Assembly (NCBI GenBank): GCA_021819035.1
Contig: JAKASL010000003.1
Location: 62,001-126,000, forward strand
DNA length: 64,000 nt
Origin: an archaeon
Lineage (GTDB): Archaea; Thermoproteota; Nitrososphaeria; Nitrososphaerales; Gagatemarchaeaceae
Direction: 5' to 3'
In this document: piece by piece, positions 1 to 64,000 of the stretch
Layout of the letters: each line of letters opens with the position of its first letter
How positions within the stretch are numbered: the stretch's first letter is position 1
Program-made: the position numbers and the translations under genes
The notes under the pieces: model-generated
Database searches by the model: none
Seen by the model: the letters and a program-made list of their open reading frames with translations, nothing else
Told to the model about the DNA's origin: nothing

Positions 1-1026
1 CGAACAACGTTCAGAAGAAATCTGGTACTGAGTGTGTTTTCGATTGCTATGTTAGTCAGCTTAACGCTCGCAGGCTCTCCCGTGGCCGCGTCAACCTCTG
101 TAGCGAGTGTGACGGCTTGGCATCAGCTCATGCTAGACAGCTCCTCTGGACTGCCAGGATGTTACTACGCCACATTTCCAAGCCCCGCCTGGCAGGTTGG
201 CAGGTGCTCCACCCCAACCGGGATGATTCCGGCAAATATCGGTGCCCAGTACGGAGACGAAGCGGCCAGCACGACTGGCACAATTGGAGATTCCAGTGGG
301 ACTTTTCCTTCTGAGACAAACTTCACTTCTGAGACAGACAATATATTAGGATCTGATTATTTTTCATTGCAGGCCAACTCAAACATATTCAGCACGACCT
401 GCGGCTCTTTCTTCAACTGTACGGGTCAACCTGTGACAGGTTGGGAACAGTTCTTGGCCCAAAGCGGGAAGTTCGGCAGGGTGAGAGTTGTTATCGAATA
501 CTGGTTGGTCAACTACACAGCGCCCGGCAGTGGAAACGAATACTGTCCGAGTGGTGATGTGCCCGGCGGAGGAACCGCCTGGCAATCTGCCGGATATAGT
601 TGCACCGCCTTCAGTGCTGTATATTCCCCAGAACCTACGGCTCAATCACCCGCCTATCTAAATGACATGGGCTTGGGTGGATCGGCTAATCTCCAGTCGT
701 CTGGGCATGACAGCGTCGTCTATTGCTTCACAACTAGTTGCTATGAAGTTAACGTCAACGACACAGTGATTTATCTGTACAAACACTGGCAGGTTTCAGA
801 GTTCAACGTCCTAGGCTTCGGAGATGGGAGCGAAGCGATTTTCAACTCTGGCTTCTCCCTCATGGTAAAAAACCAACTCTATAACGGCAATAACGGGCCA
901 ATAACAACATCTTGCGACCATATTGTTCCAAGTCACACGGCGGAGACGAACAATCTAAACCTAGGAGCATGCACTGCCACGAATTCCAAGACAGGCACGT
1001 ACATCACATTCTCTGAGTCGGATTAG
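1..1026 (+). CDS. Secreted protein of unknown function, 5' end outside window
   Basis: The frame is open to base 1. A GTG at 34 is possible, but the upstream codons encode an Arg-Arg-Asn stretch before the hydrophobic segment ending in SPVAAS, which looks like the n-region of a Sec signal peptide, so the true start is probably off the window. The mature part has about ten Cys residues, many Asn/Ser/Thr, and motifs GCYYATFPSPAW and EYWLVNY. From memory these recall an uncharacterised secreted family found in soil bacteria. No catalytic motif is recognised. It is likely an exported, disulfide-bonded protein. The region is more AT-rich than the rest of the window. Confidence 0.75.
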   Translation, partial: RTTFRRNLVLSVFSIAMLVSLTLAGSPVAASTSVASVTAWHQLMLDSSSGLPGCYYATFPSPAWQVGRCSTPTGMIPANIGAQYGDEAASTTGTIGDSSGTFPSETNFTSETDNILGSDYFSLQANSNIFSTTCGSFFNCTGQPVTGWEQFLAQSGKFGRVRVVIEYWLVNYTAPGSGNEYCPSGDVPGGGTAWQSAGYSCTAFSAVYSPEPTAQSPAYLNDMGLGGSANLQSSGHDSVVYCFTTSCYEVNVNDTVIYLYKHWQVSEFNVLGFGDGSEAIFNSGFSLMVKNQLYNGNNGPITTSCDHIVPSHTAETNNLNLGACTATNSKTGTYITFSESD

Positions 1027-1029
1027 TTC

Positions 1030-1275
1030 ATGAAACGAAAATACAAGATGGCCGTACTTGGACTACTGGTATTGATTGCTGCCGCTGTTTTCCTGTTCGC
1101 ACCAGTCGTCTACATCTTATCACTACACAGTGGCGCCTCCTTCGTACGTGCGTCTTATCCGGTTTATGTGTCACTGGGATGCAAAACCATTGGATTTGGC
1201 ACAATCTATTCCCCCCAGTACGGAATCGCTTTGGCTTGTTCAGTGCGGAATGCACCTTGGATTCTATCTGCGTGA
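1030..1275 (+). CDS. Small membrane-anchored or secreted protein
   Basis: The 81-residue frame starts at ATG three bases after the stop of the preceding secreted-protein gene, so the two are probably cotranscribed. Residues 1-6 are basic (MKRKYK) and residues 8-30 form one strong hydrophobic segment, a signal anchor or signal peptide. The remaining 50 residues contain two Cys. It is not recognised. It could be a truncated gene, because the ORF ends shortly after the membrane segment in a region rich in remnants. Confidence 0.5.
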   Translation: MKRKYKMAVLGLLVLIAAAVFLFAPVVYILSLHSGASFVRASYPVYVSLGCKTIGFGTIYSPQYGIALACSVRNAPWILSA

Positions 1276-1322
1276 GAATCTCTTGGCCAAGGAATCAAGC
1301 CGATTAAACGCAGAATCCCAAT

Positions 1323-1370
1323 AAGGTAAGATTCCGAGTGGAGCGCCCTGCTAGGGAATCTTCTTACCTT
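1323..1370. repeat. Imperfect inverted repeat between convergent genes
   Basis: AAGGTAAG-ATTCC (1323-1335) is mirrored by GGAAT (1355-1359), a three-base bulge, and CTTACCTT (1363-1370). The paired arms total 13 bp around a loop of about 19 bases. It lies in the roughly 290-base space between the small membrane gene (plus strand) and a convergent two-TM gene. It may act as a bidirectional terminator or be the relic of a mobile element end. Nothing else is recognised in 1276-1566. Confidence 0.4.
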
Positions 1371-1566
1371 GGGGGTCATGGGCAAAAACCCGCGGGTATG
1401 AAGACCCCTTAGCAATGTATCTCAATCACATTTCGTAACGTTGTGAAGAGAACTGAATTATGCCCAAGCCTCAGTTAATTAAGCGAATACCGTCATGAGA
1501 CTGCTTTGCTCGTCCGCAAGGCCGAGAGAATCACTCGTTTTCCGCCAATTCGGCGACGGCCTACTT

Positions 1567-1890
1567 TCACCCCCCTATATTGGGTGTGCGAGCGCCAACT
1601 TCATGCGATTTCGTTCTGGACTTCGTTGCAAGAACCAAGGACACCGATATCACAACGAAAGCAACTCCTGCGGCTAGAATTGTAAGGACAACAGGTCCGT
1701 AATGGATAGCATTCATCCATGACTGGTAGTACGCCGGCGCAACACAGCCATGACAAATACGGTTGCTAGGCAAAATGTGCTGAATGTAACCAAAGGAAGC
1801 GCCGAACAAGAAGACGTTCGAGATTACCCCGATAACCAGTAGGATGGATCCGATACTTAGAAGGATAGCCCGGAGCCTTGTCATTAGCAT
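1567..1890 (-). CDS. Two-TM membrane protein, unknown
   Basis: The protein is about 107 residues if it starts at the ATG at 1890, just after the stop of the upstream protease gene at 1907. A longer frame reaches 1950 but would overlap that gene by 44 bp and adds a charged, non-conserved-looking leader. There are two hydrophobic segments separated by a loop with a CHGC motif, and a basic C-terminus. It is probably cotranscribed with the G1 peptidase gene. The CxxC pair in the exposed loop may form a disulfide or bind a metal. The family is not recognised. Confidence 0.6.
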   Translation of the reverse strand: MLMTRLRAILLSIGSILLVIGVISNVFLFGASFGYIQHILPSNRICHGCVAPAYYQSWMNAIHYGPVVLTILAAGVAFVVISVSLVLATKSRTKSHEVGARTPNIGG

Positions 1891-1906
1891 TTTCGAATCA
1901 CTCTTA

Positions 1907-3076
1907 TCACGTCCCCGAGCTGCTCTTCCATGTTTCGGTAAACTGTCCATAATACGCGCCCCCTCCGCCTGGAACCTGAGAACCTTGGGTCACAGTACTC
2001 AGTGCGATGTTAAGAGTTCCTCCGTTAACCATTTCGTATTCGTTGTACATCCCCGCATTGTATGGAATGTAGATTCCTTCACCCGGCGGGCAATAGTATG
2101 GGTCTGTACATGGGGAACCATAGAAGATTTCTCCCTGAATCGTCAGGGTATTGAACTCGGGCAATCCCGCGGGGCAACCCGAAGGATAGCAAGGGCGTTC
2201 CACCATGAACTGGCCGTAGTATGTGCTCTCAGCGCTGTAAGAGGTCTCGCAGTTCTTGCCGATTGTATTATCTGCAATATAGGCGTAGGGGATGAGATTC
2301 CCGTTGCTGTCAGGATAGATATAGACATCGGCGTAGATTTGGTCTGATTGATTGGGGGAGAAGCAATTATCAGTTGGGAAGTTGGGATAGTCCTCAAGCC
2401 ACGCTTCGTATGTATGCTGGCATCCGCTGGCGCAATTCAGAATCGAATCAGTGCCCGTCTGGACGAGACCTCCTCCCCCGCCTGCACTAGCCGAGATCCC
2501 CACCCACGCAGACAAGACACAGAGTTCGTTTGTACACGATTGCTGTGGAGACTGCGACACATAAGGCACTTGCCAAAGCATCACGGCGGTGTTCACAAGT
2601 GGCGTGGAAGTGTTATAGAATTCGTACCCGGACCAGGTGGATTGTTGTTCAGTCGAACTGTGAGACCACAGCACATTCTGAAGTGTTGCTTTTGTAACCT
2701 GTGTAAGACTTGGATTCAGACTCACTACAAGCGACGCCTTTGTAATGCCATCGAGTGTTTGGAGCAAGAAGACCACATTAGCACTGTCTAGCACGGAGTC
2801 GCAATTCGCGTCAAAAGACCAGACGTAGTAGATGTTGCTGTACTTGGTCAAATATCCTGATGATGCGCTTTTGTATTCAGGCGAAGAAACAGCCAGGTTT
2901 ACTTCCTGGGTCGCGTTGAAGCGTGAAGTTATCGAAGCCTCCTGTCTGGGCAAGTATGAATTACACCCATTTTGTGCGGTCGCTGATGTGGCGGCCGGAT
3001 GACCGTTTGCAAGCGCAAGGACTGATAACGACAAAAGGAGCACCAAAGCACCAGTTGGAAGCTTCTTCGAATTCAT
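1907..3076 (-). CDS. Secreted glutamic endopeptidase-like protein (G1/eqolisin, Peptidase_A4)
   Basis: A 389-residue protein with a clear signal peptide (residues 1-27). The middle matches the eqolisin fold signature in order: WSGYEFYN (148-155), AVMLWQVP (164-171), SAWVGIS (189-195), LVQTGTD (204-210), EAWLEDYP (224-231) and FMVERP (290-295). In eqolisins the catalytic pair is Gln in the QTG segment and Glu in the VERP segment; both are present here (Q206, E293). G1 enzymes are acid-active endopeptidases. Extra Cys pairs suggest disulfides for an exported enzyme. It is divergently transcribed from a membrane-bound regulator. The family assignment comes from motif memory, not from a search. 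Confidence 0.75.
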   Translation of the reverse strand: MNSKKLPTGALVLLLSLSVLALANGHPAATSATAQNGCNSYLPRQEASITSRFNATQEVNLAVSSPEYKSASSGYLTKYSNIYYVWSFDANCDSVLDSANVVFLLQTLDGITKASLVVSLNPSLTQVTKATLQNVLWSHSSTEQQSTWSGYEFYNTSTPLVNTAVMLWQVPYVSQSPQQSCTNELCVLSAWVGISASAGGGGGLVQTGTDSILNCASGCQHTYEAWLEDYPNFPTDNCFSPNQSDQIYADVYIYPDSNGNLIPYAYIADNTIGKNCETSYSAESTYYGQFMVERPCYPSGCPAGLPEFNTLTIQGEIFYGSPCTDPYYCPPGEGIYIPYNAGMYNEYEMVNGGTLNIALSTVTQGSQVPGGGGAYYGQFTETWKSSSGT

Positions 3077-3127
3077 ATTTCTTCACTACACCGGCAGATT
3101 ATTGGCCTGTGCTAACTAAAGTAATTT

Positions 3128-3145
3128 TGTCTGAATTGTCGGACA
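3128..3145. promoter_or_regulatory. Candidate operator between protease and regulator genes
   Basis: Half-sites TGTCTGA and TCGGACA (6 of 7 positions symmetric, 4-base spacer) lie in the 106-bp divergent intergenic region. Just beyond, TATAACATAA (3152-3161) is centred about 26 bases upstream of the regulator ATG at 3183, which fits a leaderless start. The dyad would therefore sit directly upstream of the regulator promoter and between it and the peptidase gene, the expected place for autoregulation. Confidence 0.45.
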
Positions 3146-3182
3146 TAAGCCTATAACATAAATTTCGCCAATCAGGCAATCT

Positions 3183-3737
3183 ATGCACTGGGTCCGCATT
3201 CTGCCAATTGCAATTCTTCTCCTCGCATTGCTTACTACGGGACTGGCCGTTGTCTTGCAACTGGCATTGCCGCAACTTGCTTCGCATTGCTCACCGGCAG
3301 AACCCTGTGCGACATCTTTGGCGCAGTTGTTCTCGATCATGAGGTTCTCAGAGTTTGCCGCGCCGATAAGTTGGGCTGGAGTTGGGTCTCTGTGTGTATG
3401 GCGCGGATATACCAAGTCCAAGTGGACGCAACTTGGCTACGACCGAGACGCGTTCAAATTCATGACTCAAATGAGAGGGGCCGCAACCCGGTTGAAGCTG
3501 CTGGAATCGCTTGACTCGCCGATGGACAGGCTCCAGCTCGCAAGAAGGCTTGGACTCGACTGGAAAGCTATCGATAGACAGACACAGATTTTATGCAGGT
3601 ATGGCCTCATTCGAGAGGAGCAAGCATACGGGAAGGTAAGAATCTATTCACTTTCAGAGAATGGCAGGATTATGCTGAAACTCATAAAGGATTTAGGCGC
3701 ACAAAACCAACAACAGCAAGAATCGCTCCAACGATGA
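3183..3737 (+). CDS. Membrane-anchored winged-helix transcriptional regulator
   Basis: A 184-residue protein. The N-terminal half has a hydrophobic segment at about residues 6-30 and a second at about 57-72. From about residue 88 the chain reads as an ArsR/MarR-like winged helix: RLKLLESLDSP, then LQLARRLGLDWKAIDRQ as the recognition helix region, then YGKVRIYSLSENG as the wing. A DNA-binding domain tethered to the membrane suggests a one-component sensor of envelope or extracellular signals. It is divergent from the secreted G1 peptidase gene, its most likely target. The ATG sits about 26 bases after a TATA box, so a leaderless mRNA is likely. Confidence 0.7.
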   Translation: MHWVRILPIAILLLALLTTGLAVVLQLALPQLASHCSPAEPCATSLAQLFSIMRFSEFAAPISWAGVGSLCVWRGYTKSKWTQLGYDRDAFKFMTQMRGAATRLKLLESLDSPMDRLQLARRLGLDWKAIDRQTQILCRYGLIREEQAYGKVRIYSLSENGRIMLKLIKDLGAQNQQQQESLQR

Positions 3738-3862
3738 GTTCCTCACTTGTGCCATTCTCCCGAAATAATCATCCTTTGTGCTCGGTGAAGTGCTACGGCC
3801 AGCAATTCTCAAAGAAGTTCTAGCGCGAGATTATCACATTGTGTTACCCGTAACTTCAGACG

Positions 3863-4195
3863 TTACCTTTGCCATACGAGCGGTCTCCGTAACAGCTTCT
3901 CTTCCCTGAAGAGGTCTAGTCCTTTACGATTTTCCAGTCCAAAAAACCTTAGGGTGTATTCCCCCTTCGGCGATACGTACGCTAGACTCTTCTCCGTTTC
4001 CCAATCAGAGCTCAAATCCGTCCCCCCTCCCTGGCGAGCCCGCACCAGCCTTCGCCACCCGAGCGAGTGCACGAGGCTCGCGACGAAGCCCTGCGCCGGC
4101 AGGTACTTCGGCCTGGACATCGTCTGTCCGTCCTTGAGGGCGACGTTGAAGAAAGTGACACCGGGCTTCAGGCCGCCCGCCTCTGTCGCGCTCAT
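3863..4195 (-). CDS. Hypothetical protein, 110 residues
   Basis: The plausible start is the ATG at 4195, which overlaps the stop of the upstream membrane gene by 4 bp, so translational coupling is likely. A longer frame exists upstream but its composition is that of an antisense or out-of-frame reading. The protein is soluble, mixed charge, with SRPKYLPAQGFVASLVHSLG and a C-terminal basic stretch. It is not recognised. It sits in a short operon with the membrane protein and just downstream of a recombinase gene, so it may belong to the same acquired segment. Confidence 0.55.
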   Translation of the reverse strand: MSATEAGGLKPGVTFFNVALKDGQTMSRPKYLPAQGFVASLVHSLGWRRLVRARQGGGTDLSSDWETEKSLAYVSPKGEYTLRFFGLENRKGLDLFREEKLLRRPLVWQR

Positions 4196-4776
4196 GTCCC
4201 CATCCTTCCTTGCTCGTGGTCCACATGTTGAAGGACGGCTGCCTGGGCGGATGAGGGCGAGGGAGGCGTTTCGGCCTCTTGTTCCCTGCCCAGCCGGCCG
4301 AGGTACTTCAGCAGCGACCCTTTCCTCCCGGAGGGGAGGTGGTACCTGATGGGGTGGAACGGGAAGGCGCCGCAGCGGCGGTAGGTCGCGACGATGAGCG
4401 GCACCGCAGGAGCGAGCTGCAGCAGCGCCGGGAGCGCGGCCTCCGCGAGCGGCTGTGGCATGATGACCAGCTTCGAGACGAGGACCGCGGACAGCCAGAG
4501 CACCAGAAACGAAAGGAGATACAGCGCCTTGGTCCTGCCCGCCCGCCGCCGCTCGGCCTTCAGCCCCAACTCCATCTTCAGCCGCTGCGCCGGTGCGAGC
4601 GCCGCGGCGTCCATCAGCTTCAGTCTCGCGAGCACCGCCACCCAGTCCCTCAACCCTCTCCTCTCCCTGACCGGGTGCACGAGCCTCGACAGCTCGTGGC
4701 GATACGCGAGGAAATAGAAAATCAGCCACCAGGACAAGGGCGTGTACGACAGCGCAAAGAGGAACGGGCTTGCCAT
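4192..4776 (-). CDS. Multi-TM membrane protein, unknown
   Basis: A 194-residue protein from ATG 4776. Residues 4-24 form one TM segment, 84-105 a second and about 115-132 a third. A basic cytosolic stretch lies between TM1 and TM2. The C-terminus after residue 165 is charged and Pro/Ser-rich. It starts 36 bp downstream of the recombinase stop and overlaps the next gene by 4 bp. The same frame extends upstream to 5403, but that part only shadows the recombinase gene. The family is not recognised. Confidence 0.6.
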   Translation of the reverse strand: MASPFLFALSYTPLSWWLIFYFLAYRHELSRLVHPVRERRGLRDWVAVLARLKLMDAAALAPAQRLKMELGLKAERRRAGRTKALYLLSFLVLWLSAVLVSKLVIMPQPLAEAALPALLQLAPAVPLIVATYRRCGAFPFHPIRYHLPSGRKGSLLKYLGRLGREQEAETPPSPSSAQAAVLQHVDHEQGRMGT

Positions 4777-4811
4777 CTGTTCTTTCTGCTCTTTCCGCCT
4801 TAAAACAGCGG

Positions 4812-5516
4812 TCACCACTTCTGCGTGAAGGCAGGGTGGAACCGCCTGTACGACTCCTGGGCCTCCTCGAAGCCCACTTTCTTGTAGTGCCTCGCCTTGA
4901 CCTCCTTCGAATGGCCTGCGGCCCTCGCCGAGGTGTCGGCGTCGCCGCCCGCCTGATCGTGGTGCCTCTCCCCAGCTTCGCGCAAGGCCATGCAGCTGAC
5001 GAGCCTGTAAACCCTCCCCGTGGGAGTGACGGCCTTCTCCCTCTGGACGTTGAGGAGGGTCGCGTGATGGTCGAGGACCTTCTCGAAGTGCCTGAGCGTG
5101 AACTGTCTCCCTGACTTCGGATTCAAGAAGACCAGGCCCTTCTTCCTGTTTCCTACCACGTGCCTGAGCATCTCGTTCGTCGCCTGAATGACGCACATGC
5201 TCCTTGGAAGCATCACCGACTGGTCGGTCTTGGGGTTGTACTTCTTCTTGGTCGTCACAGCGGTGAGTTCTCCCGTGCCCTTGTTCCAGTTCTCGATCAG
5301 CAGATTGAGGACTTCGAAGGGCCTGAAAGTCGTCTCGTAGATGACGCGGAAGAACGCCCTGGGGACGAGAGGGATGTCCGGACAGGTGCAGACCGCCCTG
5401 CACTCCTCCACCGTCATGCCCCTGTCCAGGAGCAGCTGGGGCGCCCCGAGGACCTTGTTCGTACTTCGATTTTCGGCCCCAAAACCTGCTGCCCCAAGCG
5501 ACGACTTCAGGTCCAA
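4812..5516 (-). CDS. Tyrosine recombinase / phage-type integrase, catalytic domain
   Basis: The chain of at most 234 residues contains the tyrosine recombinase core: FRPFEVLNLL with the first catalytic Arg, a beta-hairpin region with GLVFLNPKSGRQFT, ALREAG with the second Arg, AAGHS with the conserved His, and RHYKKV with the nucleophilic Tyr near the C-terminus. The start is uncertain: TTG at 5516 opens the longest frame and ATG at 5417 is an alternative. The usual N-terminal arm/SAM-like core-binding domain is missing or very short, so it may be a minimal archaeal recombinase or an N-terminally truncated remnant. It marks the left region as a likely integrated element. Confidence 0.7.
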   Translation of the reverse strand: MDLKSSLGAAGFGAENRSTNKVLGAPQLLLDRGMTVEECRAVCTCPDIPLVPRAFFRVIYETTFRPFEVLNLLIENWNKGTGELTAVTTKKKYNPKTDQSVMLPRSMCVIQATNEMLRHVVGNRKKGLVFLNPKSGRQFTLRHFEKVLDHHATLLNVQREKAVTPTGRVYRLVSCMALREAGERHHDQAGGDADTSARAAGHSKEVKARHYKKVGFEEAQESYRRFHPAFTQKW

Positions 5517-5919
5517 AGTTCGTGGTTCGCGGAGGAAGTACGAACGGCCTTTTAACGCGAGATTTGCCCGGAAACCCGCTCTGCTACCGCTGCGGCACCA
5601 GAGGTCGAGTCCACCGCGAGGGGATGGGCCGGAAGGGATGCAATTAATTATTTAGGCGAATCCTTTCGGAAGCCCGGGGACTTTCAAATGCGTCTCCGCA
5701 TTGTGAATGCCAAACCTATCTGCAACCGTTGCAGCTACGACTACGATATACAAACCAGTCTGATACGGGGCTAAGAAGGAGCGCACGATATGGGCGGACG
5801 TTCCTGCGACCTTCGGTTTCCAAAATGCAAGTTGTGACCGAATTCCACCCCACTTTGCTTGTAGGTCTTAAGACTCGGAAAATCATGGGTTTGGTCTGCT
5901 CTCTGGTTCCGATGTTGGC

Positions 5920-6069
5920 GACGTGCTTCCACTGGGTGTAGTCCCTCCTGGAGAACTTGGAGGAGTAGAGCGGCACGCGCTGACGTCGGCAGACCTTGAA
6001 GACAGCCCTGACCATCCTTATGTAGCGGCTGAGCCTCCTCGTCTCGTCGTCGTCCTTCGGATGCTTCAT
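5920..6069 (-). pseudogene. Remnant of a DDE transposase N-terminus
   Basis: A short minus-strand stretch reads RRLSRYIRMVRAVFK followed by VPLYSSKFSRRDYTQW. The second motif is the typical N-terminal signature of IS4/IS5-like DDE transposases (YSxKFSRxDYTxxQ). After about residue 62 the frame loses all resemblance and no DDE catalytic region follows, so only a fragment is left. No terminal inverted repeats were found. The surrounding 5517-6240 has no other recognisable gene. Confidence 0.45.
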
Positions 6070-6246
6070 CTTCGACCGAGACGGAGGTCCGGGGGACGAT
6101 GGCAAAACCAGCCATCTGAAAGAAACTAGAGCCTATCACGAAGGGAATCTCATTCAGAACTGATTCCTGAAGAGAGGGTTTCTACAGAGCCGAAGGAGGT
6201 TGTTCCTTTAATACCATCCAGATGCCCCAGGGATGGACCAACCGAC

Positions 6247-6609
6247 ATGGTCGAAATCGAATACCGCCCCTATCAGAAGATCGTCGTCCACGAGATCAGG
6301 AAACTAGATGTCCCCGAGTTCTTCAAGTCGATTATTGAGCAGACCGAGGCGCAGAAGCAGGCGGGCATCCCCGCGGTCAACTGGATTGACGGAATAGCCT
6401 TCGTCATCGGCCAGTTCCCGCCGACCCCGGAGACGATATCCGAGAGCTTGAAGGGGATAATCCACTACGCGATAGTCAACTTCACTGAGACCAGCTTTCA
6501 AGACGAGAAGAGGGCGCTGGTGAACAACCGGGAGTTCCCGGTGAGGATGATCAGGGCAGAGAAAAACCCTGACTTCGTCGAGCTGGTCAGGTACCTGAAG
6601 ACGTTTTAA
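6247..6609 (+). CDS. Conserved-looking hypothetical protein, 120 residues
   Basis: The frame starts at ATG 6247, with TTTAATACC about 36-40 bases upstream as a possible TATA element. The product is a soluble alpha/beta protein with no membrane segment or Cys motif, containing EIRKLDVPEFFKSIIEQ and IDGIAFVIGQFPPTPE. The composition and codon use look like a genuine gene. The function is unknown. It is isolated: no co-directional neighbour lies within 900 bp downstream. Confidence 0.6.
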   Translation: MVEIEYRPYQKIVVHEIRKLDVPEFFKSIIEQTEAQKQAGIPAVNWIDGIAFVIGQFPPTPETISESLKGIIHYAIVNFTETSFQDEKRALVNNREFPVRMIRAEKNPDFVELVRYLKTF

Positions 6610-7542
6610 CCTGCGTCGGCCGCTCCCTGATGCGGCTGCCGGTGGACCCGTTCAGCGTTGGTCGAGGCTGGCGGTTGCTCTGCAAGTCACCGTCCGTGTC
6701 GCGCAGGCACAGGTCCTCCTTCTGCGGGCTCACATCTGCTGTTAGAGGTACCGAAGCTCTAGCAGGCTGCAAATACTGGCGTGAGGCCCTTCAAAGAGCG
6801 CTTCGACCACGCAAGGTCTGTCCCCGGGCTCCGATGAATTTGCCGCCGGGCGACTGCATCTCACAATCATTCTTGCAGTCATCGGTGCTGAACGTGGACG
6901 CGGGAATTTTTCTCGCCCCTTTCCAAAAGCTCTTTTGACTTCCTCGTCTTGAGACGAAGGTCCAGGGCTTTTGGAGGGCTGTATCAAGGTGATTCTGATT
7001 GAGGGGGAGGGCTGTCAGGCAGTGGAGGGCAGGAAAAGCAGAGTCATCGGAGCGCTTCGCAGGCCCTACTTTCGCGGTGTAGAGGCGCAGAACATCTCCT
7101 GGCCCCCGATGATGCCTGTCACTAGTCCAGGTTAGAAGACCATCTTAATGTCGTCCCAGGTCCGGACATCGGTCGCTTGACATTCTTGTTACACGAGTGC
7201 AACCGGGGGTCTGCGGTATCGCATGACCCTGACGCAAGATGCGGGCGCGGCTATGTGCCTTTCCGGTCTTGGGAGGTCGCCCCGTTGGAAACGCTCTTGC
7301 GATGAGTCCGCCGAGCGCGGTATTCCCCGCCCCCTCCACGTGGCCCGCCCCGACGTCTGAGGCAGCGCCAGACATTTCGAGAACTCTGTCACGCTGGTAT
7401 ACACCCCTGAGGAGTGACTGGACGGGCTCGAGGCCAATCTCTTCCATTACGCTTGTGAATAGCTGCTTAACTGCATAGGTGACTTCACTATTCGCGTCCG
7501 GCGCTTCATGATGGGGCGACTACATCCAGTCAACCTAACCAG
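6610..7542. other. Gene-poor interval with possible gene debris
   Basis: No ORF in these 930 bases has convincing gene-like composition together with a start and promoter. On the minus strand about 7250-7525 there is an open stretch containing VKQLFTSVMEEIGLEP and on the plus strand about 7000-7138 one containing EGRKSRVIGALRRPY. Both read like fragments of real proteins but lack starts and end abruptly, consistent with decayed genes. No tRNA, repeat or insertion-sequence end was recognised. Confidence 0.35.
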
Positions 7543-9372
7543 CTAAACGTCTTCCCTTCCCTTGAACTGAGAGAGACCAAAGCTTCCGCCGATTTCGTTC
7601 AACCCGCGCGCGTCCTGTACTTGGGGGCCCAGGTCAGAAGCAGGGGCAACTGCGGCTGGTGTCGCTATGGGGATTTGTGCGCTCGGCTTTGCCTCCGTGG
7701 CCTCCGTCTCGTAGATATACACCCTGCCACGGAGCAGCGAGGAGACCGCGGCGGCCATAGACAGGCCCAGACCTACGTAGAACGCGAGGGCTAGCGCAGT
7801 CATGAAGGGAGGCGCGATGGCGTTGGGGAAGAAAATATTCCCTGTGATGAGGTTCATCGTCTGTTGGGGGATTGATGCCACCAATTGCGCGGTCTGAGGC
7901 ATGTTCTGGAGTTGCGTGATGATGCTGCCCACCGGGTTGTATCCCAGGAACGCCGCGAAGAGCGCCCCGGTTGGCGAGATATTGGCGAACACGGCACCCA
8001 GTTGAGGCACTCCTGCGCTCTTGAAGGCTGAGACCAAGGCGGCCGGGAGGTTGTTGGCGAGGGCGCTTATGACAATTGAGAAGAACAAAGCCAGGCTCGC
8101 CATTGAGCCTGTGTTCTGTAGCGTAGCACGCATGCCTGAAGCTGCCCCGCGGTGCTCTATGGGGACAGAATTCATGATGGACGCGGTGTTCGGGGAGGCA
8201 AACATCCCGTTCCCCATCCCCATTATGAAGAGGATTACTGCGAATGGGAAGTAGGAGAAGTTGTACGGAAGGCTGGCGAGAGCATAGAACGTGATGCCAA
8301 CGATGACCATGCCCAAGGTCGAGAAGCCTCGAGCACCATATCGGTCAGAGAGCCATCCGCTGACTGGACCCATTACTGCGAAGCCAGCGAGCATCGGGAT
8401 CATGTATATCCCTGCCCAAAAGGGCGTCGATTGGTAGCTGTATCCGTGTAGTGGCAGCCAGATCCCCTGCAGGAGTATGATCAGCATTATCATGACGCCT
8501 CCTCTGCCGAACGAAGCGAGGAGGCCGGCGAAGTTGGCAGCCGAGAACATCCTGTTCTTGAAGAGGCCGAGCCTGAACATCGGGCCCTCGACCTTGGTTT
8601 CGATGAAGGGGAAGACGGCAAGCAGAGCTATTCCGGCTGCTAGCGCGGCGACGACCCAAGGGTTGCTCCAGCCCATGGTCGAACCCCCATAAGGGAGGAG
8701 CCCGTAGGTGGCACCTATGAGCAATATCGTGAGACCTCCCCCCCAGGTGAGGTTCCCCCAGATGTCCAGCTTCTGGCCCTTCCTTATGGTCGCTATCTCC
8801 TTTAGCTTCCAGTAAGACCAGGCCGTGCCGAACACCCCTACAGGAACGCTGACGAGGAAGACGTACCTCCAGTCGAAGGCTGCCAGGATGCCTCCGAGTA
8901 TGAGCCCAGCCAGCGATCCGACCAAAGCGGCGACCTGGTTGATCCCCAGCGCCTTTCCTCGCTCGCTGTACGGGAATGCGTCCGTGAGTATGGCCGCACT
9001 GTTGGCGAAGAGGAAGGCGGCCCCGACTCCCTGGACAATCCTGAAGACGATGAGCTCCAGTGCACCTGCATCACCGGTGTTGGGAGTGAGATAGAGGAGT
9101 ATGGAGCCCGCAGTGAAGATGGCGAAACCGAGGTTGTAAAGCCTGACCCTGCCGTACATGTCTGAAATCCTCCCGAACATCACGAGGAGGGAGGCAGTCA
9201 CTACCATGTAGCCGAAGAGGATCCAAAGCAGATATTGGAAAGAGGTCAGAGGGTCGATGTTGATGCCCCTGAAGATCGCTGGGAGGGATATCAGGACTAT
9301 GTTCGCGTTTATCGACGCCATCAGGACCCCTACCGTAGTATTGGAGAGGGCGACCCACTTGTATTGGACCAT
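7543..9372 (-). CDS. MFS drug exporter, DHA2 family (EmrB/QacA type, 14 TM)
   Basis: A 609-residue protein with a 14-helix DHA2 hydropathy pattern. The MFS motif A ([14 protein letters not shown]) follows TM2 and the antiporter motif C region ([13 protein letters not shown]) lies in TM5. Members export drugs or metabolites by proton antiport across the cytoplasmic membrane. The soluble C-terminal tail of about 60 residues is Ala/Pro-rich. It is divergent from a MarR gene 147 bp away, the usual arrangement for an inducible efflux pump. ATG at 9372. The substrate cannot be told from sequence. Confidence 0.9.
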
Positions 9373-9503
9373 TTAGACGGTCACTCCGTCTTACTCAGGA
9401 GAAGGGCTTGCCGTTCAAGACCGCCTACCCGGGAATGTTAAGCACTTCTCACCCAGCATGCTTCAAGATAAGCTAAAGGCATTAACTATATATACTTTAA
9501 TGG

Positions 9504-9525
9504 TTCCATCAGTCACTTGATGGAA
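9504..9525. promoter_or_regulatory. Perfect palindrome over the MarR start: likely operator
   Basis: TTCCATCA (9504-9511) and TGATGGAA (9518-9525) are perfect inverted 8-bp arms with a 6-base spacer. The right arm contains the regulator start codon (ATG 9520). A TATATATA stretch (9487-9494) lies about 29 bases upstream, so transcription should begin at or next to the ATG and the palindrome covers the initiation site. This is the size and position expected for a MarR dimer repressing its own gene and possibly the divergent exporter. Confidence 0.65.
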
Positions 9526-9960
9526 GACGAACAGAGTTCCTATCAACATGAGACTTACAGAATCATCACGGCGTCCTACAAACTGATGCAGCGGAAGATT
9601 ACGGAGATGCTATCAGAGGAGGGGCTAACCCAGCCCCAGTTCCATGTCCTAAGGATTGCCGCAAGGAGCGGCGGGACTTCCATGAGGGAGATGAGCGACG
9701 AGATGCTGGTCACTCCTGCGAACATGACAGGGTTGATCGATAGGCTCGAGTCGAGAGGGCTGATAAAGAGAGGAGCGCGCGAGGGAGACAGGAGAGCCAG
9801 GACCATCGACCTCACGCCCAAGGGGAAGGAGTTGCAGGAGACGGTAGCCACGAAGTACGGGAAGTTCATGCAGAAAGCTCTCCGGGCCCTAACCGATGAC
9901 GAGCAGGCGATGCTCAGCGAACTCCACATCAAGCTCCAGAAAGGGATGACGCAATCCTGA
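9520..9960 (+). CDS. MarR-family transcriptional regulator
   Basis: A 146-residue protein with the MarR fold: an N-terminal dimerisation helix, LTQPQFHVLRIAARSGG, the recognition helix region MLVTPANMTGLIDRLESRGLI, the wing KRGAREGDRRARTIDLTPKG and C-terminal helices. The ATG at 9520 is preferred over TTG 9517 because the TATA box predicts initiation there. The regulator probably senses a small phenolic or drug-like ligand and controls the divergent DHA2 exporter. Its stop is 21 bp before the first radical-SAM gene, so it may also head that operon. Confidence 0.9.
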   Translation: MEDEQSSYQHETYRIITASYKLMQRKITEMLSEEGLTQPQFHVLRIAARSGGTSMREMSDEMLVTPANMTGLIDRLESRGLIKRGAREGDRRARTIDLTPKGKELQETVATKYGKFMQKALRALTDDEQAMLSELHIKLQKGMTQS

Positions 9961-9981
9961 GGATGAGGCGGTGGACCTAGC

Positions 9982-11656
9982 GTGAAGACCATTCTCATAC
10001 GCCCGACCAATCCAGGGGGGAGCGCCTACCTGACGAAGTGGGGGTTCCTGCCGGCCCCCCTGGGTCTGCTCCAACTTGCCGGCTCGCTGCTCACCCTCGA
10101 CGATTCCGAGGTGAAGGTCCTGGACATGGAGGCTGACCCTCAAAGGACGGTCGAAAGTGTTGTCAAAGAGACAATTAGCTTCAAGCCCGACATAGTAGGA
10201 TTGACCATCCACGCGACAGCCGCGCATGCCACCGCAACAGAGATCGCCAAGAGAGTGAAAGAAGAGAAGAGTGACGCTCTTCTGCTCGCCGGCGGGCACC
10301 ATGCGACGTTCGTCCCCTACGACCTGCTTAGGAACGGCTTCGACATAGTCGCCCGTGGAGAGGGAGATCAGACAGTAGTCGACATCGTCACGGCGTTGCG
10401 AAACGGAAGCAGTTTCGAAGAGATTCCGGGCATCTTCTTCCGCAGAAAAGGGGACGGAAAAAACAGAACGGCGCTGACGATGCCTAGGGCGCTCATCCCG
10501 GACCTGGACTCGCTGGCGCTCCCGGCCCTCCATCTGGTTAAAAAAAGAGCCATACACAATCAAGGCTTTCGGCGGAGGGAGCGTCGCCTGCCTGGAGACA
10601 TCCAGGGGCTGCCCCTACGCGTGCGATTTCTGCTCGGTCACCCCGACCTGGGGGCACAAGTGGAGGAACAAGTCAAACAAGAGGATACTCATGGAGCTAG
10701 AGCTCGCGAAGAGTCTCGGCTACGACTGGATCTTCTTCACAGACGACATTTTCGTGGTCTATCCAAACGTCGGCCAGAGGATGGCCCTGTTCGACGCCAT
10801 GATAGAACGAGGATATGACAGGTTCAAGTGGCTGGTCCAGATGAGGGCAGATGTAACCTCGAAGAACCCAGCTCTGATCAGACGAGGGGCAGAGGCAGGC
10901 ATGCGCTTCGCCTTCCTAGGGGTCGAGTCTGGAAGCCAGGAGACGCTCAAGATGATGCACAAGGGTCTCCTCACTCCGCAGTCAGTCAGGGCCGTGAAGA
11001 TTCTGAGCGACAACGGCATCATCGTTCTGGCCGGGATGATGCTTGGCGCGCCCTACGAGAGCTTCAGAGACATGCTTGCGACGGTACGGTTCTCCCATAG
11101 GCTCGCTGATGCCGGCGCTGACGGGGTGCAGTTCACCACGTATACCCCTCTGCCTGGCACTCGAATATTCAGCGACGCTCTGAAGAACAACAAGCTCTTC
11201 ACGCTGGATTGGAACAAGTACGACGTCCTGACCCCGGTCATGAAGACAAAAGTCAACCCTGCACTCGTACAGCTTCTCCAGTTCTTAGGCAACGGCTCGT
11301 TCTACGTGGCAAAATGGTTGAAGGGCAAGGCCAGGCGAGATGCAGAGCGCAACCTCAAGGGGTTCAAGCGAGACCTCCTCTACAGTTCCCAGAAATTCAT
11401 CTTCAGCATGATGCCGACCTACCTGAAAGACGCGCTCAAGTTCCCGCGGCAGGTGTGGGAGACGAACAGGCTCTACACGTCCCTTAGGGACATGGCGGGC
11501 ATCTCGAAAGAGACGATAGAAGAGCTCAGCGAGTTCTCGAGCGGGGTCATCTACCTTGAGGGCGGGGGAAAAACCCGTACTTCCTCATCAAGAAGTCAGG
11601 GTGAAGAGCAAACACTAGTGCCCCATGTTGAACCCAAAGCACATCATTGTTTCTGA
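9982..11656 (+). pseudogene. B12-binding-domain radical SAM protein, frameshifted
   Basis: The N-terminal half (9982-10540, GTG start) is a cobalamin-binding-type domain (PLGLLQLAGSLL, GLTIHATAAHA, LAGGHHATFVPYDLL, ARGEGD). The frame breaks at a run of seven A (10540-10546). One A fewer would continue into frame 2 with ETSRGCPYACDFC, the CxxxCxxC cluster site of radical SAM enzymes, up to the end of the ORF. Near 11570 a second shift of opposite sign would restore a natural ending (YFLIKKSG, stop 11602-11604), leaving 20 bp before the next gene. As given, the ORF ends at 11656. Possible explanations are sequencing error, recent decay or, for the A7 run, programmed frameshifting. Confidence 0.75.
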
Positions 11657-13343
11657 TACGACCCTCACCCACGATTATAGGAACTTCCCGTTGCTGGACT
11701 TCCTGTCGTGCGCGCCTGGATGGATCCCGAGGCCGATCTATTCTTACCTGAAAGGGAAGACCCCTCCTCCTCTGCCTGACGGTCAGGCCGCCCTTGCCCC
11801 CTACTCCATAAGGAAGCTTGGAGCCTCGTTACTGAAGGAAATCCCCGAGGAAGACGTCGCGGTCCCCCCATGAGGAACATATCGAAAGATTCGTTACCCG
11901 AGAGACAGAGGTGATAGCCATCAGCACCATGGACCCGCTGGGGCTCGGACCCCTCACCATGTCGTACGCCGTGCTCTTCGGCTCCCAAGACTACACAGCA
12001 TGGGTCAAGAGGGAGTTTGAGGAGCTGATGGCCAGGATCAGGAGAGCGAAGTCCAGGGTCGGATCGAGGGCGAAGGTCCTCGTCGGCGGCCCCGGGTCTG
12101 GGAATTCACCATCGTGCCTGAGGAGCTGGAGAGGCTTGGGATAGACTACGCCTTTCAGGGGGAAGCGGACGACATCGCACCAGGTCTGTTCGAGGAGATA
12201 GCGAACGGGTTGCCAGGCGGCACCTGGGGCCCCGCCTTCTTCAAAGGCTTTCAGACGTTCGACTCAGGATTTCGAAAGTCGTGGGTGGGCCATGACAAGT
12301 TCCTGACGAGGACCAGGTTCTCGAAGCAGACGCCTACACTCGAAGAGATTCCCGAGATAAGAAAACCCTCCATGAAGTCGCTTGTGGAGGTGATGCGTGG
12401 TTGTGGCATAGGGTGCGACTTCTGCGAGGTCACCCTCAGGCCGCTGCGGTACTACCCATACGAGAAAATCATGAAAGAAGTGCAGGTGAATGCGCGACAG
12501 GGAGGATTCACCAACGTCTGGTTTCACACCGACGAAGTTTTTGCGTATCAGCACGGCAGGAACTTCGAACCAAACACTGATGCACTGACAGGCCTATTCA
12601 AAGCAATCATGTCAGTCAGGGGGGTCTCGCAGATGAATCCCACTCATGGGAGGATCTCCATACCTGCGGCGTACCCCGATCTGATGAGGGAGCTATCTGA
12701 GATAGGGAGGGCGGGTCCCTCCAACTGGGTGGGGGTGCAGGTCGGTATCGAAACGGGGAGCGACAGGCTGGCCAAACTGCACATGCCGAACAAGGCGCTT
12801 CCTCTGAAGATAGGGCCGGACGGCCCGTGGCAGGACATAGTCAGGAGGGGCGTGTACGTCATGAACAAATATTACTGGAGGCCAGCCTTCACTGTCCAAG
12901 TGGGCCAGGCGGGGGAGACACCCGAAGACAACTGGGAGACCGTCGCCCTGATAAACAGGCTCAGCAACTCGGTGTTAGACGACGGAAGGGCGTTCGAGTT
13001 CACGGTCACCCCCATGCAGAACGTACCTCTCGGGATGATGAAGAGCAGAGCATTCAGGTCAGGCCTGCTCGACGAGTCCCAGCTCGCGGTCTATTACGCT
13101 TCTTACCGCCATCTCGCGAAGGTCGCCGCCAGGGACGCTGCGAGGGACAGCAGCGGGAGCATCCTGAGCAGATACGGGACTTCGGCGCTCATCGCCATAG
13201 GGGGGAGGGCGATGCTGGAGGCTGTCTCGGCAGTGTGCAGGAGAGGAGGCCTCGACGTCGAGAAGGCTGCGAGGTACGGACTAGGCGGGGTGGGGCAGGC
13301 TCCGACGCCAAAGACCACCCGAGTCCCTGAGGGCGATGGCTGA
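11625..13343 (+). pseudogene. Second B12-type radical SAM protein, two frameshifts
   Basis: ATG 11625 opens a frame (MLNPKHIIVSD) that breaks at a run of six C (11866-11871). Dropping one C leads into ERFVTRETEVIAISTMDPLG and KVLVGGPGS. A second, opposite shift near 12100 leads into WEFTIVPEELERLG and the radical SAM core with RGCGIGCDFC (CxxxCxxC). The last piece, 12114-13343, is one uninterrupted frame. The architecture parallels the preceding gene, so the two probably act on related substrates. The reaction is unknown; such enzymes often do methylations or rearrangements in lipid or natural-product pathways. Confidence 0.75.
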
Positions 13344-13480
13344 AAGTAGCTACTTCGCGCCACGATCGCGGCACGTGGGCCATAAAATGCTGGTTGGGAA
13401 GGAGGGACGGCGCCCTCGGGTAGATGGATCTGTAACCGCAGAGGTGGACGACGAAGAATCTTGAAAGAGCAAGAATCATG

Positions 13481-13625
13481 AGCTCGACCACTGTGAAATC
13501 GAGCTGGAGAACCCGGATGACCAAAGGGATGAAGACGGTTCTCCATCACCCCGCTGACGCAGGTAGCGGGGTTGCCAGAACCAACGCTCAGGGTCGGCAT
13601 TTCGTTTCGTCGTCTTCAAAAGACG
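13481..13625. ncRNA. Cluster of back-to-back hairpins: candidate structured RNA
   Basis: Four perfect stems lie close together: AGCTCGA/TCGAGCT (13481-13505), GGAGAACC/GGTTCTCC (13506-13544), CCCCGCT/AGCGGGG (13549-13571) and CGTCTT/AAGACG (13611-13625). The first two abut exactly. The interval 13344-13661 has no supported protein gene. The strand is unknown. On the plus strand a CATAAAATG element at 13381 could be a promoter. On the minus strand the region lies just downstream of the tRNA. It is not assigned to a known RNA family. Confidence 0.35.
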
Positions 13626-13661
13626 CGCATTTGGGCCCCGAACATAACGGAGGAAGGTTAG

Positions 13662-13754
13662 CGGGCCCGGAGGGATTTGAACCCTCGACCCTCAGCTCCG
13701 CAGGCTGATGCCCTGATCCGTGCTCCCCCTTGTAAAAGTCTAGGCTACGGGCCC
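13662..13754 (-). tRNA. tRNA-Arg (anticodon GCG) with D-loop insertion
   Basis: Read on the minus strand: acceptor GGGCCCG pairs with CGGGCCC, discriminator G at 13662; T-arm GAGGG-TTCAAAT-CCCTC; anticodon stem TCAGC/GCTGA around loop CTGCGGA, giving anticodon GCG (Arg, CGC codons) with U33 and G37. The D-arm begins GCCTAG and ends GGATCAGGGC, but about 18 extra bases lie between AG and GG where one to three are normal. That suggests a non-canonical D-loop intron, common in some TACK archaea. CCA is not encoded. A TATA element (TTATAT, about 13778-13784) overlaps the stop codon of the upstream UDG gene, about 26 bases before the tRNA. Confidence 0.85.
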
Positions 13755-13777
13755 ACGCTGCGGTCAAAGTAGCCCGC

Positions 13778-14458
13778 TTATATGCGCAAGTCCCGCCTGA
13801 TTCTCTTGAGCAGCCCGACGAGCATCGGCATGGTCAGCTTCCCCGTGTTGGTGTTCCTCGGGCTCGGGTGGTAGCATGCGTACACAACTGGCTGACCGTC
13901 GATTCGGTAAGCGGCGCCGTGCCCGAAGACCATCCCCCTGACGTCTGCCCCGGCCCTTGCCAGATGGGCGACGTATGCCTTGAAAGCCAGAGAGCCGAGG
14001 GCCAAGACCCCCTCCAGGTTCGGCATCAGCGAAACCTCGGCGTCGAGGAAGGGGGAGCAGTTGGCGAACTCTTCCTTGGTGGGCTTATCCCCCGGAGGGA
14101 CACACTTCACCGCGGCCGTGATGTAGCATCCCCGGTAGACGAGCCCGTCGTCTCGCGACTCGGACACAGGCTGGTTGGCGAACCCCGCGGAGTATAGCGC
14201 GGCGACCAGGAACCTGCTCGAGGCGTCCCCGGTGAATATCCTCCCAGTCCGCTCGGCGCCGTGCGACGCCGGGGCCAGGCCCAGGACGAGCAGCTTCCCA
14301 TCGAGGTCCCCGAACCCTGGGACCGGCTTCCGCCAGTAGGGTTGGGACGCGTAGGACGCTCTGGGCTTGACCCCCTCTCTGTACTCCACAAGGCGGGGAC
14401 AGGCCCTGCACGACACGATCGCCCGGCCGAGCTCGTCGGCGCATCTGCCTGCGCTCAA
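13778..14458 (-). CDS. Uracil-DNA glycosylase, family 5 (UDGb)
   Basis: A 226-residue enzyme that removes uracil and other deaminated bases from DNA. Motif 1 is GLAPASHGAE (about 60-69), the family 5 form with Ala instead of the acidic residue of family 4, and motif 2 is HPSPRNTNTG (about 197-206). Cys17, Cys20, Cys119 and Cys134 fit the four ligands of the 4Fe-4S cluster. The start is TTG at 14458, overlapping the TGA stop of lysS as TTGA, so the genes are translationally coupled. The longer open frame upstream only shadows lysS. Confidence 0.85.
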   Translation of the reverse strand: MSAGRCADELGRAIVSCRACPRLVEYREGVKPRASYASQPYWRKPVPGFGDLDGKLLVLGLAPASHGAERTGRIFTGDASSRFLVAALYSAGFANQPVSESRDDGLVYRGCYITAAVKCVPPGDKPTKEEFANCSPFLDAEVSLMPNLEGVLALGSLAFKAYVAHLARAGADVRGMVFGHGAAYRIDGQPVVYACYHPSPRNTNTGKLTMPMLVGLLKRIRRDLRI

Positions 14459-16050
14459 TTCCCTACTGCGGCGAGGAGGGCCTTGCTCACCGCGGCCTTG
14501 CCCGCGTCCATGACGTAGGGCCCGAGCCTGGGACCCCGGTCCGTGCCGAGGAGTATCGCGTACACCGCCGGGAAGAACTCCCCTGCCCTGAGCCCCTGCC
14601 TCTTCGCCGCTTCGAAGGCGGCGTTCTGGACGTCTTCTTCTGTGGCCAGCCGGGGGAGCGCTGCGGCGAACTCCCTCACCGCGGCCCTGGCGGCCTCCCC
14701 GAGCTCCGGGGGCTCCACCGCGGCCTTCCCCTCCCGCGTCGCCCACCCGCGGGCCCAGGATATCTTCCTTGAGAGGTCCGGGGACGGCCCCCTCACCATC
14801 CCGTAGGTGGCGAGCCTCTTGACCACGAACTCCTCGACCGCACCCTCGGGGGCGACAGCCGCAAGCTGCGCAATGAGCCTGTATGGGACGTGGACCCCCT
14901 TCGCCTGGGGGACCTTCAGGAACACGGAGTACTCGTAAAGCCCCCTCAGCCTCGCGTCCTTCATCTGGTTGGGGTCCCTCTTCTTGGAGAAGTACAGCTC
15001 TTCGAGGTCGTCGTACTCGTCCATGTAGAGCGGGACGTCCTCTAGTGAGATGTTCCTCGCGCCGACTATCCTCTTGTACATCAGCAGCCTTAGGCTCTCA
15101 GGGGAGGCGTACCGGAGCCACTCGTCAGGGGTGACGAGGTTGCCGGTCGACTTCGACATTTTCTTCCCCGACTTGTCCTGGAAGAGCTCGTACCTCGCGT
15201 GGTATGGGGGCGGGTAGCCGAGGACGTTCTCGGCGACCCAGTCGTTTATCTTGACCGAATCAGTCAGCTCCTTCCCGTAGGCCTCGAACCGTATGTCGAA
15301 GGCAGACCACCTTGCGGCGAACTCGACCTTCCACATCAGCTTCCCGTTCCCTTCCGTGACATTCACCTCCCCTTCGTAGCCGCACCCTTCGACCCTCTTC
15401 TCCCCGAGCGTCGTCCCGTCGCAGACGTAGTCGACGGTGTCTCTCTCCGGGTCGAAGGTCCGCGCCCTGGTGACGTAGATCCTCCCGCAGTTCTTGCAGA
15501 CCGGGGTGTAGGGAAGGGACTCCTCGTATTTGGACTGGCCCACCAGCTCGTTGATCTTCCGCCCTATCACCGCGGCGCTGGAGAGTATCTTCCTGATCTG
15601 GCCGTTGAGCATCCCAGACGCATACGCCTCGGCCCCGCTCTGGAACACGTACTCGACCCCTATCTTGTCCAGGGCCCCGCGGAGGAGCGAGCCCACGTGC
15701 TCGGCATAGGAGCCGTGGCACCCTAGGGGGTCAGGGATGCGCGAGACGGGGCGCGAGATGTAGTCGTTCAGCCACGCAGGGAAGCCCGCCGGGACCTTCC
15801 TCAGACCGTCAAAATCATCAGAGTAGGCGAGCAGCTCCGACCTGTGGCCGAGGGACTCCAGGGCGAGCTTCACCCCATAGCTGCGTATGGCGTCCCCCAC
15901 GCTCCCGATATGGGGGAGCCCAGACGCTCCCAGCCCGCTCTCAACCCTCATCATGGACAGGCTCCTCCCCAGCCGCCCCTCGCGCTCCGCCGTCTCGTGG
16001 GCGACCTTGTCGAGCCAGGTGCCCCGTCCGATGATCGCTACTTCGTCCAA
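14455..16050 (-). CDS. lysS: Lysyl-tRNA synthetase, class I
   Basis: A 531-residue class I LysRS, the archaeal type. The HIGH-like motif is PHIGS (46-50) and the KMSKS motif is exact (297-301). Four Cys (185, 188, 210, 223) form a zinc-ribbon insertion. The C-terminal alpha-helical anticodon domain is present and of normal length. It charges tRNA-Lys in the cytoplasm. The start is TTG 16050, 42 bp after the Cdc48 stop, and the downstream UDG gene overlaps its stop. The three genes are likely one transcription unit. Confidence 0.95.
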   Translation of the reverse strand: MDEVAIIGRGTWLDKVAHETAEREGRLGRSLSMMRVESGLGASGLPHIGSVGDAIRSYGVKLALESLGHRSELLAYSDDFDGLRKVPAGFPAWLNDYISRPVSRIPDPLGCHGSYAEHVGSLLRGALDKIGVEYVFQSGAEAYASGMLNGQIRKILSSAAVIGRKINELVGQSKYEESLPYTPVCKNCGRIYVTRARTFDPERDTVDYVCDGTTLGEKRVEGCGYEGEVNVTEGNGKLMWKVEFAARWSAFDIRFEAYGKELTDSVKINDWVAENVLGYPPPYHARYELFQDKSGKKMSKSTGNLVTPDEWLRYASPESLRLLMYKRIVGARNISLEDVPLYMDEYDDLEELYFSKKRDPNQMKDARLRGLYEYSVFLKVPQAKGVHVPYRLIAQLAAVAPEGAVEEFVVKRLATYGMVRGPSPDLSRKISWARGWATREGKAAVEPPELGEAARAAVREFAAALPRLATEEDVQNAAFEAAKRQGLRAGEFFPAVYAILLGTDRGPRLGPYVMDAGKAAVSKALLAAVGN

Positions 16051-16092
16051 ACTTCAGGGCGGGCTGTCGCCGTGGAGTAATTAGCCTTCCCT

Positions 16093-19000
16093 CTACCTGT
16101 AGTAGGGGACCGGGACCTTCTCCATGGGCTTCCCTTCCCTTGACTGGCGCACCTTCTTTATCGCGTCGACGAAGTGCTCCATCCCCACCACGGCCTCGTC
16201 CACGTGCTTCTTGGCGTCATCCGGCTTCGGGTACTTCGAGATGAACCCCTGGAGGACGATGGAGACCGCGGTGTTGGTGAGCGCAGCCATATCGGCTCCG
16301 CTGAGCCCGTCTGTCATCTCCGTCACCCTGTCCAGGTCGACGTCCTTGGCTATCGGGACCCCTTTGGTGTGGATCTTCAGTATCTCTCTCCTCGCGGGCT
16401 TATCTGGAAGCGGGATCTGGATCAGCTTGTCGAACCTCCCTGCCCTTAGTAGGGCCGGGTCGACTATGTCGATCCTGTTCGTCGCGGCGAGCACAACCAC
16501 CCCGTTAAGGCTCTGCACTCCGTCGAGCTCGGTGAGGAGCTGGCTGACGACCCGCTCCGTGACCATGCTGTCTCCGCCCATCCCCCTCGTGGGAGCCAGG
16601 GCGTCGATCTCATCGAAGAAGATGACGCAGGGCGAAGCCTGCCTCGCCCTCCTGAACACCTCCCTTATCCCCCGCTCGGACTCGCCGACCCACTTGCTGA
16701 GCAGCTCTGGGCCTCTTACGCTGATGAAGTTGGCTTCGCTCTCCGTGGCGACCGCTTTCGCGAGGAGGGTCTTCCCCGTCCCCGAGGGCCCGTAGAGCAT
16801 GATCCCCTTCGGCATGCTGTAGCCTATCTTGTCATAGATGTCAGGGTACTTCAGCGGCCATTCGACCGCTTCCTGCAGCTCCTTCTTGACGCCTTCAAGG
16901 CCTCCTATGTCGGCCCACTTGACGTCGGGGGTCTCGAGATAGACCTCGCGCATCGCTGAAGGCATCACGTCCTTTAGCGCCCCCTCGAAGTCTTCCATCG
17001 TCACAACCAGCTTGTCCAGGGTCTCCGGACTGAGCCTGTCCTCTTCCAGCTTGATTTCCGGCAGGTTCCTCCTGAGGGTCTTCATTGCCGCCTCCTTGCA
17101 AAGGTACTCAAGGTCGGCCCCCACGAAGCCGTGGGTGACCGCTGCGAGCTTCTCGACGTCCACCACCTTGTCCCCCGCCCCGTGCTTGTCGTCGTTCCCT
17201 TCGAGGGGCATGTGCCTCGTGTGTATCTGGAGGATCTCCAGCCTCCCCCTCTTGTCTGGGACCTTGATCTCTATCTCCCTGTCGAACCTCCCCGGCCTTC
17301 TCAGAGCAGGGTCGATGGCGTTAGGGCGGTTGGTATTGTGAAGCAGGACAGGGCTCTCGCCTCCGAAGAAAGCCTCCCCCTCCGCCCCGCAGATGTCATA
17401 GACGTATCCTGAGTATGGGACTTTGGTGACCGACTTGATTATCGCCCGCTTCTGGGCCAGTTGCTTCTTCGAAGGGGCCGTGGTGAACGGGTTGTTCGTC
17501 TTTCCGATGTTCAGACGGTGGGCCACCGTCTCCTTGTCAACCACTTTGCCCGCGATGAGCCTCCCTGCTGGGACCTTGAAAGAACTGGTCGACGCCTTGA
17601 TCCCGTGCATGCGGCAGAGCCAGTTCAATTGGGCGATGAACTCCCTGCTCACTGAGGTTATCTCAAGGTTCCCTCTCGACGGACTGTTGTGGCCGTCTCC
17701 CCTGGCTTCTCCCCTCAAGAACTCTAGGAAAATGTCTCGGGGGGCTTCGAACATGAACGGCGGTAGGTTCTTTTCCTGCGCGGCGTGACCGAAGAGGTCC
17801 CCGAACAGGCCCGCCACCGGCTTTCTCTCGAAGTAGAGTGAAAACGCATTGTTGTGCTCCCGCTCAATCGAGGGCTCAACATTGAACGTCGCCTTCATTA
17901 GGGACTTTACGTCGTCGATGTAGTCCTTCTCCTCCTTGGAGAAGGTGAAGGTGAGTTCCTTCCCCTTGCTGTGGCCCTCCGCCGCATAGTATCCGAACAG
18001 CCTTCCCAATCCTGGGTTGAGCGTGACTGTCTCAGGTATCCCCTCTTCAGCCCACCGGACGACGTCCGGCTTCATACCATCATGCCTCCATCTCTGTACG
18101 GTGGATGGATTCACTCCGGCTCGCAGCGCAATCATGTGCGATTGGCCGTTTGGGCCGGGAACGTCATTCAGGACGACGGAGTCGTAGTACGCTTGAGTCT
18201 GTTCGGTTCCGTAGAGTTTGAATTGTGGAAGCGGACGCTCCTCGAAGAGGTGTGCCCTTATCTCCGTGAGTTCTTTTCTCGACCGGTTCGCCTTGAACGG
18301 GAGGTCCACCAGCAAGTCTCCTTCTTTGAGCTGGTCCACGCGCCTCGCCACAATTCCGTGAGCCGTTCTGATGAACACAGAGTGGTTTCCGGTCGTCCTG
18401 ACTTTCCCACCGATGTAGCCGATTTCGTAGATTTCGTCGACTTTGTGTCTGAAGACGCCCCTGAAGGGTTGGAATTTGCTCCCGCCGAAGAAAGTGTAAC
18501 TCGAAAACCTGGGGTTTGCGGATTTCTTCGGATTGAGCCCCAGCACTTTGTACCCATTCGCGGGCTTTTCGACGCCTTCTTCGCCCTCCCTGTAGAACGA
18601 ATCGATGAAATTCCCGATGGGAGTCAGGCTGACCTTTCCTTCCGGGTCCTTCACAAGGACCGGAGTGTCGCCGGTAACGCTTGCAGCTATGACTATGACC
18701 TTTCCCCTGGCTTCCAGCCCGTCCATCAGGGAGAGCAGCTGGCTGACCACCCTCCTCTCGACCTCCCCCGTTACCTCCTCCCTCTTGGGGGCGATGGAGT
18801 CTATTTCGTCGATGAATATGATGGTTGGCGCTTTTTCCTTGGCTTCTTTGAAGATCTCTCTGAGCCTAGCTTCAGATTCCCCGTAAAATTTTGACATTAT
18901 CTCAGGGCCGCTTATCGGAATGAAGTGGGCGTTGCTCTCCGTCGCCACCGCCTTCGCCAGCAGCGTCTTCCCGGTCCCCGGCGGTCCGTAGAGGAGTATC

Positions 19001-19659
19001 CCCTTCGGCGCCTCGACCCCGAGCTTCTCGAATATCTCCGGGTGCCTGAGAGGGAGCTCTATCATCTCCCTCACCTTCTGTATCTCGTCCTTCAGCCCGC
19101 CGATGTCTTCGTAGGTGACCTGAGGGACCCCTCGGAGGGCCTCTCCCTTCTCTGAAATCACGAAGACTGTCCTCTGGGTTATCAGGGCGGCGTCCGCGAC
19201 CGGGCTCACTCCGACGACCTGGAAGGTCAGCCTCCCTCCGAAGTATGGTATCATGATGTTGTCCCCCTTCGTCACAGGGACGCTCTCGAGGGCGTCGGCG
19301 AGGTACCTTTCGTCGATCGGCGGGACCGCCTCCAGCGGCGCGACTACGACCTTCTCGGCCGGCGGGGCTTTGACCTTCTTCACCACGACGACGTCGCCGA
19401 TGGCCACCCCCGCGTTGTTCCTGATCAGCCCGTCGACCCTGACTATCCCACGCCCTTCGTCCGACGGGTAGAGAGGCAGGCACTTCGCGACGGTCCGTCT
19501 CTTTCCCTTGATCTCGATGACATCCCCGGTAGACGCGTCCAGGGCGTCCATGGCGTCGTAGTCGATCCTCGCGACCCCCCTGCCCACGTCACGCGTGTAG
19601 GCTTCGAGGACCTTCAGTTGGACCTGCTGCTGGCTCACTCCGGCTCCACTCTCAGACAA
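16093..19659 (-). CDS. cdc48: Cdc48/VCP AAA+ ATPase precursor containing an intein
   Basis: The precursor is 1188 residues; removing the intein (residues 327-775) leaves 739, the normal length of archaeal Cdc48. Domain order: double-psi-barrel N domain (about 10-92), Cdc48 domain 2 (about 105-172), D1 with GPPGTGKT (225-232) and IIFIDEID (280-287), D2 with GPSGTGKT (957-964) and IFFDEID. The C-terminal end YYR fits the HbYX type of proteasome-docking tail. It unfolds substrates, probably feeding the 20S proteasome. Its 5' end overlaps the hsp20 stop by 8 bp, linking unfoldase and chaperone in one operon. Confidence 0.95.
17335..18681 (-). mobile_element. Cdc48 intein with LAGLIDADG-type endonuclease
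   Basis: The 449-residue insertion lies in D1 between VIVIAA and TNRPN, a strictly conserved stretch of AAA ATPases. Block A starts with Ser ([11 protein letters not shown]), block B is GNHSVF...H, block F is [14 protein letters not shown] and the end is LLHN followed by +1 Thr, so all splicing residues are present (Ser1, His-Asn, Thr+1). The middle carries two degenerate dodecapeptides ([10 protein letters not shown] and [10 protein letters not shown]), each with an acidic residue in the key place, so the homing endonuclease may be active. It looks like a full-length mobile intein rather than a mini-intein. Confidence 0.93.
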
Positions 19660-20170
19660 CGTTTACCCGCCTAAAGCCCTTATTAGGCTTGTCCTTCAAT
19701 GAGAATGAAATTTCTAGCATCCCGTTTCGGTACTCTGCCTTCCCTGACTCAGGGTCGACGGGAGCCTTCAGCGCCAGTTCGGCGCGGTAGCGCTTGTCCC
19801 CCTTCGACGCCGTGACCACTGCGCTTTCCTCTGTGACGTCTATGTTGATGTCCTCCTTCTCGATGCCGGGCATCTCCAGGATAGCCCGCAGCACGCCTGC
19901 CTTTTGGTCCACGACCTGCTCGTTGATCGGGGACCGGAAGCCGTCCCTCCGTGCCGGGCTGTTCCCGAAGATCTGAAACGATGGTTTTCCACCGGGGCCC
20001 ATGTTGAAGGTGAAACCGGCGATGAACGGGCTGTTCTGTCGGCCTTGTCCGAAGAACACGTTCCTGACCGTGTTCTCTATGTCCTTCTCGAAGTCCTCGA
20101 AGTACCTGTCGAGCTCGTCGAGCATGTCCCTCAAATCTCTCCTTCTGTCCCCGCTCGCTTCTCCGCTCAT
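19652..20170 (-). CDS. Small heat-shock protein, Hsp20/alpha-crystallin family
   Basis: A 172-residue protein. The alpha-crystallin domain spans about residues 90-165 ([16 protein letters not shown], then KYR-like strands and [10 protein letters not shown]). The N-terminal arm is acidic and aromatic and holds a Gly/Phe-rich part ([13 protein letters not shown]). It binds unfolding proteins as an ATP-independent holdase. It is first in an operon with cdc48, lysS and UDG. The ATG at 20170 follows TTAATTAA by about 20-25 bases. It is divergent from an HTH regulator, suggesting heat-responsive control. Confidence 0.9.
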
Positions 20171-20210
20171 ATTAATTCACTAGAAGTTAATTAATCACAT
20201 GTTTATTAAC
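20171..20210. promoter_or_regulatory. AT-rich divergent promoter with inverted repeat
   Basis: ATTAATT (20171-20177) and AATTAAT (20189-20195) are inverted repeats spaced by 11 bases between hsp20 and the divergent HTH gene. TTTATTAA (20202-20209) is about 29 bases upstream of the regulator ATG at 20235, and the TTAATTAA part serves hsp20. The repeats lie within the hsp20 promoter, where a repressor would block TBP/TFB or polymerase binding. Confidence 0.5.
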
Positions 20211-20234
20211 TTAGTCCCTACAACCAATCTAGGC

Positions 20235-20831
20235 ATGGCTCCAGATTACATTGAAGAAGTGCTCTCGTCGAGGGCCAGGCTCCGGATCATGGATGCCGTT
20301 TCGGTGAGGCCTCGCACCCTGGGGGAGCTCTCTGACGCCGCCGGCATCTCGGTGCAGGGGGTGCTCAGGCACCTGAAGAGGCTGGCGGAGCTGCGGCTGG
20401 TCGAAGAGAGGAGGTTGCCGAAGGCGGCCCCCAAAGCAAGAATCGCATACGCCGCGGCCTCGGCCCGGATAAGGGACTACTCTTCCGAGGGGCTGACGGT
20501 GGTGAGGTTGACCGACATGCGGCCAAGGCGCCAGGCTGGGAAGGTGCGCGACATAGAGCGGGCGGCCGGGGACATTCTTATCCAAAGGAGGAGGATAGGA
20601 GAGACTGCAAGGAAGCTTGCGAGGATGATCGATGAGGCCGCCGAGGACCAGGAGGACCTCGCTGCAGCTGTCGGGTCCCTCGGTCTCTCCGACGCGGAGC
20701 GGCTGGTGGTAGAGGTCGTCCTGACCGAGGACACGCTAGAAGAGGGGCTAAGGGCCCTCTCGAAGTACTACGGGATAGAGGACAGAAGGCCTATAGAGAG
20801 AGCCCTCGCGAAGGCGGGCAGATTTGTCTGA
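20235..20831 (+). CDS. ArsR-like winged-helix transcriptional regulator
   Basis: 198 residues from ATG 20235, preferred over ATG 20199 because a TATA box lies about 29 bases upstream of 20235. The N-terminal winged helix reads RARLRIMDAVSVRPRTLGELSDAAGIS, then VQGVLRHLKRLAELRLVEE. The C-terminal two thirds are helical and highly charged, probably for dimerisation. Being divergent from hsp20, it may be a heat-shock regulator. It is also the first gene of a co-directional run with surE, a membrane protein, ABCE1 and trm5, and overlaps surE by 8 bp. Confidence 0.8.
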   Translation: MAPDYIEEVLSSRARLRIMDAVSVRPRTLGELSDAAGISVQGVLRHLKRLAELRLVEERRLPKAAPKARIAYAAASARIRDYSSEGLTVVRLTDMRPRRQAGKVRDIERAAGDILIQRRRIGETARKLARMIDEAAEDQEDLAAAVGSLGLSDAERLVVEVVLTEDTLEEGLRALSKYYGIEDRRPIERALAKAGRFV

Positions 20832-21657
20832 GAGCAGGAAGCTGGTGCTTGTCACCAACGACGACAGCGTCCAGAGCAACGGGATAGTCGAGCTGGCGCG
20901 GGCGGCCTCCAGGCACGCCGACGCCATCATAGTAGCCCCCGAGCAGCCACAGAGCGCCACCGCGCTCAGCCTGACGTTCCACAAGCCGATAAGGGTGAAC
21001 AGGGTGAGGCGCGATGGCTTCGAATGCTATGCCGTCTCCGGGTCTCCAGGCGACTGCGTCATGGTGGGGGTGAACAAGGTACTCCCGCGGAGGCCGGACC
21101 TAGTGGTCTCTGGGATCAACATAGGGGACAACAACACTTTCCAGGACGTCCTCGCTTCAGGCACCGTCGCCGCGGCCCTGGAGGGGGCAATCTCGGGGAT
21201 ACCATCCATAGCGTTCTCCATGGAGGTGAGCGGGGAGTCTATGTTCGCCCTCGAGTACGACCAGCCAGACTTCAAGAACGCCGGGGTCATCGCCGGGGAG
21301 ATAATCCGCGACGTCCTGGACAACGGGATGCCCGAGGGGGCTGAGGTCCTGAACGTCAACTTCCCGCGCGGCGTACAGCAGTCGACCCCCATCAAGATAA
21401 CCGAGGTGGGGAGGAGGAAATACACGGACAAGGTCCTGGTGAGACGCGACCCGAGGGGGAGGCCCTACTACTGGCTGTTCGGGGAGCGGCTCACAAGCTT
21501 CCCCGAGAGGACGGACGCCGAAGCGGTGCTGGTGAAGAAGCAGGTCTCCATAACCCCCATGGTCCTGAAGATGTCAGGCCCGCCCTCCAAGGAGCTTTCG
21601 ATGCTCAGGGAGAGGGTTGAGAGGAGGCTCCAAAGGGCGAGCCGCGGAAGGCGCTAG
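20824..21657 (+). CDS. surE: 5'/3'-nucleotidase SurE
   Basis: 277 residues. SurE dephosphorylates nucleoside 5'- and 3'-monophosphates using a divalent metal. Signature: VTNDDSVQSNGI (metal-binding Asp-Asp pair), APEQPQSA, then GSPGDCV and VSGINIGDN with conserved Asn. The start is TTG 20824, overlapping the stop of the regulator. The length is normal for the family. It is embedded in an informational operon, as often found in Thaumarchaeota, so its substrate may be RNA-derived nucleotides. Confidence 0.92.
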   Translation: MSESRKLVLVTNDDSVQSNGIVELARAASRHADAIIVAPEQPQSATALSLTFHKPIRVNRVRRDGFECYAVSGSPGDCVMVGVNKVLPRRPDLVVSGINIGDNNTFQDVLASGTVAAALEGAISGIPSIAFSMEVSGESMFALEYDQPDFKNAGVIAGEIIRDVLDNGMPEGAEVLNVNFPRGVQQSTPIKITEVGRRKYTDKVLVRRDPRGRPYYWLFGERLTSFPERTDAEAVLVKKQVSITPMVLKMSGPPSKELSMLRERVERRLQRASRGRR

Positions 21658-21672
21658 GCAGGACGAGGCGCC

Positions 21673-22176
21673 GTGAAGGCTGAGTGGTCGGATTGGGAAG
21701 AGGTCAACAAGAGGATGCGGGTGGTCAGGCTCACCCTGCCCCTCCAGGCGCTGGTCCCTGCGCTGGCGCTCCCGGCGCTCTCCAGCGGGACGAGGGGGAT
21801 GACCCTGATACCCGGCCGGGAGGGGCTGGCGCTCGGCGCGCTCCTGCTGGCCGCCTCCGGGGTCACGGCCTACGCCCTCTACTCGGTCGCCGGACCTCTG
21901 GGAGGGTTCTTCCCTCTGTGGCTGGTGGGGACGGCTGGGGCCGCGCTCTTCGCCTCGGCCCTGAGGCCGACCGCGTTCGTAAAACCGATATGCGTCCGCT
22001 GCAGGCTCCTCCCCGTGATCAGGGAGCACGAAGCGATACACCTCTCCGGCGTGGCCAGCGAGGGGGCGGTCTGGGGGTCCATGAGGTCGAGGCACAGCGT
22101 GGATAGCCTGGGCATCGCCGGGGACCCGGCCATATGCAGCTTCTGCCCCATCCCCAAGAGACTGGCAGAACAGTAG
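21673..22176 (+). CDS. Membrane protein with C-terminal CxxC pairs, unknown
   Basis: 167 residues from GTG 21673, 15 bp after surE. Hydrophobic segments at about residues 22-38, 50-70 and 76-96 suggest three TM helices. The C-terminal soluble part has CVRC (about 117-120) and CSFC (about 155-158), a likely zinc site or disulfide pair. It ends 10 bp before ABCE1. The function is unknown. The position between surE and the ribosome-recycling ATPase suggests co-expression only, not a clear shared pathway. Confidence 0.7.
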   Translation: MKAEWSDWEEVNKRMRVVRLTLPLQALVPALALPALSSGTRGMTLIPGREGLALGALLLAASGVTAYALYSVAGPLGGFFPLWLVGTAGAALFASALRPTAFVKPICVRCRLLPVIREHEAIHLSGVASEGAVWGSMRSRHSVDSLGIAGDPAICSFCPIPKRLAEQ

Positions 22177-22186
22177 GTGGCTTGAG

Positions 22187-23998
22187 ATGGTACATCGTAT
22201 CGCTGTCGTCGACCAGGACCTCTGCCAGACCAAGAAGTGCGGCCTCGAGTGCATCAAGGAGTGCCCGGTCAACATCAACGGACAGGAATGCATCACCCTC
22301 CCGGAGAGCAAGATCGCCCTGATCTCTGAGGAGCTCTGCATAGGCTGCGGCATCTGCGTCAAGGTCTGCCCCTTCGATGCCATCGACATCCTGAACCTCA
22401 GCGAGGAGCTGAAGACGGACAAGATACACCAGTACGGGGTCAACTCCTTCCGGCTCTTCAGGATACCCACGGTGAGGAAAGGCCAGGTGGTCGGCCTTGT
22501 CGGGAGGAACGGGATCGGCAAGTCCACGGCGCTCAAGATCCTCGCCGGACAGCTCGTCCCCAACCTTGGTGACTACGAGTCCGAGGTTACCTGGGAGAGG
22601 TTCCTCAGATACCTCAGCGGCCGGGAGATGAAAGAGCACTTCGAGAAGGTCGCCGACGGGGACCTGAGGGTGTCCCTCAAGCCCCAGGCGGTCTACAAAA
22701 TCCCCGAGGCTTGGAGCGGGAAGGCGCTCCCGCTCCTGGAGCAGATGGACGAGAGGGAGAAGCTGGACGAAGTGGTGGACGCGCTGAGCCTGAGGGGGGC
22801 CCTTGACAGAGAACTCCCCGACCTCAGCGGGGGGGAGCTCCAGAGGGTGGCGGTCGCGGCCGCGGCCCTCAAGGACGCTGACCTCTACCTCTTCGACGAG
22901 CCGTCGTCTTACAACGACGTCTACCAGAGGCTGGCGGTTTCGAGGCTGATAACAGGGCTGGCCGAGGCGGGGAAGGCGGTGCTGGTGGTCGAGCACGACA
23001 TAGCTTTCCTCGACTACGTCACAGACTACGTCCAGATAATCTACGGAGAGCCCGGGGCGTACGGGATAGTGTCAGGGCTGTACGCGGCCAGGACAGGGAT
23101 CAACGCCCTGCTTGACGGATATCTCCCCCAGGAGAACGTCAGGTTCAGAGACCACTCAGTGGCGTTCGAGCTGAGGGCAGCAGGGGAGACGGTGGAGAGC
23201 GAGGCGGTCGTGGCGAAGTACACAGACCTCGCCAAGGCCTACCCGTCGTTCAGTCTCAGGGTGGGAGCCGGGGAGATCAAGGGCGGGACCATAGTCGGGG
23301 TGGTGGGAGCGAACGCCTTGGGGAAGACGACGTTCCTGAAGATGCTGGCCGGGGTCGAGAAGCCCGCCGAAGGGGTGGTCCATGTAGACGCCAAGGTGGC
23401 GTACAAGCCGCAGTACCTCAGCTCAGACTTCGACGGTACCCTGGAAGAGTTCTTCATGTCCACCCTGGGGACGAAGTACAGCGACCCGACCCTCCAGGAC
23501 AGCCTCGTCACCCCTCTCCGGATGGAGAAGCTCCTGGCGAGGAGGATGGGGGAGCTGAGCGGGGGGGAGCTCCAGAAGGTGGCCGTGGTCGCCACCATGG
23601 CCCAGGAGACCGACGTCTACGCCTTGGACGAGCCGTCGGCGTTCCTGGACGTAGAGGACAGGTTCGTCGTATCCCGGGCGATCAACAGGATGGTGAAGGC
23701 CAGGGGGAAGGCGGCGGTGGTGATAGACCACGACCTCCAGGTGGTGGACATAGTGTCAGACAGGCTCTTGGTCTTCAGCGGAGAACCCGGGGTCTCGGGG
23801 GAGGCGACCTCCCCGCTCACAAAGGAGGCAGGCATGAACGACTTCCTGAGCCGGGTGGGCCTCACCTACAGGCGGGACTTCAACACGGGGAGGCCCAGGG
23901 TCAACAAGCCCGGGTCCAAGCTCGACAGAGAGCAGAAGGAGAGGGGCGCCTACTACTACGTGTCGGCCCAGAGGGAAGAAAGTGCCGCGGCTGATTAG
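22187..23998 (+). CDS. abce1: Ribosome-recycling ATPase ABCE1 (Rli1)
   Basis: 603 residues, the full ABCE1 layout. The N-terminal ferredoxin-like domain has eight Cys ligands (13, 18, 22, 26 and 51, 54, 57, 61) for two 4Fe-4S clusters. NBD1 has Walker A GRNGIGKST (106-114), signature LSGGELQR and Walker B LFDEPSSY. NBD2 has GANALGKTT, LSGGELQK and ALDEPSAF, joined by the hinge. It splits post-termination ribosomes together with aRF1/Pelota. It lies in the surE-trm5 operon; its last 17 bases overlap trm5. Confidence 0.96.
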   Translation: MVHRIAVVDQDLCQTKKCGLECIKECPVNINGQECITLPESKIALISEELCIGCGICVKVCPFDAIDILNLSEELKTDKIHQYGVNSFRLFRIPTVRKGQVVGLVGRNGIGKSTALKILAGQLVPNLGDYESEVTWERFLRYLSGREMKEHFEKVADGDLRVSLKPQAVYKIPEAWSGKALPLLEQMDEREKLDEVVDALSLRGALDRELPDLSGGELQRVAVAAAALKDADLYLFDEPSSYNDVYQRLAVSRLITGLAEAGKAVLVVEHDIAFLDYVTDYVQIIYGEPGAYGIVSGLYAARTGINALLDGYLPQENVRFRDHSVAFELRAAGETVESEAVVAKYTDLAKAYPSFSLRVGAGEIKGGTIVGVVGANALGKTTFLKMLAGVEKPAEGVVHVDAKVAYKPQYLSSDFDGTLEEFFMSTLGTKYSDPTLQDSLVTPLRMEKLLARRMGELSGGELQKVAVVATMAQETDVYALDEPSAFLDVEDRFVVSRAINRMVKARGKAAVVIDHDLQVVDIVSDRLLVFSGEPGVSGEATSPLTKEAGMNDFLSRVGLTYRRDFNTGRPRVNKPGSKLDREQKERGAYYYVSAQREESAAAD

Positions 23999-24911
23999 GG
24001 CAGCCCTCGAAAGGGCAGGGGTCGAGGGCGCCGACCGGGTCTCCTCGGGTGTCGACGTCGTCGGGGACATCGCGATAGTCAGGCTCGCAGGCTTCTCGGC
24101 GGCGGAGAAGCAGAAGATCGCCGGGGCCATCCTGGGGGAGATGAAGAACGTCGGGGTCGTCCTAGAGCAGGAAGGCGGGATAGAAGGCGAGTTCAGGCTC
24201 AGGAAGCTGGCGCACCTCGCAGGCGAACGGAGGACAACCACTGTGCACAGAGAGAACGGCTGCGCGTTCAGGGTGGACGTGGCGAAGGCCTACTTCTCGC
24301 CACGCCTGTCCACGGAGAGGCTCCGGATCGCGGGGCTTGCCAGACCTGGAGAGCGGGTGCTGAACATGTTCGCCGGGGTGGGCCCTTTCTCCATAGCGAT
24401 AGCGAAGGTAGCAGGGGCGAAGGTGACGAGCTGCGAAGTCAACGAGGCGGCCGCCGAGCTCCACGAGGTGAATGACAGGCTGAACAAGGTCGAGGACCTG
24501 GTCACGGTGATCCATGGAGACGCGGCCGACCTCCCCGACGTCCTGGCGGAGAGGTTCGACAGGATACTAATGCCCCACCCGTCTGAGTCGCACAGGTACC
24601 TCCCTGCGGCGCTCAGGCTGGCCAAGGGCAAAGGGACAATCCACTACTACAGGCACGTCCTCGGCAAGGACGAGGCGGAAGCAGCCGCCGCGCTCCGTGG
24701 GGAGCTGGGAGGGCTACTCCCCGAGAGGGCGAGATTCGGCTCGAGGAGGGTGCGCGAGGTGGGGCCTAGGTGGGTGGAGATGGCGGCCGACATCAGGCTC
24801 CCCGGCCACCGGCGGGTCATGGAACAAGAGGCCGAGGCCGCCACGCCATTGCGGCCCGGGCGAGGAGTTTGGCGACCCTCACCGGCTCGGGGACGGAACC
24901 CTGCAGGGTGA
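23982..24911 (+). CDS. trm5: tRNA (guanine-37-N1)-methyltransferase Trm5/Tyw2-type
   Basis: 309 residues from GTG 23982 inside the ABCE1 3' end. The N-terminal part is a Trm5 D1/D2-like region. The SAM-binding Rossmann fold contains VLNMFAGVGPFSIAIAK, CEVNEAA and the LMPHPSESHRYLP segment that corresponds to the N-P-P/NLP catalytic loop of this family. It methylates G37 next to the anticodon, preventing frameshifting, or serves in wyosine synthesis. The C-terminal about 30 residues (Gly/Arg/Pro-rich) overlap a convergent gene and may be an unconserved tail. Confidence 0.85.
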   Translation: MPRLIRAALERAGVEGADRVSSGVDVVGDIAIVRLAGFSAAEKQKIAGAILGEMKNVGVVLEQEGGIEGEFRLRKLAHLAGERRTTTVHRENGCAFRVDVAKAYFSPRLSTERLRIAGLARPGERVLNMFAGVGPFSIAIAKVAGAKVTSCEVNEAAAELHEVNDRLNKVEDLVTVIHGDAADLPDVLAERFDRILMPHPSESHRYLPAALRLAKGKGTIHYYRHVLGKDEAEAAAALRGELGGLLPERARFGSRRVREVGPRWVEMAADIRLPGHRRVMEQEAEAATPLRPGRGVWRPSPARGRNPAG

Positions 24912-25401
24912 AGGCGTCGAGGACCCTCTTCGCCTCGCTTCCGAGGCCTGCCGTGCGGACGAACACCACGCGGCCTGTCCTTAGCTTCACCCCGACCCTT
25001 TCGCCTAGCCTCCGATACGCGTCCAGCTTCTCGTCAGCGCCTTCGGGGAAGTGGCGCCTTATCGCGCCCTCGATGCCCGCCGTCTCCTTGTAGGTCAGGC
25101 AGATGGCCGGGACGCCTGTCCTCGCCGACAGCGCGTCCACGTCGACGATGTTGTAGAGGCTCAGGATGGCCCCGGATACCAGGATGACGTTCACATCGTT
25201 CCGGTGGAGCCTCCTGAAGAGCGCGACGATGGACCTCGTTGCGTCGTCCCCCCCGACCTCTGTCCGCCCCAGGGCTGCCCCGTCTATCACGAAGTCGCTT
25301 CTCATGACGACCCCGGCGAGGACTGACGCCCGCTGGCCCTGCCTGAAGCTCTCTGCCACCCCCAGCGCCCTTATCCCTGGCTTGTTGAGGTGGAGCCTCA
25401 T
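24817..25401 (-). CDS. DUF99 (UPF0215) family protein, endonuclease V-like
   Basis: A 194-residue archaeal DUF99 protein: IRALGVAESF at the N-terminus, VIDGAALGRTEVGGDDAT, VNVILVSGAILSLYNIVD and a Thr-Tyr-Lys-Glu segment. The family is distantly related to endonuclease V with an RNase H-like fold and the acidic residues at the expected strands, but its biochemical role is not settled. It converges with trm5 and overlaps it by 95 bp antisense, and lies 9 bp upstream of the ABC-2 permease stop-side neighbour on the same strand. Confidence 0.85.
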   Translation of the reverse strand: MRLHLNKPGIRALGVAESFRQGQRASVLAGVVMRSDFVIDGAALGRTEVGGDDATRSIVALFRRLHRNDVNVILVSGAILSLYNIVDVDALSARTGVPAICLTYKETAGIEGAIRRHFPEGADEKLDAYRRLGERVGVKLRTGRVVFVRTAGLGSEAKRVLDAFTLQGSVPEPVRVAKLLARAAMAWRPRPLVP

Positions 25402-25410
25402 TGGACCGCC

Positions 25411-26253
25411 CTAGTACTCTTCGAACCTGCCTGTCCTCCGCGAGAGCAGCTCGAAGCCGCTGAAGAGGCCGAAGCCTGCCAGCATCACGAGCGCAGCGTC
25501 CAGGGCTTCCCAGCCCAGTATGGGGAGGAGGGTCGTGATGGAGGCGCCGGCTATGGCCATGCGTACCGCCTCCACGCCGTAGGTGAGCGGGATCGCCCAG
25601 GACAGGGGTTGGAGCCATATTGGGAGCGTGGAGACGGCGAAGTCGATGCCGCAGAGGAGCATGGTCACGAAGAGGAATATGTTCGCCACTATGAGGGCAG
25701 TCCTCATGTAAAGGCCCACCGCGCTGATGAGCAGGCCGAAGGTAGTCATCGCTATGCTCGTCAGAAAGACCACCACGGCGACGCCCAGGAAGTCTGCCTG
25801 GGCGAAGCTGACCCCGAAGACGGTCCCCGCATACAGGAGGCCTGCCCCCGCAATCAGCGAAGAGAGAAGGACCTGGAACCAAGCCCTTCCGATGAACAGT
25901 GCGACCCTGTTGGCCGGGGTGACCATGGTGCTCGGGAGGGTCCCCTGCCACTTGTCCTGGGACGTGATGTTGGCTACGGCGAAGACGGCGGAGAAGGACA
26001 TGGACTGGAGGGCGTTGCCTACGACTATGAACTGTGTGACAGAAAGCGGGTATTTCAGGTAGACCGAGAGGAACGCGAAGAAACCCATCTGCGCTATGGG
26101 GGTGATGAATATCTGCATCACCCACATCTCCCAGCTGTCCCAGATGATCAGCCCCTTGCGCCCGAAGAAGAACGCCCCAATGAACACCCTGTAGGCCATC
26201 TGGAGCCTCGAGCTCGCGCTCAGGACCCCTCGGCCGCCTTCAGTACTCTTCAA
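25411..26253 (-). CDS. ABC-2 type transporter permease
   Basis: About 280 residues with six TM helices and the ABC-2 layout (MQIFITPIAQMGFFAFL, LPSTMVTPANR loop, GIDFAVSTLPIWLQPLSWAIPLTYGVEA). The start is probably TTG 26253, overlapping the preceding permease by 14 bp; ATG 26199 is the alternative. The open frame reaches 26313, but that part shadows the upstream gene. With the second permease and the ATPase it forms a heterodimeric exporter, possibly of a drug, lipid or polysaccharide. Confidence 0.88.
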   Translation of the reverse strand: MKSTEGGRGVLSASSRLQMAYRVFIGAFFFGRKGLIIWDSWEMWVMQIFITPIAQMGFFAFLSVYLKYPLSVTQFIVVGNALQSMSFSAVFAVANITSQDKWQGTLPSTMVTPANRVALFIGRAWFQVLLSSLIAGAGLLYAGTVFGVSFAQADFLGVAVVVFLTSIAMTTFGLLISAVGLYMRTALIVANIFLFVTMLLCGIDFAVSTLPIWLQPLSWAIPLTYGVEAVRMAIAGASITTLLPILGWEALDAALVMLAGFGLFSGFELLSRRTGRFEEY

Positions 26254-27082
26254 GTGTCCCGATCCTCTTGGCGTAGGCCTCGACCCGCTTGAAAAGGAAG
26301 AAAGCAAGCCCAAGGTAGGCGAAGGTCTCGGCCGCCATTATTACCATGTCCTCCCAGTAGGTTGTAGGGAGCCCGACGTATCCCGGGAGCGCCGCGGTCC
26401 TGATCGCCTCGATCCCCCAGGTCGGGGCCAGCATGAAGGCGAATGGGAGATAGACTATCGGAAGGAGGATGATGGGGAACATGGTCCCTGTCGCTATGTA
26501 GACCGGGATCTCCATGGAGTTGGTGATGAACCCCCCCTTCCTCGACAGCAGGAGGATGGTGGTCAAAAGCAGCCCGAAGGAGGAGAGCGAAAGGAACGTG
26601 GCCACCGAAGCGAGGAAGAAGGCGGCCGGGTTCACAAGGGAGAAGCCCACCCTGAACCAGGCGAGCCCGATCACCAGGATGAAGACGGCGTTGATCACCC
26701 CCTGCAGGGTGTTGAAGAGGACCCTCCCAAGTGCGATCCACGACAGCGGGACGGGCGCGGCCAGGGTCGCCTCCATGGTCCCGTTCCACCTGTCGAATCC
26801 GATGGAATTGGCCGACGCGTAGATGGTGGTCCCCCACATCCCCATCAGGCCGGAGCCCAGGACGAGGTAGAGCAAGAAGGAGCTCCCTGAGGTCTGTCCC
26901 TGGAACAGGAAGAACGCCACCATCGTGAAGACGAAGGGGGCGATGATGTTCGGTATCACCCACTGGGGGTCGGCGAAGAAGAGCTTCCGGGTGAGGAATA
27001 TGGACGCCTTCAGGACCTGTGCCTTCTGCGCGAAGTATCCGCTCACCCTCTTCCCCGGCGGGAGGTCGTGCATGGAGACCAT
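26240..27082 (-). CDS. ABC-2 type transporter permease
   Basis: 280 residues, six predicted TM helices, with the family features IIAPFVFTMVAFFLFQG, RWNGTMEATLAAPVPLSWIALGRV (coupling helix region) and MLAPTWGIEAIR. Both permeases of this locus end in a similar (G/R)xxEEY tail, so they are probably paralogues that pair in the membrane. ATG 27082 lies one base after the ATPase gene stop, giving a tight operon ATPase, permease 1, permease 2. Confidence 0.9.
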   Translation of the reverse strand: MVSMHDLPPGKRVSGYFAQKAQVLKASIFLTRKLFFADPQWVIPNIIAPFVFTMVAFFLFQGQTSGSSFLLYLVLGSGLMGMWGTTIYASANSIGFDRWNGTMEATLAAPVPLSWIALGRVLFNTLQGVINAVFILVIGLAWFRVGFSLVNPAAFFLASVATFLSLSSFGLLLTTILLLSRKGGFITNSMEIPVYIATGTMFPIILLPIVYLPFAFMLAPTWGIEAIRTAALPGYVGLPTTYWEDMVIMAAETFAYLGLAFFLFKRVEAYAKRIGTLEEY

Positions 27083-27083
27083 C

Positions 27084-28091
<1,008 letters not shown>

Positions 28092-28230
28092 TGGCTCCCG
28101 TGAACCGCCGCCGCGCTGTCTGGTATGAAAGCGTTTGTTCCGCTGGTCTCACCGGTTGGCGGTTCCGGCGAAACTGTTTCCCTGTCGCTGAGGCCCATCC
28201 TTTTATCGCTCCGGACGGCAGGGGCCAAAG

Positions 28231-28635
28231 TTGGCTAAGATCCACTCACTCAAGGCGGGGTCGCAAATCCACGAAGGCGTGCTGGCCGCTGCGGCCGAGG
28301 ACGGGGTCTCCACGGCGTTGGTGACCGGCCTTGGCGGGGTCCGTGAGGTCAGGCTGGCGTACTACGACCGTGCGGCGAAGAAGTACGAGGAAAGGACGTT
28401 CCAAGAGCAGTTGGAGCTCACCAGCCTGGTGGGGAACGTGACAATGAGAGACGGGGCCCTCTTCCTGCACGCCCACGGCACCTTCGCGAGGAGGGACTAC
28501 ACCGTCATCGGCGGGCACGTCGTGTCCGGGGTGGTCTCCCCGCTGCTGGAATTCGTGCTCACCCCCGCTGAGAACGCCGCGGTGCGGGAATTGGACGAGT
28601 CACTCGGTCTCTACACGATTAGAAATCCTCCCTGA
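28231..28635 (+). CDS. PPC (DUF296) domain protein
   Basis: A 134-residue single-domain protein of the PPC/DUF296 fold: SQIHEGVLAAAAEDGVSTALVTGLGGVREV, then LTSLVGNVTMRDG, LHAHGTF and IGGHVVSGVV. The conserved His residues (HAH, GGH) suggest a metal-binding trimer, as in bacterial and archaeal stand-alone PPC proteins; plant AHL proteins use the domain with an AT-hook. The start is TTG 28231, about 27 bases after CTTTTATCG, so a leaderless transcript is likely. The cellular role is unknown. Confidence 0.88.
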   Translation: MAKIHSLKAGSQIHEGVLAAAAEDGVSTALVTGLGGVREVRLAYYDRAAKKYEERTFQEQLELTSLVGNVTMRDGALFLHAHGTFARRDYTVIGGHVVSGVVSPLLEFVLTPAENAAVRELDESLGLYTIRNPP

Positions 28636-28690
28636 GAGGCTGACGCCGCCACCGGACCCCTCGAGGGGGACGGGCCAGGGCCTTGCATCG

Positions 28691-28790
28691 TGTTTAAGAG
28701 CGGACAGGCACCCACACTCGACGCCCTCGATGACTGAACAGAGTTACGGGATTAGGTCAAGATGACCTGAAGGCATTAGGCTGAGAGGGC
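28691..28790 (+). ncRNA. C/D box sRNA with its promoter
   Basis: RNA predicted at 28723-28790 (68 nt). The terminal stem GCCCTC (28723-28728) pairs perfectly with GAGGGC (28785-28790). Directly inside are the C box GATGA (28729-28733) and the D box CTGA (28781-28784), the kink-turn arrangement. An internal C' box GATGA lies at 28761-28765; D' is degenerate (GTCA just before). A TATA-like TGTTTAAGA (28691-28699) is about 28 bases upstream of the 5' end. Such RNAs guide 2'-O-methylation of rRNA or tRNA via fibrillarin. The guide sequences end at 28780 and about 28755; targets were not determined. Confidence 0.72.
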
Positions 28791-28836
28791 GATCTACTCC
28801 GAGGGGGCCTCACCCGAAGGCGTGCGTCCTGACGCC

Positions 28837-29772
28837 TCACCGCACGGCCAGCGGCAGGTCGAGGATGGTGATCAGCCCTGCAGGGGCTCTGCCGACCCGC
28901 TCGACGGCGTGGACGACCATCGCGACGGTCGCAGACTCCGTGAACACGCCCTTCTCGAACCGCACCTTGATCACCGGGTCGCCGCTGACCTCTATGACGT
29001 CGAAGTCTGCCGAGGTGGTCGTCATTTCGAGGTCGAGGCGTATCACACAGTCCCCTGCGCTCCCCTCGGCGAACTGCCTCACCCCCATCACGTAGTCCTC
29101 TGACCCCAGCACCGGGAACGTCCCCTCCCTGGCCCCTTCTAGGTCCCTCCCGAGCGACAGGGCTACGAGGTGGGCGGACTCTGTGAGCCCGATGTGGCCG
29201 AGCCTCCCTTCGGCGAGCTCCCTGTCGAACTTGGCGCGTCCGAGGCCGACCCCTGCCCTCCTCTGCAAGGCCTGGCGCCTCTTGGAGAGGTCGACGCTGT
29301 GTACCACGTGGATCCGCGAAGGGCTCTTGGACGCAGACGCTATGACCGCAGGGACCCAGTCCATGACGAACCCCGGGTTCACCCCAACTCCGACCAAGGT
29401 GACCCCCTTCTCCTTCGCGATGGCGTCGAGCCTCCCCGCGTCGTCGCTGCCGGCGTGGACGGGGTAGACCATCTCCTCGGCGTCGGTGACCACGTCGAGC
29501 CCTGCCGAAAGCAGGTGGGCTATGTCCCCGGCCACGTCCTCCACCCGCGACCGGGCCGCGAAGACCGCCACCTCCGCCTCGGCGAGGGGGGCGGACTGCA
29601 CCGACTGATGGACCCGCACCCCGAGCGGGAGGCCCGTGAGCTCGGCGACCGTCTTCCCCGCCTTGGCAGGGTCTGCGTCGATCACCCCTACCACCGCGTG
29701 CCCCCTTTCGAGCAGGTGCTTGAGAATCTCGGTCCCCATGGCGCCCAGTCCGCAGAGGACGACCTTGGCCAA
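28837..29772 (-). CDS. DapB-like NAD(P)-dependent dehydrogenase
   Basis: 311 residues from TTG 29772; the longer frame to 29895 runs into the divergent gene. The N-terminal Rossmann fold is KVVLCGLGAMGTEILKHLL. The central NPGFVMDWVPAV segment and the C-terminal ILDLPLAVR resemble dihydrodipicolinate reductase-related amine dehydrogenases such as 2,4-diaminopentanoate dehydrogenase rather than true DapB, which is shorter. It probably reduces or oxidatively deaminates an amino acid derivative. It is divergent from the DUF1028 gene (57 bp), beside NlpC/P60 and LysA genes, pointing to amino acid or peptide catabolism. Confidence 0.75.
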   Translation of the reverse strand: MAKVVLCGLGAMGTEILKHLLERGHAVVGVIDADPAKAGKTVAELTGLPLGVRVHQSVQSAPLAEAEVAVFAARSRVEDVAGDIAHLLSAGLDVVTDAEEMVYPVHAGSDDAGRLDAIAKEKGVTLVGVGVNPGFVMDWVPAVIASASKSPSRIHVVHSVDLSKRRQALQRRAGVGLGRAKFDRELAEGRLGHIGLTESAHLVALSLGRDLEGAREGTFPVLGSEDYVMGVRQFAEGSAGDCVIRLDLEMTTTSADFDVIEVSGDPVIKVRFEKGVFTESATVAMVVHAVERVGRAPAGLITILDLPLAVR

Positions 29773-29829
29773 GGACTCCAGGGGGCCCCCGGCGTTTAAT
29801 AATGGATTCCCGAGCTCCGCGGAGGGGCT

Positions 29830-30729
29830 TTGACATACTCCATAGTCGCCCGAGACGGGAAGACGGGGGAGATGGGGGTGGCGGTGCAGTCTCACTATTT
29901 CTCAGTAGGCTCCGCCGTCCCCTGGGCAAGGGCAGGGGTGGGGGCCGTGGCCACCCAGGCGACCATAGATGTCCGATACGGGCCCCTTGGCCTCGAGCTG
30001 ATGGCGGGGGGGATGACAGCGAAGGCCGCGCTTGGGGCACTCCTTGAGGCGGACATCAAGCCGGAGGTGAGGCAGGTGGCCATGGTGGATGCCAGGGGCC
30101 AGGCCGCCGCCCATACAGGGGGGAAGTGCATCCCTTGCGCGGGCCACTCGACAGGGGACGGTTTCAGCTGCCAGGGGAACATAATGACGAGTGACAGGGT
30201 CTGGGGGGCGATGGAGAGGGCGTTCGAAGAGGGGGAAGGGTCACCCCTCCCTGAGAGGCTCCTCGGCGCCTTGGACGCCGCCCAGGAGGAAGGAGGTGAC
30301 CTGAGGGGGAAGCAGTCTGCCGCCCTCGTCGTCGTCGGCCCTGATCCCAAGCCGAACTGCTGGGAGGGGAGGCTGTTCGACCTCAGGGTCGAGGACCATC
30401 CGGAGCCCCTGGTCGAGCTGCGGCGCCTCCTGAGGTATCAGCGGGGGTACAGATGGGTGGACCGGGAGGACGACTTCATCAGCTCCAACAGGCTAGAGGA
30501 AGCCCTGGACGCCTACTCCAAGGGGATGGAGCTGGTCCCGGAGGAACTTGAGCTGAAGTACTGGGTGGCCATCGGTCTGCTGAGCTCCGGGAAGGACAGG
30601 CGGCGCGGCCTCAGGATGCTGAAAGAGGTGTGTTCGAAGGACCGCAACTGGGTGAAGGTGACGGAGGGCCTGGTGAAGGTCGGTCAGCCGAAGCTCGAGC
30701 CGTCGGTCCTCAGGGACGTCCGCGTGTGA
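29830..30729 (+). CDS. DUF1028 family protein (Ntn-hydrolase-like)
   Basis: 299 residues from TTG 29830. The DUF1028 domain covers about residues 1-210: TYSIVARDGKTGEMGVAVQSH, AVPWARAGVGAVATQ, GKCIPCAGH and NIMTSDRVW. It is an Ntn-hydrolase-fold family of unsettled activity, often found near peptidase and amino acid genes; in bacteria some members carry peptidoglycan-binding domains. The C-terminal about 85 residues are a TPR-like helical tail. The 3' end overlaps the convergent NlpC/P60 gene by 20 bp. Confidence 0.85.
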   Translation: MTYSIVARDGKTGEMGVAVQSHYFSVGSAVPWARAGVGAVATQATIDVRYGPLGLELMAGGMTAKAALGALLEADIKPEVRQVAMVDARGQAAAHTGGKCIPCAGHSTGDGFSCQGNIMTSDRVWGAMERAFEEGEGSPLPERLLGALDAAQEEGGDLRGKQSAALVVVGPDPKPNCWEGRLFDLRVEDHPEPLVELRRLLRYQRGYRWVDREDDFISSNRLEEALDAYSKGMELVPEELELKYWVAIGLLSSGKDRRRGLRMLKEVCSKDRNWVKVTEGLVKVGQPKLEPSVLRDVRV

Positions 30730-31429
30730 AGTCGTTCCCGTCGAACCGTCGTATCCCCTCGAATATGCCGTGGAGGCGCCGCGAGTATGCGCTCCCGTCC
30801 GACAGGTCGGTCACCGAGACCCCCCCGTGGCCGAGGTTGGCGTGTATTATCCTCCTGTCTCCAAGATAGATGGCCACGTGGCCGGTGAAGAAGACCAGGT
30901 CCCCCCTCCTGGCGGCGTCGAAGCCGTCGACGGTCTCCCCGGCGTCCCTCTGCCAGTCCGCGTTCCTTGGGAGCTCGATGCAGGAGTACCGGAACAGCCT
31001 CTGGGTGAACCCGGAGCAGTCGTAGCCGAAGTCCGAAGTCCCTCCCCAGAGGTAGGGCACCCCCAGGAAGCCCTTGGACAGGGCCACCGGGTCGGCCGCC
31101 CTTTGGATTGGGACGAGGAGCTTCCGCGGGACCTTGAACCGCCTACCCTCTTTCTCGCTCAGATAAGACCCGAAGGGGAACAGGACGCCGTCGGCCTGGT
31201 GCCTCCCCGCGAGCTTGAAGGCCCTGTCTCCGTCCAGGTCATCGACCAGAGACTTCTGGATGTACCCCTCGTACCTGTCCCTCCCCATGGCCCTGTAGTA
31301 GCCATCCTTGGAACCCAGGACGCTGACCTCTTCCCCGTAGACCAGCTGCGATATCCGCTCAGACCTGAACTTCGGCTCGGCTCTCAGGTCGGCGACGCCG
31401 AAGGCGACCCCCTTCACGCCGTTCGGCAC
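30710..31429 (-). CDS. SH3b-NlpC/P60 cysteine peptidase, YkfC-like
   Basis: 239 residues from GTG 31429. The N-terminal SH3b region (about 10-65, possibly a second to 105) precedes an NlpC/P60 domain with YLWGGTSDFGYDCSGF; the catalytic Cys is C138 and the His is H184 in GHVAIYLG, with H196 as third polar residue. The closest family by motif is YkfC-type gamma-D-Glu-L-diamino acid endopeptidase. There is no signal peptide, so it should act in the cytoplasm on imported murein peptides. That is unusual for an archaeon without murein. Neighbours are LysA, DUF1028 and an oligopeptide transporter. Confidence 0.85.
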   Translation of the reverse strand: MPNGVKGVAFGVADLRAEPKFRSERISQLVYGEEVSVLGSKDGYYRAMGRDRYEGYIQKSLVDDLDGDRAFKLAGRHQADGVLFPFGSYLSEKEGRRFKVPRKLLVPIQRAADPVALSKGFLGVPYLWGGTSDFGYDCSGFTQRLFRYSCIELPRNADWQRDAGETVDGFDAARRGDLVFFTGHVAIYLGDRRIIHANLGHGGVSVTDLSDGSAYSRRLHGIFEGIRRFDGNDFTRGRP

Positions 31430-31525
31430 CTTTGGTCGGTTTTAACAGTTAGTCGGCCTGGGCAACGGAGAAATAGACACGGACCCGGCTGGGGGCGAGT
31501 GGTCCACAGGCGGCCGCATCTGTCC

Positions 31526-32776
31526 GTGGGGAGGAACTCGCTGAAGATAGGCGGGGTCGACTCCAAGTCGCTGGCTGAGAGGTACGGGACGCCGCTCTAT
31601 GTCACAGACCTCGGAAGAGTGGCCGACAGGTTCGAAGAGGCGAAGGCCGCCCTCACAGCGAGGTACCCGGACGTCCTGGTAGCCTTCGCTTACAAGTCCA
31701 ACTCGACCCATCAGGTCGTCAGGGCACTGGCGGGGAGAGGGGCCGGCGCGACCATAGTGTCTGTAGCGGGGATCGAGCTCGCGCGGAGGGCTGGGGTGGC
31801 TCCCAGGGACATGGTGTTCGACGGTCCGAGCAAGTCGAAAGAGGAGCTCGCCGCAGCCATCACGGCGGGGGTGGGGATGATCAACGCAGAGTCGGTGCAA
31901 GAGGCAAGGGACGTCGACGCCCTCTGCCGCAAGCTGGGCGTCGGGGGAGCGCGCATCGGGTTCAGGGTGAACTTCGACATACGGGCGGAGACCCACGCAG
32001 GGCTCGCCACGGGGAGGAGGGAGCACAAGTTCGGGGTCGCCAGGAGGGAGGTGGTCCAGTTCTGCAGGAGAGAAGCGCAGAAGCTCAGGTCAGCCAGGGT
32101 CGCCGGGCTCCACTCGCACGTCGGATCCCAGGTCGCTGACCAGGAGGTCTTCCGGAGGCAGACCGAGGAGATGGTGAGCCTGGCTGACGAGCTGAGGGAG
32201 TGTGGGACAGAAGTGGCGGAGTTCAACCTCGGGGGCGGGCTCGGCTTCCCATACAGCAGGGGGGACAAGGAGCTACCCATCGGCGACTACGCCGAGGCAA
32301 CCGCGGGGCCGTTCGCAAGGTCGCGCTGGTCTGGGAGGGCCAGGCTCGTCTTCGAGCTCGGGAGGTGGATTGTAGCAGACTCCACGGTGCTCCTCACCAG
32401 GGTGAACTACGTGAAGCCTGCGGGGAGGGTCCGCTGGGCCCTCGTCGATGCTGGGATGAACGACTTCATCAGGCCGGCCCTGTACGGCGCCTACCACGAA
32501 ATCGTCCCGGCCTGGACTTCTTCTGCCGGGAGGTCGGCAGGGAGGTACGACGTCGCCGGCCCGGTGTGCGAGAGCACAGACGTGTTCGGGAGGGGGAGGC
32601 GCCTCGGGGTCAGACTGTCCCAGGGGGACCTCCTGGCGATCCTCGACGCAGGAGCATACGGCTCTTCGATGTCAAGCACCTACAACATGAGGCCCCTCAC
32701 GGCGGTCGCGACCGTGGAAGAAGGGGAGAGCGCCCTCGCAGCCCCCCGCGGGTCCTCGCCCGAGCGAGGAGGCTAG
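31526..32776 (+). CDS. lysA: Diaminopimelate decarboxylase family protein (LysA-like)
   Basis: About 416 residues from GTG 31526 (GTG 31499 is possible); the frame is open far upstream but only as a shadow of the NlpC/P60 gene. Fold type III PLP enzyme: YGTPLYVTDL, VAFAYKSN with the PLP Lys, GLHSHVGSQV, FNLGGGLGFP, ELGRWIVADS and GPVCESTDVFG with the active-site Cys. It decarboxylates meso-diaminopimelate to lysine, or a related substrate. Thaumarchaea make lysine by the LysW route, so together with the YkfC-like peptidase this suggests degradation of imported DAP peptides. Confidence 0.88.
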   Translation: MGRNSLKIGGVDSKSLAERYGTPLYVTDLGRVADRFEEAKAALTARYPDVLVAFAYKSNSTHQVVRALAGRGAGATIVSVAGIELARRAGVAPRDMVFDGPSKSKEELAAAITAGVGMINAESVQEARDVDALCRKLGVGGARIGFRVNFDIRAETHAGLATGRREHKFGVARREVVQFCRREAQKLRSARVAGLHSHVGSQVADQEVFRRQTEEMVSLADELRECGTEVAEFNLGGGLGFPYSRGDKELPIGDYAEATAGPFARSRWSGRARLVFELGRWIVADSTVLLTRVNYVKPAGRVRWALVDAGMNDFIRPALYGAYHEIVPAWTSSAGRSAGRYDVAGPVCESTDVFGRGRRLGVRLSQGDLLAILDAGAYGSSMSSTYNMRPLTAVATVEEGESALAAPRGSSPERGG

Positions 32777-33156
32777 ACCTTCCCAGACACTTCGAAGTGG
32801 GTGACGCTGGGCTCGAGCTCGGCTAGGTATTCGCTGTCCCTCCTGAAGTATTTCGCCTTCCTGATGTCGGTTCCTGCGAACCTCCTGATCGACTCCTCAG
32901 AGTCCCATAGAGAGACGAGCAGGAACTCCGTGTTGTCCCCCACGTCCCGTGTGAAGAGCCAGGCGCCGCGGTTCCCCTTTGTCTTCCTGATCTCCGTCAT
33001 GCTAGTCACGCCCACGTAGTGGATGAACTCAGACCGTTTCGTCTTCGGGGTGACGCCGTGCCAGACCCTGGCGATTGAAGGGACCTGTCTTTCTCCGCCT
33101 GCGGCGGTCTTCACAGTTCGTTTCGGCCCTCGGCCTGCGTCGAGCTTCCCCTGCAA
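32773..33156 (-). CDS. Antibiotic biosynthesis monooxygenase (ABM)-like protein
   Basis: Up to 127 residues from TTG 33156. The region from residue 28 on reads as a ferredoxin-like ABM/dimeric alpha-beta barrel domain: ARVWHGVTPKTKRSEFIHYV, GNRGAWLFTRDVGDNTEFLLVSLWDSEESIRRFAG. The first 25 residues are basic and probably not conserved. These domains act as small monooxygenases or heme-degrading or sensor modules; the exact role is unknown. It converges with lysA, overlapping 4 bp. Confidence 0.7.
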   Translation of the reverse strand: MQGKLDAGRGPKRTVKTAAGGERQVPSIARVWHGVTPKTKRSEFIHYVGVTSMTEIRKTKGNRGAWLFTRDVGDNTEFLLVSLWDSEESIRRFAGTDIRKAKYFRRDSEYLAELEPSVTHFEVSGKV

Positions 33157-33270
33157 CGGAAGGGACGCGGGCTTGCGTGGTGATATATTTTCTTACCTGA
33201 TTGGTGCGGAGGCTCCGCTGCGGTCTGAAAAAACAGGAGAGGGGTCCCAGACCTTTCGGTCCAGGACTAC

Positions 33271-35424
33271 CTATATTTGCACTGGTTGGTAGTAGATTTG
33301 GTTGTAGAAGTAGCCTACGAACTGGTTATCGGCCAAGCCCTTCACATAAGGCTGGACGAAGAAGTAGTTCGTTGGCGTACCTGCCGGCACCGATGTGGAA
33401 GCCAGCTGCGAAGGATTGATCGGGATGGGGTTGTAGATGAATATCTGGTTCTGGTATGCCATCGTCTCGAGGGCAGTAGCGCAGGCAGTCGCTATGGCCG
33501 TGGTTGCAGGGAACTCGCACTTCACTGCCTCCGAGTTCACCGTTGAGTTCGTGAAGTACCCATTGTATGGCGACGGGGTCATGAGTGGGAAGAACATCCC
33601 CAGGAACGGGTCGTTGAAGTCGGCCCCCCAGCCGATAGCCTGGACAGCCGGATATGTGTACTTGCTCCCGTCGAGTATGTCGAGCTCCGAGGTGGTAGTC
33701 CCGAACGGGACTGCCTGGACGCCGAATGGAGCGAGCGAGTCGTGGATCGCAGTCAAGAAGACCGTGGTGCTAGCCAAAGCTGGTACTGCGTAGTACAGCT
33801 TGAATGGCTGGAGCTGGCTGCCATTAGCGTCACCTATCACGGTCCCTCCAGTTATTGACGTCCCGTTGGAAAGGACGAAGGTCGAGGGTACGACCATGTA
33901 GGTGTGAGACTGCATGCCGAACGCTTGGAAGTAGTTGTAGGCGGCGGTAGTGTTCTGGACGGGGTTAGGATAACCTGGGAGGTTCCAGTCCAGGTAGTTC
34001 GAAGTCGTCGGTCCCACCTGATAGCCGTTGAGGTTTACACCGTTCAACGGCGCGGGGCATCCTACGCAGACACCCGGCTCGTTCATCTCGGTGTAGTTGA
34101 GGGCGTTGGCCATGCCAAGCCTGAAGCTTGTGTAGTTGGTTGGAGCCGACCACATGTTCATCTCCATGAACAGCGCGAAGTCGTACTTGCCGTTGGCCTG
34201 GAATATCTGGTTGAAGGCGAAGTGTGCCTTCTGGGCGAAGGACTGGTACATGGCGTTGTAGTTGAATGGGGATTCCGCTGAGATCTGAGCGACGTTGGTG
34301 CCGAAGTCCTTCTCGGCCACCGCGTCTGATGAGTAGTAGTTGACGATTATGACAGGGATGCTCGCTGGCTTCGCCATGTTCGGCACGTTAGACACGTGCG
34401 CACCCCAGTATCCGGGATATGCCTGGAGGACGTACGGGTTCCCTCCAGCCGATATCGACCTGATCTCGTAGGGGCCGGTGCCGATGGCTCCGTGGGTGTT
34501 CAAGTACGAACTGGCGGTGTTGTTGCTGACCCCACCGTGCGCATCAACGTAGGCCGGCTCGATGACCTGTTGTCCGTCAAACCCTGCCCAGAGCTGGGGA
34601 CCGAATGGACCCAAGTTGTTGATGTAGTTCGCGGTGAAGTAAGTGGCGTTAGCCACGTAAGCCTGGTGTGCATATGACATGATAGCATCCTGAGTGCTGT
34701 TTGCTGGGTTGAAGTTCGAGAGCATCTGGTTCAGCGCTGCAACCGCGAGGTTCTCAGCCGCTGTAGTGTTGGCTGTTGTCGCGAGTCCGGTCGCAGCATG
34801 GATAGCCGCCCTAATCCCATAGGGGAACTGGTTTCCGAACGTGCTGAACGAATAACCGGAGGAGTCGTTGTACGAGACCCCGTTCCAGTTGAAGCCACTG
34901 ATGCCCGATGGGGCGTTGATCCACTGTGTGCGGACTATAGAGAACCACTGGTCGTAGCCGGACACCGGAGTCCCGTCAGAGAACGTGACGCCGGGCCTGA
35001 TGTGGAAGACATTGGTGTAACCGCCGTTAGTGATAGCGTAGTTGTCCGCGATCACCGGTTCAAGCTGCGTCCCGCTGGTCCCGTTGTATTCGAGCAGATT
35101 CTGGAACACCGCGTTGATGTAGCCAGTGTCCTGTGAATAGAACGCGTAACCTGGGTCGAAGCTGTCAGGGGCGGTCCCTGTAGACTCGTCGACCAGCTGG
35201 CTCGCGTTAGGTGGACCATACAGGCTCACAACCGAGCTCGTCGAGGTACTCGACGTTGACGTCGTGATTAGGGATGAGGATGAGGATGAGGTGGTCGTGG
35301 TGGTCGTCGATGAAGGTTTCGAAGTCACGACGAAGTACGCCGCGACCGCTGCGATGACAAGAATGACGACGACGATAGCTACTGTTGCTGTAGAACTAAT
35401 TGCGTTGCGTTGCGTAATTTTCAT
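33271..35424 (-). CDS. Oligopeptide ABC transporter substrate-binding protein (SBP_bac_5)
   Basis: 717 residues. An N-terminal signal anchor (about 13-33) is followed by a Ser/Thr-rich linker (about 36-65) that is probably glycosylated, typical of archaeal cell-surface binding proteins. The SBP_bac_5 body follows (ESTGTAPDSFDPGYAF, FHIRPGVTFSDGTPVSGYD, GAIGTGPYEI). It captures oligopeptides outside the membrane. A TTATAAAC element (about 35452-35459) is about 31 bases upstream of the ATG. It is divergent from the matching permease genes. Confidence 0.93.
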   Translation of the reverse strand: MKITQRNAISSTATVAIVVVILVIAAVAAYFVVTSKPSSTTTTTTSSSSSSLITTSTSSTSTSSVVSLYGPPNASQLVDESTGTAPDSFDPGYAFYSQDTGYINAVFQNLLEYNGTSGTQLEPVIADNYAITNGGYTNVFHIRPGVTFSDGTPVSGYDQWFSIVRTQWINAPSGISGFNWNGVSYNDSSGYSFSTFGNQFPYGIRAAIHAATGLATTANTTAAENLAVAALNQMLSNFNPANSTQDAIMSYAHQAYVANATYFTANYINNLGPFGPQLWAGFDGQQVIEPAYVDAHGGVSNNTASSYLNTHGAIGTGPYEIRSISAGGNPYVLQAYPGYWGAHVSNVPNMAKPASIPVIIVNYYSSDAVAEKDFGTNVAQISAESPFNYNAMYQSFAQKAHFAFNQIFQANGKYDFALFMEMNMWSAPTNYTSFRLGMANALNYTEMNEPGVCVGCPAPLNGVNLNGYQVGPTTSNYLDWNLPGYPNPVQNTTAAYNYFQAFGMQSHTYMVVPSTFVLSNGTSITGGTVIGDANGSQLQPFKLYYAVPALASTTVFLTAIHDSLAPFGVQAVPFGTTTSELDILDGSKYTYPAVQAIGWGADFNDPFLGMFFPLMTPSPYNGYFTNSTVNSEAVKCEFPATTAIATACATALETMAYQNQIFIYNPIPINPSQLASTSVPAGTPTNYFFVQPYVKGLADNQFVGYFYNQIYYQPVQI

Positions 35425-35935
35425 TCTCGAGAGACTAGACTCTACTTACAGTTTATAAGAATTGTTAGCATATATATCTTCCCATTTGTTCCATCCCCTC
35501 ACCGATTCTGCTCGAGTAGGAAGCCCGCTACGACGTCTGTCAGTTTCTGCAAAGGGGAGACGCATCACTCTTGCTCTGCCGCGCTCACCGCCGCCCATTC
35601 ATACCACCTACCTAAAGTGGCTTGCGCGCATCCTCTTGGGTCTCTCTTCTCAAAGGTGGCCGCACCCCTGGGTGACGGCGGCACTGCGGTCTGCTCGTCG
35701 AAGAGCAGCGGAATGGAAAGGACCGCTTTCCAATGGCCTGCTCTTGATGCCGTAGATGCACTCGCGCTTTTCAGAACCCAGACCCAAGTACGGCCCAGTC
35801 GCCGTTCGTTAGGCACAGTGACCCGGGCCAGCAAAGCGCCTGGCGATCAAGCCGTCGGTGCGACCGCCAAAGGCACGCCAAGCGCATGTCAACAATCTAT
35901 AAGAGTGGCAGGGGGGGCGAGGCGTACCCACCCAA
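35425..35935. other. 510-base divergent intergenic region of the peptide transporter
   Basis: It holds the binding-protein promoter (TTATAAAC near 35455) and, at 35896-35902, CTATAAG about 36 bases before the permease start. A minus-strand frame at 35565-35834 has some protein-like segments but no recognisable family or promoter and is not called. The region is long for this compact genome, so regulatory sites or a small RNA may lie here; none is recognised. Confidence 0.4.
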
Positions 35936-36964
35936 TTGGATTCGAAGTTCCTGTTCTTCGTCGCAAGGAGAGCAGTGAACGCTGTCATCACAGTGATTCT
36001 CATGATAGCACTGATCTTCATTATCATGCATCTAGTTGCGCCCACTCCGGAAGACCTTGCGAGACTTTACGTTGGTCCCAAATTCCCACCCGCTGAACTC
36101 AAATTGATCGCGCAGAGGCTGGGGCTTACCCAGCCGGTGTATGTCCAGTTCGTGACTTACGTAACCGGATTCTTCCGGGGGAACCTAGGCACTGATACCA
36201 TATACGGAATACCCGAAATCCTGGTCATTGAGGAGTACTTCCCGGTGACCCTGAATATGGTGCTTCTGGGGACCCTCTTCGGGGTCCTCCTGGGGCTTTT
36301 CACTGGGGCCATCGCAGCCTCGAACAGGAACACCCCAACCGACTATGGTGTGAAGGCGCTCTATCTGGGCACTTGGGCAGCGCCACCATTCTTGGTCGGT
36401 GTCGTCCTCCAGCTCTTCTTGGGCTACGGACTCCACCTGCTGCCGACGAGCAACGTCGCAAACCCAGTGCTCAACATCCCACCCCCTGTCACCGGGTTTC
36501 CCCTCATCGACTCCATCCTAGCGCAAGACTGGACGTACCTGTACAGCTGGACGCGGCACCTCATACTCCCCGCAATAACCATTGGGCTGATAAGCTTCGG
36601 ATCCATCACGAGGCTCACGCGGGCGACGATGGTGGATGCACTGGACAAGGACTACGTCAAGTTGGCATACATGAAGGGGCTTGGGCAGAGGACCGTCGTC
36701 TGGGGCACTGCATTCAGGAACGCCATAATCCCGATTGTCACGCTGCTGGCCCTCACCTTCGCTGCCACGGTCGGTGGCGCAGTCATAGTCGAATACGTCT
36801 TCGAGTACCATGGCATAGGTTTCTTCGCTGTCCAGGCGGCCTACGCACTTGACTATCCGGCGATTCTCGCCATCACAGTCATTGTAGGGTTTTCGGTGAT
36901 CATCGCTAACTTCATCGCAGATGTGCTCTATGGGATTATGGACCCCAGGGTGAGGCTGACTTAG
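35936..36964 (+). CDS. dppB: Oligopeptide ABC transporter permease (DppB/OppB)
   Basis: 342 residues from TTG 35936. The layout is that of DppB: FLFFVARRAVNAVITVILMIALIFIIMHL at the first TM, a GNLGTDTIYG periplasmic-type loop, and the EAA motif region with LDKDYVKLAYMKGLGQRTVVWGTAFRNAIIPI. Six TM helices. It forms the membrane pore together with the next gene, which starts directly at the stop codon. Confidence 0.93.
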   Translation: MDSKFLFFVARRAVNAVITVILMIALIFIIMHLVAPTPEDLARLYVGPKFPPAELKLIAQRLGLTQPVYVQFVTYVTGFFRGNLGTDTIYGIPEILVIEEYFPVTLNMVLLGTLFGVLLGLFTGAIAASNRNTPTDYGVKALYLGTWAAPPFLVGVVLQLFLGYGLHLLPTSNVANPVLNIPPPVTGFPLIDSILAQDWTYLYSWTRHLILPAITIGLISFGSITRLTRATMVDALDKDYVKLAYMKGLGQRTVVWGTAFRNAIIPIVTLLALTFAATVGGAVIVEYVFEYHGIGFFAVQAAYALDYPAILAITVIVGFSVIIANFIADVLYGIMDPRVRLT

Positions 36965-37972
36965 ATGGGCGATGGTGACACGAATCGGCTGACGAGGTTC
37001 AGGCTCTTTAAAGGCAGGCAACGAAGCCCGAGCGTGGCCGTACCCGACCAGGCCGAGACTCCTCTCGGCGAGACAAGCGGGATAAGGTTCATCGTAGGGT
37101 TCGTCAGAAGAGACAAGATAGCGCTGAGCGGGGCATTAGGGGTAGCGATATTCATAATGTTCTCCGTGATTCAGGGCTTCCTCGAATTGCTTGGAGGATA
37201 CCTGCGGAACCCATCGCTGAGCTATCTTCTCCTTCCATCGGATCCATTCACGTTCCACTTCGGTCTCGAGCTCGCACCGCCAAGCCTGGCCAACTTCCCA
37301 GTAGGTTTGCTTGGCTACGACGAGACAGGAAGAAGCATATTGTCCAGGATCCTCTATGCAGCGCCCAGGGATGCCCTGGCCTCTATCCTCATTGTAGTCT
37401 CAGCCATAGTAATCGGGATGGCACTGGGCATATCTGCCGGCTACATAGGAGGGTGGGCAGACGAAATCCTGATGAGAATCACGGATGCATTCCTCGCCTT
37501 CCCGCTGATCCTGCTGGCCATCGCGATGTCGTTGATTCTTGGGAACGGCTACCTGGTGGTACTCATAACGCTGATGGCCATATGGTGGCCAACCTATGCG
37601 AGGTTCTTCCGGGCCCAAGCGCTCTCGCTCAAGAGCAGGGGTTACGTCGAAGCGTCAAGGCTGAGCGGGTTGAGTTCGGCCAGGATAATACTGAGACACA
37701 TCTTCCCGAACTCCATTGACCCGATCGTGGCCATAGCCACCCTCGACTTCGGGAACGTCATACTGACCTATTCTACCCTTGCCTTCCTCGGCATAGGGGT
37801 GACTGTGGGAGTACCTGAGTGGGGTTCGATGGCGGCCCAGGGGCTGTCATACGCCCCGCGCGTATGGTGGTATGCGCTCTTCCCGGCCATCGCAATCATG
37901 GCGGTCGTGGTCTGTTTCTCCCTTTTGGGGGACAGGATACAGGACATGGTCGGTGGGAGGATTTCATACTAG
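36965..37972 (+). CDS. dppC: Oligopeptide ABC transporter permease (DppC/OppC)
   Basis: 335 residues from ATG 36965 with no gap after dppB. N-terminal OppC-type segment (FVRRDKIALSGALGVAIFIMF), LLGYDETGRSILSRILYAAPRDAL, GISAGYIGGWADEILMRITDAFLAFP, and the EAA loop SRGYVEASRLSGLSSARIILRHIFPN. A soluble loop of about 60 residues lies after TM1. It is the second half of the transmembrane channel. Confidence 0.93.
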   Translation: MGDGDTNRLTRFRLFKGRQRSPSVAVPDQAETPLGETSGIRFIVGFVRRDKIALSGALGVAIFIMFSVIQGFLELLGGYLRNPSLSYLLLPSDPFTFHFGLELAPPSLANFPVGLLGYDETGRSILSRILYAAPRDALASILIVVSAIVIGMALGISAGYIGGWADEILMRITDAFLAFPLILLAIAMSLILGNGYLVVLITLMAIWWPTYARFFRAQALSLKSRGYVEASRLSGLSSARIILRHIFPNSIDPIVAIATLDFGNVILTYSTLAFLGIGVTVGVPEWGSMAAQGLSYAPRVWWYALFPAIAIMAVVVCFSLLGDRIQDMVGGRISY

Positions 37973-38938
37973 TTGCTGCTCGACGTCAAGGGACTGCGCG
38001 TAAGCTATCGTACTGTATATGGCAACCTAGAGGCAATCAAAAAGGTGGACCTCTCCATCGAGAAGGGCGAAAGCGTCGCAGTGGTGGGCGAGAGCGGCTG
38101 CGGCAAATCCACCTTCGGCCATGCGATCGTGAGGCTCCTCCCTCCCAACGCGAAATATGAGGGAAAAGTGAATCTGGACGGCAAAGACGTGTTGGCTCTG
38201 AAGGGGCATGAGCTCAGAGCGTACAGGGGGAACGATGTATTCATGATCTTCCAGGACCCACTTAACAGCCTGAACCCGGTCAAGCGGGTCGACGTCCAGA
38301 TGCTCGAGGCGGTGGAGATGCGAGAGAGGGTAGCTGGCAGGGGATACGACGAGACCAAAGCCTACAAGGACATCGTCGAAGGGCTGACGGGAGTGAGGAT
38401 GCCCGACCCAGAAGTGATACTCAGGAGGTATCCTCACGAGCTCTCCGGCGGCCAGATTCAGAGGGTGGTGATTGCGATGGCCTTGGTGATGAAGCCGAAG
38501 CTCCTGATAGCGGATGAGCCCACTTCGGCGCTCGACGTGACCATCCAGGCCCAGGTGATGAAACTCATCAGGGACCTGAAAAAGGAATATGGGATGTCGG
38601 TGCTTTTCATAACGCATGACATGGCCGTCGCCTACACCGTGGCAGACAAGTTCCTTGTGATGTACGCAGGTGAGCTTTCCGAGCTGGGCCCGGTGGACAA
38701 GGTAGTTTCGACCCCGCTGCACCCCTACACAGTCGCCCTGGTGAACAGCATCCCCAACAAATCGAGGAGAGATGGGGACCTTGTCTCGATTCCCGGCTCT
38801 CCGCCGAACATGATCTCTCCTCCCTCTGGATGCAGGTTCAACCCCAGGTGCCCGAAGGTGATGGACATATGCCGCACAGTATCCCCCGAAGCGAGACAGA
38901 AGGACGAGCGTATGGTGAGGTGTCATCTCTATGACTGA
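37973..38938 (+). CDS. dppD: Oligopeptide ABC transporter ATPase (DppD/OppD)
   Basis: 321 residues from TTG 37973, directly after the dppC stop. Walker A GESGCGKST, Q-loop MIFQDPLNSLNP, signature LSGGQIQR, Walker B LLIADEPTSALD and H-switch FITHD. The C-terminal oligo_HPY region contains SGCRFNPRCPKVMDIC with the Cys residues that bind a 4Fe-4S cluster in DppD-type ATPases. It overlaps dppF by 8 bp. Confidence 0.94.
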   Translation: MLLDVKGLRVSYRTVYGNLEAIKKVDLSIEKGESVAVVGESGCGKSTFGHAIVRLLPPNAKYEGKVNLDGKDVLALKGHELRAYRGNDVFMIFQDPLNSLNPVKRVDVQMLEAVEMRERVAGRGYDETKAYKDIVEGLTGVRMPDPEVILRRYPHELSGGQIQRVVIAMALVMKPKLLIADEPTSALDVTIQAQVMKLIRDLKKEYGMSVLFITHDMAVAYTVADKFLVMYAGELSELGPVDKVVSTPLHPYTVALVNSIPNKSRRDGDLVSIPGSPPNMISPPSGCRFNPRCPKVMDICRTVSPEARQKDERMVRCHLYD

Positions 38939-39899
38939 GCATGATACTGTCGTAAGAGCTGTGGGGGTCACGAAGTGGTTCGAAGCATCCAAGAAGGGAT
39001 TCATCCAGTCACTCCTTTCACGCGGGCCCAAGGTCTGGGTGAAGGCGGTCGACGGGGTGGACCTCGAAATCGCCGCCGGCGAGGTCCTCGCGCTGGTTGG
39101 TGAGAGCGGGAGCGGGAAGACAACGCTTGGGAGAATGCTGGTCACATTGGAGACGACCACACGTGGGGAGATATACTTCATGAACGAGAAGGTCAGCAAA
39201 AGACTCTGGGGGAAGGTGAGGAGGCAGGTACAGATGGTCTTCCAGAATCCGACCGACAGCCTCGACCCGAGGATGCCCATCATGGATATCGTGACTGAGC
39301 CGCTCCACAGGTCTGGGGTTAGCGGGGAGAACAAGGAAGCTCAGTTTAAGACATCGTTGGAACTCGTGGGGCTTGACTCAGAGACGTTCGGCCAGAGGAG
39401 GGTTCGAGACCTATCTGGAGGTCAGAGGCAGCGCGTCGCTGTCGCGAGAGCCATAATTGGGAACCCAACTTTCCTCGTCTTGGACGAGCCGACATCCGCG
39501 CTGGACGCTTCTGTCCAAGCGTCGGTTCTGAACCTTCTCGCCAAGATCCACGACGAACTCAAGCTCACGTATCTCTTTATCACCCACAACATTTCTGTGG
39601 CGAGGTTCATCTCTGACAGAATCGCGGTGATGTACGCGGGGAAGGTTGTCGAGACTGGTCCAACCGAGTCGGTAATATTCAGCCCGAAGCACCCATACAC
39701 CCAGGCCCTTCTGAAGTCCGTCCCCACCATCAAGTCTCATGACCTGGCCCCGCCCACGGGAGAGGTCCCGAGTCTGGTCGCACTTCCCTCGGGCTGCAGG
39801 TTCCACCCGCGCTGCCCATATGTGATGGACATATGCAGAGAGAAGGAGCCGGAGCTCAGGAAGGTGGGAGACGTCCAGGCTGCCTGCTGGCTCTACTGA
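38931..39899 (+). CDS. dppF: Oligopeptide ABC transporter ATPase (DppF/OppF)
   Basis: 322 residues from ATG 38931. Walker A GESGSGKTT, Q-loop MVFQNPTDSLDPR, signature LSGGQRQR, Walker B LVLDEPTSALD, H-switch FITHN. C-terminal oligo_HPY domain with SGCRFHPRCPYVMDIC. A short basic insert after the N-terminal strand (EASKKGFIQSLLSRGPK) is also seen in other archaeal DppF proteins. It is the second ATPase of the importer. Confidence 0.94.
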   Translation: MTEHDTVVRAVGVTKWFEASKKGFIQSLLSRGPKVWVKAVDGVDLEIAAGEVLALVGESGSGKTTLGRMLVTLETTTRGEIYFMNEKVSKRLWGKVRRQVQMVFQNPTDSLDPRMPIMDIVTEPLHRSGVSGENKEAQFKTSLELVGLDSETFGQRRVRDLSGGQRQRVAVARAIIGNPTFLVLDEPTSALDASVQASVLNLLAKIHDELKLTYLFITHNISVARFISDRIAVMYAGKVVETGPTESVIFSPKHPYTQALLKSVPTIKSHDLAPPTGEVPSLVALPSGCRFHPRCPYVMDICREKEPELRKVGDVQAACWLY

Positions 39900-39907
39900 A
39901 CCAGGTC

Positions 39908-40396
39908 TTGGAACCAGAAAAAGTCCTGAAGTCGAACGTCTCCAAGAGCCTCCTAAAGGCAACCTTGGCTATGGCGGCGCTTAGTCCATTCCTCACTCTC
40001 AACTGGTCAACTCTCCCGAGCTACGTTCTATTCCTGGGCGTTTACTATCTGATGGTAGGGTTGTACATGCTGAACAAGGAAGCCACAGTCTACAGGTTCG
40101 ACGGCTCAGGGATCCACGTGAATCGGCCCTGGAGGGAGGAGACGGTCGTACAATACGACAACATCCTAGGGATCGGCGTGGGCCAGGGGATACTGGCCAG
40201 GCGGTTTCATTGTGGCACCCTGTACGTTGAGCTCAAGAAGGGGAAGGGCACTCATAGATCTGTAGCGGGAGTCGGCGTGGTCCCACTCAAGGACATCCCA
40301 GATCCAGAGAGGCTCTACAAAGAAATATCGGATGCGATGGGTGTGTTCGGAGCCTCCATGGCACCTGAGCCTGATCCTCAGACGGGTTCCACGTAG
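39908..40396 (+). CDS. Membrane protein with bacterial PH-like domain
   Basis: About 162 residues from TTG 39908, nine bases after dppF. Two hydrophobic segments (about 16-32 and 38-55) form a hairpin, followed by a soluble YdbT/bPH2-like domain: TVYRFDGSGIHVNRPW, VVQYDNILGIGVGQGIL, GTLYVELKKGKG and PLKDIPDPERLYKEI. Proteins of this form are common in archaea; the role is not known. The end overlaps the convergent Mrr-like gene by 19 bp. Confidence 0.65.
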   Translation: MEPEKVLKSNVSKSLLKATLAMAALSPFLTLNWSTLPSYVLFLGVYYLMVGLYMLNKEATVYRFDGSGIHVNRPWREETVVQYDNILGIGVGQGILARRFHCGTLYVELKKGKGTHRSVAGVGVVPLKDIPDPERLYKEISDAMGVFGASMAPEPDPQTGST

Positions 40397-40989
40397 CTGA
40401 CATAGGCTTCGACGTTGTCCAAGAAGTCCGCCAGGGCGAAGATTGGGACCACGGCACCCCCTGCAACGAACCTTACCCCTGGGTCTGCTGTCAGCAGTAC
40501 CAGAGGGACGATGGGGCCGATGCTGTCCAGGCTGTCGTGGAGCCTCTTCACCCTACCTCTCTGCGCTTCGACAAGCCGGCCCAGGGCAGAGCGGCCCGGC
40601 TGGCGCGCCCAGTGCTTGCAGTCTATCGCCAGAGAAAGCCTGTCAGATATCCCCAAGACGTCTATCTGGGCCCTCGGCTTCTTCAGGTAGATGTTTTCCG
40701 CCACCCGATAACCGCGAGCGCGGAGGATGTTGGAACAGAACCCCTCGAAATCCCTCCAGGACAGGTGACTCGAAACAACTTCGACGCGTTCACCCCTAGC
40801 GCACAAGGCCAGCCCAGCCATCTGTTCGTCGTCATATTGAACCGTAGAGAGGCAGAGGGCCGACGCGACTGCGGCAATCTCCTCCTGTGCCAGCTCGGCC
40901 GACCCTGACCTCTTCACGAGTAGCATCGAGAGCGGGCCCACGGCGGGCTCGCAGGATTTCTGAATTTGAACCTGCGGAAGGACAACCAA
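40378..40989 (-). CDS. Mrr-like restriction endonuclease-fold protein
   Basis: 203 residues if started at TTG 40989 (ATG 40926 is possible). The C-terminal half is a PD-(D/E)xK nuclease domain: WRDFEGFCSNILRARGYRVAEN, KPRAQIDVLGI (first Asp) and LAIDCKHWARQ (D-C-K catalytic strand), then helices with LVEAQRG. The N-terminal about 75 residues are unassigned. It may be a defence nuclease or a DNA repair enzyme. No methylase or partner gene lies nearby. Confidence 0.7.
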   Translation of the reverse strand: MVVLPQVQIQKSCEPAVGPLSMLLVKRSGSAELAQEEIAAVASALCLSTVQYDDEQMAGLALCARGERVEVVSSHLSWRDFEGFCSNILRARGYRVAENIYLKKPRAQIDVLGISDRLSLAIDCKHWARQPGRSALGRLVEAQRGRVKRLHDSLDSIGPIVPLVLLTADPGVRFVAGGAVVPIFALADFLDNVEAYVSYVEPV

Positions 40990-41006
40990 TTCGCTGCGTG
41001 GGAGGA

Positions 41007-41414
41007 TTATGAAAGTGAAGCCTGGTCCGACGGCGAACGAGACGAAACGTCTGCGTCAGACCGCCGCCCGCTCACGTAGGTCGAGAAGAAGTACCAGCCG
41101 TTGATTGCAACCAACACGACGGCAATCACCTGGAACCAGTCCAGGGTCGGAGGGCTTGTGAGCGTCACCCCGTTCCCCGACATGGTGAAGTACTGTGTAA
41201 AGAAGCCGTAGCTGAAAGATGGCGCGTAGCTGCAGAGCCCAGCACAGGCGTCGTGCAGTGAAGCTGCATAGGCCGCTCGGGCCTCCTGGTCTCTGGCCAC
41301 CAGGTAGGCGAGGACAATAAAGAAAATGTCCAATACGACCAACCTGAGGGGGAACCTCGCCACGACGGAACGGCCTATCGGGGGCCGATAAAAACGCATC
41401 ATGCGCTCAAACAT
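41007..41414 (-). CDS. Small membrane protein, unknown
   Basis: The frame gives 135 residues from ATG 41414. GTG 41363 is attractive because a TTTTTATC element lies about 28 bases before it; that would give 118 residues. Two TM segments (about 22-40 and 92-113) enclose an external loop with two Cys. It is divergent from the signal peptidase gene, with CATTTAACC shared between them. The family is not recognised. Confidence 0.55.
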   Translation of the reverse strand: MFERMMRFYRPPIGRSVVARFPLRLVVLDIFFIVLAYLVARDQEARAAYAASLHDACAGLCSYAPSFSYGFFTQYFTMSGNGVTLTSPPTLDWFQVIAVVLVAINGWYFFSTYVSGRRSDADVSSRSPSDQASLS

Positions 41415-41443
41415 TTAACCAGCCGAAACCCGGGACCTTCTCA

Positions 41444-41956
41444 ATGAAAGTGGCCTCGAAGAGCACGGCCATCTACGTCGCCGCCGTGATCCTCTTGCTC
41501 TTCTGGGCGTACTTCGTCCAGACAGACACGAGGAGGGTCGACGGGCACAGCATGCTCCCGACGCTGGAAGGGGGAGACCTGGTCGTCCTGCAGAGCGTCC
41601 CCATAAGCGACATACACGTGGGGAACATCATAGTCTACGATGGGTCTTGCTCGGCGCTCGGGATATCAGTGGTCCACCGGGTGGTCGCCATAACCCCTGC
41701 GGGGCTGATCACGAAGGGGGACAACAACCCCGGGACAGACCAGTCACTCGGCATAGCGAGCAGCCCGATCACCCAGAACTGCCTGGTGGGGAAGGTCATC
41801 TTCGTGATCCCCTACGTCGAGCTTCTGGCCTACTATGTCGACACGTATGGGCTACCGCAGTGGCTCAACTATCTCCCATCGATCCTGATTATCCTGATCG
41901 TTGTCGGGTCGCTCCTGATGCAGCCTGAGGAGGACCCCGAAGAAGCGCAGCCCTAG
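41444..41956 (+). CDS. Signal peptidase I, ER/archaeal type
   Basis: 170 residues. TM1 at about 8-24, then the catalytic Ser in GHSMLPTL (S36), HRVVAI with the catalytic His (H78, replacing the Lys of bacterial enzymes) and KGDNNPGTD with the conserved Asp (D93). A second TM (about 142-160) anchors the C-terminus. It cleaves Sec signal peptides on the outer face of the membrane. The ATG is about 30 bases after CATTTAACC, so a leaderless mRNA is likely. Confidence 0.92.
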   Translation: MKVASKSTAIYVAAVILLLFWAYFVQTDTRRVDGHSMLPTLEGGDLVVLQSVPISDIHVGNIIVYDGSCSALGISVVHRVVAITPAGLITKGDNNPGTDQSLGIASSPITQNCLVGKVIFVIPYVELLAYYVDTYGLPQWLNYLPSILIILIVVGSLLMQPEEDPEEAQP

Positions 41957-41989
41957 GTCAGCGGCTTCTTTGGCAGCTCCGTCTCTCTG

Positions 41990-42400
41990 GGGGGCCGAAT
42001 TCGGCTCGGTTGAGAATCGGGGGTGCAAGGACCGCCATCCGTTTGGCCTCCGCTGACCGCCTCCTAGCTGGAAGGTCGTCCGGGGAACGCCGAGGGCGGC
42101 AGCCATCTCCCCGGTGGAGACGCGCCGTGGCGAGCGATAGTAACCCATGGCCATGGACATAGCTGGGGCTGCCAACTGCAGCGAGGTCATCTCGGAGAGC
42201 GGGTCGAAGAAAGGTGGCACTGCCCCTCGGAAGGCGACACCCTTGCTCAGTTCGGCTCTGTTTGTTATCTCTGCCCTCCATTCTGCACTGAACCGGGCGA
42301 GCAGTCTGCCGGCGCCGGGCTCCCAATACCGGAGGCGTCAAGATGCATACCAGGCGAGCATCTCAGGAAAGTTGAGCCGCCTCGGACCGCGCTCTCTCAT
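41990..42400 (-). pseudogene. Decayed Bat-type HTH_10 transcriptional regulator
   Basis: Minus-strand pieces in different frames reconstruct one gene. From ATG 42400: MRERGPRRLNFPEMLAWYAS then a stop. A second frame gives LLARFSAEWRAEITNRAEL, FFDPLSEMTSLQLAAPAM and MGYYRSPRRVSTGEMAAALG VPRTTF, the HTH_10 (bacterio-opsin activator type) helix-turn-helix. It then breaks, and a third frame ends AEAKRMAVLAPP. No single frame covers the domain, so it is a pseudogene. Such regulators are abundant in Thaumarchaeota. Confidence 0.5.
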
Positions 42401-42612
42401 CCCTGCGCCCGGTGGAGAAGGTCAACATACTTGATGGCCTGGTTCTGCACGCCGGTCTGTCTGCCTGCTCACCTGAAAATCGCATTCGGATGTCGAGACA
42501 ATCGCCCCGAGCCCTTTGAAAGAGCGGCAACGGTGACATCAGCGATCACCGCGCGCCCGGTCCGTTAGGGGCGCATCACGTCGAGCCAGTACCCAAAGGA
42601 ACTTCCGGCCCG

Positions 42613-42738
42613 ATGGTCGTGCACTGGGTCAAGAGTCTACAGAACCTGTGCACGGACTGCCACAGGAGACCACAAGGTCTGATCAACCCGCTTCATAAGA
42701 GGCGTCCCTACAGCAGAACAGCGTGTTCTAGACGGTAG
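42613..42738 (+). pseudogene. HNH endonuclease C-terminal fragment
   Basis: A 41-codon open stretch reads LQNLCTDCHRRP, the closing part of an HNH motif (N-L-x-x-L-C-x-x-C-H). Upstream in the same frame PVPKGTSGP resembles the loop before that motif, but the H-H core is missing. HNH domains form the C-terminal endonuclease of many group II intron-encoded proteins, and a group II domain V lies 390 bases downstream. A free-standing HNH remnant is equally possible. Confidence 0.35.
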
Positions 42739-42778
42739 AACTAAACGCCCTGCTTTGCGCTTCAACTACTGACAGGTC

Positions 42779-42964
42779 GTGGTTGAGAACACCTCAAGAA
42801 CGAAATTGTCGAACAGAGAAAAGACCGCACTCGTTGTGGGCCTTGTCCTTGTCGCGGCTTTTGACTTCATAGCACCATTGGTGAGGGGAACATCTCCAGG
42901 TGGAGTGGCAATCCAGGGCGATGCTGGTAGCGCACACACACTACCAAGCTTCACGCAGTTGTGA
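42779..42964 (+). CDS. Small single-TM protein, possibly truncated
   Basis: 61 residues from GTG 42779. A basic and polar N-terminus is followed by a hydrophobic segment (about 19-35) and a Gly-rich tail. The composition is gene-like, but it lies in a region of decayed genes and ends soon after the TM segment, so it may be the start of a longer lost secreted protein. No family is recognised. Confidence 0.35.
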   Translation: MVENTSRTKLSNREKTALVVGLVLVAAFDFIAPLVRGTSPGGVAIQGDAGSAHTLPSFTQL

Positions 42965-43125
42965 GCTCATCTGGTTCGGAGACATGTATTGGCAGGGCGG
43001 CCTACACTTCGGCTACATGCCGCTTGTTGCATGACATTAGTTCTATTCGTCTCCCTGTAGTACAAAGAAGAATCTGAAATCCATCCATCTGAAGCACAAG
43101 AAGAGGACAGAGGACGCAGGGGTGA

Positions 43126-43216
43126 AAGCCCGGTGATGCGAAAGTATCACGCCAGGTTTGGGACGAAGGGTGCGTGCTCCCTGCCCGATTTGTTGAGCGT
43201 GGCGGCGCACTCTTAC
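43126..43216 (+). ncRNA. Group II intron 3' end: domains V and VI
   Basis: 43126-43159 is a 34-nt domain V: AAGCCCGG...GAAA...ACG...GGTTT. The AGC triad pairs with GTT (43127-43129 with 43156-43158), a second stem GATGC/GTATC closes a GAAA tetraloop, and the ACG bulge is in the conserved place; only one pair (position 6/29) is mismatched. Seven bases later AAGGGTGCG (43166-43174) pairs fully with CGCACTCTT (43206-43214), forming domain VI. TTAC at about 43213-43216 would be the 3' splice site (AY). No intact maturase or 5' end was found, so this is a remnant or ORF-less intron end. Confidence 0.7.
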
Positions 43217-43400
43217 CACGGTAGAACCCGACCGGATGGGCGATGACTGCGCTGACCGTCCTCCGGTGGACGCGCGTCTCTCGCCCTCACACGGACCTCG
43301 GACTGGGTACGTCGCCGTCGAACCCATCCGCCGGCACCCGATGGAGGAGCTCCGACCGTTTGGATAGGCCGACCCTGAGTTGAGGGGGACCTCTTGCGAG

Positions 43401-43420
43401 TATTTATACCCTTTAAATAC
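43401..43420 (+). promoter_or_regulatory. Tandem TATA boxes of tbp
   Basis: TTTATA (43403-43408) and TTTAAATA (43412-43419) lie in tandem. The second is centred about 28 bases before the TTG start at 43444, predicting a leaderless or nearly leaderless tbp mRNA. Two TATA boxes in front of the gene for the TATA-binding protein itself could allow autoregulation. Confidence 0.6.
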
Positions 43421-43443
43421 CGACAGGAGTCGCCCAGCTGGCG

Positions 43444-44001
43444 TTGCCACAGACCAAAGCCATAGTCAGCATAGAGAACGTAGTCGCATCGGCGTCCATA
43501 AACCAGACAGTCGACCTGAACCTGATCACCAAGAACTTCGTCACAGTCGAATACCACCCAGACCAGTTCCCAGGCCTCGTGTTCAGGCTGAGGAACCCCA
43601 AGACAGCCACGCTCATCTTCAGCTCGGGGAAGATGGTCTGCACCGGCGCCAAGTCCGAGGAGCAGGCCAGGAAGGCGGTCGAGGAGGTCGTGAGGCAGCT
43701 GAAGAAGGGGAAGATACCCATCAAGAATGAAGCGGTGGTGGAGATACAGAACATAGTAGCGTCGGCGAGCCTCGGGGGGAAGGTGCACCTCGAGGAGGCA
43801 GCCAGGGTGCTTCCAAAGTCCATGTACGAGCCAGAGCAGTTCCCAGGGCTGATCCACAGGATGGCGGACCCCAAGACAGTCATCCTGCTCTTCGCCTCAG
43901 GGAAGCTCGTCTGCACCGGCGCCAAGAAGGAGAGCGAAGTCTACCGCGCAGTCAACAACCTGCACGTGACACTCGAAGAGAAGAACCTCATGGTGTACTG
44001 A
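43444..44001 (+). CDS. tbp: TATA-box-binding protein
   Basis: 185 residues, two direct repeats of the TBP saddle: IVSIENVVASASINQTVDL ... FPGLVFRLRNPKTATLIFSSGKMVCTGAK and VVEIQNIVASASLGGKVHL ... FPGLIHRMADPKTVILLFASGKLVCTGAK. The DNA-intercalating Phe-Pro residues are conserved in both repeats. TTG 43444 is the start suggested by the promoter. It is the basal initiation factor that binds TATA with TFB. Confidence 0.97.
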   Translation: MPQTKAIVSIENVVASASINQTVDLNLITKNFVTVEYHPDQFPGLVFRLRNPKTATLIFSSGKMVCTGAKSEEQARKAVEEVVRQLKKGKIPIKNEAVVEIQNIVASASLGGKVHLEEAARVLPKSMYEPEQFPGLIHRMADPKTVILLFASGKLVCTGAKKESEVYRAVNNLHVTLEEKNLMVY

Positions 44002-44030
44002 CAGGTTCTCCTCTCCCCGATTTTGTGCCG

Positions 44031-44519
44031 CTACAGCATCTTCTCCATGTAGAGCAGGTCGTGGTACTTGCCGTCCACGAGCAGTTCCTTCTCCGACCTC
44101 ATCCTGGAGACGAAGCCGCCCCGCTCATACAGCGAGACCGCAGCCCCCATGGCTGGGTTGACGCTGAGTTGGACCTTGACTACACCCTCATGCTCCCTGA
44201 TCTTGTCCAAGGCCTTCTTCAGCAGGAGGGCCCCTCCCCCCTTCCGCCTTGCGGAAGGTCGCACATACACACTATGGATGTGGGCGACGTGCTTCGTCTT
44301 CAGCCTGGTGCTGACCGAGTAGCTGATCATCCCCACCGGGATCCCGTCTTCGAGGGCGAATAACATTGTCCCCATGCGCCGCCTCCACTCCCCTTCAGGC
44401 ATGTCCCTCTCTTCTTCGTAGGAGCTCCCGAACGCAGCCGGCTCGTGCATCAGCGCTTCGAGGCGCAGTTCCCTGAAATCCTGCCACCTGTCCTCAGAGA
44501 GTTCGGCTACGGTGAGCAT
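44031..44519 (-). CDS. GNAT family N-acetyltransferase
   Basis: 162 residues with the GNAT core: an N-terminal helix-rich part, HIHSVYVRPSARRKGGGALLLKKALDKI (motif A with the acetyl-CoA R/QxxGxG/A loop) and AVSLYERGGFV (motif B). The substrate is unknown. It is 12 bp downstream of pyrE on the same strand, so they are probably cotranscribed. Confidence 0.88.
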   Translation of the reverse strand: MLTVAELSEDRWQDFRELRLEALMHEPAAFGSSYEEERDMPEGEWRRRMGTMLFALEDGIPVGMISYSVSTRLKTKHVAHIHSVYVRPSARRKGGGALLLKKALDKIREHEGVVKVQLSVNPAMGAAVSLYERGGFVSRMRSEKELLVDGKYHDLLYMEKML

Positions 44520-44531
44520 GTACGGTCTGCC

Positions 44532-45152
44532 CTAGTGCGCCCTCCGGCCGACGGAGCGGGTTATCGCCTTCATGTTTTCGTCTGTGATGAGCGCCATGGA
44601 GTGGAGGGTGTCGGCTAGCTCGACCATGTCGGTCACTGAGTGCAGGGCGATGCCCCTCTTGCTCAGCCTTTCCCTTGCACCCTCTAGCCTGTCCACTAGG
44701 ACCACCGCCGAGATGACCTTCCCGCCTTCGTCCTCGACGGCGTCGGCTGCGGCTAGAATCGTCCTCCCTGAGGTCGAGATGTCGTCCATCACGACGACGT
44801 TCGAACCGGGCCTCACCTCTCCCTCCACCAGCCTCTCGTTCTCGTGCTTCTCCATCCTGCTGTACACCAGCGGCTTCCCCAGCTCGACGGCCACAGGCGA
44901 TGCTAAGACCAGGCCCGACAGTGGGACCCCGCAGATGGCGTCGGCGCGAGGTGCCTTCTTCGAAGTCAGCTCCGAGAGCGCATCGACTGCGAGCCTGTAG
45001 GCCCCCGGGTAGCTCGCGAGCCCCCTCAGGTTGACGTAGTACGAGCTGTCCTTGCCGCCGGGGAGCGAGAAAGTACCGAACTGGAGCGCCCCCGCTTTCA
45101 TCAGGCCCTCGGCGAGCTCGCCGAGGCGGCCGCTGCGCTTCTTCCAGGCCAT
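44532..45152 (-). CDS. pyrE: Orotate phosphoribosyltransferase
   Basis: 206 residues. The PRPP-binding motif is VVVMDDISTSGRT, with ICGVPLSGLVLASPVA and YSRMEKHENERLVEGE forming the rest of the OPRTase active site. It joins orotate to PRPP to form OMP in pyrimidine synthesis. ATG 45152. It is divergent from the LarA-like gene. Confidence 0.92.
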   Translation of the reverse strand: MAWKKRSGRLGELAEGLMKAGALQFGTFSLPGGKDSSYYVNLRGLASYPGAYRLAVDALSELTSKKAPRADAICGVPLSGLVLASPVAVELGKPLVYSRMEKHENERLVEGEVRPGSNVVVMDDISTSGRTILAAADAVEDEGGKVISAVVLVDRLEGARERLSKRGIALHSVTDMVELADTLHSMALITDENMKAITRSVGRRAH

Positions 45153-45207
45153 GGAGTGGAGGCCAGCGCTTTTGCTTAAAAACTAACCCTGCGGGAAGCT
45201 ATAGGGA

Positions 45208-46308
45208 ATGCCTGAGCTCTGGATCCCCTATGGTGGGGTGGAGACCCTGGTCACGATCCAGGCCGAGAACCTCGGGGCAGTGTCGGAGCCTCCCCTCGGC
45301 GGCGGCGCCATCGACATGGAGAGGTTTGCCGAGCTCGCGAAAGCCTCGGCGAGCGTCTTCGTCTGCGACTCCGTCCCAGCCACCATCCAGGCTCTTAAGG
45401 GTCTGATCCCCCTCCTGGGGGAGGCCCGGGGCATCGGTTTCTACTCCCCGGCTCCGAAGCGGGTCGAAGGAGCCATCCCCGAGTTGAAGGGGAAGATCAC
45501 CACCCTCCCGCCCCCTATCCCGGCGGGGGAGGGCGAAGACCCGGTCTATTCCCCAGAACTGGTGTCGGCAGGGGCGAAGCTGTTCGTCGGAACCGCGCGG
45601 CCGGACCCTCTGTTTGGCGTGATAGACACAAGGGTGGAAGCCTGCCTCGGCTGGGTGGCCAGGTCGAGGGCGGCGGCCGCCCGCTCGAGAAGAGAGATGG
45701 AGCCCACCCCCCTGCAGAAGACAGCTGCGTACGAAGCGATCGACGGAGTGGCCAGAGGCATCCCCGAGTCCAAGTTCATGACGGTCATCCCACGAGGAGG
45801 CAAGCCATGGGCCATCCTCGAGGACCCCCCCTTCGACGCGGTGAAGAACTCGTTCCTAAAGGCGCCGATGCAGCAGGGGAGAGGGCTGGTGGTGGGGGCG
45901 GGAGGACAGGGCTACGACGACACTTTTTCCTCGGCACTCAGGGGGGTCTGGAATGTGATCGAAGGGGTGAGGAAGTCCGGGTCAATCCTCCTGGTAGCCG
46001 AGTGCTCCGAAGGGGTTGGGTCTACCGCCCTCGAGATGCTCGTCACAGGGAGGCTAGCCGACGGAGAACGGAGGAGGGACAGGTACACAGAGGGGATCGA
46101 GGAGGTCCAGTATCTGAGCAAGCTGAAAGAGGAGTACGACGTCCTGCTCCTCTCTGGTCTCCCCGAGACGTACGCCCGGTCGAAGCTTGGCCTGGCGACC
46201 GCCAGGGGGTCGGGGGAGGCGGTTGGGAGGCTGCTGAACAAGGTCGGCAGATCGGGGAAGGTCAACGTGGTCACCAGAGCCGGCGAATGCCAGGTCGAGC
46301 TAGGGTAA
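45208..46308 (+). CDS. LarA/DUF2088-like protein lacking the usual catalytic His
   Basis: 366 residues. The N-terminus (LWIPYGGVETLVTIQAENL) and the C-terminal part (GRGLVVGAGGQGYDDTFSSAL, SILLVAECSEGVGS) resemble nickel-pincer lactate racemase LarA. The segment that should carry the catalytic His (in LarA, pH-F-GFSGG-K) reads RPDPLFGVIDTRVEACLG here, without His, and the DHTRP motif is also replaced. It is therefore probably not a racemase; it could be a binding or regulatory derivative. It converges with the S2P-like gene, overlapping 9 bp. Confidence 0.55.
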   Translation: MPELWIPYGGVETLVTIQAENLGAVSEPPLGGGAIDMERFAELAKASASVFVCDSVPATIQALKGLIPLLGEARGIGFYSPAPKRVEGAIPELKGKITTLPPPIPAGEGEDPVYSPELVSAGAKLFVGTARPDPLFGVIDTRVEACLGWVARSRAAAARSRREMEPTPLQKTAAYEAIDGVARGIPESKFMTVIPRGGKPWAILEDPPFDAVKNSFLKAPMQQGRGLVVGAGGQGYDDTFSSALRGVWNVIEGVRKSGSILLVAECSEGVGSTALEMLVTGRLADGERRRDRYTEGIEEVQYLSKLKEEYDVLLLSGLPETYARSKLGLATARGSGEAVGRLLNKVGRSGKVNVVTRAGECQVELG

Positions 46309-47412
46309 CAGGAACGGCCCCAGCGCGTGGGGGATCGGGAGGCATAGGAAAGCCACTACGACCATGCATGCGAACAGCCAGCGCCGCGACCGTGAGAGCG
46401 GGGACACGTCGTCCAGGATCCGGGTGCGGTACGGGCGCCCCACAAGGACGAGGGCAAGGAGGGCGACCCCCCAGTAGTTAGGAGTGTCTATAGCCAACAG
46501 TGCAAAGATAGCGAGGTATGCGGCCGCCCTAGCCCCCCTGGGGGAGAGCGCGATGTTGGCGAGGAGACCGCCGTCGTAGAACGCCAGAGGGAGTGAGAAG
46601 AGGAACACGAAGATGAACCCGACCGTCGCCCCGTCCGCGATGGGAGAGACTGCCACGTAGCCCGGGGCGACCGCATGGACGAAGGGGGCGAGCAAGGAGT
46701 TGACGCCCAGCTGGATCAGGCTGGGATTGATGGTGACCGTGGTGTTCGCCAGGTCTGTCTGGGCGAAAGGGACGGCCGACTGCACTGCCGTCAAAGTCCC
46801 GATGGCGAAGAGCAGTACGGTCAGGCCGAGCATCGCCAGCGGCCCTGCGACGACCGTGTCGAAGAGTCTGTCTCGGTTGAGGGCGGGGTCACTTTGGGTG
46901 GACGCGAACCCCCAGGATGGGATGAAGGGAGGGAGTATGGGGATGCCCGGGATGAGGTAGCTGGTGGCGCGTCCCGCATCCCTGGTCCTAGCCACCAGCC
47001 GCCGGCCAAGCTCGTGAGCCCCTAGGATGGCCGCCATCGTCGTTCCGTAGGCGAAGAACGAGACGTACGGCGAAAGGTCAGGGACGAGCTCGGCGTAGAC
47101 CTCCTGCTGCAGAAGGGCGGAGAAGATGAGGGCGGCGAGGGTGAAGAAGAGCAACAAAGCTGGGATGCGAGAGCGGGGCTTCTGGTCTTGGTCCGCTTTC
47201 CTGAGAGTGAGGACGCACTCCTCGGCTGACCCGCTCAGCTCGGGCCTGTAGCCGAGTGTCGCCACCTTTGGCTTCAACTCGGCGAACCTGGACCCCGTGG
47301 AAGGCTCGTATGCGACCTGGAACTCTAGCTCTCCGTCCGGGAGCGCGAAGTGCTGCTTGACATCGAAGAGGCCGCGGACCAGCTGCTCCGCTGATTCGGG
47401 AGGGGCGGACAA
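46300..47412 (-). CDS. Site-2-protease-like membrane protein (M50), degenerate zinc motif
   Basis: 370 residues. A soluble N-terminal domain of about 80 residues precedes six or more TM segments. The M50 zinc motif HExxH reads HELGR (133-137), so the second His is replaced by Arg, while the third ligand region is present as FYDGGLLANIAL. The order and spacing otherwise match archaeal site-2 proteases that cut proteins inside the membrane. Without the second His it may be inactive or bind metal differently. No partner sigma or anti-sigma gene is adjacent. Confidence 0.75.
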   Translation of the reverse strand: MSAPPESAEQLVRGLFDVKQHFALPDGELEFQVAYEPSTGSRFAELKPKVATLGYRPELSGSAEECVLTLRKADQDQKPRSRIPALLLFFTLAALIFSALLQQEVYAELVPDLSPYVSFFAYGTTMAAILGAHELGRRLVARTRDAGRATSYLIPGIPILPPFIPSWGFASTQSDPALNRDRLFDTVVAGPLAMLGLTVLLFAIGTLTAVQSAVPFAQTDLANTTVTINPSLIQLGVNSLLAPFVHAVAPGYVAVSPIADGATVGFIFVFLFSLPLAFYDGGLLANIALSPRGARAAAYLAIFALLAIDTPNYWGVALLALVLVGRPYRTRILDDVSPLSRSRRWLFACMVVVAFLCLPIPHALGPFLLP

Positions 47413-47499
47413 GCTGGTGACTCCCCTACCGTTCCGATAATAAGCAGTTGGTCCGCCCAGGAAACTTTAATCGGGCAGTGTCCACGAGTTCTCTCGGGC

Positions 47500-48003
47500 T
47501 TGCAGAAGGCAGTGGTCGCAAGGGTCGGAGGATACGAGATAAGGCACTGCGACAGGGACGACGTACCCGCGGTCATAGGGATCAATGGGGAGACGCTCCC
47601 CGAGCACTACTCGGACTACTTCTACTATGACATACTCGCAGAGTTCCCAGAGTCTTTCCTGGTGGCCGAGGCGGACGGCGCAGTGGTGGGCTATGTCATG
47701 GGACGCGTCGAGTACGGCTTCTCCCATCTCAGGAAGCTGGGGTTGGCCAGGAAGGGGCACATAGTATCAGTCGCCGTGAAGGAGCAGCACCGGGGGAAGG
47801 GAGTCGGATCCCTCCTCCTGAAGACCGCCCACGAGGCTATGGCGGTGAGGGGCGGGACGGAGTGCTACCTCGAAGTCCGCGTCTCCAACGTGCAGGCAAT
47901 CAACCTCTACCAGAGGCTGGGTTACAAGATGTCAGGGCGCCTTGAGGGATACTACAAGGACGGGGAGGCGGCCCTGGTCATGGCCATCCAACTGGAGAGA
48001 TGA
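47500..48003 (+). CDS. rimI: Ribosomal/N-terminal protein acetyltransferase (RimI/Ard1 type)
   Basis: 167 residues from TTG 47500, about 33 bases after CTTTAATC. It closely follows the archaeal Ard1 pattern: LPEHYSDYFYYDILAEFPES, VVGYVMGRVEYGFSH, KGHIVSVAVKEQHRGKGVGSLLL (acetyl-CoA loop) and EVRVSNVQAINLYQRLGYK, ending with GYYKDGEAALVM. It acetylates N-terminal Ser, Ala, Thr or Met of proteins. Its stop overlaps the start of the DNA ligase gene (ATGA). Confidence 0.93.
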   Translation: MQKAVVARVGGYEIRHCDRDDVPAVIGINGETLPEHYSDYFYYDILAEFPESFLVAEADGAVVGYVMGRVEYGFSHLRKLGLARKGHIVSVAVKEQHRGKGVGSLLLKTAHEAMAVRGGTECYLEVRVSNVQAINLYQRLGYKMSGRLEGYYKDGEAALVMAIQLER

Positions 48004-49661
48004 ATAGCGCGACGTTCCTTGGGCTGGCAGAGGCCCTCGAGCGGGTCCGGGGGACGGCCAGCAAAAGAGAGAAGGTCGCGGTGATAGCAGCTTACCTGCA
48101 GGGGCTCAGCCCGGACGACGCCGCCTTGGCGGCCAGGGTCGCGTCCGGCAGGGCGTCTGAACGCGGGAGCAGGGATGAAGCGCAGGTGGGGTACGCGACC
48201 CTCCTTGACGTGCTGCGGGAAGCCACCGGGGCGACCGAGGACGATATCTCGTCGTCTTACCTGGAGCACGGGGACCTCGGCGAGGTGGCCGAGGAGCTCC
48301 TTGCGCACAAGAAGGAGCAGCCGCTCTTCGCCGCGGAACTGTCCCTCAGGGACCTCGAGGATGGGTTCGCAATGTTGCGCTCGGCGAAGGGGAAGGGTTC
48401 GGGGTCGGCTAAGAGGAGGATTGTGAAGTCGCTCCTGCTCCCCGCCACCCCCCTCGAGGGGAAGTACCTCGTGAAGGCGCTGACGGGGGAAATGAGGACG
48501 GGGCTTGTCACAGGCCTCCTCGAGGAGTCCATAGCCGCGGCCTACAACCTGACGAAGGGGGAGGCGGCCAGGGCGCACATGGTGTTGGGGGACATAGGGA
48601 CATTCGCGCGCGAGGCAGCTTCAGGGAGGGCAGCCGCGGCCAGAATCCAGCCGTTCAGGCCGGTGAACTTCATGCTCGCCGAGCCGTTCGCCACCGCCAG
48701 GGAGATAGCAGAGCACTTCGGGAAGACGGTCTACGCGGAGTACAAGTACGACGGCGTCAGGGCACAGGTCCACAGGGCAGGGGGCGAGGTCAGGGTCTAC
48801 TCTCGGAGGCTCGAGGACATCACAGCCAGCTTCCCTGAGATCGTAGCCTCGTTCAAGGACACTGGAGTGGAATTCATCATCGACGGCGAGGCAGTCCCGT
48901 TCGCCGGTGGCCGCCCGCTCCCTTTCCAGCTGCTGCAGAGGAGGCTGAGGAGGTTGGAGGGCCTCGAAGAAGCGGTGAGGAAGGCGCCGGTGACCTACTT
49001 CGCATTCGACATCCTCCTACGCGGGGGCAAAGAGACCGTCGACTACCCTCTATCAGAGAGGCGCGGGCTGCTCAGAGATTTGGTCGATGGGACCTCGGCG
49101 AGGCTGGCTGAGACGACGGACGTCGGCAGCGAAGAGGCGGTGCAGAGTGCGTTCAGGCGGAGCAGGGACCTAGGCTACGAAGGGCTCGTGGTGAAGGACC
49201 CAGAGAGCACGTACGCCATGGGGAAGCGCGGCTCCGGCTGGGCGAAGTTGAAGGAGGAGTTGGACACCCTGGACGTGGTCATCGTCGCTGCGGAGTATGG
49301 CCACGGGAAGAGGGCAGGGGTCATATCGGACTACACATTCGCTGTGAGAGACGGAGGAGGACTGAGGACAGTCGGCAAGGCGTACAGCGGCCTGTCGGAC
49401 AAGGAGATCGGTGAGATGACAAGCAGGCTGGGAGAGATCACCGTGAAGGACTACGGCTACCGGCGCCAGGTCAGGCCGGAGATAGTGGTGGAGGTCGCCT
49501 TCGACAGCATCCAGCGAAGCGACAGGCACGACTCAGGATACGCGCTCAGGTTCCCGAGGATCAAGAGGATAAGGACAGACAAGGGGATAGGCGACATCGA
49601 CGACATCGGAAAGGTAAGACAGATCTTCAGCGGCCAGAAGCTGAAGATGGAAGAGGCATAG
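48000..49661 (+). CDS. lig: ATP-dependent DNA ligase
   Basis: 553 residues. The N-terminal DNA-binding domain (about 1-210) is followed by the nucleotidyltransferase domain with motif I YKYDGVRAQ, adenylated Lys at K249, motif III FIIDGEAVPF, motif IV GLVVKD, motif V WAKLKEE, and the OB-fold domain ending DKGIGDIDDI. It seals nicks in replication and repair. It is translationally coupled to rimI by a 4-bp overlap. Confidence 0.96.
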   Translation: MNSATFLGLAEALERVRGTASKREKVAVIAAYLQGLSPDDAALAARVASGRASERGSRDEAQVGYATLLDVLREATGATEDDISSSYLEHGDLGEVAEELLAHKKEQPLFAAELSLRDLEDGFAMLRSAKGKGSGSAKRRIVKSLLLPATPLEGKYLVKALTGEMRTGLVTGLLEESIAAAYNLTKGEAARAHMVLGDIGTFAREAASGRAAAARIQPFRPVNFMLAEPFATAREIAEHFGKTVYAEYKYDGVRAQVHRAGGEVRVYSRRLEDITASFPEIVASFKDTGVEFIIDGEAVPFAGGRPLPFQLLQRRLRRLEGLEEAVRKAPVTYFAFDILLRGGKETVDYPLSERRGLLRDLVDGTSARLAETTDVGSEEAVQSAFRRSRDLGYEGLVVKDPESTYAMGKRGSGWAKLKEELDTLDVVIVAAEYGHGKRAGVISDYTFAVRDGGGLRTVGKAYSGLSDKEIGEMTSRLGEITVKDYGYRRQVRPEIVVEVAFDSIQRSDRHDSGYALRFPRIKRIRTDKGIGDIDDIGKVRQIFSGQKLKMEEA

Positions 49662-49704
49662 GCGGCTCTGCTCCTTATATCCGCTCCGGGGCATAGGAGG
49701 CCGG

Positions 49705-50322
49705 TTGTACGCGGAGCTACTCATAGCCGCATCTCTCGCAGTCGCGGCCTACCAGGACGCCAAGGACAGGGCGGTGAGCGACCTCGTCTGGATCCCGGCC
49801 GGGGCGGCCGTCGCCCTGACATTCTACTCGTTCTACACCGAAGGCGGAGCCGGGCTGGAATTCTACCTCGCGAAGCTAGCCCTCATAGGAGGCATGGCCC
49901 TCGCCTTCACCGTCCTCGGCGGCATCGGCCAGGCTGACGGGATCGCCATAGCGGTCGTCGCTGCGGACCCCTACGCGCTCTCTCCGTTGGCACCTCTGCT
50001 CGGCGCTGCGGCGGTAGCAGCCGTGCACATTACCTACGAAGTCTCTAGGGGGAATGCCAGGGGGAGGAAGGTCATCCCCATGGAGCAGTTCTTGAGGGAG
50101 CAGCGGTGGATCCCCAAAGCCGTGCTGTCAGGCGACTCAAGGACCGAGGTCAGCCGGGACGTCAACGTGGCCAGGGACGAGGTGGAGGCGTCGGGGGGTT
50201 CGGACGCAATGGTCGAAGTGAGCTACGGGGTCCCTACCGTGGCCTACATCGGGATCGGCTTCGTCGCCTACGTCGTCTACATGCTGCTGTTCAGCTACTC
50301 GGCGTTGGCGGCCCTGCCGTAG
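49705..50322 (+). CDS. Archaeal type IV prepilin/preflagellin peptidase-like (A24)
   Basis: 205 residues from TTG 49705. Six TM-type segments and the two catalytic Asp sites of A24 peptidases: DAKDRAVSD (D18) near the first cytosolic loop and GGIGQADGIA (D78) in place of the usual GxGD. A charged loop of about 60 residues lies before the last TM. It should process class III signal peptides of pilins or archaellins. The GQAD variant of the second motif deserves notice. No pilin gene is nearby. Confidence 0.75.
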   Translation: MYAELLIAASLAVAAYQDAKDRAVSDLVWIPAGAAVALTFYSFYTEGGAGLEFYLAKLALIGGMALAFTVLGGIGQADGIAIAVVAADPYALSPLAPLLGAAAVAAVHITYEVSRGNARGRKVIPMEQFLREQRWIPKAVLSGDSRTEVSRDVNVARDEVEASGGSDAMVEVSYGVPTVAYIGIGFVAYVVYMLLFSYSALAALP

Positions 50323-50371
50323 GCGCCCCACTGATAGGTTAAATCTGCAACGCGAAGAGCCGGAGGGGCCA

Positions 50372-50962
50372 ATGACGTTCGTAGCTCTCGAAGGGTTCTC
50401 GGGGACTGGCAAGACTTCCCTCGCTTTGAAGATGGAGCGGATGGGATGGCTCAGGCTCCAGGAGTCGGCCCACGCAGTGGACCGGGACGTCCCCTTGGCC
50501 GACAGGGCCGACACCGCAGCCGACTACAGCCTCCTTGGGGCAACGATGACATACAGCTCCATCATAGCGAGCAGGAGGTACGAGAGGGACATCGTATCGG
50601 AAGGATACCTGCTCTCAGACCTAGCCTACGCCAAGATCAGGATGGAGCGGGGGAAGAGCACAGCCTACCCTCAGATGCTCCCACTTGTGAAGGAGATTCT
50701 GTCGGAGCCTAGGCTGAGGCCAGACTTGTACATCCGCCTCAAGGCAGGGGCCGAGACGATAGAAAGCCGGCAGCGGGGGAAGGACGACCGCGAGAAGAAC
50801 CTCACCGAGTTCTTCAGGACCAGGTACTACACGGCGTTGGATGAGATCCACGAGGAGCTGGGGGAAGAGAGGGTGGAGACGGTGGAGACCGACTCTGATG
50901 TCGACGCCACCCTGGGGGTCGTCGTCGCCGTCCTTGAGAAGCGCAGAGTGGTCACGGCGTGA
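50372..50962 (+). CDS. P-loop nucleotide kinase, thymidylate-kinase-like
   Basis: 196 residues. The P-loop is GFSGTGKTS at residues 8-16. A DR(E/S)-like region (SEGYLLSDLAYAK) and the LID-like RQRGKDDREKNL follow, as in dTMP and deoxynucleoside kinases, but the dTMP kinase DRY motif is not clear. It probably phosphorylates a nucleotide or nucleoside. GGTTAAATC lies about 32 bases upstream. Its stop overlaps the IMPase start by 4 bp. Confidence 0.7.
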   Translation: MTFVALEGFSGTGKTSLALKMERMGWLRLQESAHAVDRDVPLADRADTAADYSLLGATMTYSSIIASRRYERDIVSEGYLLSDLAYAKIRMERGKSTAYPQMLPLVKEILSEPRLRPDLYIRLKAGAETIESRQRGKDDREKNLTEFFRTRYYTALDEIHEELGEERVETVETDSDVDATLGVVVAVLEKRRVVTA

Positions 50963-51798
50963 GGCCGACAGACTGGGAGGAGCTACTCCTTGGCGCCACC
51001 GAAGAGGTCCGCAGGCGGCTCTCACCCCTCTCGGCCCGGGGAGGGCGCGGGCGGGAGGTCGGGCTCGGCGCAGCGGGGGACAGGACTATCTACGCGGACA
51101 AGCTCGCAGAGGACTTGCTGCTGAAGAAGATTGGGAGGGTACGGGGGGTGCGCGTCCTAAGCGAGGAGGCCGGGGAGGCGGGAGACCCACGGGGGCGGAC
51201 CCTTGCGGTGGTCGACCCTCTGGACGGGTCGTCGAACTTCGTGCGGGGGATTCCGTTCTATTGCACGTCGGTAGCCATCGTAGAGAGAGGAACGGCCGAG
51301 GGCTCTGGTGTTGTCGAGGTGGGCGTCGTCAGAGACCTTGTCACAGGGGACGTCTACGCCGCCAGGAGAGGGAAGGGGGCGAAGAAGAACGGGAAGCCCA
51401 TCAGGACGGCCGCGACGGCCAAGATAACCGAGGCTGTGGTCGGGGTGGACCTGAGCAGCGCGCCGAAGGGGCTGTACCCAGAACTCCAGCCACTCCTCGA
51501 CGGGATTAAGAGGCAGGTGCACCTGGGGGCGAACGCCCTTGAGCTTTGCTTCCTAGCCGAGGGGAAGACTGACGCCTTCGTCGATCTGAGGGAGAGGATG
51601 AGGATAACCGACTTCGCGGCCGCCTGGCTCATTGGCCTCGAAGCAGGAGTGGAGGTCACCGGGCGAGACGGAGGGGAGCTCTCGCCAGCCTACGACCTCG
51701 CACACAGGTTCAGTTTCGTCGCCTCCGCGAATCCGCGGATCCACAGGCAGATACTGGAGCGTTGCGCCAGGCCTCTCCATCCGCCCCCTGGACGTTGA
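50959..51798 (+). CDS. Inositol monophosphatase / fructose-1,6-bisphosphatase family
   Basis: 279 residues from GTG 50959. The metal-binding signatures are LSEEAGE, VDPLDGSSNFVRG and, near the C-terminus, RITDFAAAWLI. Archaeal members act on inositol phosphates and often on fructose-1,6-bisphosphate. Inositol phosphate would fit phospholipid or glycan synthesis with the glycosyltransferase that follows. It is coupled to the upstream kinase. Confidence 0.9.
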   Translation: MRPTDWEELLLGATEEVRRRLSPLSARGGRGREVGLGAAGDRTIYADKLAEDLLLKKIGRVRGVRVLSEEAGEAGDPRGRTLAVVDPLDGSSNFVRGIPFYCTSVAIVERGTAEGSGVVEVGVVRDLVTGDVYAARRGKGAKKNGKPIRTAATAKITEAVVGVDLSSAPKGLYPELQPLLDGIKRQVHLGANALELCFLAEGKTDAFVDLRERMRITDFAAAWLIGLEAGVEVTGRDGGELSPAYDLAHRFSFVASANPRIHRQILERCARPLHPPPGR

Positions 51799-51815
51799 GG
51801 AGGGAGCGTTCCCCG

Positions 51816-53030
51816 TTGCACGTTGAAAACGCTGAGCACTCGGTCGTGGGGCACCACTACTGGGCTAGGCCCGGAGGCGGGCAGCTAGTGGTCGCGGCGG
51901 CAGCCAACTCTCTGTCGCAGCGCCGTAGAGTGACTCTCGCCGGGACCTCCAGGTTCGAGCAGGCCAAGTATATCGGCTGGTTCGGGATAGACATCAGAGG
52001 GCTCCCTGCGGTCACACTCCCTGTGTCGCTGAACATGTTCGGCCTGTACACCAGGCTGCTCGTCTGGTATCCGATAGAGAAGGCTCTCGACGCGAAGACA
52101 GATGTGGTCTTCGTGGACGAGTCGAACTACAGGCCGCTGCTGCACAGCAAACGGAGGAACGGGTTCCAGCTGGTCGAATACGTTCACTTTCCGATCGAGT
52201 TGTCCGTCGGCCTGGTAGGCGCCAAGGACCCTTACGTCACTGAGAGATACGGCCGCTTCCCGTTGAACGTCTACTGGAAGAGCTACCTGAAGATGATGAA
52301 GCTCGTTCTAAGGAAGAACCCGTTCGACTCCGCAGACTTGGTCCTCACCAACTCCAGATGGACCGGGCGGTTCCTGAAGGACACCTATGGGGAGTCGCCT
52401 ACGGTCCTGAACCCCCCCATCCCCCCGAATGCCGTTCCGAGCGAGCCCCCTCCGGCGTTCGAGGAGAGGGACGACAGCGTCGTGATGGTAGGGAGGTTCA
52501 GCGAGGAGAAGAGGTACCAGTGGGCCATCGAGAACATCGGCCCCAGAACGAAGGGGCGGTCGAAGCTCTACCTCTTCGGAGGCGCAGGTACCCCCCTCTC
52601 GAGGAGATACAAGAGCAGGCTTGTGTCTTGTGCCGCCGGCCTTGGGATGAAGGCGTCCGAAGACATCGAAGAGGCCGCGGACGTTTATCTCATTTCCGAC
52701 GCCCCCCGGGCGATGATCAACTCGACCCTCGACAGCGCCAAGGTGTTTCTGCACGCAACCATCAACGAGCACTGGGGGATAGTCGTCGCTGAGGCCATGG
52801 CGAGAGGGGTCCCGGTGGTGGTTCACAAGTCGGGGGGCGCGTGGAGCGACCTGGCGCAGGAGGGGAGGAGCGGCCTCGGCTACACGACAGCCGCTGAAGC
52901 CATCGACTCGATCGCCCTACTGACCAGCGACTCGAAGCGGTGGGGCATCCTGCAGAGAGAAGGGAGCGCAAGGGTCCGCGAGTTGAGCCTGGGCAACTTT
53001 GCGAAGAGCCTGAATCAGCTGGTCGCATGA
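51816..53030 (+). CDS. Glycosyltransferase family 4
   Basis: About 404 residues from TTG 51816, the start that begins just before the GT-B N-terminal strand (ENAEHSVVGHHYWARPGGGQLV). The C-terminal donor-site half has VVMVGRFSEEKRY, LYLFGG and NEHWGIVVAEAMARGVPVVVHKSGG, the GT4 E-x7-E region. The pattern recalls eukaryotic ALG11-like mannosyltransferases. Together with the sulfatase-like protein and flippase that follow it suggests assembly of a surface glycan or N-glycan. Confidence 0.88.
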   Translation: MHVENAEHSVVGHHYWARPGGGQLVVAAAANSLSQRRRVTLAGTSRFEQAKYIGWFGIDIRGLPAVTLPVSLNMFGLYTRLLVWYPIEKALDAKTDVVFVDESNYRPLLHSKRRNGFQLVEYVHFPIELSVGLVGAKDPYVTERYGRFPLNVYWKSYLKMMKLVLRKNPFDSADLVLTNSRWTGRFLKDTYGESPTVLNPPIPPNAVPSEPPPAFEERDDSVVMVGRFSEEKRYQWAIENIGPRTKGRSKLYLFGGAGTPLSRRYKSRLVSCAAGLGMKASEDIEEAADVYLISDAPRAMINSTLDSAKVFLHATINEHWGIVVAEAMARGVPVVVHKSGGAWSDLAQEGRSGLGYTTAAEAIDSIALLTSDSKRWGILQREGSARVRELSLGNFAKSLNQLVA

Positions 53031-53178
53031 GCTGCCGGTGAAAGACCCCCCGCCGGTCCACCCTGTCGCCACGGACGCGAGGCGCCCAGGGGCTCCGCCC
53101 TCGCGGCACGGCTCGTCCAAGCCGAAGTGCTTCCGCCCCGACCGACTTCTTTATACCCAATCTTGCGTCCGCGCCCGT

Positions 53179-54495
53179 GTGCAGGAGAAACACAGCGTCG
53201 CCCTGATCGTAGTCGACACGCTGAGGGAGGACTTCGCTCACGGACTCGAGAAGCTGGAAGGGATGGGCTTCGCCAGGTTCTCCAACGTGGTTTCTACCTC
53301 CTCTTGGACCCTGCCATCCCATGTGTCGATGTTCACCGGCGAGCTCCCCTCACGGCACTTCGTGCACGTCTCGCTCGGTGTCCACATGGGAACCATCATG
53401 CAGAGGTCGCGTGCCGGGCTGCAAGGGTCGAAGGACAACGTCCTTAGGACCATGAAAGACAGAGGGTACAAACGGTACTGCTTCACTTGCAACCCATTCG
53501 TGACCCCGGCGTTCGGGTTCGAGTTCGACTGGGACCGCGAGTACAGCTCGAAGGTCGAGGCGTCCCAGCTGCGGGGTGTGATCCCGCATGACGGGTCCAT
53601 CGGCTCAAAGGCCTGGGCGGCGCTGAAGGATGGGCGGTTCGCCCCCCTCCTGAAGGAAGCGGCAAGGAAGGCCAGGCTGTTCATCAACCGGAAGCTCAAC
53701 CGCCCTGTCAGAGACAAGGGGTCGAGGCAGGCGCTGAGCGACCTGAGAACGGCTGACCTGCACGCCCCCTACTTCGTCTACCTCAACCTGATGGAAGCCC
53801 ACGAGCCATACCGCTGGGGCGAGCGGAAGGACTTCACCAGGCTCTCGATGCTCAAACTCCCGGTGGAAGATATGGGCTGGAACCGAGGCTACCCCGAGGG
53901 GGCGGGGATAGCCATTGGGAGGGCCCTCGAAGCCGTGGAAGAGCTCCTGAGGAGGGACGACCCCATGATAATCATCACGTCGGACCACGGTCAGCTGCTT
54001 GGGGAGGGTGGAAGGTACGGGCACGGATACCACATGGATGAAGAGCTTCTCAGGGTGCCGCTCTACGTGCGCTTTCCATCTGGGACGGACCTCCCTTCGC
54101 AGACTGGGGATGTCGTCAGCCTCGCGGAGATACACTCACTGATCTCTTGGGCGACGGGCGCCCCGGTCAGGGGAATCGGAAGCCGGGAGGCCTTTGCGGA
54201 GGGATTCGGGCCCCACTACGACCTCAGCATGTACATCACCGGGGACGGGAAGGCCAGGGAGCTTGAGAAGCTGTACGAGGTGAAGAGGAGGGTCTTCTCG
54301 AAGGACGGGAGCGTCCTGTACAACATGAGCACCCACGCGCAGGAAGAGTCCAAGGGGACGTCGAAGGAGGAGGGGGCAAGGCTGGCTGGGCTGGCGGAGG
54401 CCCTCGGTATGCCACAGGCTCCCCCTGATGAGGCCTTCGCCGCCGGGGATGAAGCCGGCCTCATCGAGAGGCTGTCAAAGCTGGGGTACGTCTAG
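53179..54495 (+). CDS. Sulfatase/alkaline-phosphatase superfamily protein
   Basis: 438 residues from GTG 53179, which lies 27 bases after CTTTATACC, so leaderless. Metal and nucleophile region: LIVVDTLREDF and SSWTLPSHVSMFTG, where Thr replaces the Cys or Ser of ordinary sulfatases; C-terminal TSDHGQLLGEGG and GHGYHMDEELLRVPLYV supply metal ligands. A Thr nucleophile is typical of phosphoethanolamine/phosphoglycerol transferases of the superfamily, so glycan decoration is more likely than sulfate ester hydrolysis. No TM domain is seen. Confidence 0.8.
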   Translation: MQEKHSVALIVVDTLREDFAHGLEKLEGMGFARFSNVVSTSSWTLPSHVSMFTGELPSRHFVHVSLGVHMGTIMQRSRAGLQGSKDNVLRTMKDRGYKRYCFTCNPFVTPAFGFEFDWDREYSSKVEASQLRGVIPHDGSIGSKAWAALKDGRFAPLLKEAARKARLFINRKLNRPVRDKGSRQALSDLRTADLHAPYFVYLNLMEAHEPYRWGERKDFTRLSMLKLPVEDMGWNRGYPEGAGIAIGRALEAVEELLRRDDPMIIITSDHGQLLGEGGRYGHGYHMDEELLRVPLYVRFPSGTDLPSQTGDVVSLAEIHSLISWATGAPVRGIGSREAFAEGFGPHYDLSMYITGDGKARELEKLYEVKRRVFSKDGSVLYNMSTHAQEESKGTSKEEGARLAGLAEALGMPQAPPDEAFAAGDEAGLIERLSKLGYV

Positions 54496-54525
54496 CCCCT
54501 ACCCAGGCCTGGAGTCAGGCAGCCC

Positions 54526-56010
54526 CTAGGGGGTGAGCACGCCGCGCAAACTGGAAAACCTTTCCCTGGACCTCTTGTCTACGGCCGCCAAGAGCCCGAA
54601 GTAGATCGCCCCTCCGGCGGCCAGCAGGACCAACAGCCTGAGGCCATAATACAGGCTGGCCATGCTGGTGTTCACCAGGAGCGGGGCGAGGAAGTAGACA
54701 CCTGCCCCCATGCCTGCGGCGCAAAGAGCGTAGTACGCAATCGGCCTGAGCGTCCCGCTGAATATCCCCAAGCCCAGCCTCCAGACCTTCACCAGGAGGA
54801 AGATGACTGTCAGGATCAGCTGAGACGCCGCCCAGTAGGTGGCTATGGTGAGCAGGGGCGTTGAAGTCCTTACCCCCCAGTCGACTATCACGGCCACCGA
54901 TGCCACGTAGCTCCCTGAGTAACCCAGGTTAGCTACGGCGTCGAAGAAGATGTTGCTCCGGACGAGCTTCTGGAACCTCCCCTCCACGGCGAGGTCAGCC
55001 GATTCTTTCCCAGTGAGGACCCTGTCGAGGAGGGTGTCAGCGGCCCCGGCGAGGACGGAGAACGCGAGTACGGCAAGCGGGAGGGCTGCGACAGTGTATC
55101 TTCTAGAGAGGAGGAAGAGGAGCTGAGGTGAAAGTACCGCGGCACCCACAGCCATCGGGATCCCGAAGAGCATCATGAAATCGAAGAGGAGCCCGACCAT
55201 CCTGTCGCTCGCCCCCCGTAGCAGGAGGGGGTAGAGCGCGAAGGAGAGGTAGTTGCTGTACCCTATGACGAGGGCGATTGCGAACGCGGCCTGATAGTAC
55301 CCCACCAGGATCGGCCCTGCTATGAGGAAAGCCACAAAGGTGTCTGCGACGTCGATGAGATTGGGCCCCTGGTTGAGGGCAGGGAGCCAAGAGTCTCTGA
55401 GCCAGGTCTTCAGCTTGGCGGTGGAAACAGCGCCGCCCAGGGTGCCTCTCACGAAGTACAATCCCACGGCGCCGAGGACGATGTTCGACCCTGCCAGGGC
55501 CGCAAACGCGCCCGGGAGCCCCACCCTGTAGACCAGGAGGAGGGGTGCCGCTATAGCGAGCTTGGATATCTCCCCGAACAGCAGGACGTAGCCGACCGCC
55601 TGGGGGTTGTAGACTGACAGGAGGGAGTTGGATGTGAGGTAGAAGTAGTATGTCGGGACCAGGGAGAGGGCCACTAGGAAGAGCCCCAGGGTAGTGGTAA
55701 GGGCGCTCTGTCTGGCGTAGGCGAGGGCCGCGAATATGACCAGGCCGGCGATGTTGAGAATTAGCGCGCCTAGGGCCGCGGTCTTCCCCACGACCTCTCC
55801 TCGCGCTGTCTCCCTGGCTGACCAGAAGTTTGTCACGGTCAGCGGGTAGGCGGAGAAGACCAGCAGGTCTGCTACCACCTCCAAGATCCCGAAGCCCGAC
55901 GTGGTGAGCGCGTGGGTCACCATCACGATGAAGAGGAGGCCTGTGAAGATGCTGACCACCCTTGCTCCGAAGACCACCAGCCCCGCCCGTCGAGGCGCTA
56001 TGTTCGTCAC
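54526..56010 (-). CDS. Polysaccharide flippase, MATE/Wzx-like
   Basis: About 495 residues from GTG 56010, preceded by a GGTG-rich stretch; TTG 56061 is a longer alternative. Twelve to fourteen TM helices with the Wzx/RfbX pattern (FGARVVSIFTGLLFIVMVTHALT at TM1, ADTFVAFLIAGPILVGYYQAAFAI in the middle). It flips lipid-linked glycans across the membrane. It converges with the sulfatase-like gene, fitting a surface-glycan locus. Confidence 0.88.
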   Translation of the reverse strand: MTNIAPRRAGLVVFGARVVSIFTGLLFIVMVTHALTTSGFGILEVVADLLVFSAYPLTVTNFWSARETARGEVVGKTAALGALILNIAGLVIFAALAYARQSALTTTLGLFLVALSLVPTYYFYLTSNSLLSVYNPQAVGYVLLFGEISKLAIAAPLLLVYRVGLPGAFAALAGSNIVLGAVGLYFVRGTLGGAVSTAKLKTWLRDSWLPALNQGPNLIDVADTFVAFLIAGPILVGYYQAAFAIALVIGYSNYLSFALYPLLLRGASDRMVGLLFDFMMLFGIPMAVGAAVLSPQLLFLLSRRYTVAALPLAVLAFSVLAGAADTLLDRVLTGKESADLAVEGRFQKLVRSNIFFDAVANLGYSGSYVASVAVIVDWGVRTSTPLLTIATYWAASQLILTVIFLLVKVWRLGLGIFSGTLRPIAYYALCAAGMGAGVYFLAPLLVNTSMASLYYGLRLLVLLAAGGAIYFGLLAAVDKRSRERFSSLRGVLTP

Positions 56011-56179
56011 CGGGAAACCTGCACCATCATCACTACGGACGCCGGGACCGAACTCGCGCAAGCGCTCAACTGCATGACCCCCGCGTGATACCGGCTCCAG
56101 ACGGCCTGATTAAAGTGGATAGGACACGGGACGCGTCTGAGGTGAGGACTGACCGGGGGAGTCTGCGGAGCAGCCGAGA

Positions 56180-56461
56180 CTACGCAGGTTTCTGTTCTTC
56201 TTTGCCTGCGGATGCGGTCGCGGCCCCCGAAGAAGTCGAGGAAGGCGTAGGCTCAGGGATGTCGGTTATCGGTTCAGGGGGCGGCGTCGTCGCCATCGTA
56301 TACCCGATCCACGCAAGTATCGCGAGGAGCACAAGGACCGCGACGAAGGCGGTGATCTCTAATACTATGAGCGGGAAGTAGAAAATCAGAAGGCCGTAGA
56401 CGATGATGCCGATGACGCTACCCGCAAAAATCCCGCCGCCGATTGCCCTGTCGTTGGCCAT
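56180..56461 (-). CDS. Small two-TM protein with Pro/Ser/Thr tail
   Basis: 93 residues from ATG 56461, about 29 bases after a TTATATTC box, so leaderless; the frame continues upstream without a promoter. Two TM helices (about 7-25 and 31-50) are followed by TTPPPEPITDIPEP and a Ser/Ala-rich tail. Small proteins of this form are common in Thaumarchaeota but have no known role. Confidence 0.7.
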   Translation of the reverse strand: MANDRAIGGGIFAGSVIGIIVYGLLIFYFPLIVLEITAFVAVLVLLAILAWIGYTMATTPPPEPITDIPEPTPSSTSSGAATASAGKEEQKPA

Positions 56462-56573
56462 GAAACAGCCGACGGCCACATTGGCGGGAATATAACGGTT
56501 GTGGGACTCGGGAGAGGGCTTCACGCGCGGAATCAGGGACCCCGCGAGTCGCGAGGCAGACGCCAGGGAAGCA

Positions 56574-56860
56574 CTAGTCCTTCAGCCGGCCGATGATCTG
56601 CCTCTCAGCGTCGAACGACCCGCGCCTTCCTCCGGCCGCGGCCTCGTGGAGCCTGGCCGGGGTGACCAACAGAACAGCGCTTCGTATCGCTTGACATCGT
56701 CAATCCCTTTGGAGGGGAAGACCCCTGGGAACACCTTCCCGCTCTGGCCAGCCTGGTCTATAAGGGCCCGATGTGAGTCGAAAGTCACCCCTGAATCTGT
56801 CGTCGGTGTCTGGGCGAGAAGGAGCTCCGCGCCAGCCCTGACCTCCCCTCCGCGACCGAT
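56574..56860 (-). pseudogene. Possible frameshifted gene fragment
   Basis: Two minus-strand frames join if one base is changed near 56675-56680: TDSGVTFDSHRALIDQ ... SKGIDDVKRYEA, then VLLVTPARLHEAAAGG and AERQIIGRLKD before the stop at 56574-56576. Both halves have gene-like composition while each single frame decays on the other side. The family is not recognised. The rest of 56525-57043 shows nothing identifiable. Confidence 0.35.
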
Positions 56861-57043
56861 GGCCCATCGAGGCGCCCTAGCTCCGTCAGGTCCACCGAGC
56901 CAGGACCCTCGCGGGTTTCCCCGCCCTGGCAGCCCGCTTCGAGACTTCGGACATCGCGTCTGGCAAAGTGCGGGAGTCACTGACATTTGATGCCCCGGAC
57001 GACGTCGGGAGGTCGTCCCCCACGCGAGCATCGCGGATGTCAG

Positions 57044-57436
57044 TCATGCCTGCATCCCTGCGAGGGCGGATGGGAGGGGCTGCGGCCGGTTCTGGTCGCG
57101 GGAGAGGACCACCGGCGCCGAGTCGACCTGGAGCTTCTTCTGCAGCAGAGCCGCAGCGTGGACCCGGTCGAACCTGATCACCGCAGGTCGCTTGACGCTG
57201 GCGGCGAGGGTCAGGTCGGAGTAACGCGGCCTCTCTTTTACCCCTTCGAAGGCGTCGACGGCGGCGTCCAGGTCGATTCTCCCCTCTCCGGCTGCGAAGA
57301 GTGGAGGGGAGGCCCCGACGACCCGCAGGAATCCCGAGGAGGTGACTTTAGACCTGAGCCAGAAAACAGTTCCCGGGGCGCCCACCACCTGCGGGGAGGC
57401 GCTGGGGGGGCGATGGCGCCCTCCCAACCCGCCCAC
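57044..57436 (-). CDS. Hypothetical protein
   Basis: The frame is open from 57532, but that part overlaps the small zinc-protein gene upstream, so GTG 57436 is taken as start (131 residues; other starts are possible). Gene-like segments: APGTVFWLRSKVTSSGFLRV, EGRIDLDAAVDAFEGVKE and AVIRFDRVHAAALLQKKL. It lies 50 bp downstream of the DUF5679-like gene on the same strand. There is no known family. Confidence 0.45.
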   Translation of the reverse strand: MGGLGGRHRPPSASPQVVGAPGTVFWLRSKVTSSGFLRVVGASPPLFAAGEGRIDLDAAVDAFEGVKERPRYSDLTLAASVKRPAVIRFDRVHAAALLQKKLQVDSAPVVLSRDQNRPQPLPSALAGMQA

Positions 57437-57486
57437 GTTGATGGCCAGGGCCCCCGGAGCGGAGCCTGACTTGCGGGGGGATGGCT

Positions 57487-57627
57487 CTACTTCCCTGTGA
57501 TTCGGAACAGGGTGGTCCCGCAGGACGAGCACTTGCCTCTGATGGCGTGGCGCCCGTTCTTGAAGGTGACTTCCTTCGGCGAGTCGATTTCCCTGTTCTT
57601 CTTCTCTTTGACGCAGTAGGCGTTCAT
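57487..57627 (-). CDS. Small zinc-ribbon-like protein, DUF5679 type (46 residues)
   Basis: ATG 57627 to TAG 57487. It reads MNAYCVKEKKNREI, then PKEVTFKNGRHAIRGKC and CSSCGTTLFRITGK. This follows the DUF5679 pattern (YCVKC...KNGR.A..G.C..CG...F.I). Cys5, Cys33 and Cys36 are present, but the second Cys of the first pair is Glu8 here. Members are tiny, widespread in archaea and bacteria and without known function. A palindrome over the TATA region lies about 27 bases upstream. Confidence 0.75.
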   Translation of the reverse strand: MNAYCVKEKKNREIDSPKEVTFKNGRHAIRGKCSSCGTTLFRITGK

Positions 57628-57646
57628 AGCCCGGAAGGGGTCTTCA

Positions 57647-57660
57647 GCATGATATCATGC
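57647..57660. promoter_or_regulatory. 14-bp perfect palindrome at the DUF5679-like promoter
   Basis: GCATGATATCATGC is perfectly self-complementary. It is centred about 27 bases upstream of the ATG at 57627 and its GATATC core is where the TATA box of a leaderless gene should be. It may be a repressor site superimposed on the promoter. Confidence 0.4.
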
Positions 57661-57849
57661 CGTAGGCCATATGAATTCAACCATTCTGCCAACGCGCCTT
57701 GACAAGAAACCGAGGACGGAACCCACTCTTTCGCGCCTCGGCTGGCGGTCCCTCCCCCGCGCTGCCCTACAGCGCCCGCACTTCCGAGCCAAGTAGGCAA
57801 TGTGGAGAGGAGATAAAGCGGCGCATCGCACCGGCTGACGACGCGCACT

Positions 57850-58719
57850 TTGCATTCACTTGAGCTGGACGGGGTCGACTCGGGCTACGGCAACCAGCCC
57901 GTCCTCCACGATGTCTCCTTCAAGGCAGCGGAGCCAGCAATCTACGTCGTCCTGGGAGCCAACGGGGCGGGCAAGACCACCCTGTTCAGGACCATCGCAG
58001 GAATACTCGAACCTGGTCGCGGGAGGGTGGTCTTCGATGGCGAGGACCTCGCGGAATCGTCGTCGGCGCGGAAGAAAATCAACTACCTGTCCCACTACAA
58101 CGCCCTCCCAGAAGAGATGACAGTGCGGGGGGCACTGGGCTTCTACGCCAAGATCGAAGGTGGGAGCGCCGACGAGGCCGTCGCCCTCCTCGGGCTCGAA
58201 GAGCTGACGACGAGAAGGGTGTCGGAGCTCTCTCAGGGGCAGAAGAAGAGGGTCTCAATCGCGAAGGTGTTCCTCAAGGAGAGGGACATGTATCTCTTGG
58301 ACGAGCCCACGTCGAACCTCGACCCCGGGGTGTCCAAGGAGATCCGCGACATACTCCTCCGGCTCGCGAAGGAGAAGATAGTCCTCTATTCTTCCCACAA
58401 CCTGTACGAGGCCAGGGACGTGGGGACAAACCTGATACTCATCCGCAGGGGGGCCGTCGGGTACTTCGGAAAGATCTCAGATGTCAGGTCGAAGGCTTAC
58501 AGGGTAGGGTTCAAGACCGACAGGAACATCTCGAAGATGATAGGAGCAGAGCTCGAAGGGGAGTACTACGTGAAAACGTTCCCCTCCCCCGACGAGGCTG
58601 GGCTGACCCTCAGGGAACTCGTGGGCGCAGGGGTGACGGTGACGGAGATGCGCGAGCTGGACAATCCTCTGCAGAGCCTGTTCGATGGGGCGCCCGGTGA
58701 GGAAGGGGAGGTGAGATGA
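57850..58719 (+). CDS. ABC transporter ATPase
   Basis: 289 residues from TTG 57850. Walker A GANGAGKTT, Q-loop replaced by INYLSHYNALPEEM, signature LSQGQKKR, Walker B MYLLDEPTSNLD, H-switch SSHNLYEARD. C-terminal about 80 residues form an accessory domain. It partners the integral membrane gene that follows, with a 4-bp ATGA overlap. Confidence 0.92.
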   Translation: MHSLELDGVDSGYGNQPVLHDVSFKAAEPAIYVVLGANGAGKTTLFRTIAGILEPGRGRVVFDGEDLAESSSARKKINYLSHYNALPEEMTVRGALGFYAKIEGGSADEAVALLGLEELTTRRVSELSQGQKKRVSIAKVFLKERDMYLLDEPTSNLDPGVSKEIRDILLRLAKEKIVLYSSHNLYEARDVGTNLILIRRGAVGYFGKISDVRSKAYRVGFKTDRNISKMIGAELEGEYYVKTFPSPDEAGLTLRELVGAGVTVTEMRELDNPLQSLFDGAPGEEGEVR

Positions 58720-59432
58720 GCACAGACCAAGGCGTGGTCATCGCCAAGAGGAGCCTGTCGCTCACGAAGTCTTACCCTGTGATAGGGATATTCCTCACGG
58801 TGCTCGGAGCCGGGATAGCGGGACTCTCGTACCTGACCAAGGCGTTACCTGTCTCCCCAGGCGAGCTGGGTCAGGGGACCACCACCATCGCCGAAGCGGT
58901 CCCGTTCATCGCGGTCCCACTCCAGTCCCTGGCGGCAATCATGTTCGCGACCCCGGTGCTGCTCCTCTTCGTCTACGACAAGAACAACGGGGTCCTTGAG
59001 TACCTCCTCTCTTTAGGGATGGACCAGGGCGCCATCTACCGGAAGTACCTGGAGGCTGCGCTCATACTCGCCGCGGGAATAGTCGCCTTCGACTTCGTCA
59101 TAGACGCGACCGCCGGGGTCTTGCTCGGCATCCCCGTCCTTATGCTCCAGCTCTCAGGTCTGGTTACGGCCCTGGGGCTGTCGGCGGTCGCCTTCGGGTC
59201 TCTGTTGATGATGTCGTTCAGTTCGCTCCAGAAGCAGAGGGTAGGGTCCAACCAACCCCTGGGCATGGCCCTGGGGGTGTTCGTCGTGCTCCCGTCGTAC
59301 GTCGCCCCTTTCGTCCTCCCTCAACTTGCGTTCGCGATCGACCTAGGTCTGGCGGCGCTCGTGGTGTGCCTCTCCGCGGCGACCTACTTCGCGTCGTCGA
59401 GGCTAATCAGCAGGGAGAAGCTCCTCCCCTAG
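58716..59432 (+). CDS. ABC transporter permease subunit
   Basis: 238 residues, six TM helices. The loop after TM2 (DKNNGVLEYLLSLGMDQGAIYRKYLEA) is the coupling-helix region typical of ABC-2-like permeases of archaea. With the preceding ATPase it makes a two-gene exporter whose substrate is unknown; one permease would have to homodimerise. Confidence 0.82.
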   Translation: MSTDQGVVIAKRSLSLTKSYPVIGIFLTVLGAGIAGLSYLTKALPVSPGELGQGTTTIAEAVPFIAVPLQSLAAIMFATPVLLLFVYDKNNGVLEYLLSLGMDQGAIYRKYLEAALILAAGIVAFDFVIDATAGVLLGIPVLMLQLSGLVTALGLSAVAFGSLLMMSFSSLQKQRVGSNQPLGMALGVFVVLPSYVAPFVLPQLAFAIDLGLAALVVCLSAATYFASSRLISREKLLP

Positions 59433-59465
59433 CCTGGACATGGAAGCGCCTCCGCGTGGTGAGCG

Positions 59466-59963
59466 CTAGGCTCGATCGGCGCTTCTCTTGATCATGTACC
59501 AGGTGCCCAGGGACTTCGCGCACAGGGTCCCGCCCGCGTCCCTGACCTCCCCCTCGGCCGTGGCAACCTTTCCGCCCGCTCTCAAGACTTTACCGCTGAC
59601 GGTGAACGGACCTTTAGACAACGGCTCCAAGAAGTTAACCTTCAGTTCGACGGTCACCTGGTCCACCCCGGGGTTGACCGTCATCACCGCGATGCCGCAG
59701 GCGTTATCCAAAGAGTACATCGAGATGCCGCCATGGACCATCCCTCCCCTCCTTGCGACATCTTTGCTAAACGGGAACCTGAGCTCTGCCCTGCCGCGCC
59801 CCACCTTGACCACTTCGTACCCTATGGTCCGGAATAGCTCGCTGTCCATGGCCATGGCCTTCTGCACGGCCCTCTCCACGTCCAGCCCTGCCTTCTTCGA
59901 GGCTGCAAAGAGGCGCTTGAAGCTGCCTGCCTGTTCGAGGAGCTGGTCGAAGCTCAAGGGCAA
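59466..59963 (-). CDS. PaaI-type hotdog thioesterase
   Basis: 165 residues. The hotdog core has GMVHGGISMYSLDNACGIAV with the conserved HGG and the acidic residue on the central helix, then VELKVNFLEPLSKG and VSGKVLRAGGKVATAEGEV. It hydrolyses acyl-CoA thioesters. An N-terminal helical extension of about 35 residues is unusual but seen in archaeal members. It is convergent with the ABC permease gene. Confidence 0.88.
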   Translation of the reverse strand: MPLSFDQLLEQAGSFKRLFAASKKAGLDVERAVQKAMAMDSELFRTIGYEVVKVGRGRAELRFPFSKDVARRGGMVHGGISMYSLDNACGIAVMTVNPGVDQVTVELKVNFLEPLSKGPFTVSGKVLRAGGKVATAEGEVRDAGGTLCAKSLGTWYMIKRSADRA

Positions 59964-60099
59964 CGCCTGACTCTAGGTCCCCGTTTAACTTTGCAGGCTC
60001 AAGAGATGGCGGCCACGGCCCGGAGGGTCCCGTGGGGCAATGGATCCGACCAGAGTCCTCAGCCCACGCTAGCCTGAGAGAACCTAACAGGTCGCGACC

Positions 60100-61425
60100 C
60101 TACGCCTTCGCCGCTACTTTCTCGGCGGAGCCCTTCTGGGTCACCTGTTGGATGATCCCGGCCGCCACCGTCGAACCGGAGTCGCGGAGAGCGAACCTTC
60201 CGAGTTCGGGGAACTCTTTGAAGGTCTCTGCCACGATAGGCCTCAGAGGGGTGATCTTCACAATCGCCGAGTCTCCTGTCTTGAGCGTCTTGGGCTTCTC
60301 CTCGGTCGGCTGGCCGGTCCTCGGGTCGATCTTGGCGACCAACTCGCTTATGGTAGCCGCCGTCTGGCTGGTCGCCAGGTGCATGACAGGGGTGTACCCT
60401 GCGGCGATGGCGGTCGGATGGAACACCACGATAATCTGAGCCTGGAACTCCTTGGCGATGGTCGGAGGCGCGTTTGCGGGCCCAAGGACCGAACCGCGCT
60501 TGAAGTCCCCTTTCGCGACACCCCTCAGGTTGAACCCGATGTTGTCCCCCGCGACCGCCTCCTGCATCTGGGTGTGGTGCGTTTCGATGGACTTTACTTC
60601 GGCTGTAAGGCCTTCCGGCATGATGGAAACCGAATCGCCTACCCTCATCTTCCCTGTCTCGACGCGGCCTACTGGGACTGTCCCTACTCCGGTGATCGTG
60701 TACACGTCCTGCACCGGGAGGCGGAGCGGCTTGTCCACCGGCTTCGGCGGCTCGACGAACTCGTCAAGTGCCGCGAGTAGGGTGGGCCCTTTGTACCAAG
60801 GCATGTTATCGGACGCCTTTATCAGGTTCTCGCCGGTCCAGCCTGACACAGGAATGAAGCGTATCTTGGATATGTTGTATCCGACAGTCTTGAGCAGGTT
60901 CTCGATGTCCTGCTTCGCCTCGTTGTAGCGCTGCTCGGAGTACTTCACTGTCTGGTCGTCCATTTTGTTGACGCAGACCACGAGTTGTGACACGCCGAGA
61001 GTCCTGAGAAGGAACGCGTGTTCCCTGGCCTGCCCCCCGGATGCGAGCGCTGCGTCCGCCTCCCCCTTCTTCGCGGAGACGACCAGGACGGCCGCGTCCG
61101 CTTCAGAGGCGCCGGTGATCATGTTCTTGATGAAGTCCTTGTGGCCGGGCGCGTCGATGAGGGTGTAGAAGTACTTCGGAGTCTCGAAACGCTGGAAGGC
61201 GAGGTCGATGGTGACCCCCCGCTCCCTCTCGTCTTTCAGCTCATCCAGCACCCAAGCGTATTTGAAAGAGTCGCCGGCACCGGTCTTCTCTGACTCCTTC
61301 GCATATTCGTCAATCATCCTCTGGTCGACGGCGCCGAGGTCGAACAGGAAGTGCCCCATGGTCGTGGACTTCCCGTTGTCCACGTGCCCAGTCACAATCA
61401 GGTTGAGGTGTGGCTTATTCGCCAT
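60100..61425 (-). CDS. tuf: Translation elongation factor EF-1 alpha
   Basis: 441 residues. G1 GHVDNGKST, switch regions with ERERGVTIDLAF, G3 DAPGHKDF, G4 NKMD and domain II/III of archaeal/eukaryal type (GVGTVPVGRVETG, ETHHTQMQEAVAGDNIGFN). It brings aminoacyl-tRNA to the ribosome. TTATATATG (about 61463-61471) lies about 42 bases upstream, giving a leader of some 15 bases. rps10, often next to it in archaea, is not found downstream; 59964-60099 shows nothing recognisable. Confidence 0.97.
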   Translation of the reverse strand: MANKPHLNLIVTGHVDNGKSTTMGHFLFDLGAVDQRMIDEYAKESEKTGAGDSFKYAWVLDELKDERERGVTIDLAFQRFETPKYFYTLIDAPGHKDFIKNMITGASEADAAVLVVSAKKGEADAALASGGQAREHAFLLRTLGVSQLVVCVNKMDDQTVKYSEQRYNEAKQDIENLLKTVGYNISKIRFIPVSGWTGENLIKASDNMPWYKGPTLLAALDEFVEPPKPVDKPLRLPVQDVYTITGVGTVPVGRVETGKMRVGDSVSIMPEGLTAEVKSIETHHTQMQEAVAGDNIGFNLRGVAKGDFKRGSVLGPANAPPTIAKEFQAQIIVVFHPTAIAAGYTPVMHLATSQTAATISELVAKIDPRTGQPTEEKPKTLKTGDSAIVKITPLRPIVAETFKEFPELGRFALRDSGSTVAAGIIQQVTQKGSAEKVAAKA

Positions 61426-61583
61426 ACTAAATCAGTCCTTACGATGAAAAGACCCTGTTCCAGCATATATAAGCGTAGCGACATGTGAAACGTCCAAAGG
61501 GAGACAAAAGCACGAAGTTCCTCTGCCCCTGCCTGTCAGGTTCAGACTAACCGGTTACGACATATAGCGTCCCGACACCTACC

Positions 61584-62153
61584 ATGAGCGTGCGAAGGGT
61601 CATCCTCGACACAATAATCTCACTCGACGGTTACTACACGACCCCCAAGAACGAAATAGACTGGTTCGACTTCGACCTTGGGGAGATCGAGTGGTCGAAG
61701 GAGATACTCCGCAGGGTCGACACCGTGCTTTATGGGCGGGTGACATACGAGGAGTTCAGCGCCTTCTGGCCTAGAGCCACCCCCTCCTCCGACGGGTTCG
61801 ACCATGAGATAATAGGACAGTTGAACGGGACAAAGAAGTTGGTCTTCTCCCGCACCATCCAGGCCCTGCCCTGGCAGCCTGCAGAAGCCGTGCGCGAAGA
61901 CCCCGTCGCAGCGGTCGCCAAACTCAAAGAGGAGACAGGGAAGGACATGGTGGTTGTAGGCAGCGGGACGCTGGTGTCTGCCCTCGTACAGGCCAGGCTG
62001 GTCGACGAGTACCGCCTCCGCGTCCGCCCGATCATACTCGGAGCGGGGAAACCTGCTTTCATAGACCGAGAGTCCAGGCACAAGCTCAATCTCATCGAAG
62101 CTAAGACGTTCAGTGATGGAGTAGTCGGGCTCCACTACGAGCCTGCGGATTAG
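61584..62153 (+). CDS. Dihydrofolate reductase-like / RibD C-terminal domain protein
   Basis: 189 residues with the RibD_C/DHFR-like fold: RRVILDTIISLDGYYTTP, VLYGRVTYEEFSAFWP, LVFSRTIQ, DMVVVGSGTLVSALVQARLVDEYRLRVRPIILGAGKPAF. It is of the YwjB/YyaP-like group and probably an NADPH-dependent reductase, not the housekeeping DHFR or a riboflavin enzyme. It is a single gene. Confidence 0.88.
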   Translation: MSVRRVILDTIISLDGYYTTPKNEIDWFDFDLGEIEWSKEILRRVDTVLYGRVTYEEFSAFWPRATPSSDGFDHEIIGQLNGTKKLVFSRTIQALPWQPAEAVREDPVAAVAKLKEETGKDMVVVGSGTLVSALVQARLVDEYRLRVRPIILGAGKPAFIDRESRHKLNLIEAKTFSDGVVGLHYEPAD

Positions 62154-62345
62154 GTCCGGCCGAGCTCGAAAAGCCCGTTCCGCAGACCGGTAGGGCTCGA
62201 CACGCATACCCTGTCGCCACGCCAGGCCCTCCGCAGGTGGGGGCCGAAGACATCCCCGCCGTGCGGATAGACTTCGGAGCATGATTCGTGCCGGGCACCC
62301 GCGATGGAGCGACAGCCTTATTCGCGGTCGAAGAGGGTTAGCATC

Positions 62346-63170
62346 GTGAAAAAGGCGATAGACGCGCACGTACACCTGTCTGAGCGGAAGGACGACCTCC
62401 TTCGACGCTACGGCGACCTGAATGGTCTGGAGTACACATTGGAGGAGCTCCTTCAGGAGATGCAAAAGCACGGGGTCGCCCGGGGGCTGCTGCTCAGCCC
62501 GCCGACGGCTTCAGGAGGAATCGTCAGCAACGAGGAGGTGCTCTCGCTCTGCCGCCGGAGCGGAGGTACGCTTTCACCGGTGGTGACCGTAGAGCCGACG
62601 GTGAAGGAGGTTAAGGCGGCCCTGAGGCTCACCGAGGAGCACAAGAAGGTGGTGAAGGGATTCAAGGTGAGGCTAGGATACGTCGATGCCGCAGCGGACA
62701 GTCCGGTGTTCGCGGACTTGTACGATTACGCGGAAGCCGAGGGCGTCCCCGTCCTCTTCCACACGGGAGACACGGCGACCCGCGACGGAGACCTGACAAG
62801 GTCACATCCGCTCGTCCTCGACTCCCTCGCCAACAGGAGGGAGAGCCTTACTATAATCATCTGCCACTTCGGGAACCCATGGATGCAGGACACGGCGGAA
62901 CTGATCTACAAGCACCCGAATGTCTACGCCGACATCTCAGGGCTCACAACAGGTGGAGGTCCCTACCGCAAGGAGCTTACGGGGCTGCTCGCCACGAAGC
63001 TCAGTGAGGCGGTGTACTACGCCGGCGGAGGGGAGAAGATACTCTTCGGGACAGACTACCCGGTGACGCGGCACACGGAAGCGCTCGAGATAGTGAGGAT
63101 GATGGACGTGGACGATTCAGACAAAGAGAGGATACTGTGCAGAAACGCCGAAGGCGTCTTCCGTCTATGA
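62346..63170 (+). CDS. Amidohydrolase_2 family metal-dependent hydrolase
   Basis: 274 residues from GTG 62346, about 28 bases after CCTTATTC, so leaderless; ATG 62304 would begin upstream of the promoter. TIM-barrel signature: IDAHVHL (metal HxH), GFKVRLGYVD, VLFHTGD, IICHFGNPWMQD, NVYADISG and LFGTDYPVTRH. Related enzymes decarboxylate or hydrolyse aromatic or cyclic substrates. Its last 4 bases overlap the GNAT start. Confidence 0.85.
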   Translation: MKKAIDAHVHLSERKDDLLRRYGDLNGLEYTLEELLQEMQKHGVARGLLLSPPTASGGIVSNEEVLSLCRRSGGTLSPVVTVEPTVKEVKAALRLTEEHKKVVKGFKVRLGYVDAAADSPVFADLYDYAEAEGVPVLFHTGDTATRDGDLTRSHPLVLDSLANRRESLTIIICHFGNPWMQDTAELIYKHPNVYADISGLTTGGGPYRKELTGLLATKLSEAVYYAGGGEKILFGTDYPVTRHTEALEIVRMMDVDDSDKERILCRNAEGVFRL

Positions 63171-63655
63171 GCAGGGGGGGAGCGGTCGAGATAGTCGAAG
63201 TACCCGACGGGTCGAGGGACGGCCTCGAGTTCATACTGGACGAGAGCTTCGAGGGGCTCTACCTTAGGCACGCGAAGAGGACGCTGAAGGAGATAGGGGT
63301 GGTCAGGGCCGCGAGGTCTCCGGAGGGCCCGGTCGGGGTGATAATGGTGAAGACCCTGGAGGAGAAGACCGGGTATGTCTATTACGTCGCCGTAGCAAGG
63401 ACGCACAGGAGGAAGGGGCTGGCAGCGCTTCTTCTCAAGGACGCTCTGGAGAAGTTCAAAGCGGATGGGCTGGAGGACATCTACGCCAGCGTCGAAGAGG
63501 ATAACGTCCCCTCGGCGAGGCTCTTCCTATCTAACGGGTTCGTCCGGGCCAGCTTCGCCGAAGTGGCGAAACGGTTCGGGACGCTGCGCGCGGTGAATAT
63601 GTACCGCGTGATGATGGTGGTCCCCGGCGAAATCCTCCTCCACAAGAGCATCTAG
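63167..63655 (+). CDS. GNAT family N-acetyltransferase
   Basis: 162 residues from ATG 63167 (overlap ATGA with the amidohydrolase stop). Core motif YYVAVARTHRRKGLAALLLKDAL with the acetyl-CoA loop, then SVEEDNVPSARLFLSNGFV. The substrate is unknown. Coupling to the amidohydrolase suggests expression together and perhaps a shared metabolite. Confidence 0.85.
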   Translation: MSRGGAVEIVEVPDGSRDGLEFILDESFEGLYLRHAKRTLKEIGVVRAARSPEGPVGVIMVKTLEEKTGYVYYVAVARTHRRKGLAALLLKDALEKFKADGLEDIYASVEEDNVPSARLFLSNGFVRASFAEVAKRFGTLRAVNMYRVMMVVPGEILLHKSI

Positions 63656-63848
63656 CAGGTCCTGACGCTGGTCGGAGTTCAGGAGCGAGGGACGCGCGCC
63701 TGGTATCCTTATCATAAATCCAGCCGGCGGAAGAGGGCAACCCGACTGAGGGCGGGTGTTTCCTGAGGGGCTTCGGCCTGGGTCCCACTGCGCCTGGTGC
63801 CCCCGCCCCGCCTCGTCTTGAAGAACCCCGCGCCTCCCCAGTGATACC

Positions 63849-64000
63849 GTGACATCCTCCCACGAGTGAACCCGTGGGCTTCCAGTTTCGGGTTCCTGCC
63901 GGGTGGCACGGTCCCCGCCGCGTGCAGTTCCCGCTTCCCCGACCCGGCTTGCGCGTCCCTTCGGGACTGGTAGAGGCCCTGTCTCCGCAGGCTTGAGCTC
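63849..64000 (-). mobile_element. Right end of an IS605/IS1341-type (TnpB) element, cut by window edge
   Basis: On the minus strand the sequence reads GAAGCCCACG-loop-CGTGGGAGGATGTCAC, the form of the right end of IS200/IS605 elements: hairpin CCCACG/CGTGGG (63859-63878) and a terminal GGATGTCAC ending at 63849. Towards the window edge an open minus-strand frame contains ETGPLPVPKGRASRV, resembling the C-terminal tail of archaeal IS1341-type TnpB, with the rest beyond base 64000. This end would also carry the 3' part of the guide (omega) RNA. Confidence 0.6.

Follow-up and report, generated by a model that had tools for sequence, protein, structure and literature searches.

A 5'-truncated group II intron relic upstream of tbp and its relatives within an archaeal family

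Results

The DNA analysed here (the window) is a 64,000-nucleotide stretch of contig JAKASL010000003.1 from a soil archaeon of the Gagatemarchaeaceae. Roughly 190 bases before the TATA region of its tbp gene lies a short element that carries the last two domains of a group II intron. It is located between two copies of a 9-bp direct repeat, CGCTGACCG, which also enclose what is left of an HTH_10 regulator gene, a fragment of an HNH domain and a frameshifted gene for a small membrane peptide (Table 1).

Table 1. Features of the tbp-proximal relic and of related copies. Locations are window positions unless a locus is named.
Feature	Location	Strand	Basis or remark
Direct repeat CGCTGACCG, left copy	42051-42059	.	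9-bp direct repeat
HTH_10 regulator gene remnant	42060-42316	-	PF04967, E 1.9e-7; not part of the intron
C-terminal HNH remnant of intron-encoded protein	42565-42669	+	corresponds to residues 541-576 of 580
Membrane-peptide pseudogene interval	42670-43063		between HNH remnant and intron tail
Small membrane peptide pseudogene, frameshifted	42779-43034	+	between HNH remnant and tail
Conserved intron segment (domain IV 3' arm and linker)	43064-43125	+	between protein-gene end and D5; aligned to L006, L007, L008, L010
Domain V (D5)	43126-43159	+	34 nt; RF00029 and pairing compared with relatives; one C.A mismatch, 43131/43154
Domain VI (D6)	43162-43219	+	bulged branch-point A 43215; two mismatched pairs disrupt the base of the stem
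CACGG	43217-43221	+	place of the relatives' CUCAG 3' intron end, mutated here; from alignment and the relatives' junctions
Direct repeat CGCTGACCG, right copy	43250-43258	.	9-bp direct repeat
Glyoxalase-like gene	L006:1265-1831		between HNH remnant and intron tail
136-aa membrane protein gene	L044:5543-6072		between HNH remnant and intron tail
Insertion sites in ArdC-like genes	L006:1972-2203; L010 after 2576; L041 (reverse strand) after tail		

An Rfam scan of the whole window matched RF00029 (Intron_gpII) at 43124-43194 on the forward strand, scoring 40.4 bits (curated threshold 40), with E values of 1.8e-4 in the window and 1.1e-6 in the genome. The same kind of scan of the source genome found this to be its sole group II RNA. 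The window's only further RNA-family match is a tRNA at 13662-13725 on the reverse strand (30.1 bits; Rfam threshold 29). A score just 0.4 bits over the threshold might suggest a chance resemblance to domain V, but homology to the intact introns described below extends along the entire tail and to the end of the HNH domain, which refutes this reading and leaves its probability negligible. The preliminary description of this DNA had placed a group II D5 and D6 at 43126-43216. The element is real, and besides the Rfam match it is supported by nine genomes of the family that carry homologous tails.

The D5 hairpin reads AAGCCCGGU-GAUGC-GAAA-GUAUC-AC-GCCAGGUUU and keeps all its landmarks, namely the AGC triad opposite GUU, the GAAA loop and the AC bulge. 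The architecture first ascribed to it therefore stands except for the C.A mismatch, which sits in the lower stem. D6 is likewise present, with its bulged A at the place homologous to the branch-point A of the relatives, but its basal stem is disrupted. What had been taken for an AY intron end at 43215-43216 is in fact this branch-point A together with the nucleotide that follows it; the relatives end in AG, and the position homologous to their intron end is 43221. Compared with L006, 4 of 38 pairs are lost in the window copy (D5 loses one, the base of D6 two and the D6 apical stem one), and these changes disrupt pairs that the relatives keep. Folding of the relatives yields a clean D5 followed by a D6 with one bulged A; their fold z-scores are −4.8 to −5.7, as against −0.9 for the window copy, which is indistinct from shuffled sequences. 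Across eight copies, a small sample, 94% of cells are paired in the D5/D6 structure compared with 30–52% when it is slid, and three two-sided changes are seen.

The HNH remnant has 58% amino-acid identity over 36 residues (E 2.9e-6) to the protein encoded by introns of the same lineage, and its DNA is 71–73% identical to L006, L007 and L010. It is the end of this protein and so belongs to the relic. The fragment had been noted earlier, and its homology to the C-terminus of the intron-encoded protein now ties it to the element. As this HNH relic shows, the ancestor encoded a protein, so the suggestion of an ORF-less element is unsupported; a degraded group II retroelement, proposed alongside it, is borne out by the covariance model, the homologous tails and two intact introns. 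In the window copy the RT-maturase is reduced to the HNH end alone. An nhmmer profile built from the 5' parts of L007 and L010 found no match to domains I-III or a 5' end in the window, including 42400-43120, where looking for a GUGYG start and domain I had been suggested, and none in any tail-only copy.

The triad, bulge and loop retained in D5 could suit an ORF-less intron that is functional, or one half of an intron acting in trans, still able to splice here by means of domains I-III encoded at another locus. We consider this very unlikely: neither a second group II RNA nor a reverse transcriptase was found in the source genome (an absence that is not absolute, as the genome is 88% complete), domain I was not found in the tested loci, and the base of D6 and the 3' end are mutated.

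From 43064 or 43076 to 43217, the window tail is 83–94% identical to the tails of L007, L010, L006 and L008. By Rfam the element occurs in 5 of 61 genomes, the window's own included; by DNA similarity it occurs in nine of 300 genomes of the order, all nine in the window's family. Group II matches were obtained in 9 of 400 genomes across the class. In the searches made here, the lineage appears restricted to this one archaeal family of the Nitrososphaerota. In the L010 genome (G143), one contig shows complete identity with a record of Candidatus Gagatemarchaeum stordalenia (Ca. Gagatemarchaeaceae, Nitrososphaerota). A separate group II lineage with its own RT, 35% identical, was observed at L116.

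Two copies are intact, L007 (genome G033) and L010, and both encode RT-maturase-HNH proteins. The L007 protein has 580 residues with RVT_1, GIIM (maturase) and HNH domains and scores above the curated cut-off of TIGR04416 (group II RT); the L010 protein is 75% identical to it over its full length. Both genes stop a few bases 5' of the conserved tail, and the 5' regions of the two introns are 80% identical. The Rfam models for D1-D4 reach only 21 bits on L007, and the placement of J2/3, for the gamma-gamma' pairing, is ambiguous in an alignment of the lineage with bacterial introns. Both introns have the D5 and the D6 with bulged A of group II introns; neither has the consensus GUGYG and AY ends. 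By its D5, D6 and protein the parent lineage thus classes as a group II intron, and by its putative termini as a variant one.

In the relatives, the sequence continues past the bulged branch A of D6 to CCUCAG. At four independent insertions (L006, L010, L041 and L007), comparison with uninterrupted paralogues gives a 3' junction that fits a CUYAG end, with the branch A 7 (7–8) nt from the 3' end. A branch A located 7 nt before the intron end is the usual group II spacing. In L010 and L041, similarity to the paralogue resumes directly behind CUYAG; in L006 it does so at an AG common to intron end and exon. In L007, excising GCGCG...CUCAG restores TWAPYVGTDA, compared with AWAPYAGTDA in the paralogue L095, and the predicted spliced junction joins ...GTAGGG to AGCCCAAG. 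An alternative L007 end at ...TTAC was rejected, as excision there fails to restore the reading of L095. CUCAG also occupies the place of the 3' end in L008, L040 and L043. The GCGCG 5' end is read at one precise site only, that of L007. The six bases preceding the L010 intron, which lie at the contig end (L010:1-6, GGCCTC), do not match the TACAT of the uninterrupted paralogue that is expected from the 3' side.

Three of these insertions (L006, L010 and L041) lie at different points within one gene family, which we take to be ArdC-type from its FHELAHAL motif. This family has up to five copies per genome. The several exact insertions of lineage members would lend indirect support to mobility. 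Taken together, the junctions fit introns that depart from GUGYG...AY at both ends while retaining the spacing of the branch A. GUGYG...AY holds for the vast majority of group II introns, but it is no absolute requirement (PMC4424553).

Several copies are associated with additional genes. The intact L007 intron contains a 169-aa secreted-type ORF (L007:4127-4636), placed after the 5' ribozyme part and before the RT gene. This ORF is missing from L010, an intron otherwise 80% identical, and G014 and G023 hold free-standing homologues of it; it is the only case of a putative passenger gene in an intact intron. Genes also lie between the HNH remnant and the tail of the decayed L006, L044 and window copies (Table 1), where they may postdate the death of the copy. 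No common sequence was found around the HNH remnants of these three. Open counterparts of the window pseudogene, with 68% DNA identity to it, occur in the same genome (G000:C3) and in G008. Small peptides of this family, predicted to be membrane-associated or secreted, recur in these genomes (the window pseudogene, L112, L113) and are characterized by an N-terminal hydrophobic stretch and a ...GDMYWQG.L..GC.PLVA end. At L008, similar-looking small ORFs (L008:1795-2130 and 2355-2630) flank the intron tail on both sides.

The tail-only copies L040, L043, L009, L006, L044 and the window begin at a similar place, just past the protein gene, in differing contexts and without domain I. They could represent a non-autonomous, SINE-like derivative, a D5-D6 tail of about 140 nt with or without a preceding gene, mobilised in trans by the protein of a full-length intron. 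However, domains I-III, which are needed for reverse splicing, are absent from all these copies, the DNA 5' of the tail is unrelated among them, many are decayed, and L041 starts farther upstream. The common start may simply mark the onset of non-conserved domain IV sequence. We regard this derivative as unlikely.

The surroundings of the relic differ between related genomes. The HTH_10 remnant has 79–88% DNA identity to G008, G029 and G024; it is found at the same locus in G008 and G029 and adjoins the same upstream genes in G024. It is, on these sequence comparisons, an older resident of the locus. Between HTH_10 and the tbp promoter, G008 and G029 have about 1.45 kb of different DNA. Sister species vary greatly in the interval corresponding to window 42060-43390, from the HTH_10 remnant to the tbp promoter, where their contents of 1–1.5 kb differ. 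The sister genome G018 has one copy of CGCTGACCG and is without the whole segment between the repeats, with flanks 94–95% identical. Its use as a clean empty site was rejected, since the missing segment includes the older HTH_10 gene kept by other sisters; a deletion between the 9-bp repeats would be at least as likely as an empty site.

The proximity to tbp and the well-preserved D5 raise the prospect that the hairpins were kept to serve tbp as a leader or regulatory RNA. Because the tbp TATA region is common to sisters without the relic, a role in tbp expression is unsupported. Sisters with the same tbp promoter have other DNA or none at this place, and other copies of the lineage adjoin unrelated genes, which makes such a role highly improbable. 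With this spacer differing between sister genomes, a link to tbp is not supported; the position of the relic looks accidental and would reflect a variable spacer.

Discussion

We conclude, with a probability of about 0.92, that the window copy is dead and 5'-truncated and derives from an archaeal group II intron specific to this family. The proposed route follows established group II retroelement biology. The ancestor would have been a retroelement RNA comprising domains I-VI that reverse-spliced into DNA and was copied by the RT-maturase-HNH protein it encoded. What remains is most of the HNH domain, the segment preceding D5, D5 and D6, interrupted by the membrane-peptide pseudogene; no trace of domains I-III or of the RT was found. 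Having lost these parts and carrying mismatches in D5 and D6, the copy should be dead; we infer that it neither splices nor moves and that it is without present function. Three observations count against this explanation. The near-perfect D5, with its one mismatch, could mean recent death or residual constraint; the similar start of several tail-only copies is unexpected under simple random truncation; and G018 is not a clean empty site.

A close comparison is with bacterial introns of actinobacteria and relatives (L011-L017, L019; TIGR04416), whose RT-maturase can be aligned with that of the lineage at 35–42% identity. D5 and D6 are over the Rfam threshold in most of these, and the distance from branch A to the 3' end is as in the lineage. 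In contrast, they start with GUGCGCCACGA and end in AC (GUGCG...AC), whereas the archaeal lineage starts with GCGCGUCACGA and ends in AG. Among proteins of solved structure, the TeI4h maturase (PDB 6me0) is the best relative of the intact protein, as a sequence match only (residues 59-426, 186 bits). Boundaries off GUGYG...AY are also found in C.te.I1, fungal rRNA introns and class B introns with domain VII (PMC4424553). In altered-site introns the splice site is shifted by 1–70 nt from the motif (PMC4424553), whereas in the present lineage the spacing is the same and the terminal bases are changed.

Archaeal group II introns are known from Methanomicrobia, some Thermoplasmatota and Asgard archaea; Nitrososphaerota are not listed (PMC8919778, PMC9887622). 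Those of Methanomicrobia and Asgard archaea are mobile, as the present lineage may be, and differ from it in host phylum (PMC8919778, PMC9887622). A limited literature search turned up no group II introns reported from Nitrososphaerota, and introns go unmentioned in the genome paper on the Gagatemarchaeaceae; the lineage is apparently undescribed. Judged from sequence, it may be a living archaeal group II family that splices and reverse-splices with GC...AG ends and can carry passenger genes in domain IV, a reading we hold tentatively and at somewhat below even odds.

Spliceosomal introns are presumed to descend from group II introns, which are rare among archaea. As a dead relic, the window copy is ordinary; it gives no sign of an effect on tbp and matters only as a pointer to its lineage. 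The lineage with altered termini is of moderate interest. It widens the known range of group II introns to Nitrososphaerota, and its GC...AG ends, if true, are reminiscent of spliceosomal termini. With both termini altered and the branch spacing constant, it would offer a natural test of the cooperation between the first and the last base of an intron during splicing.
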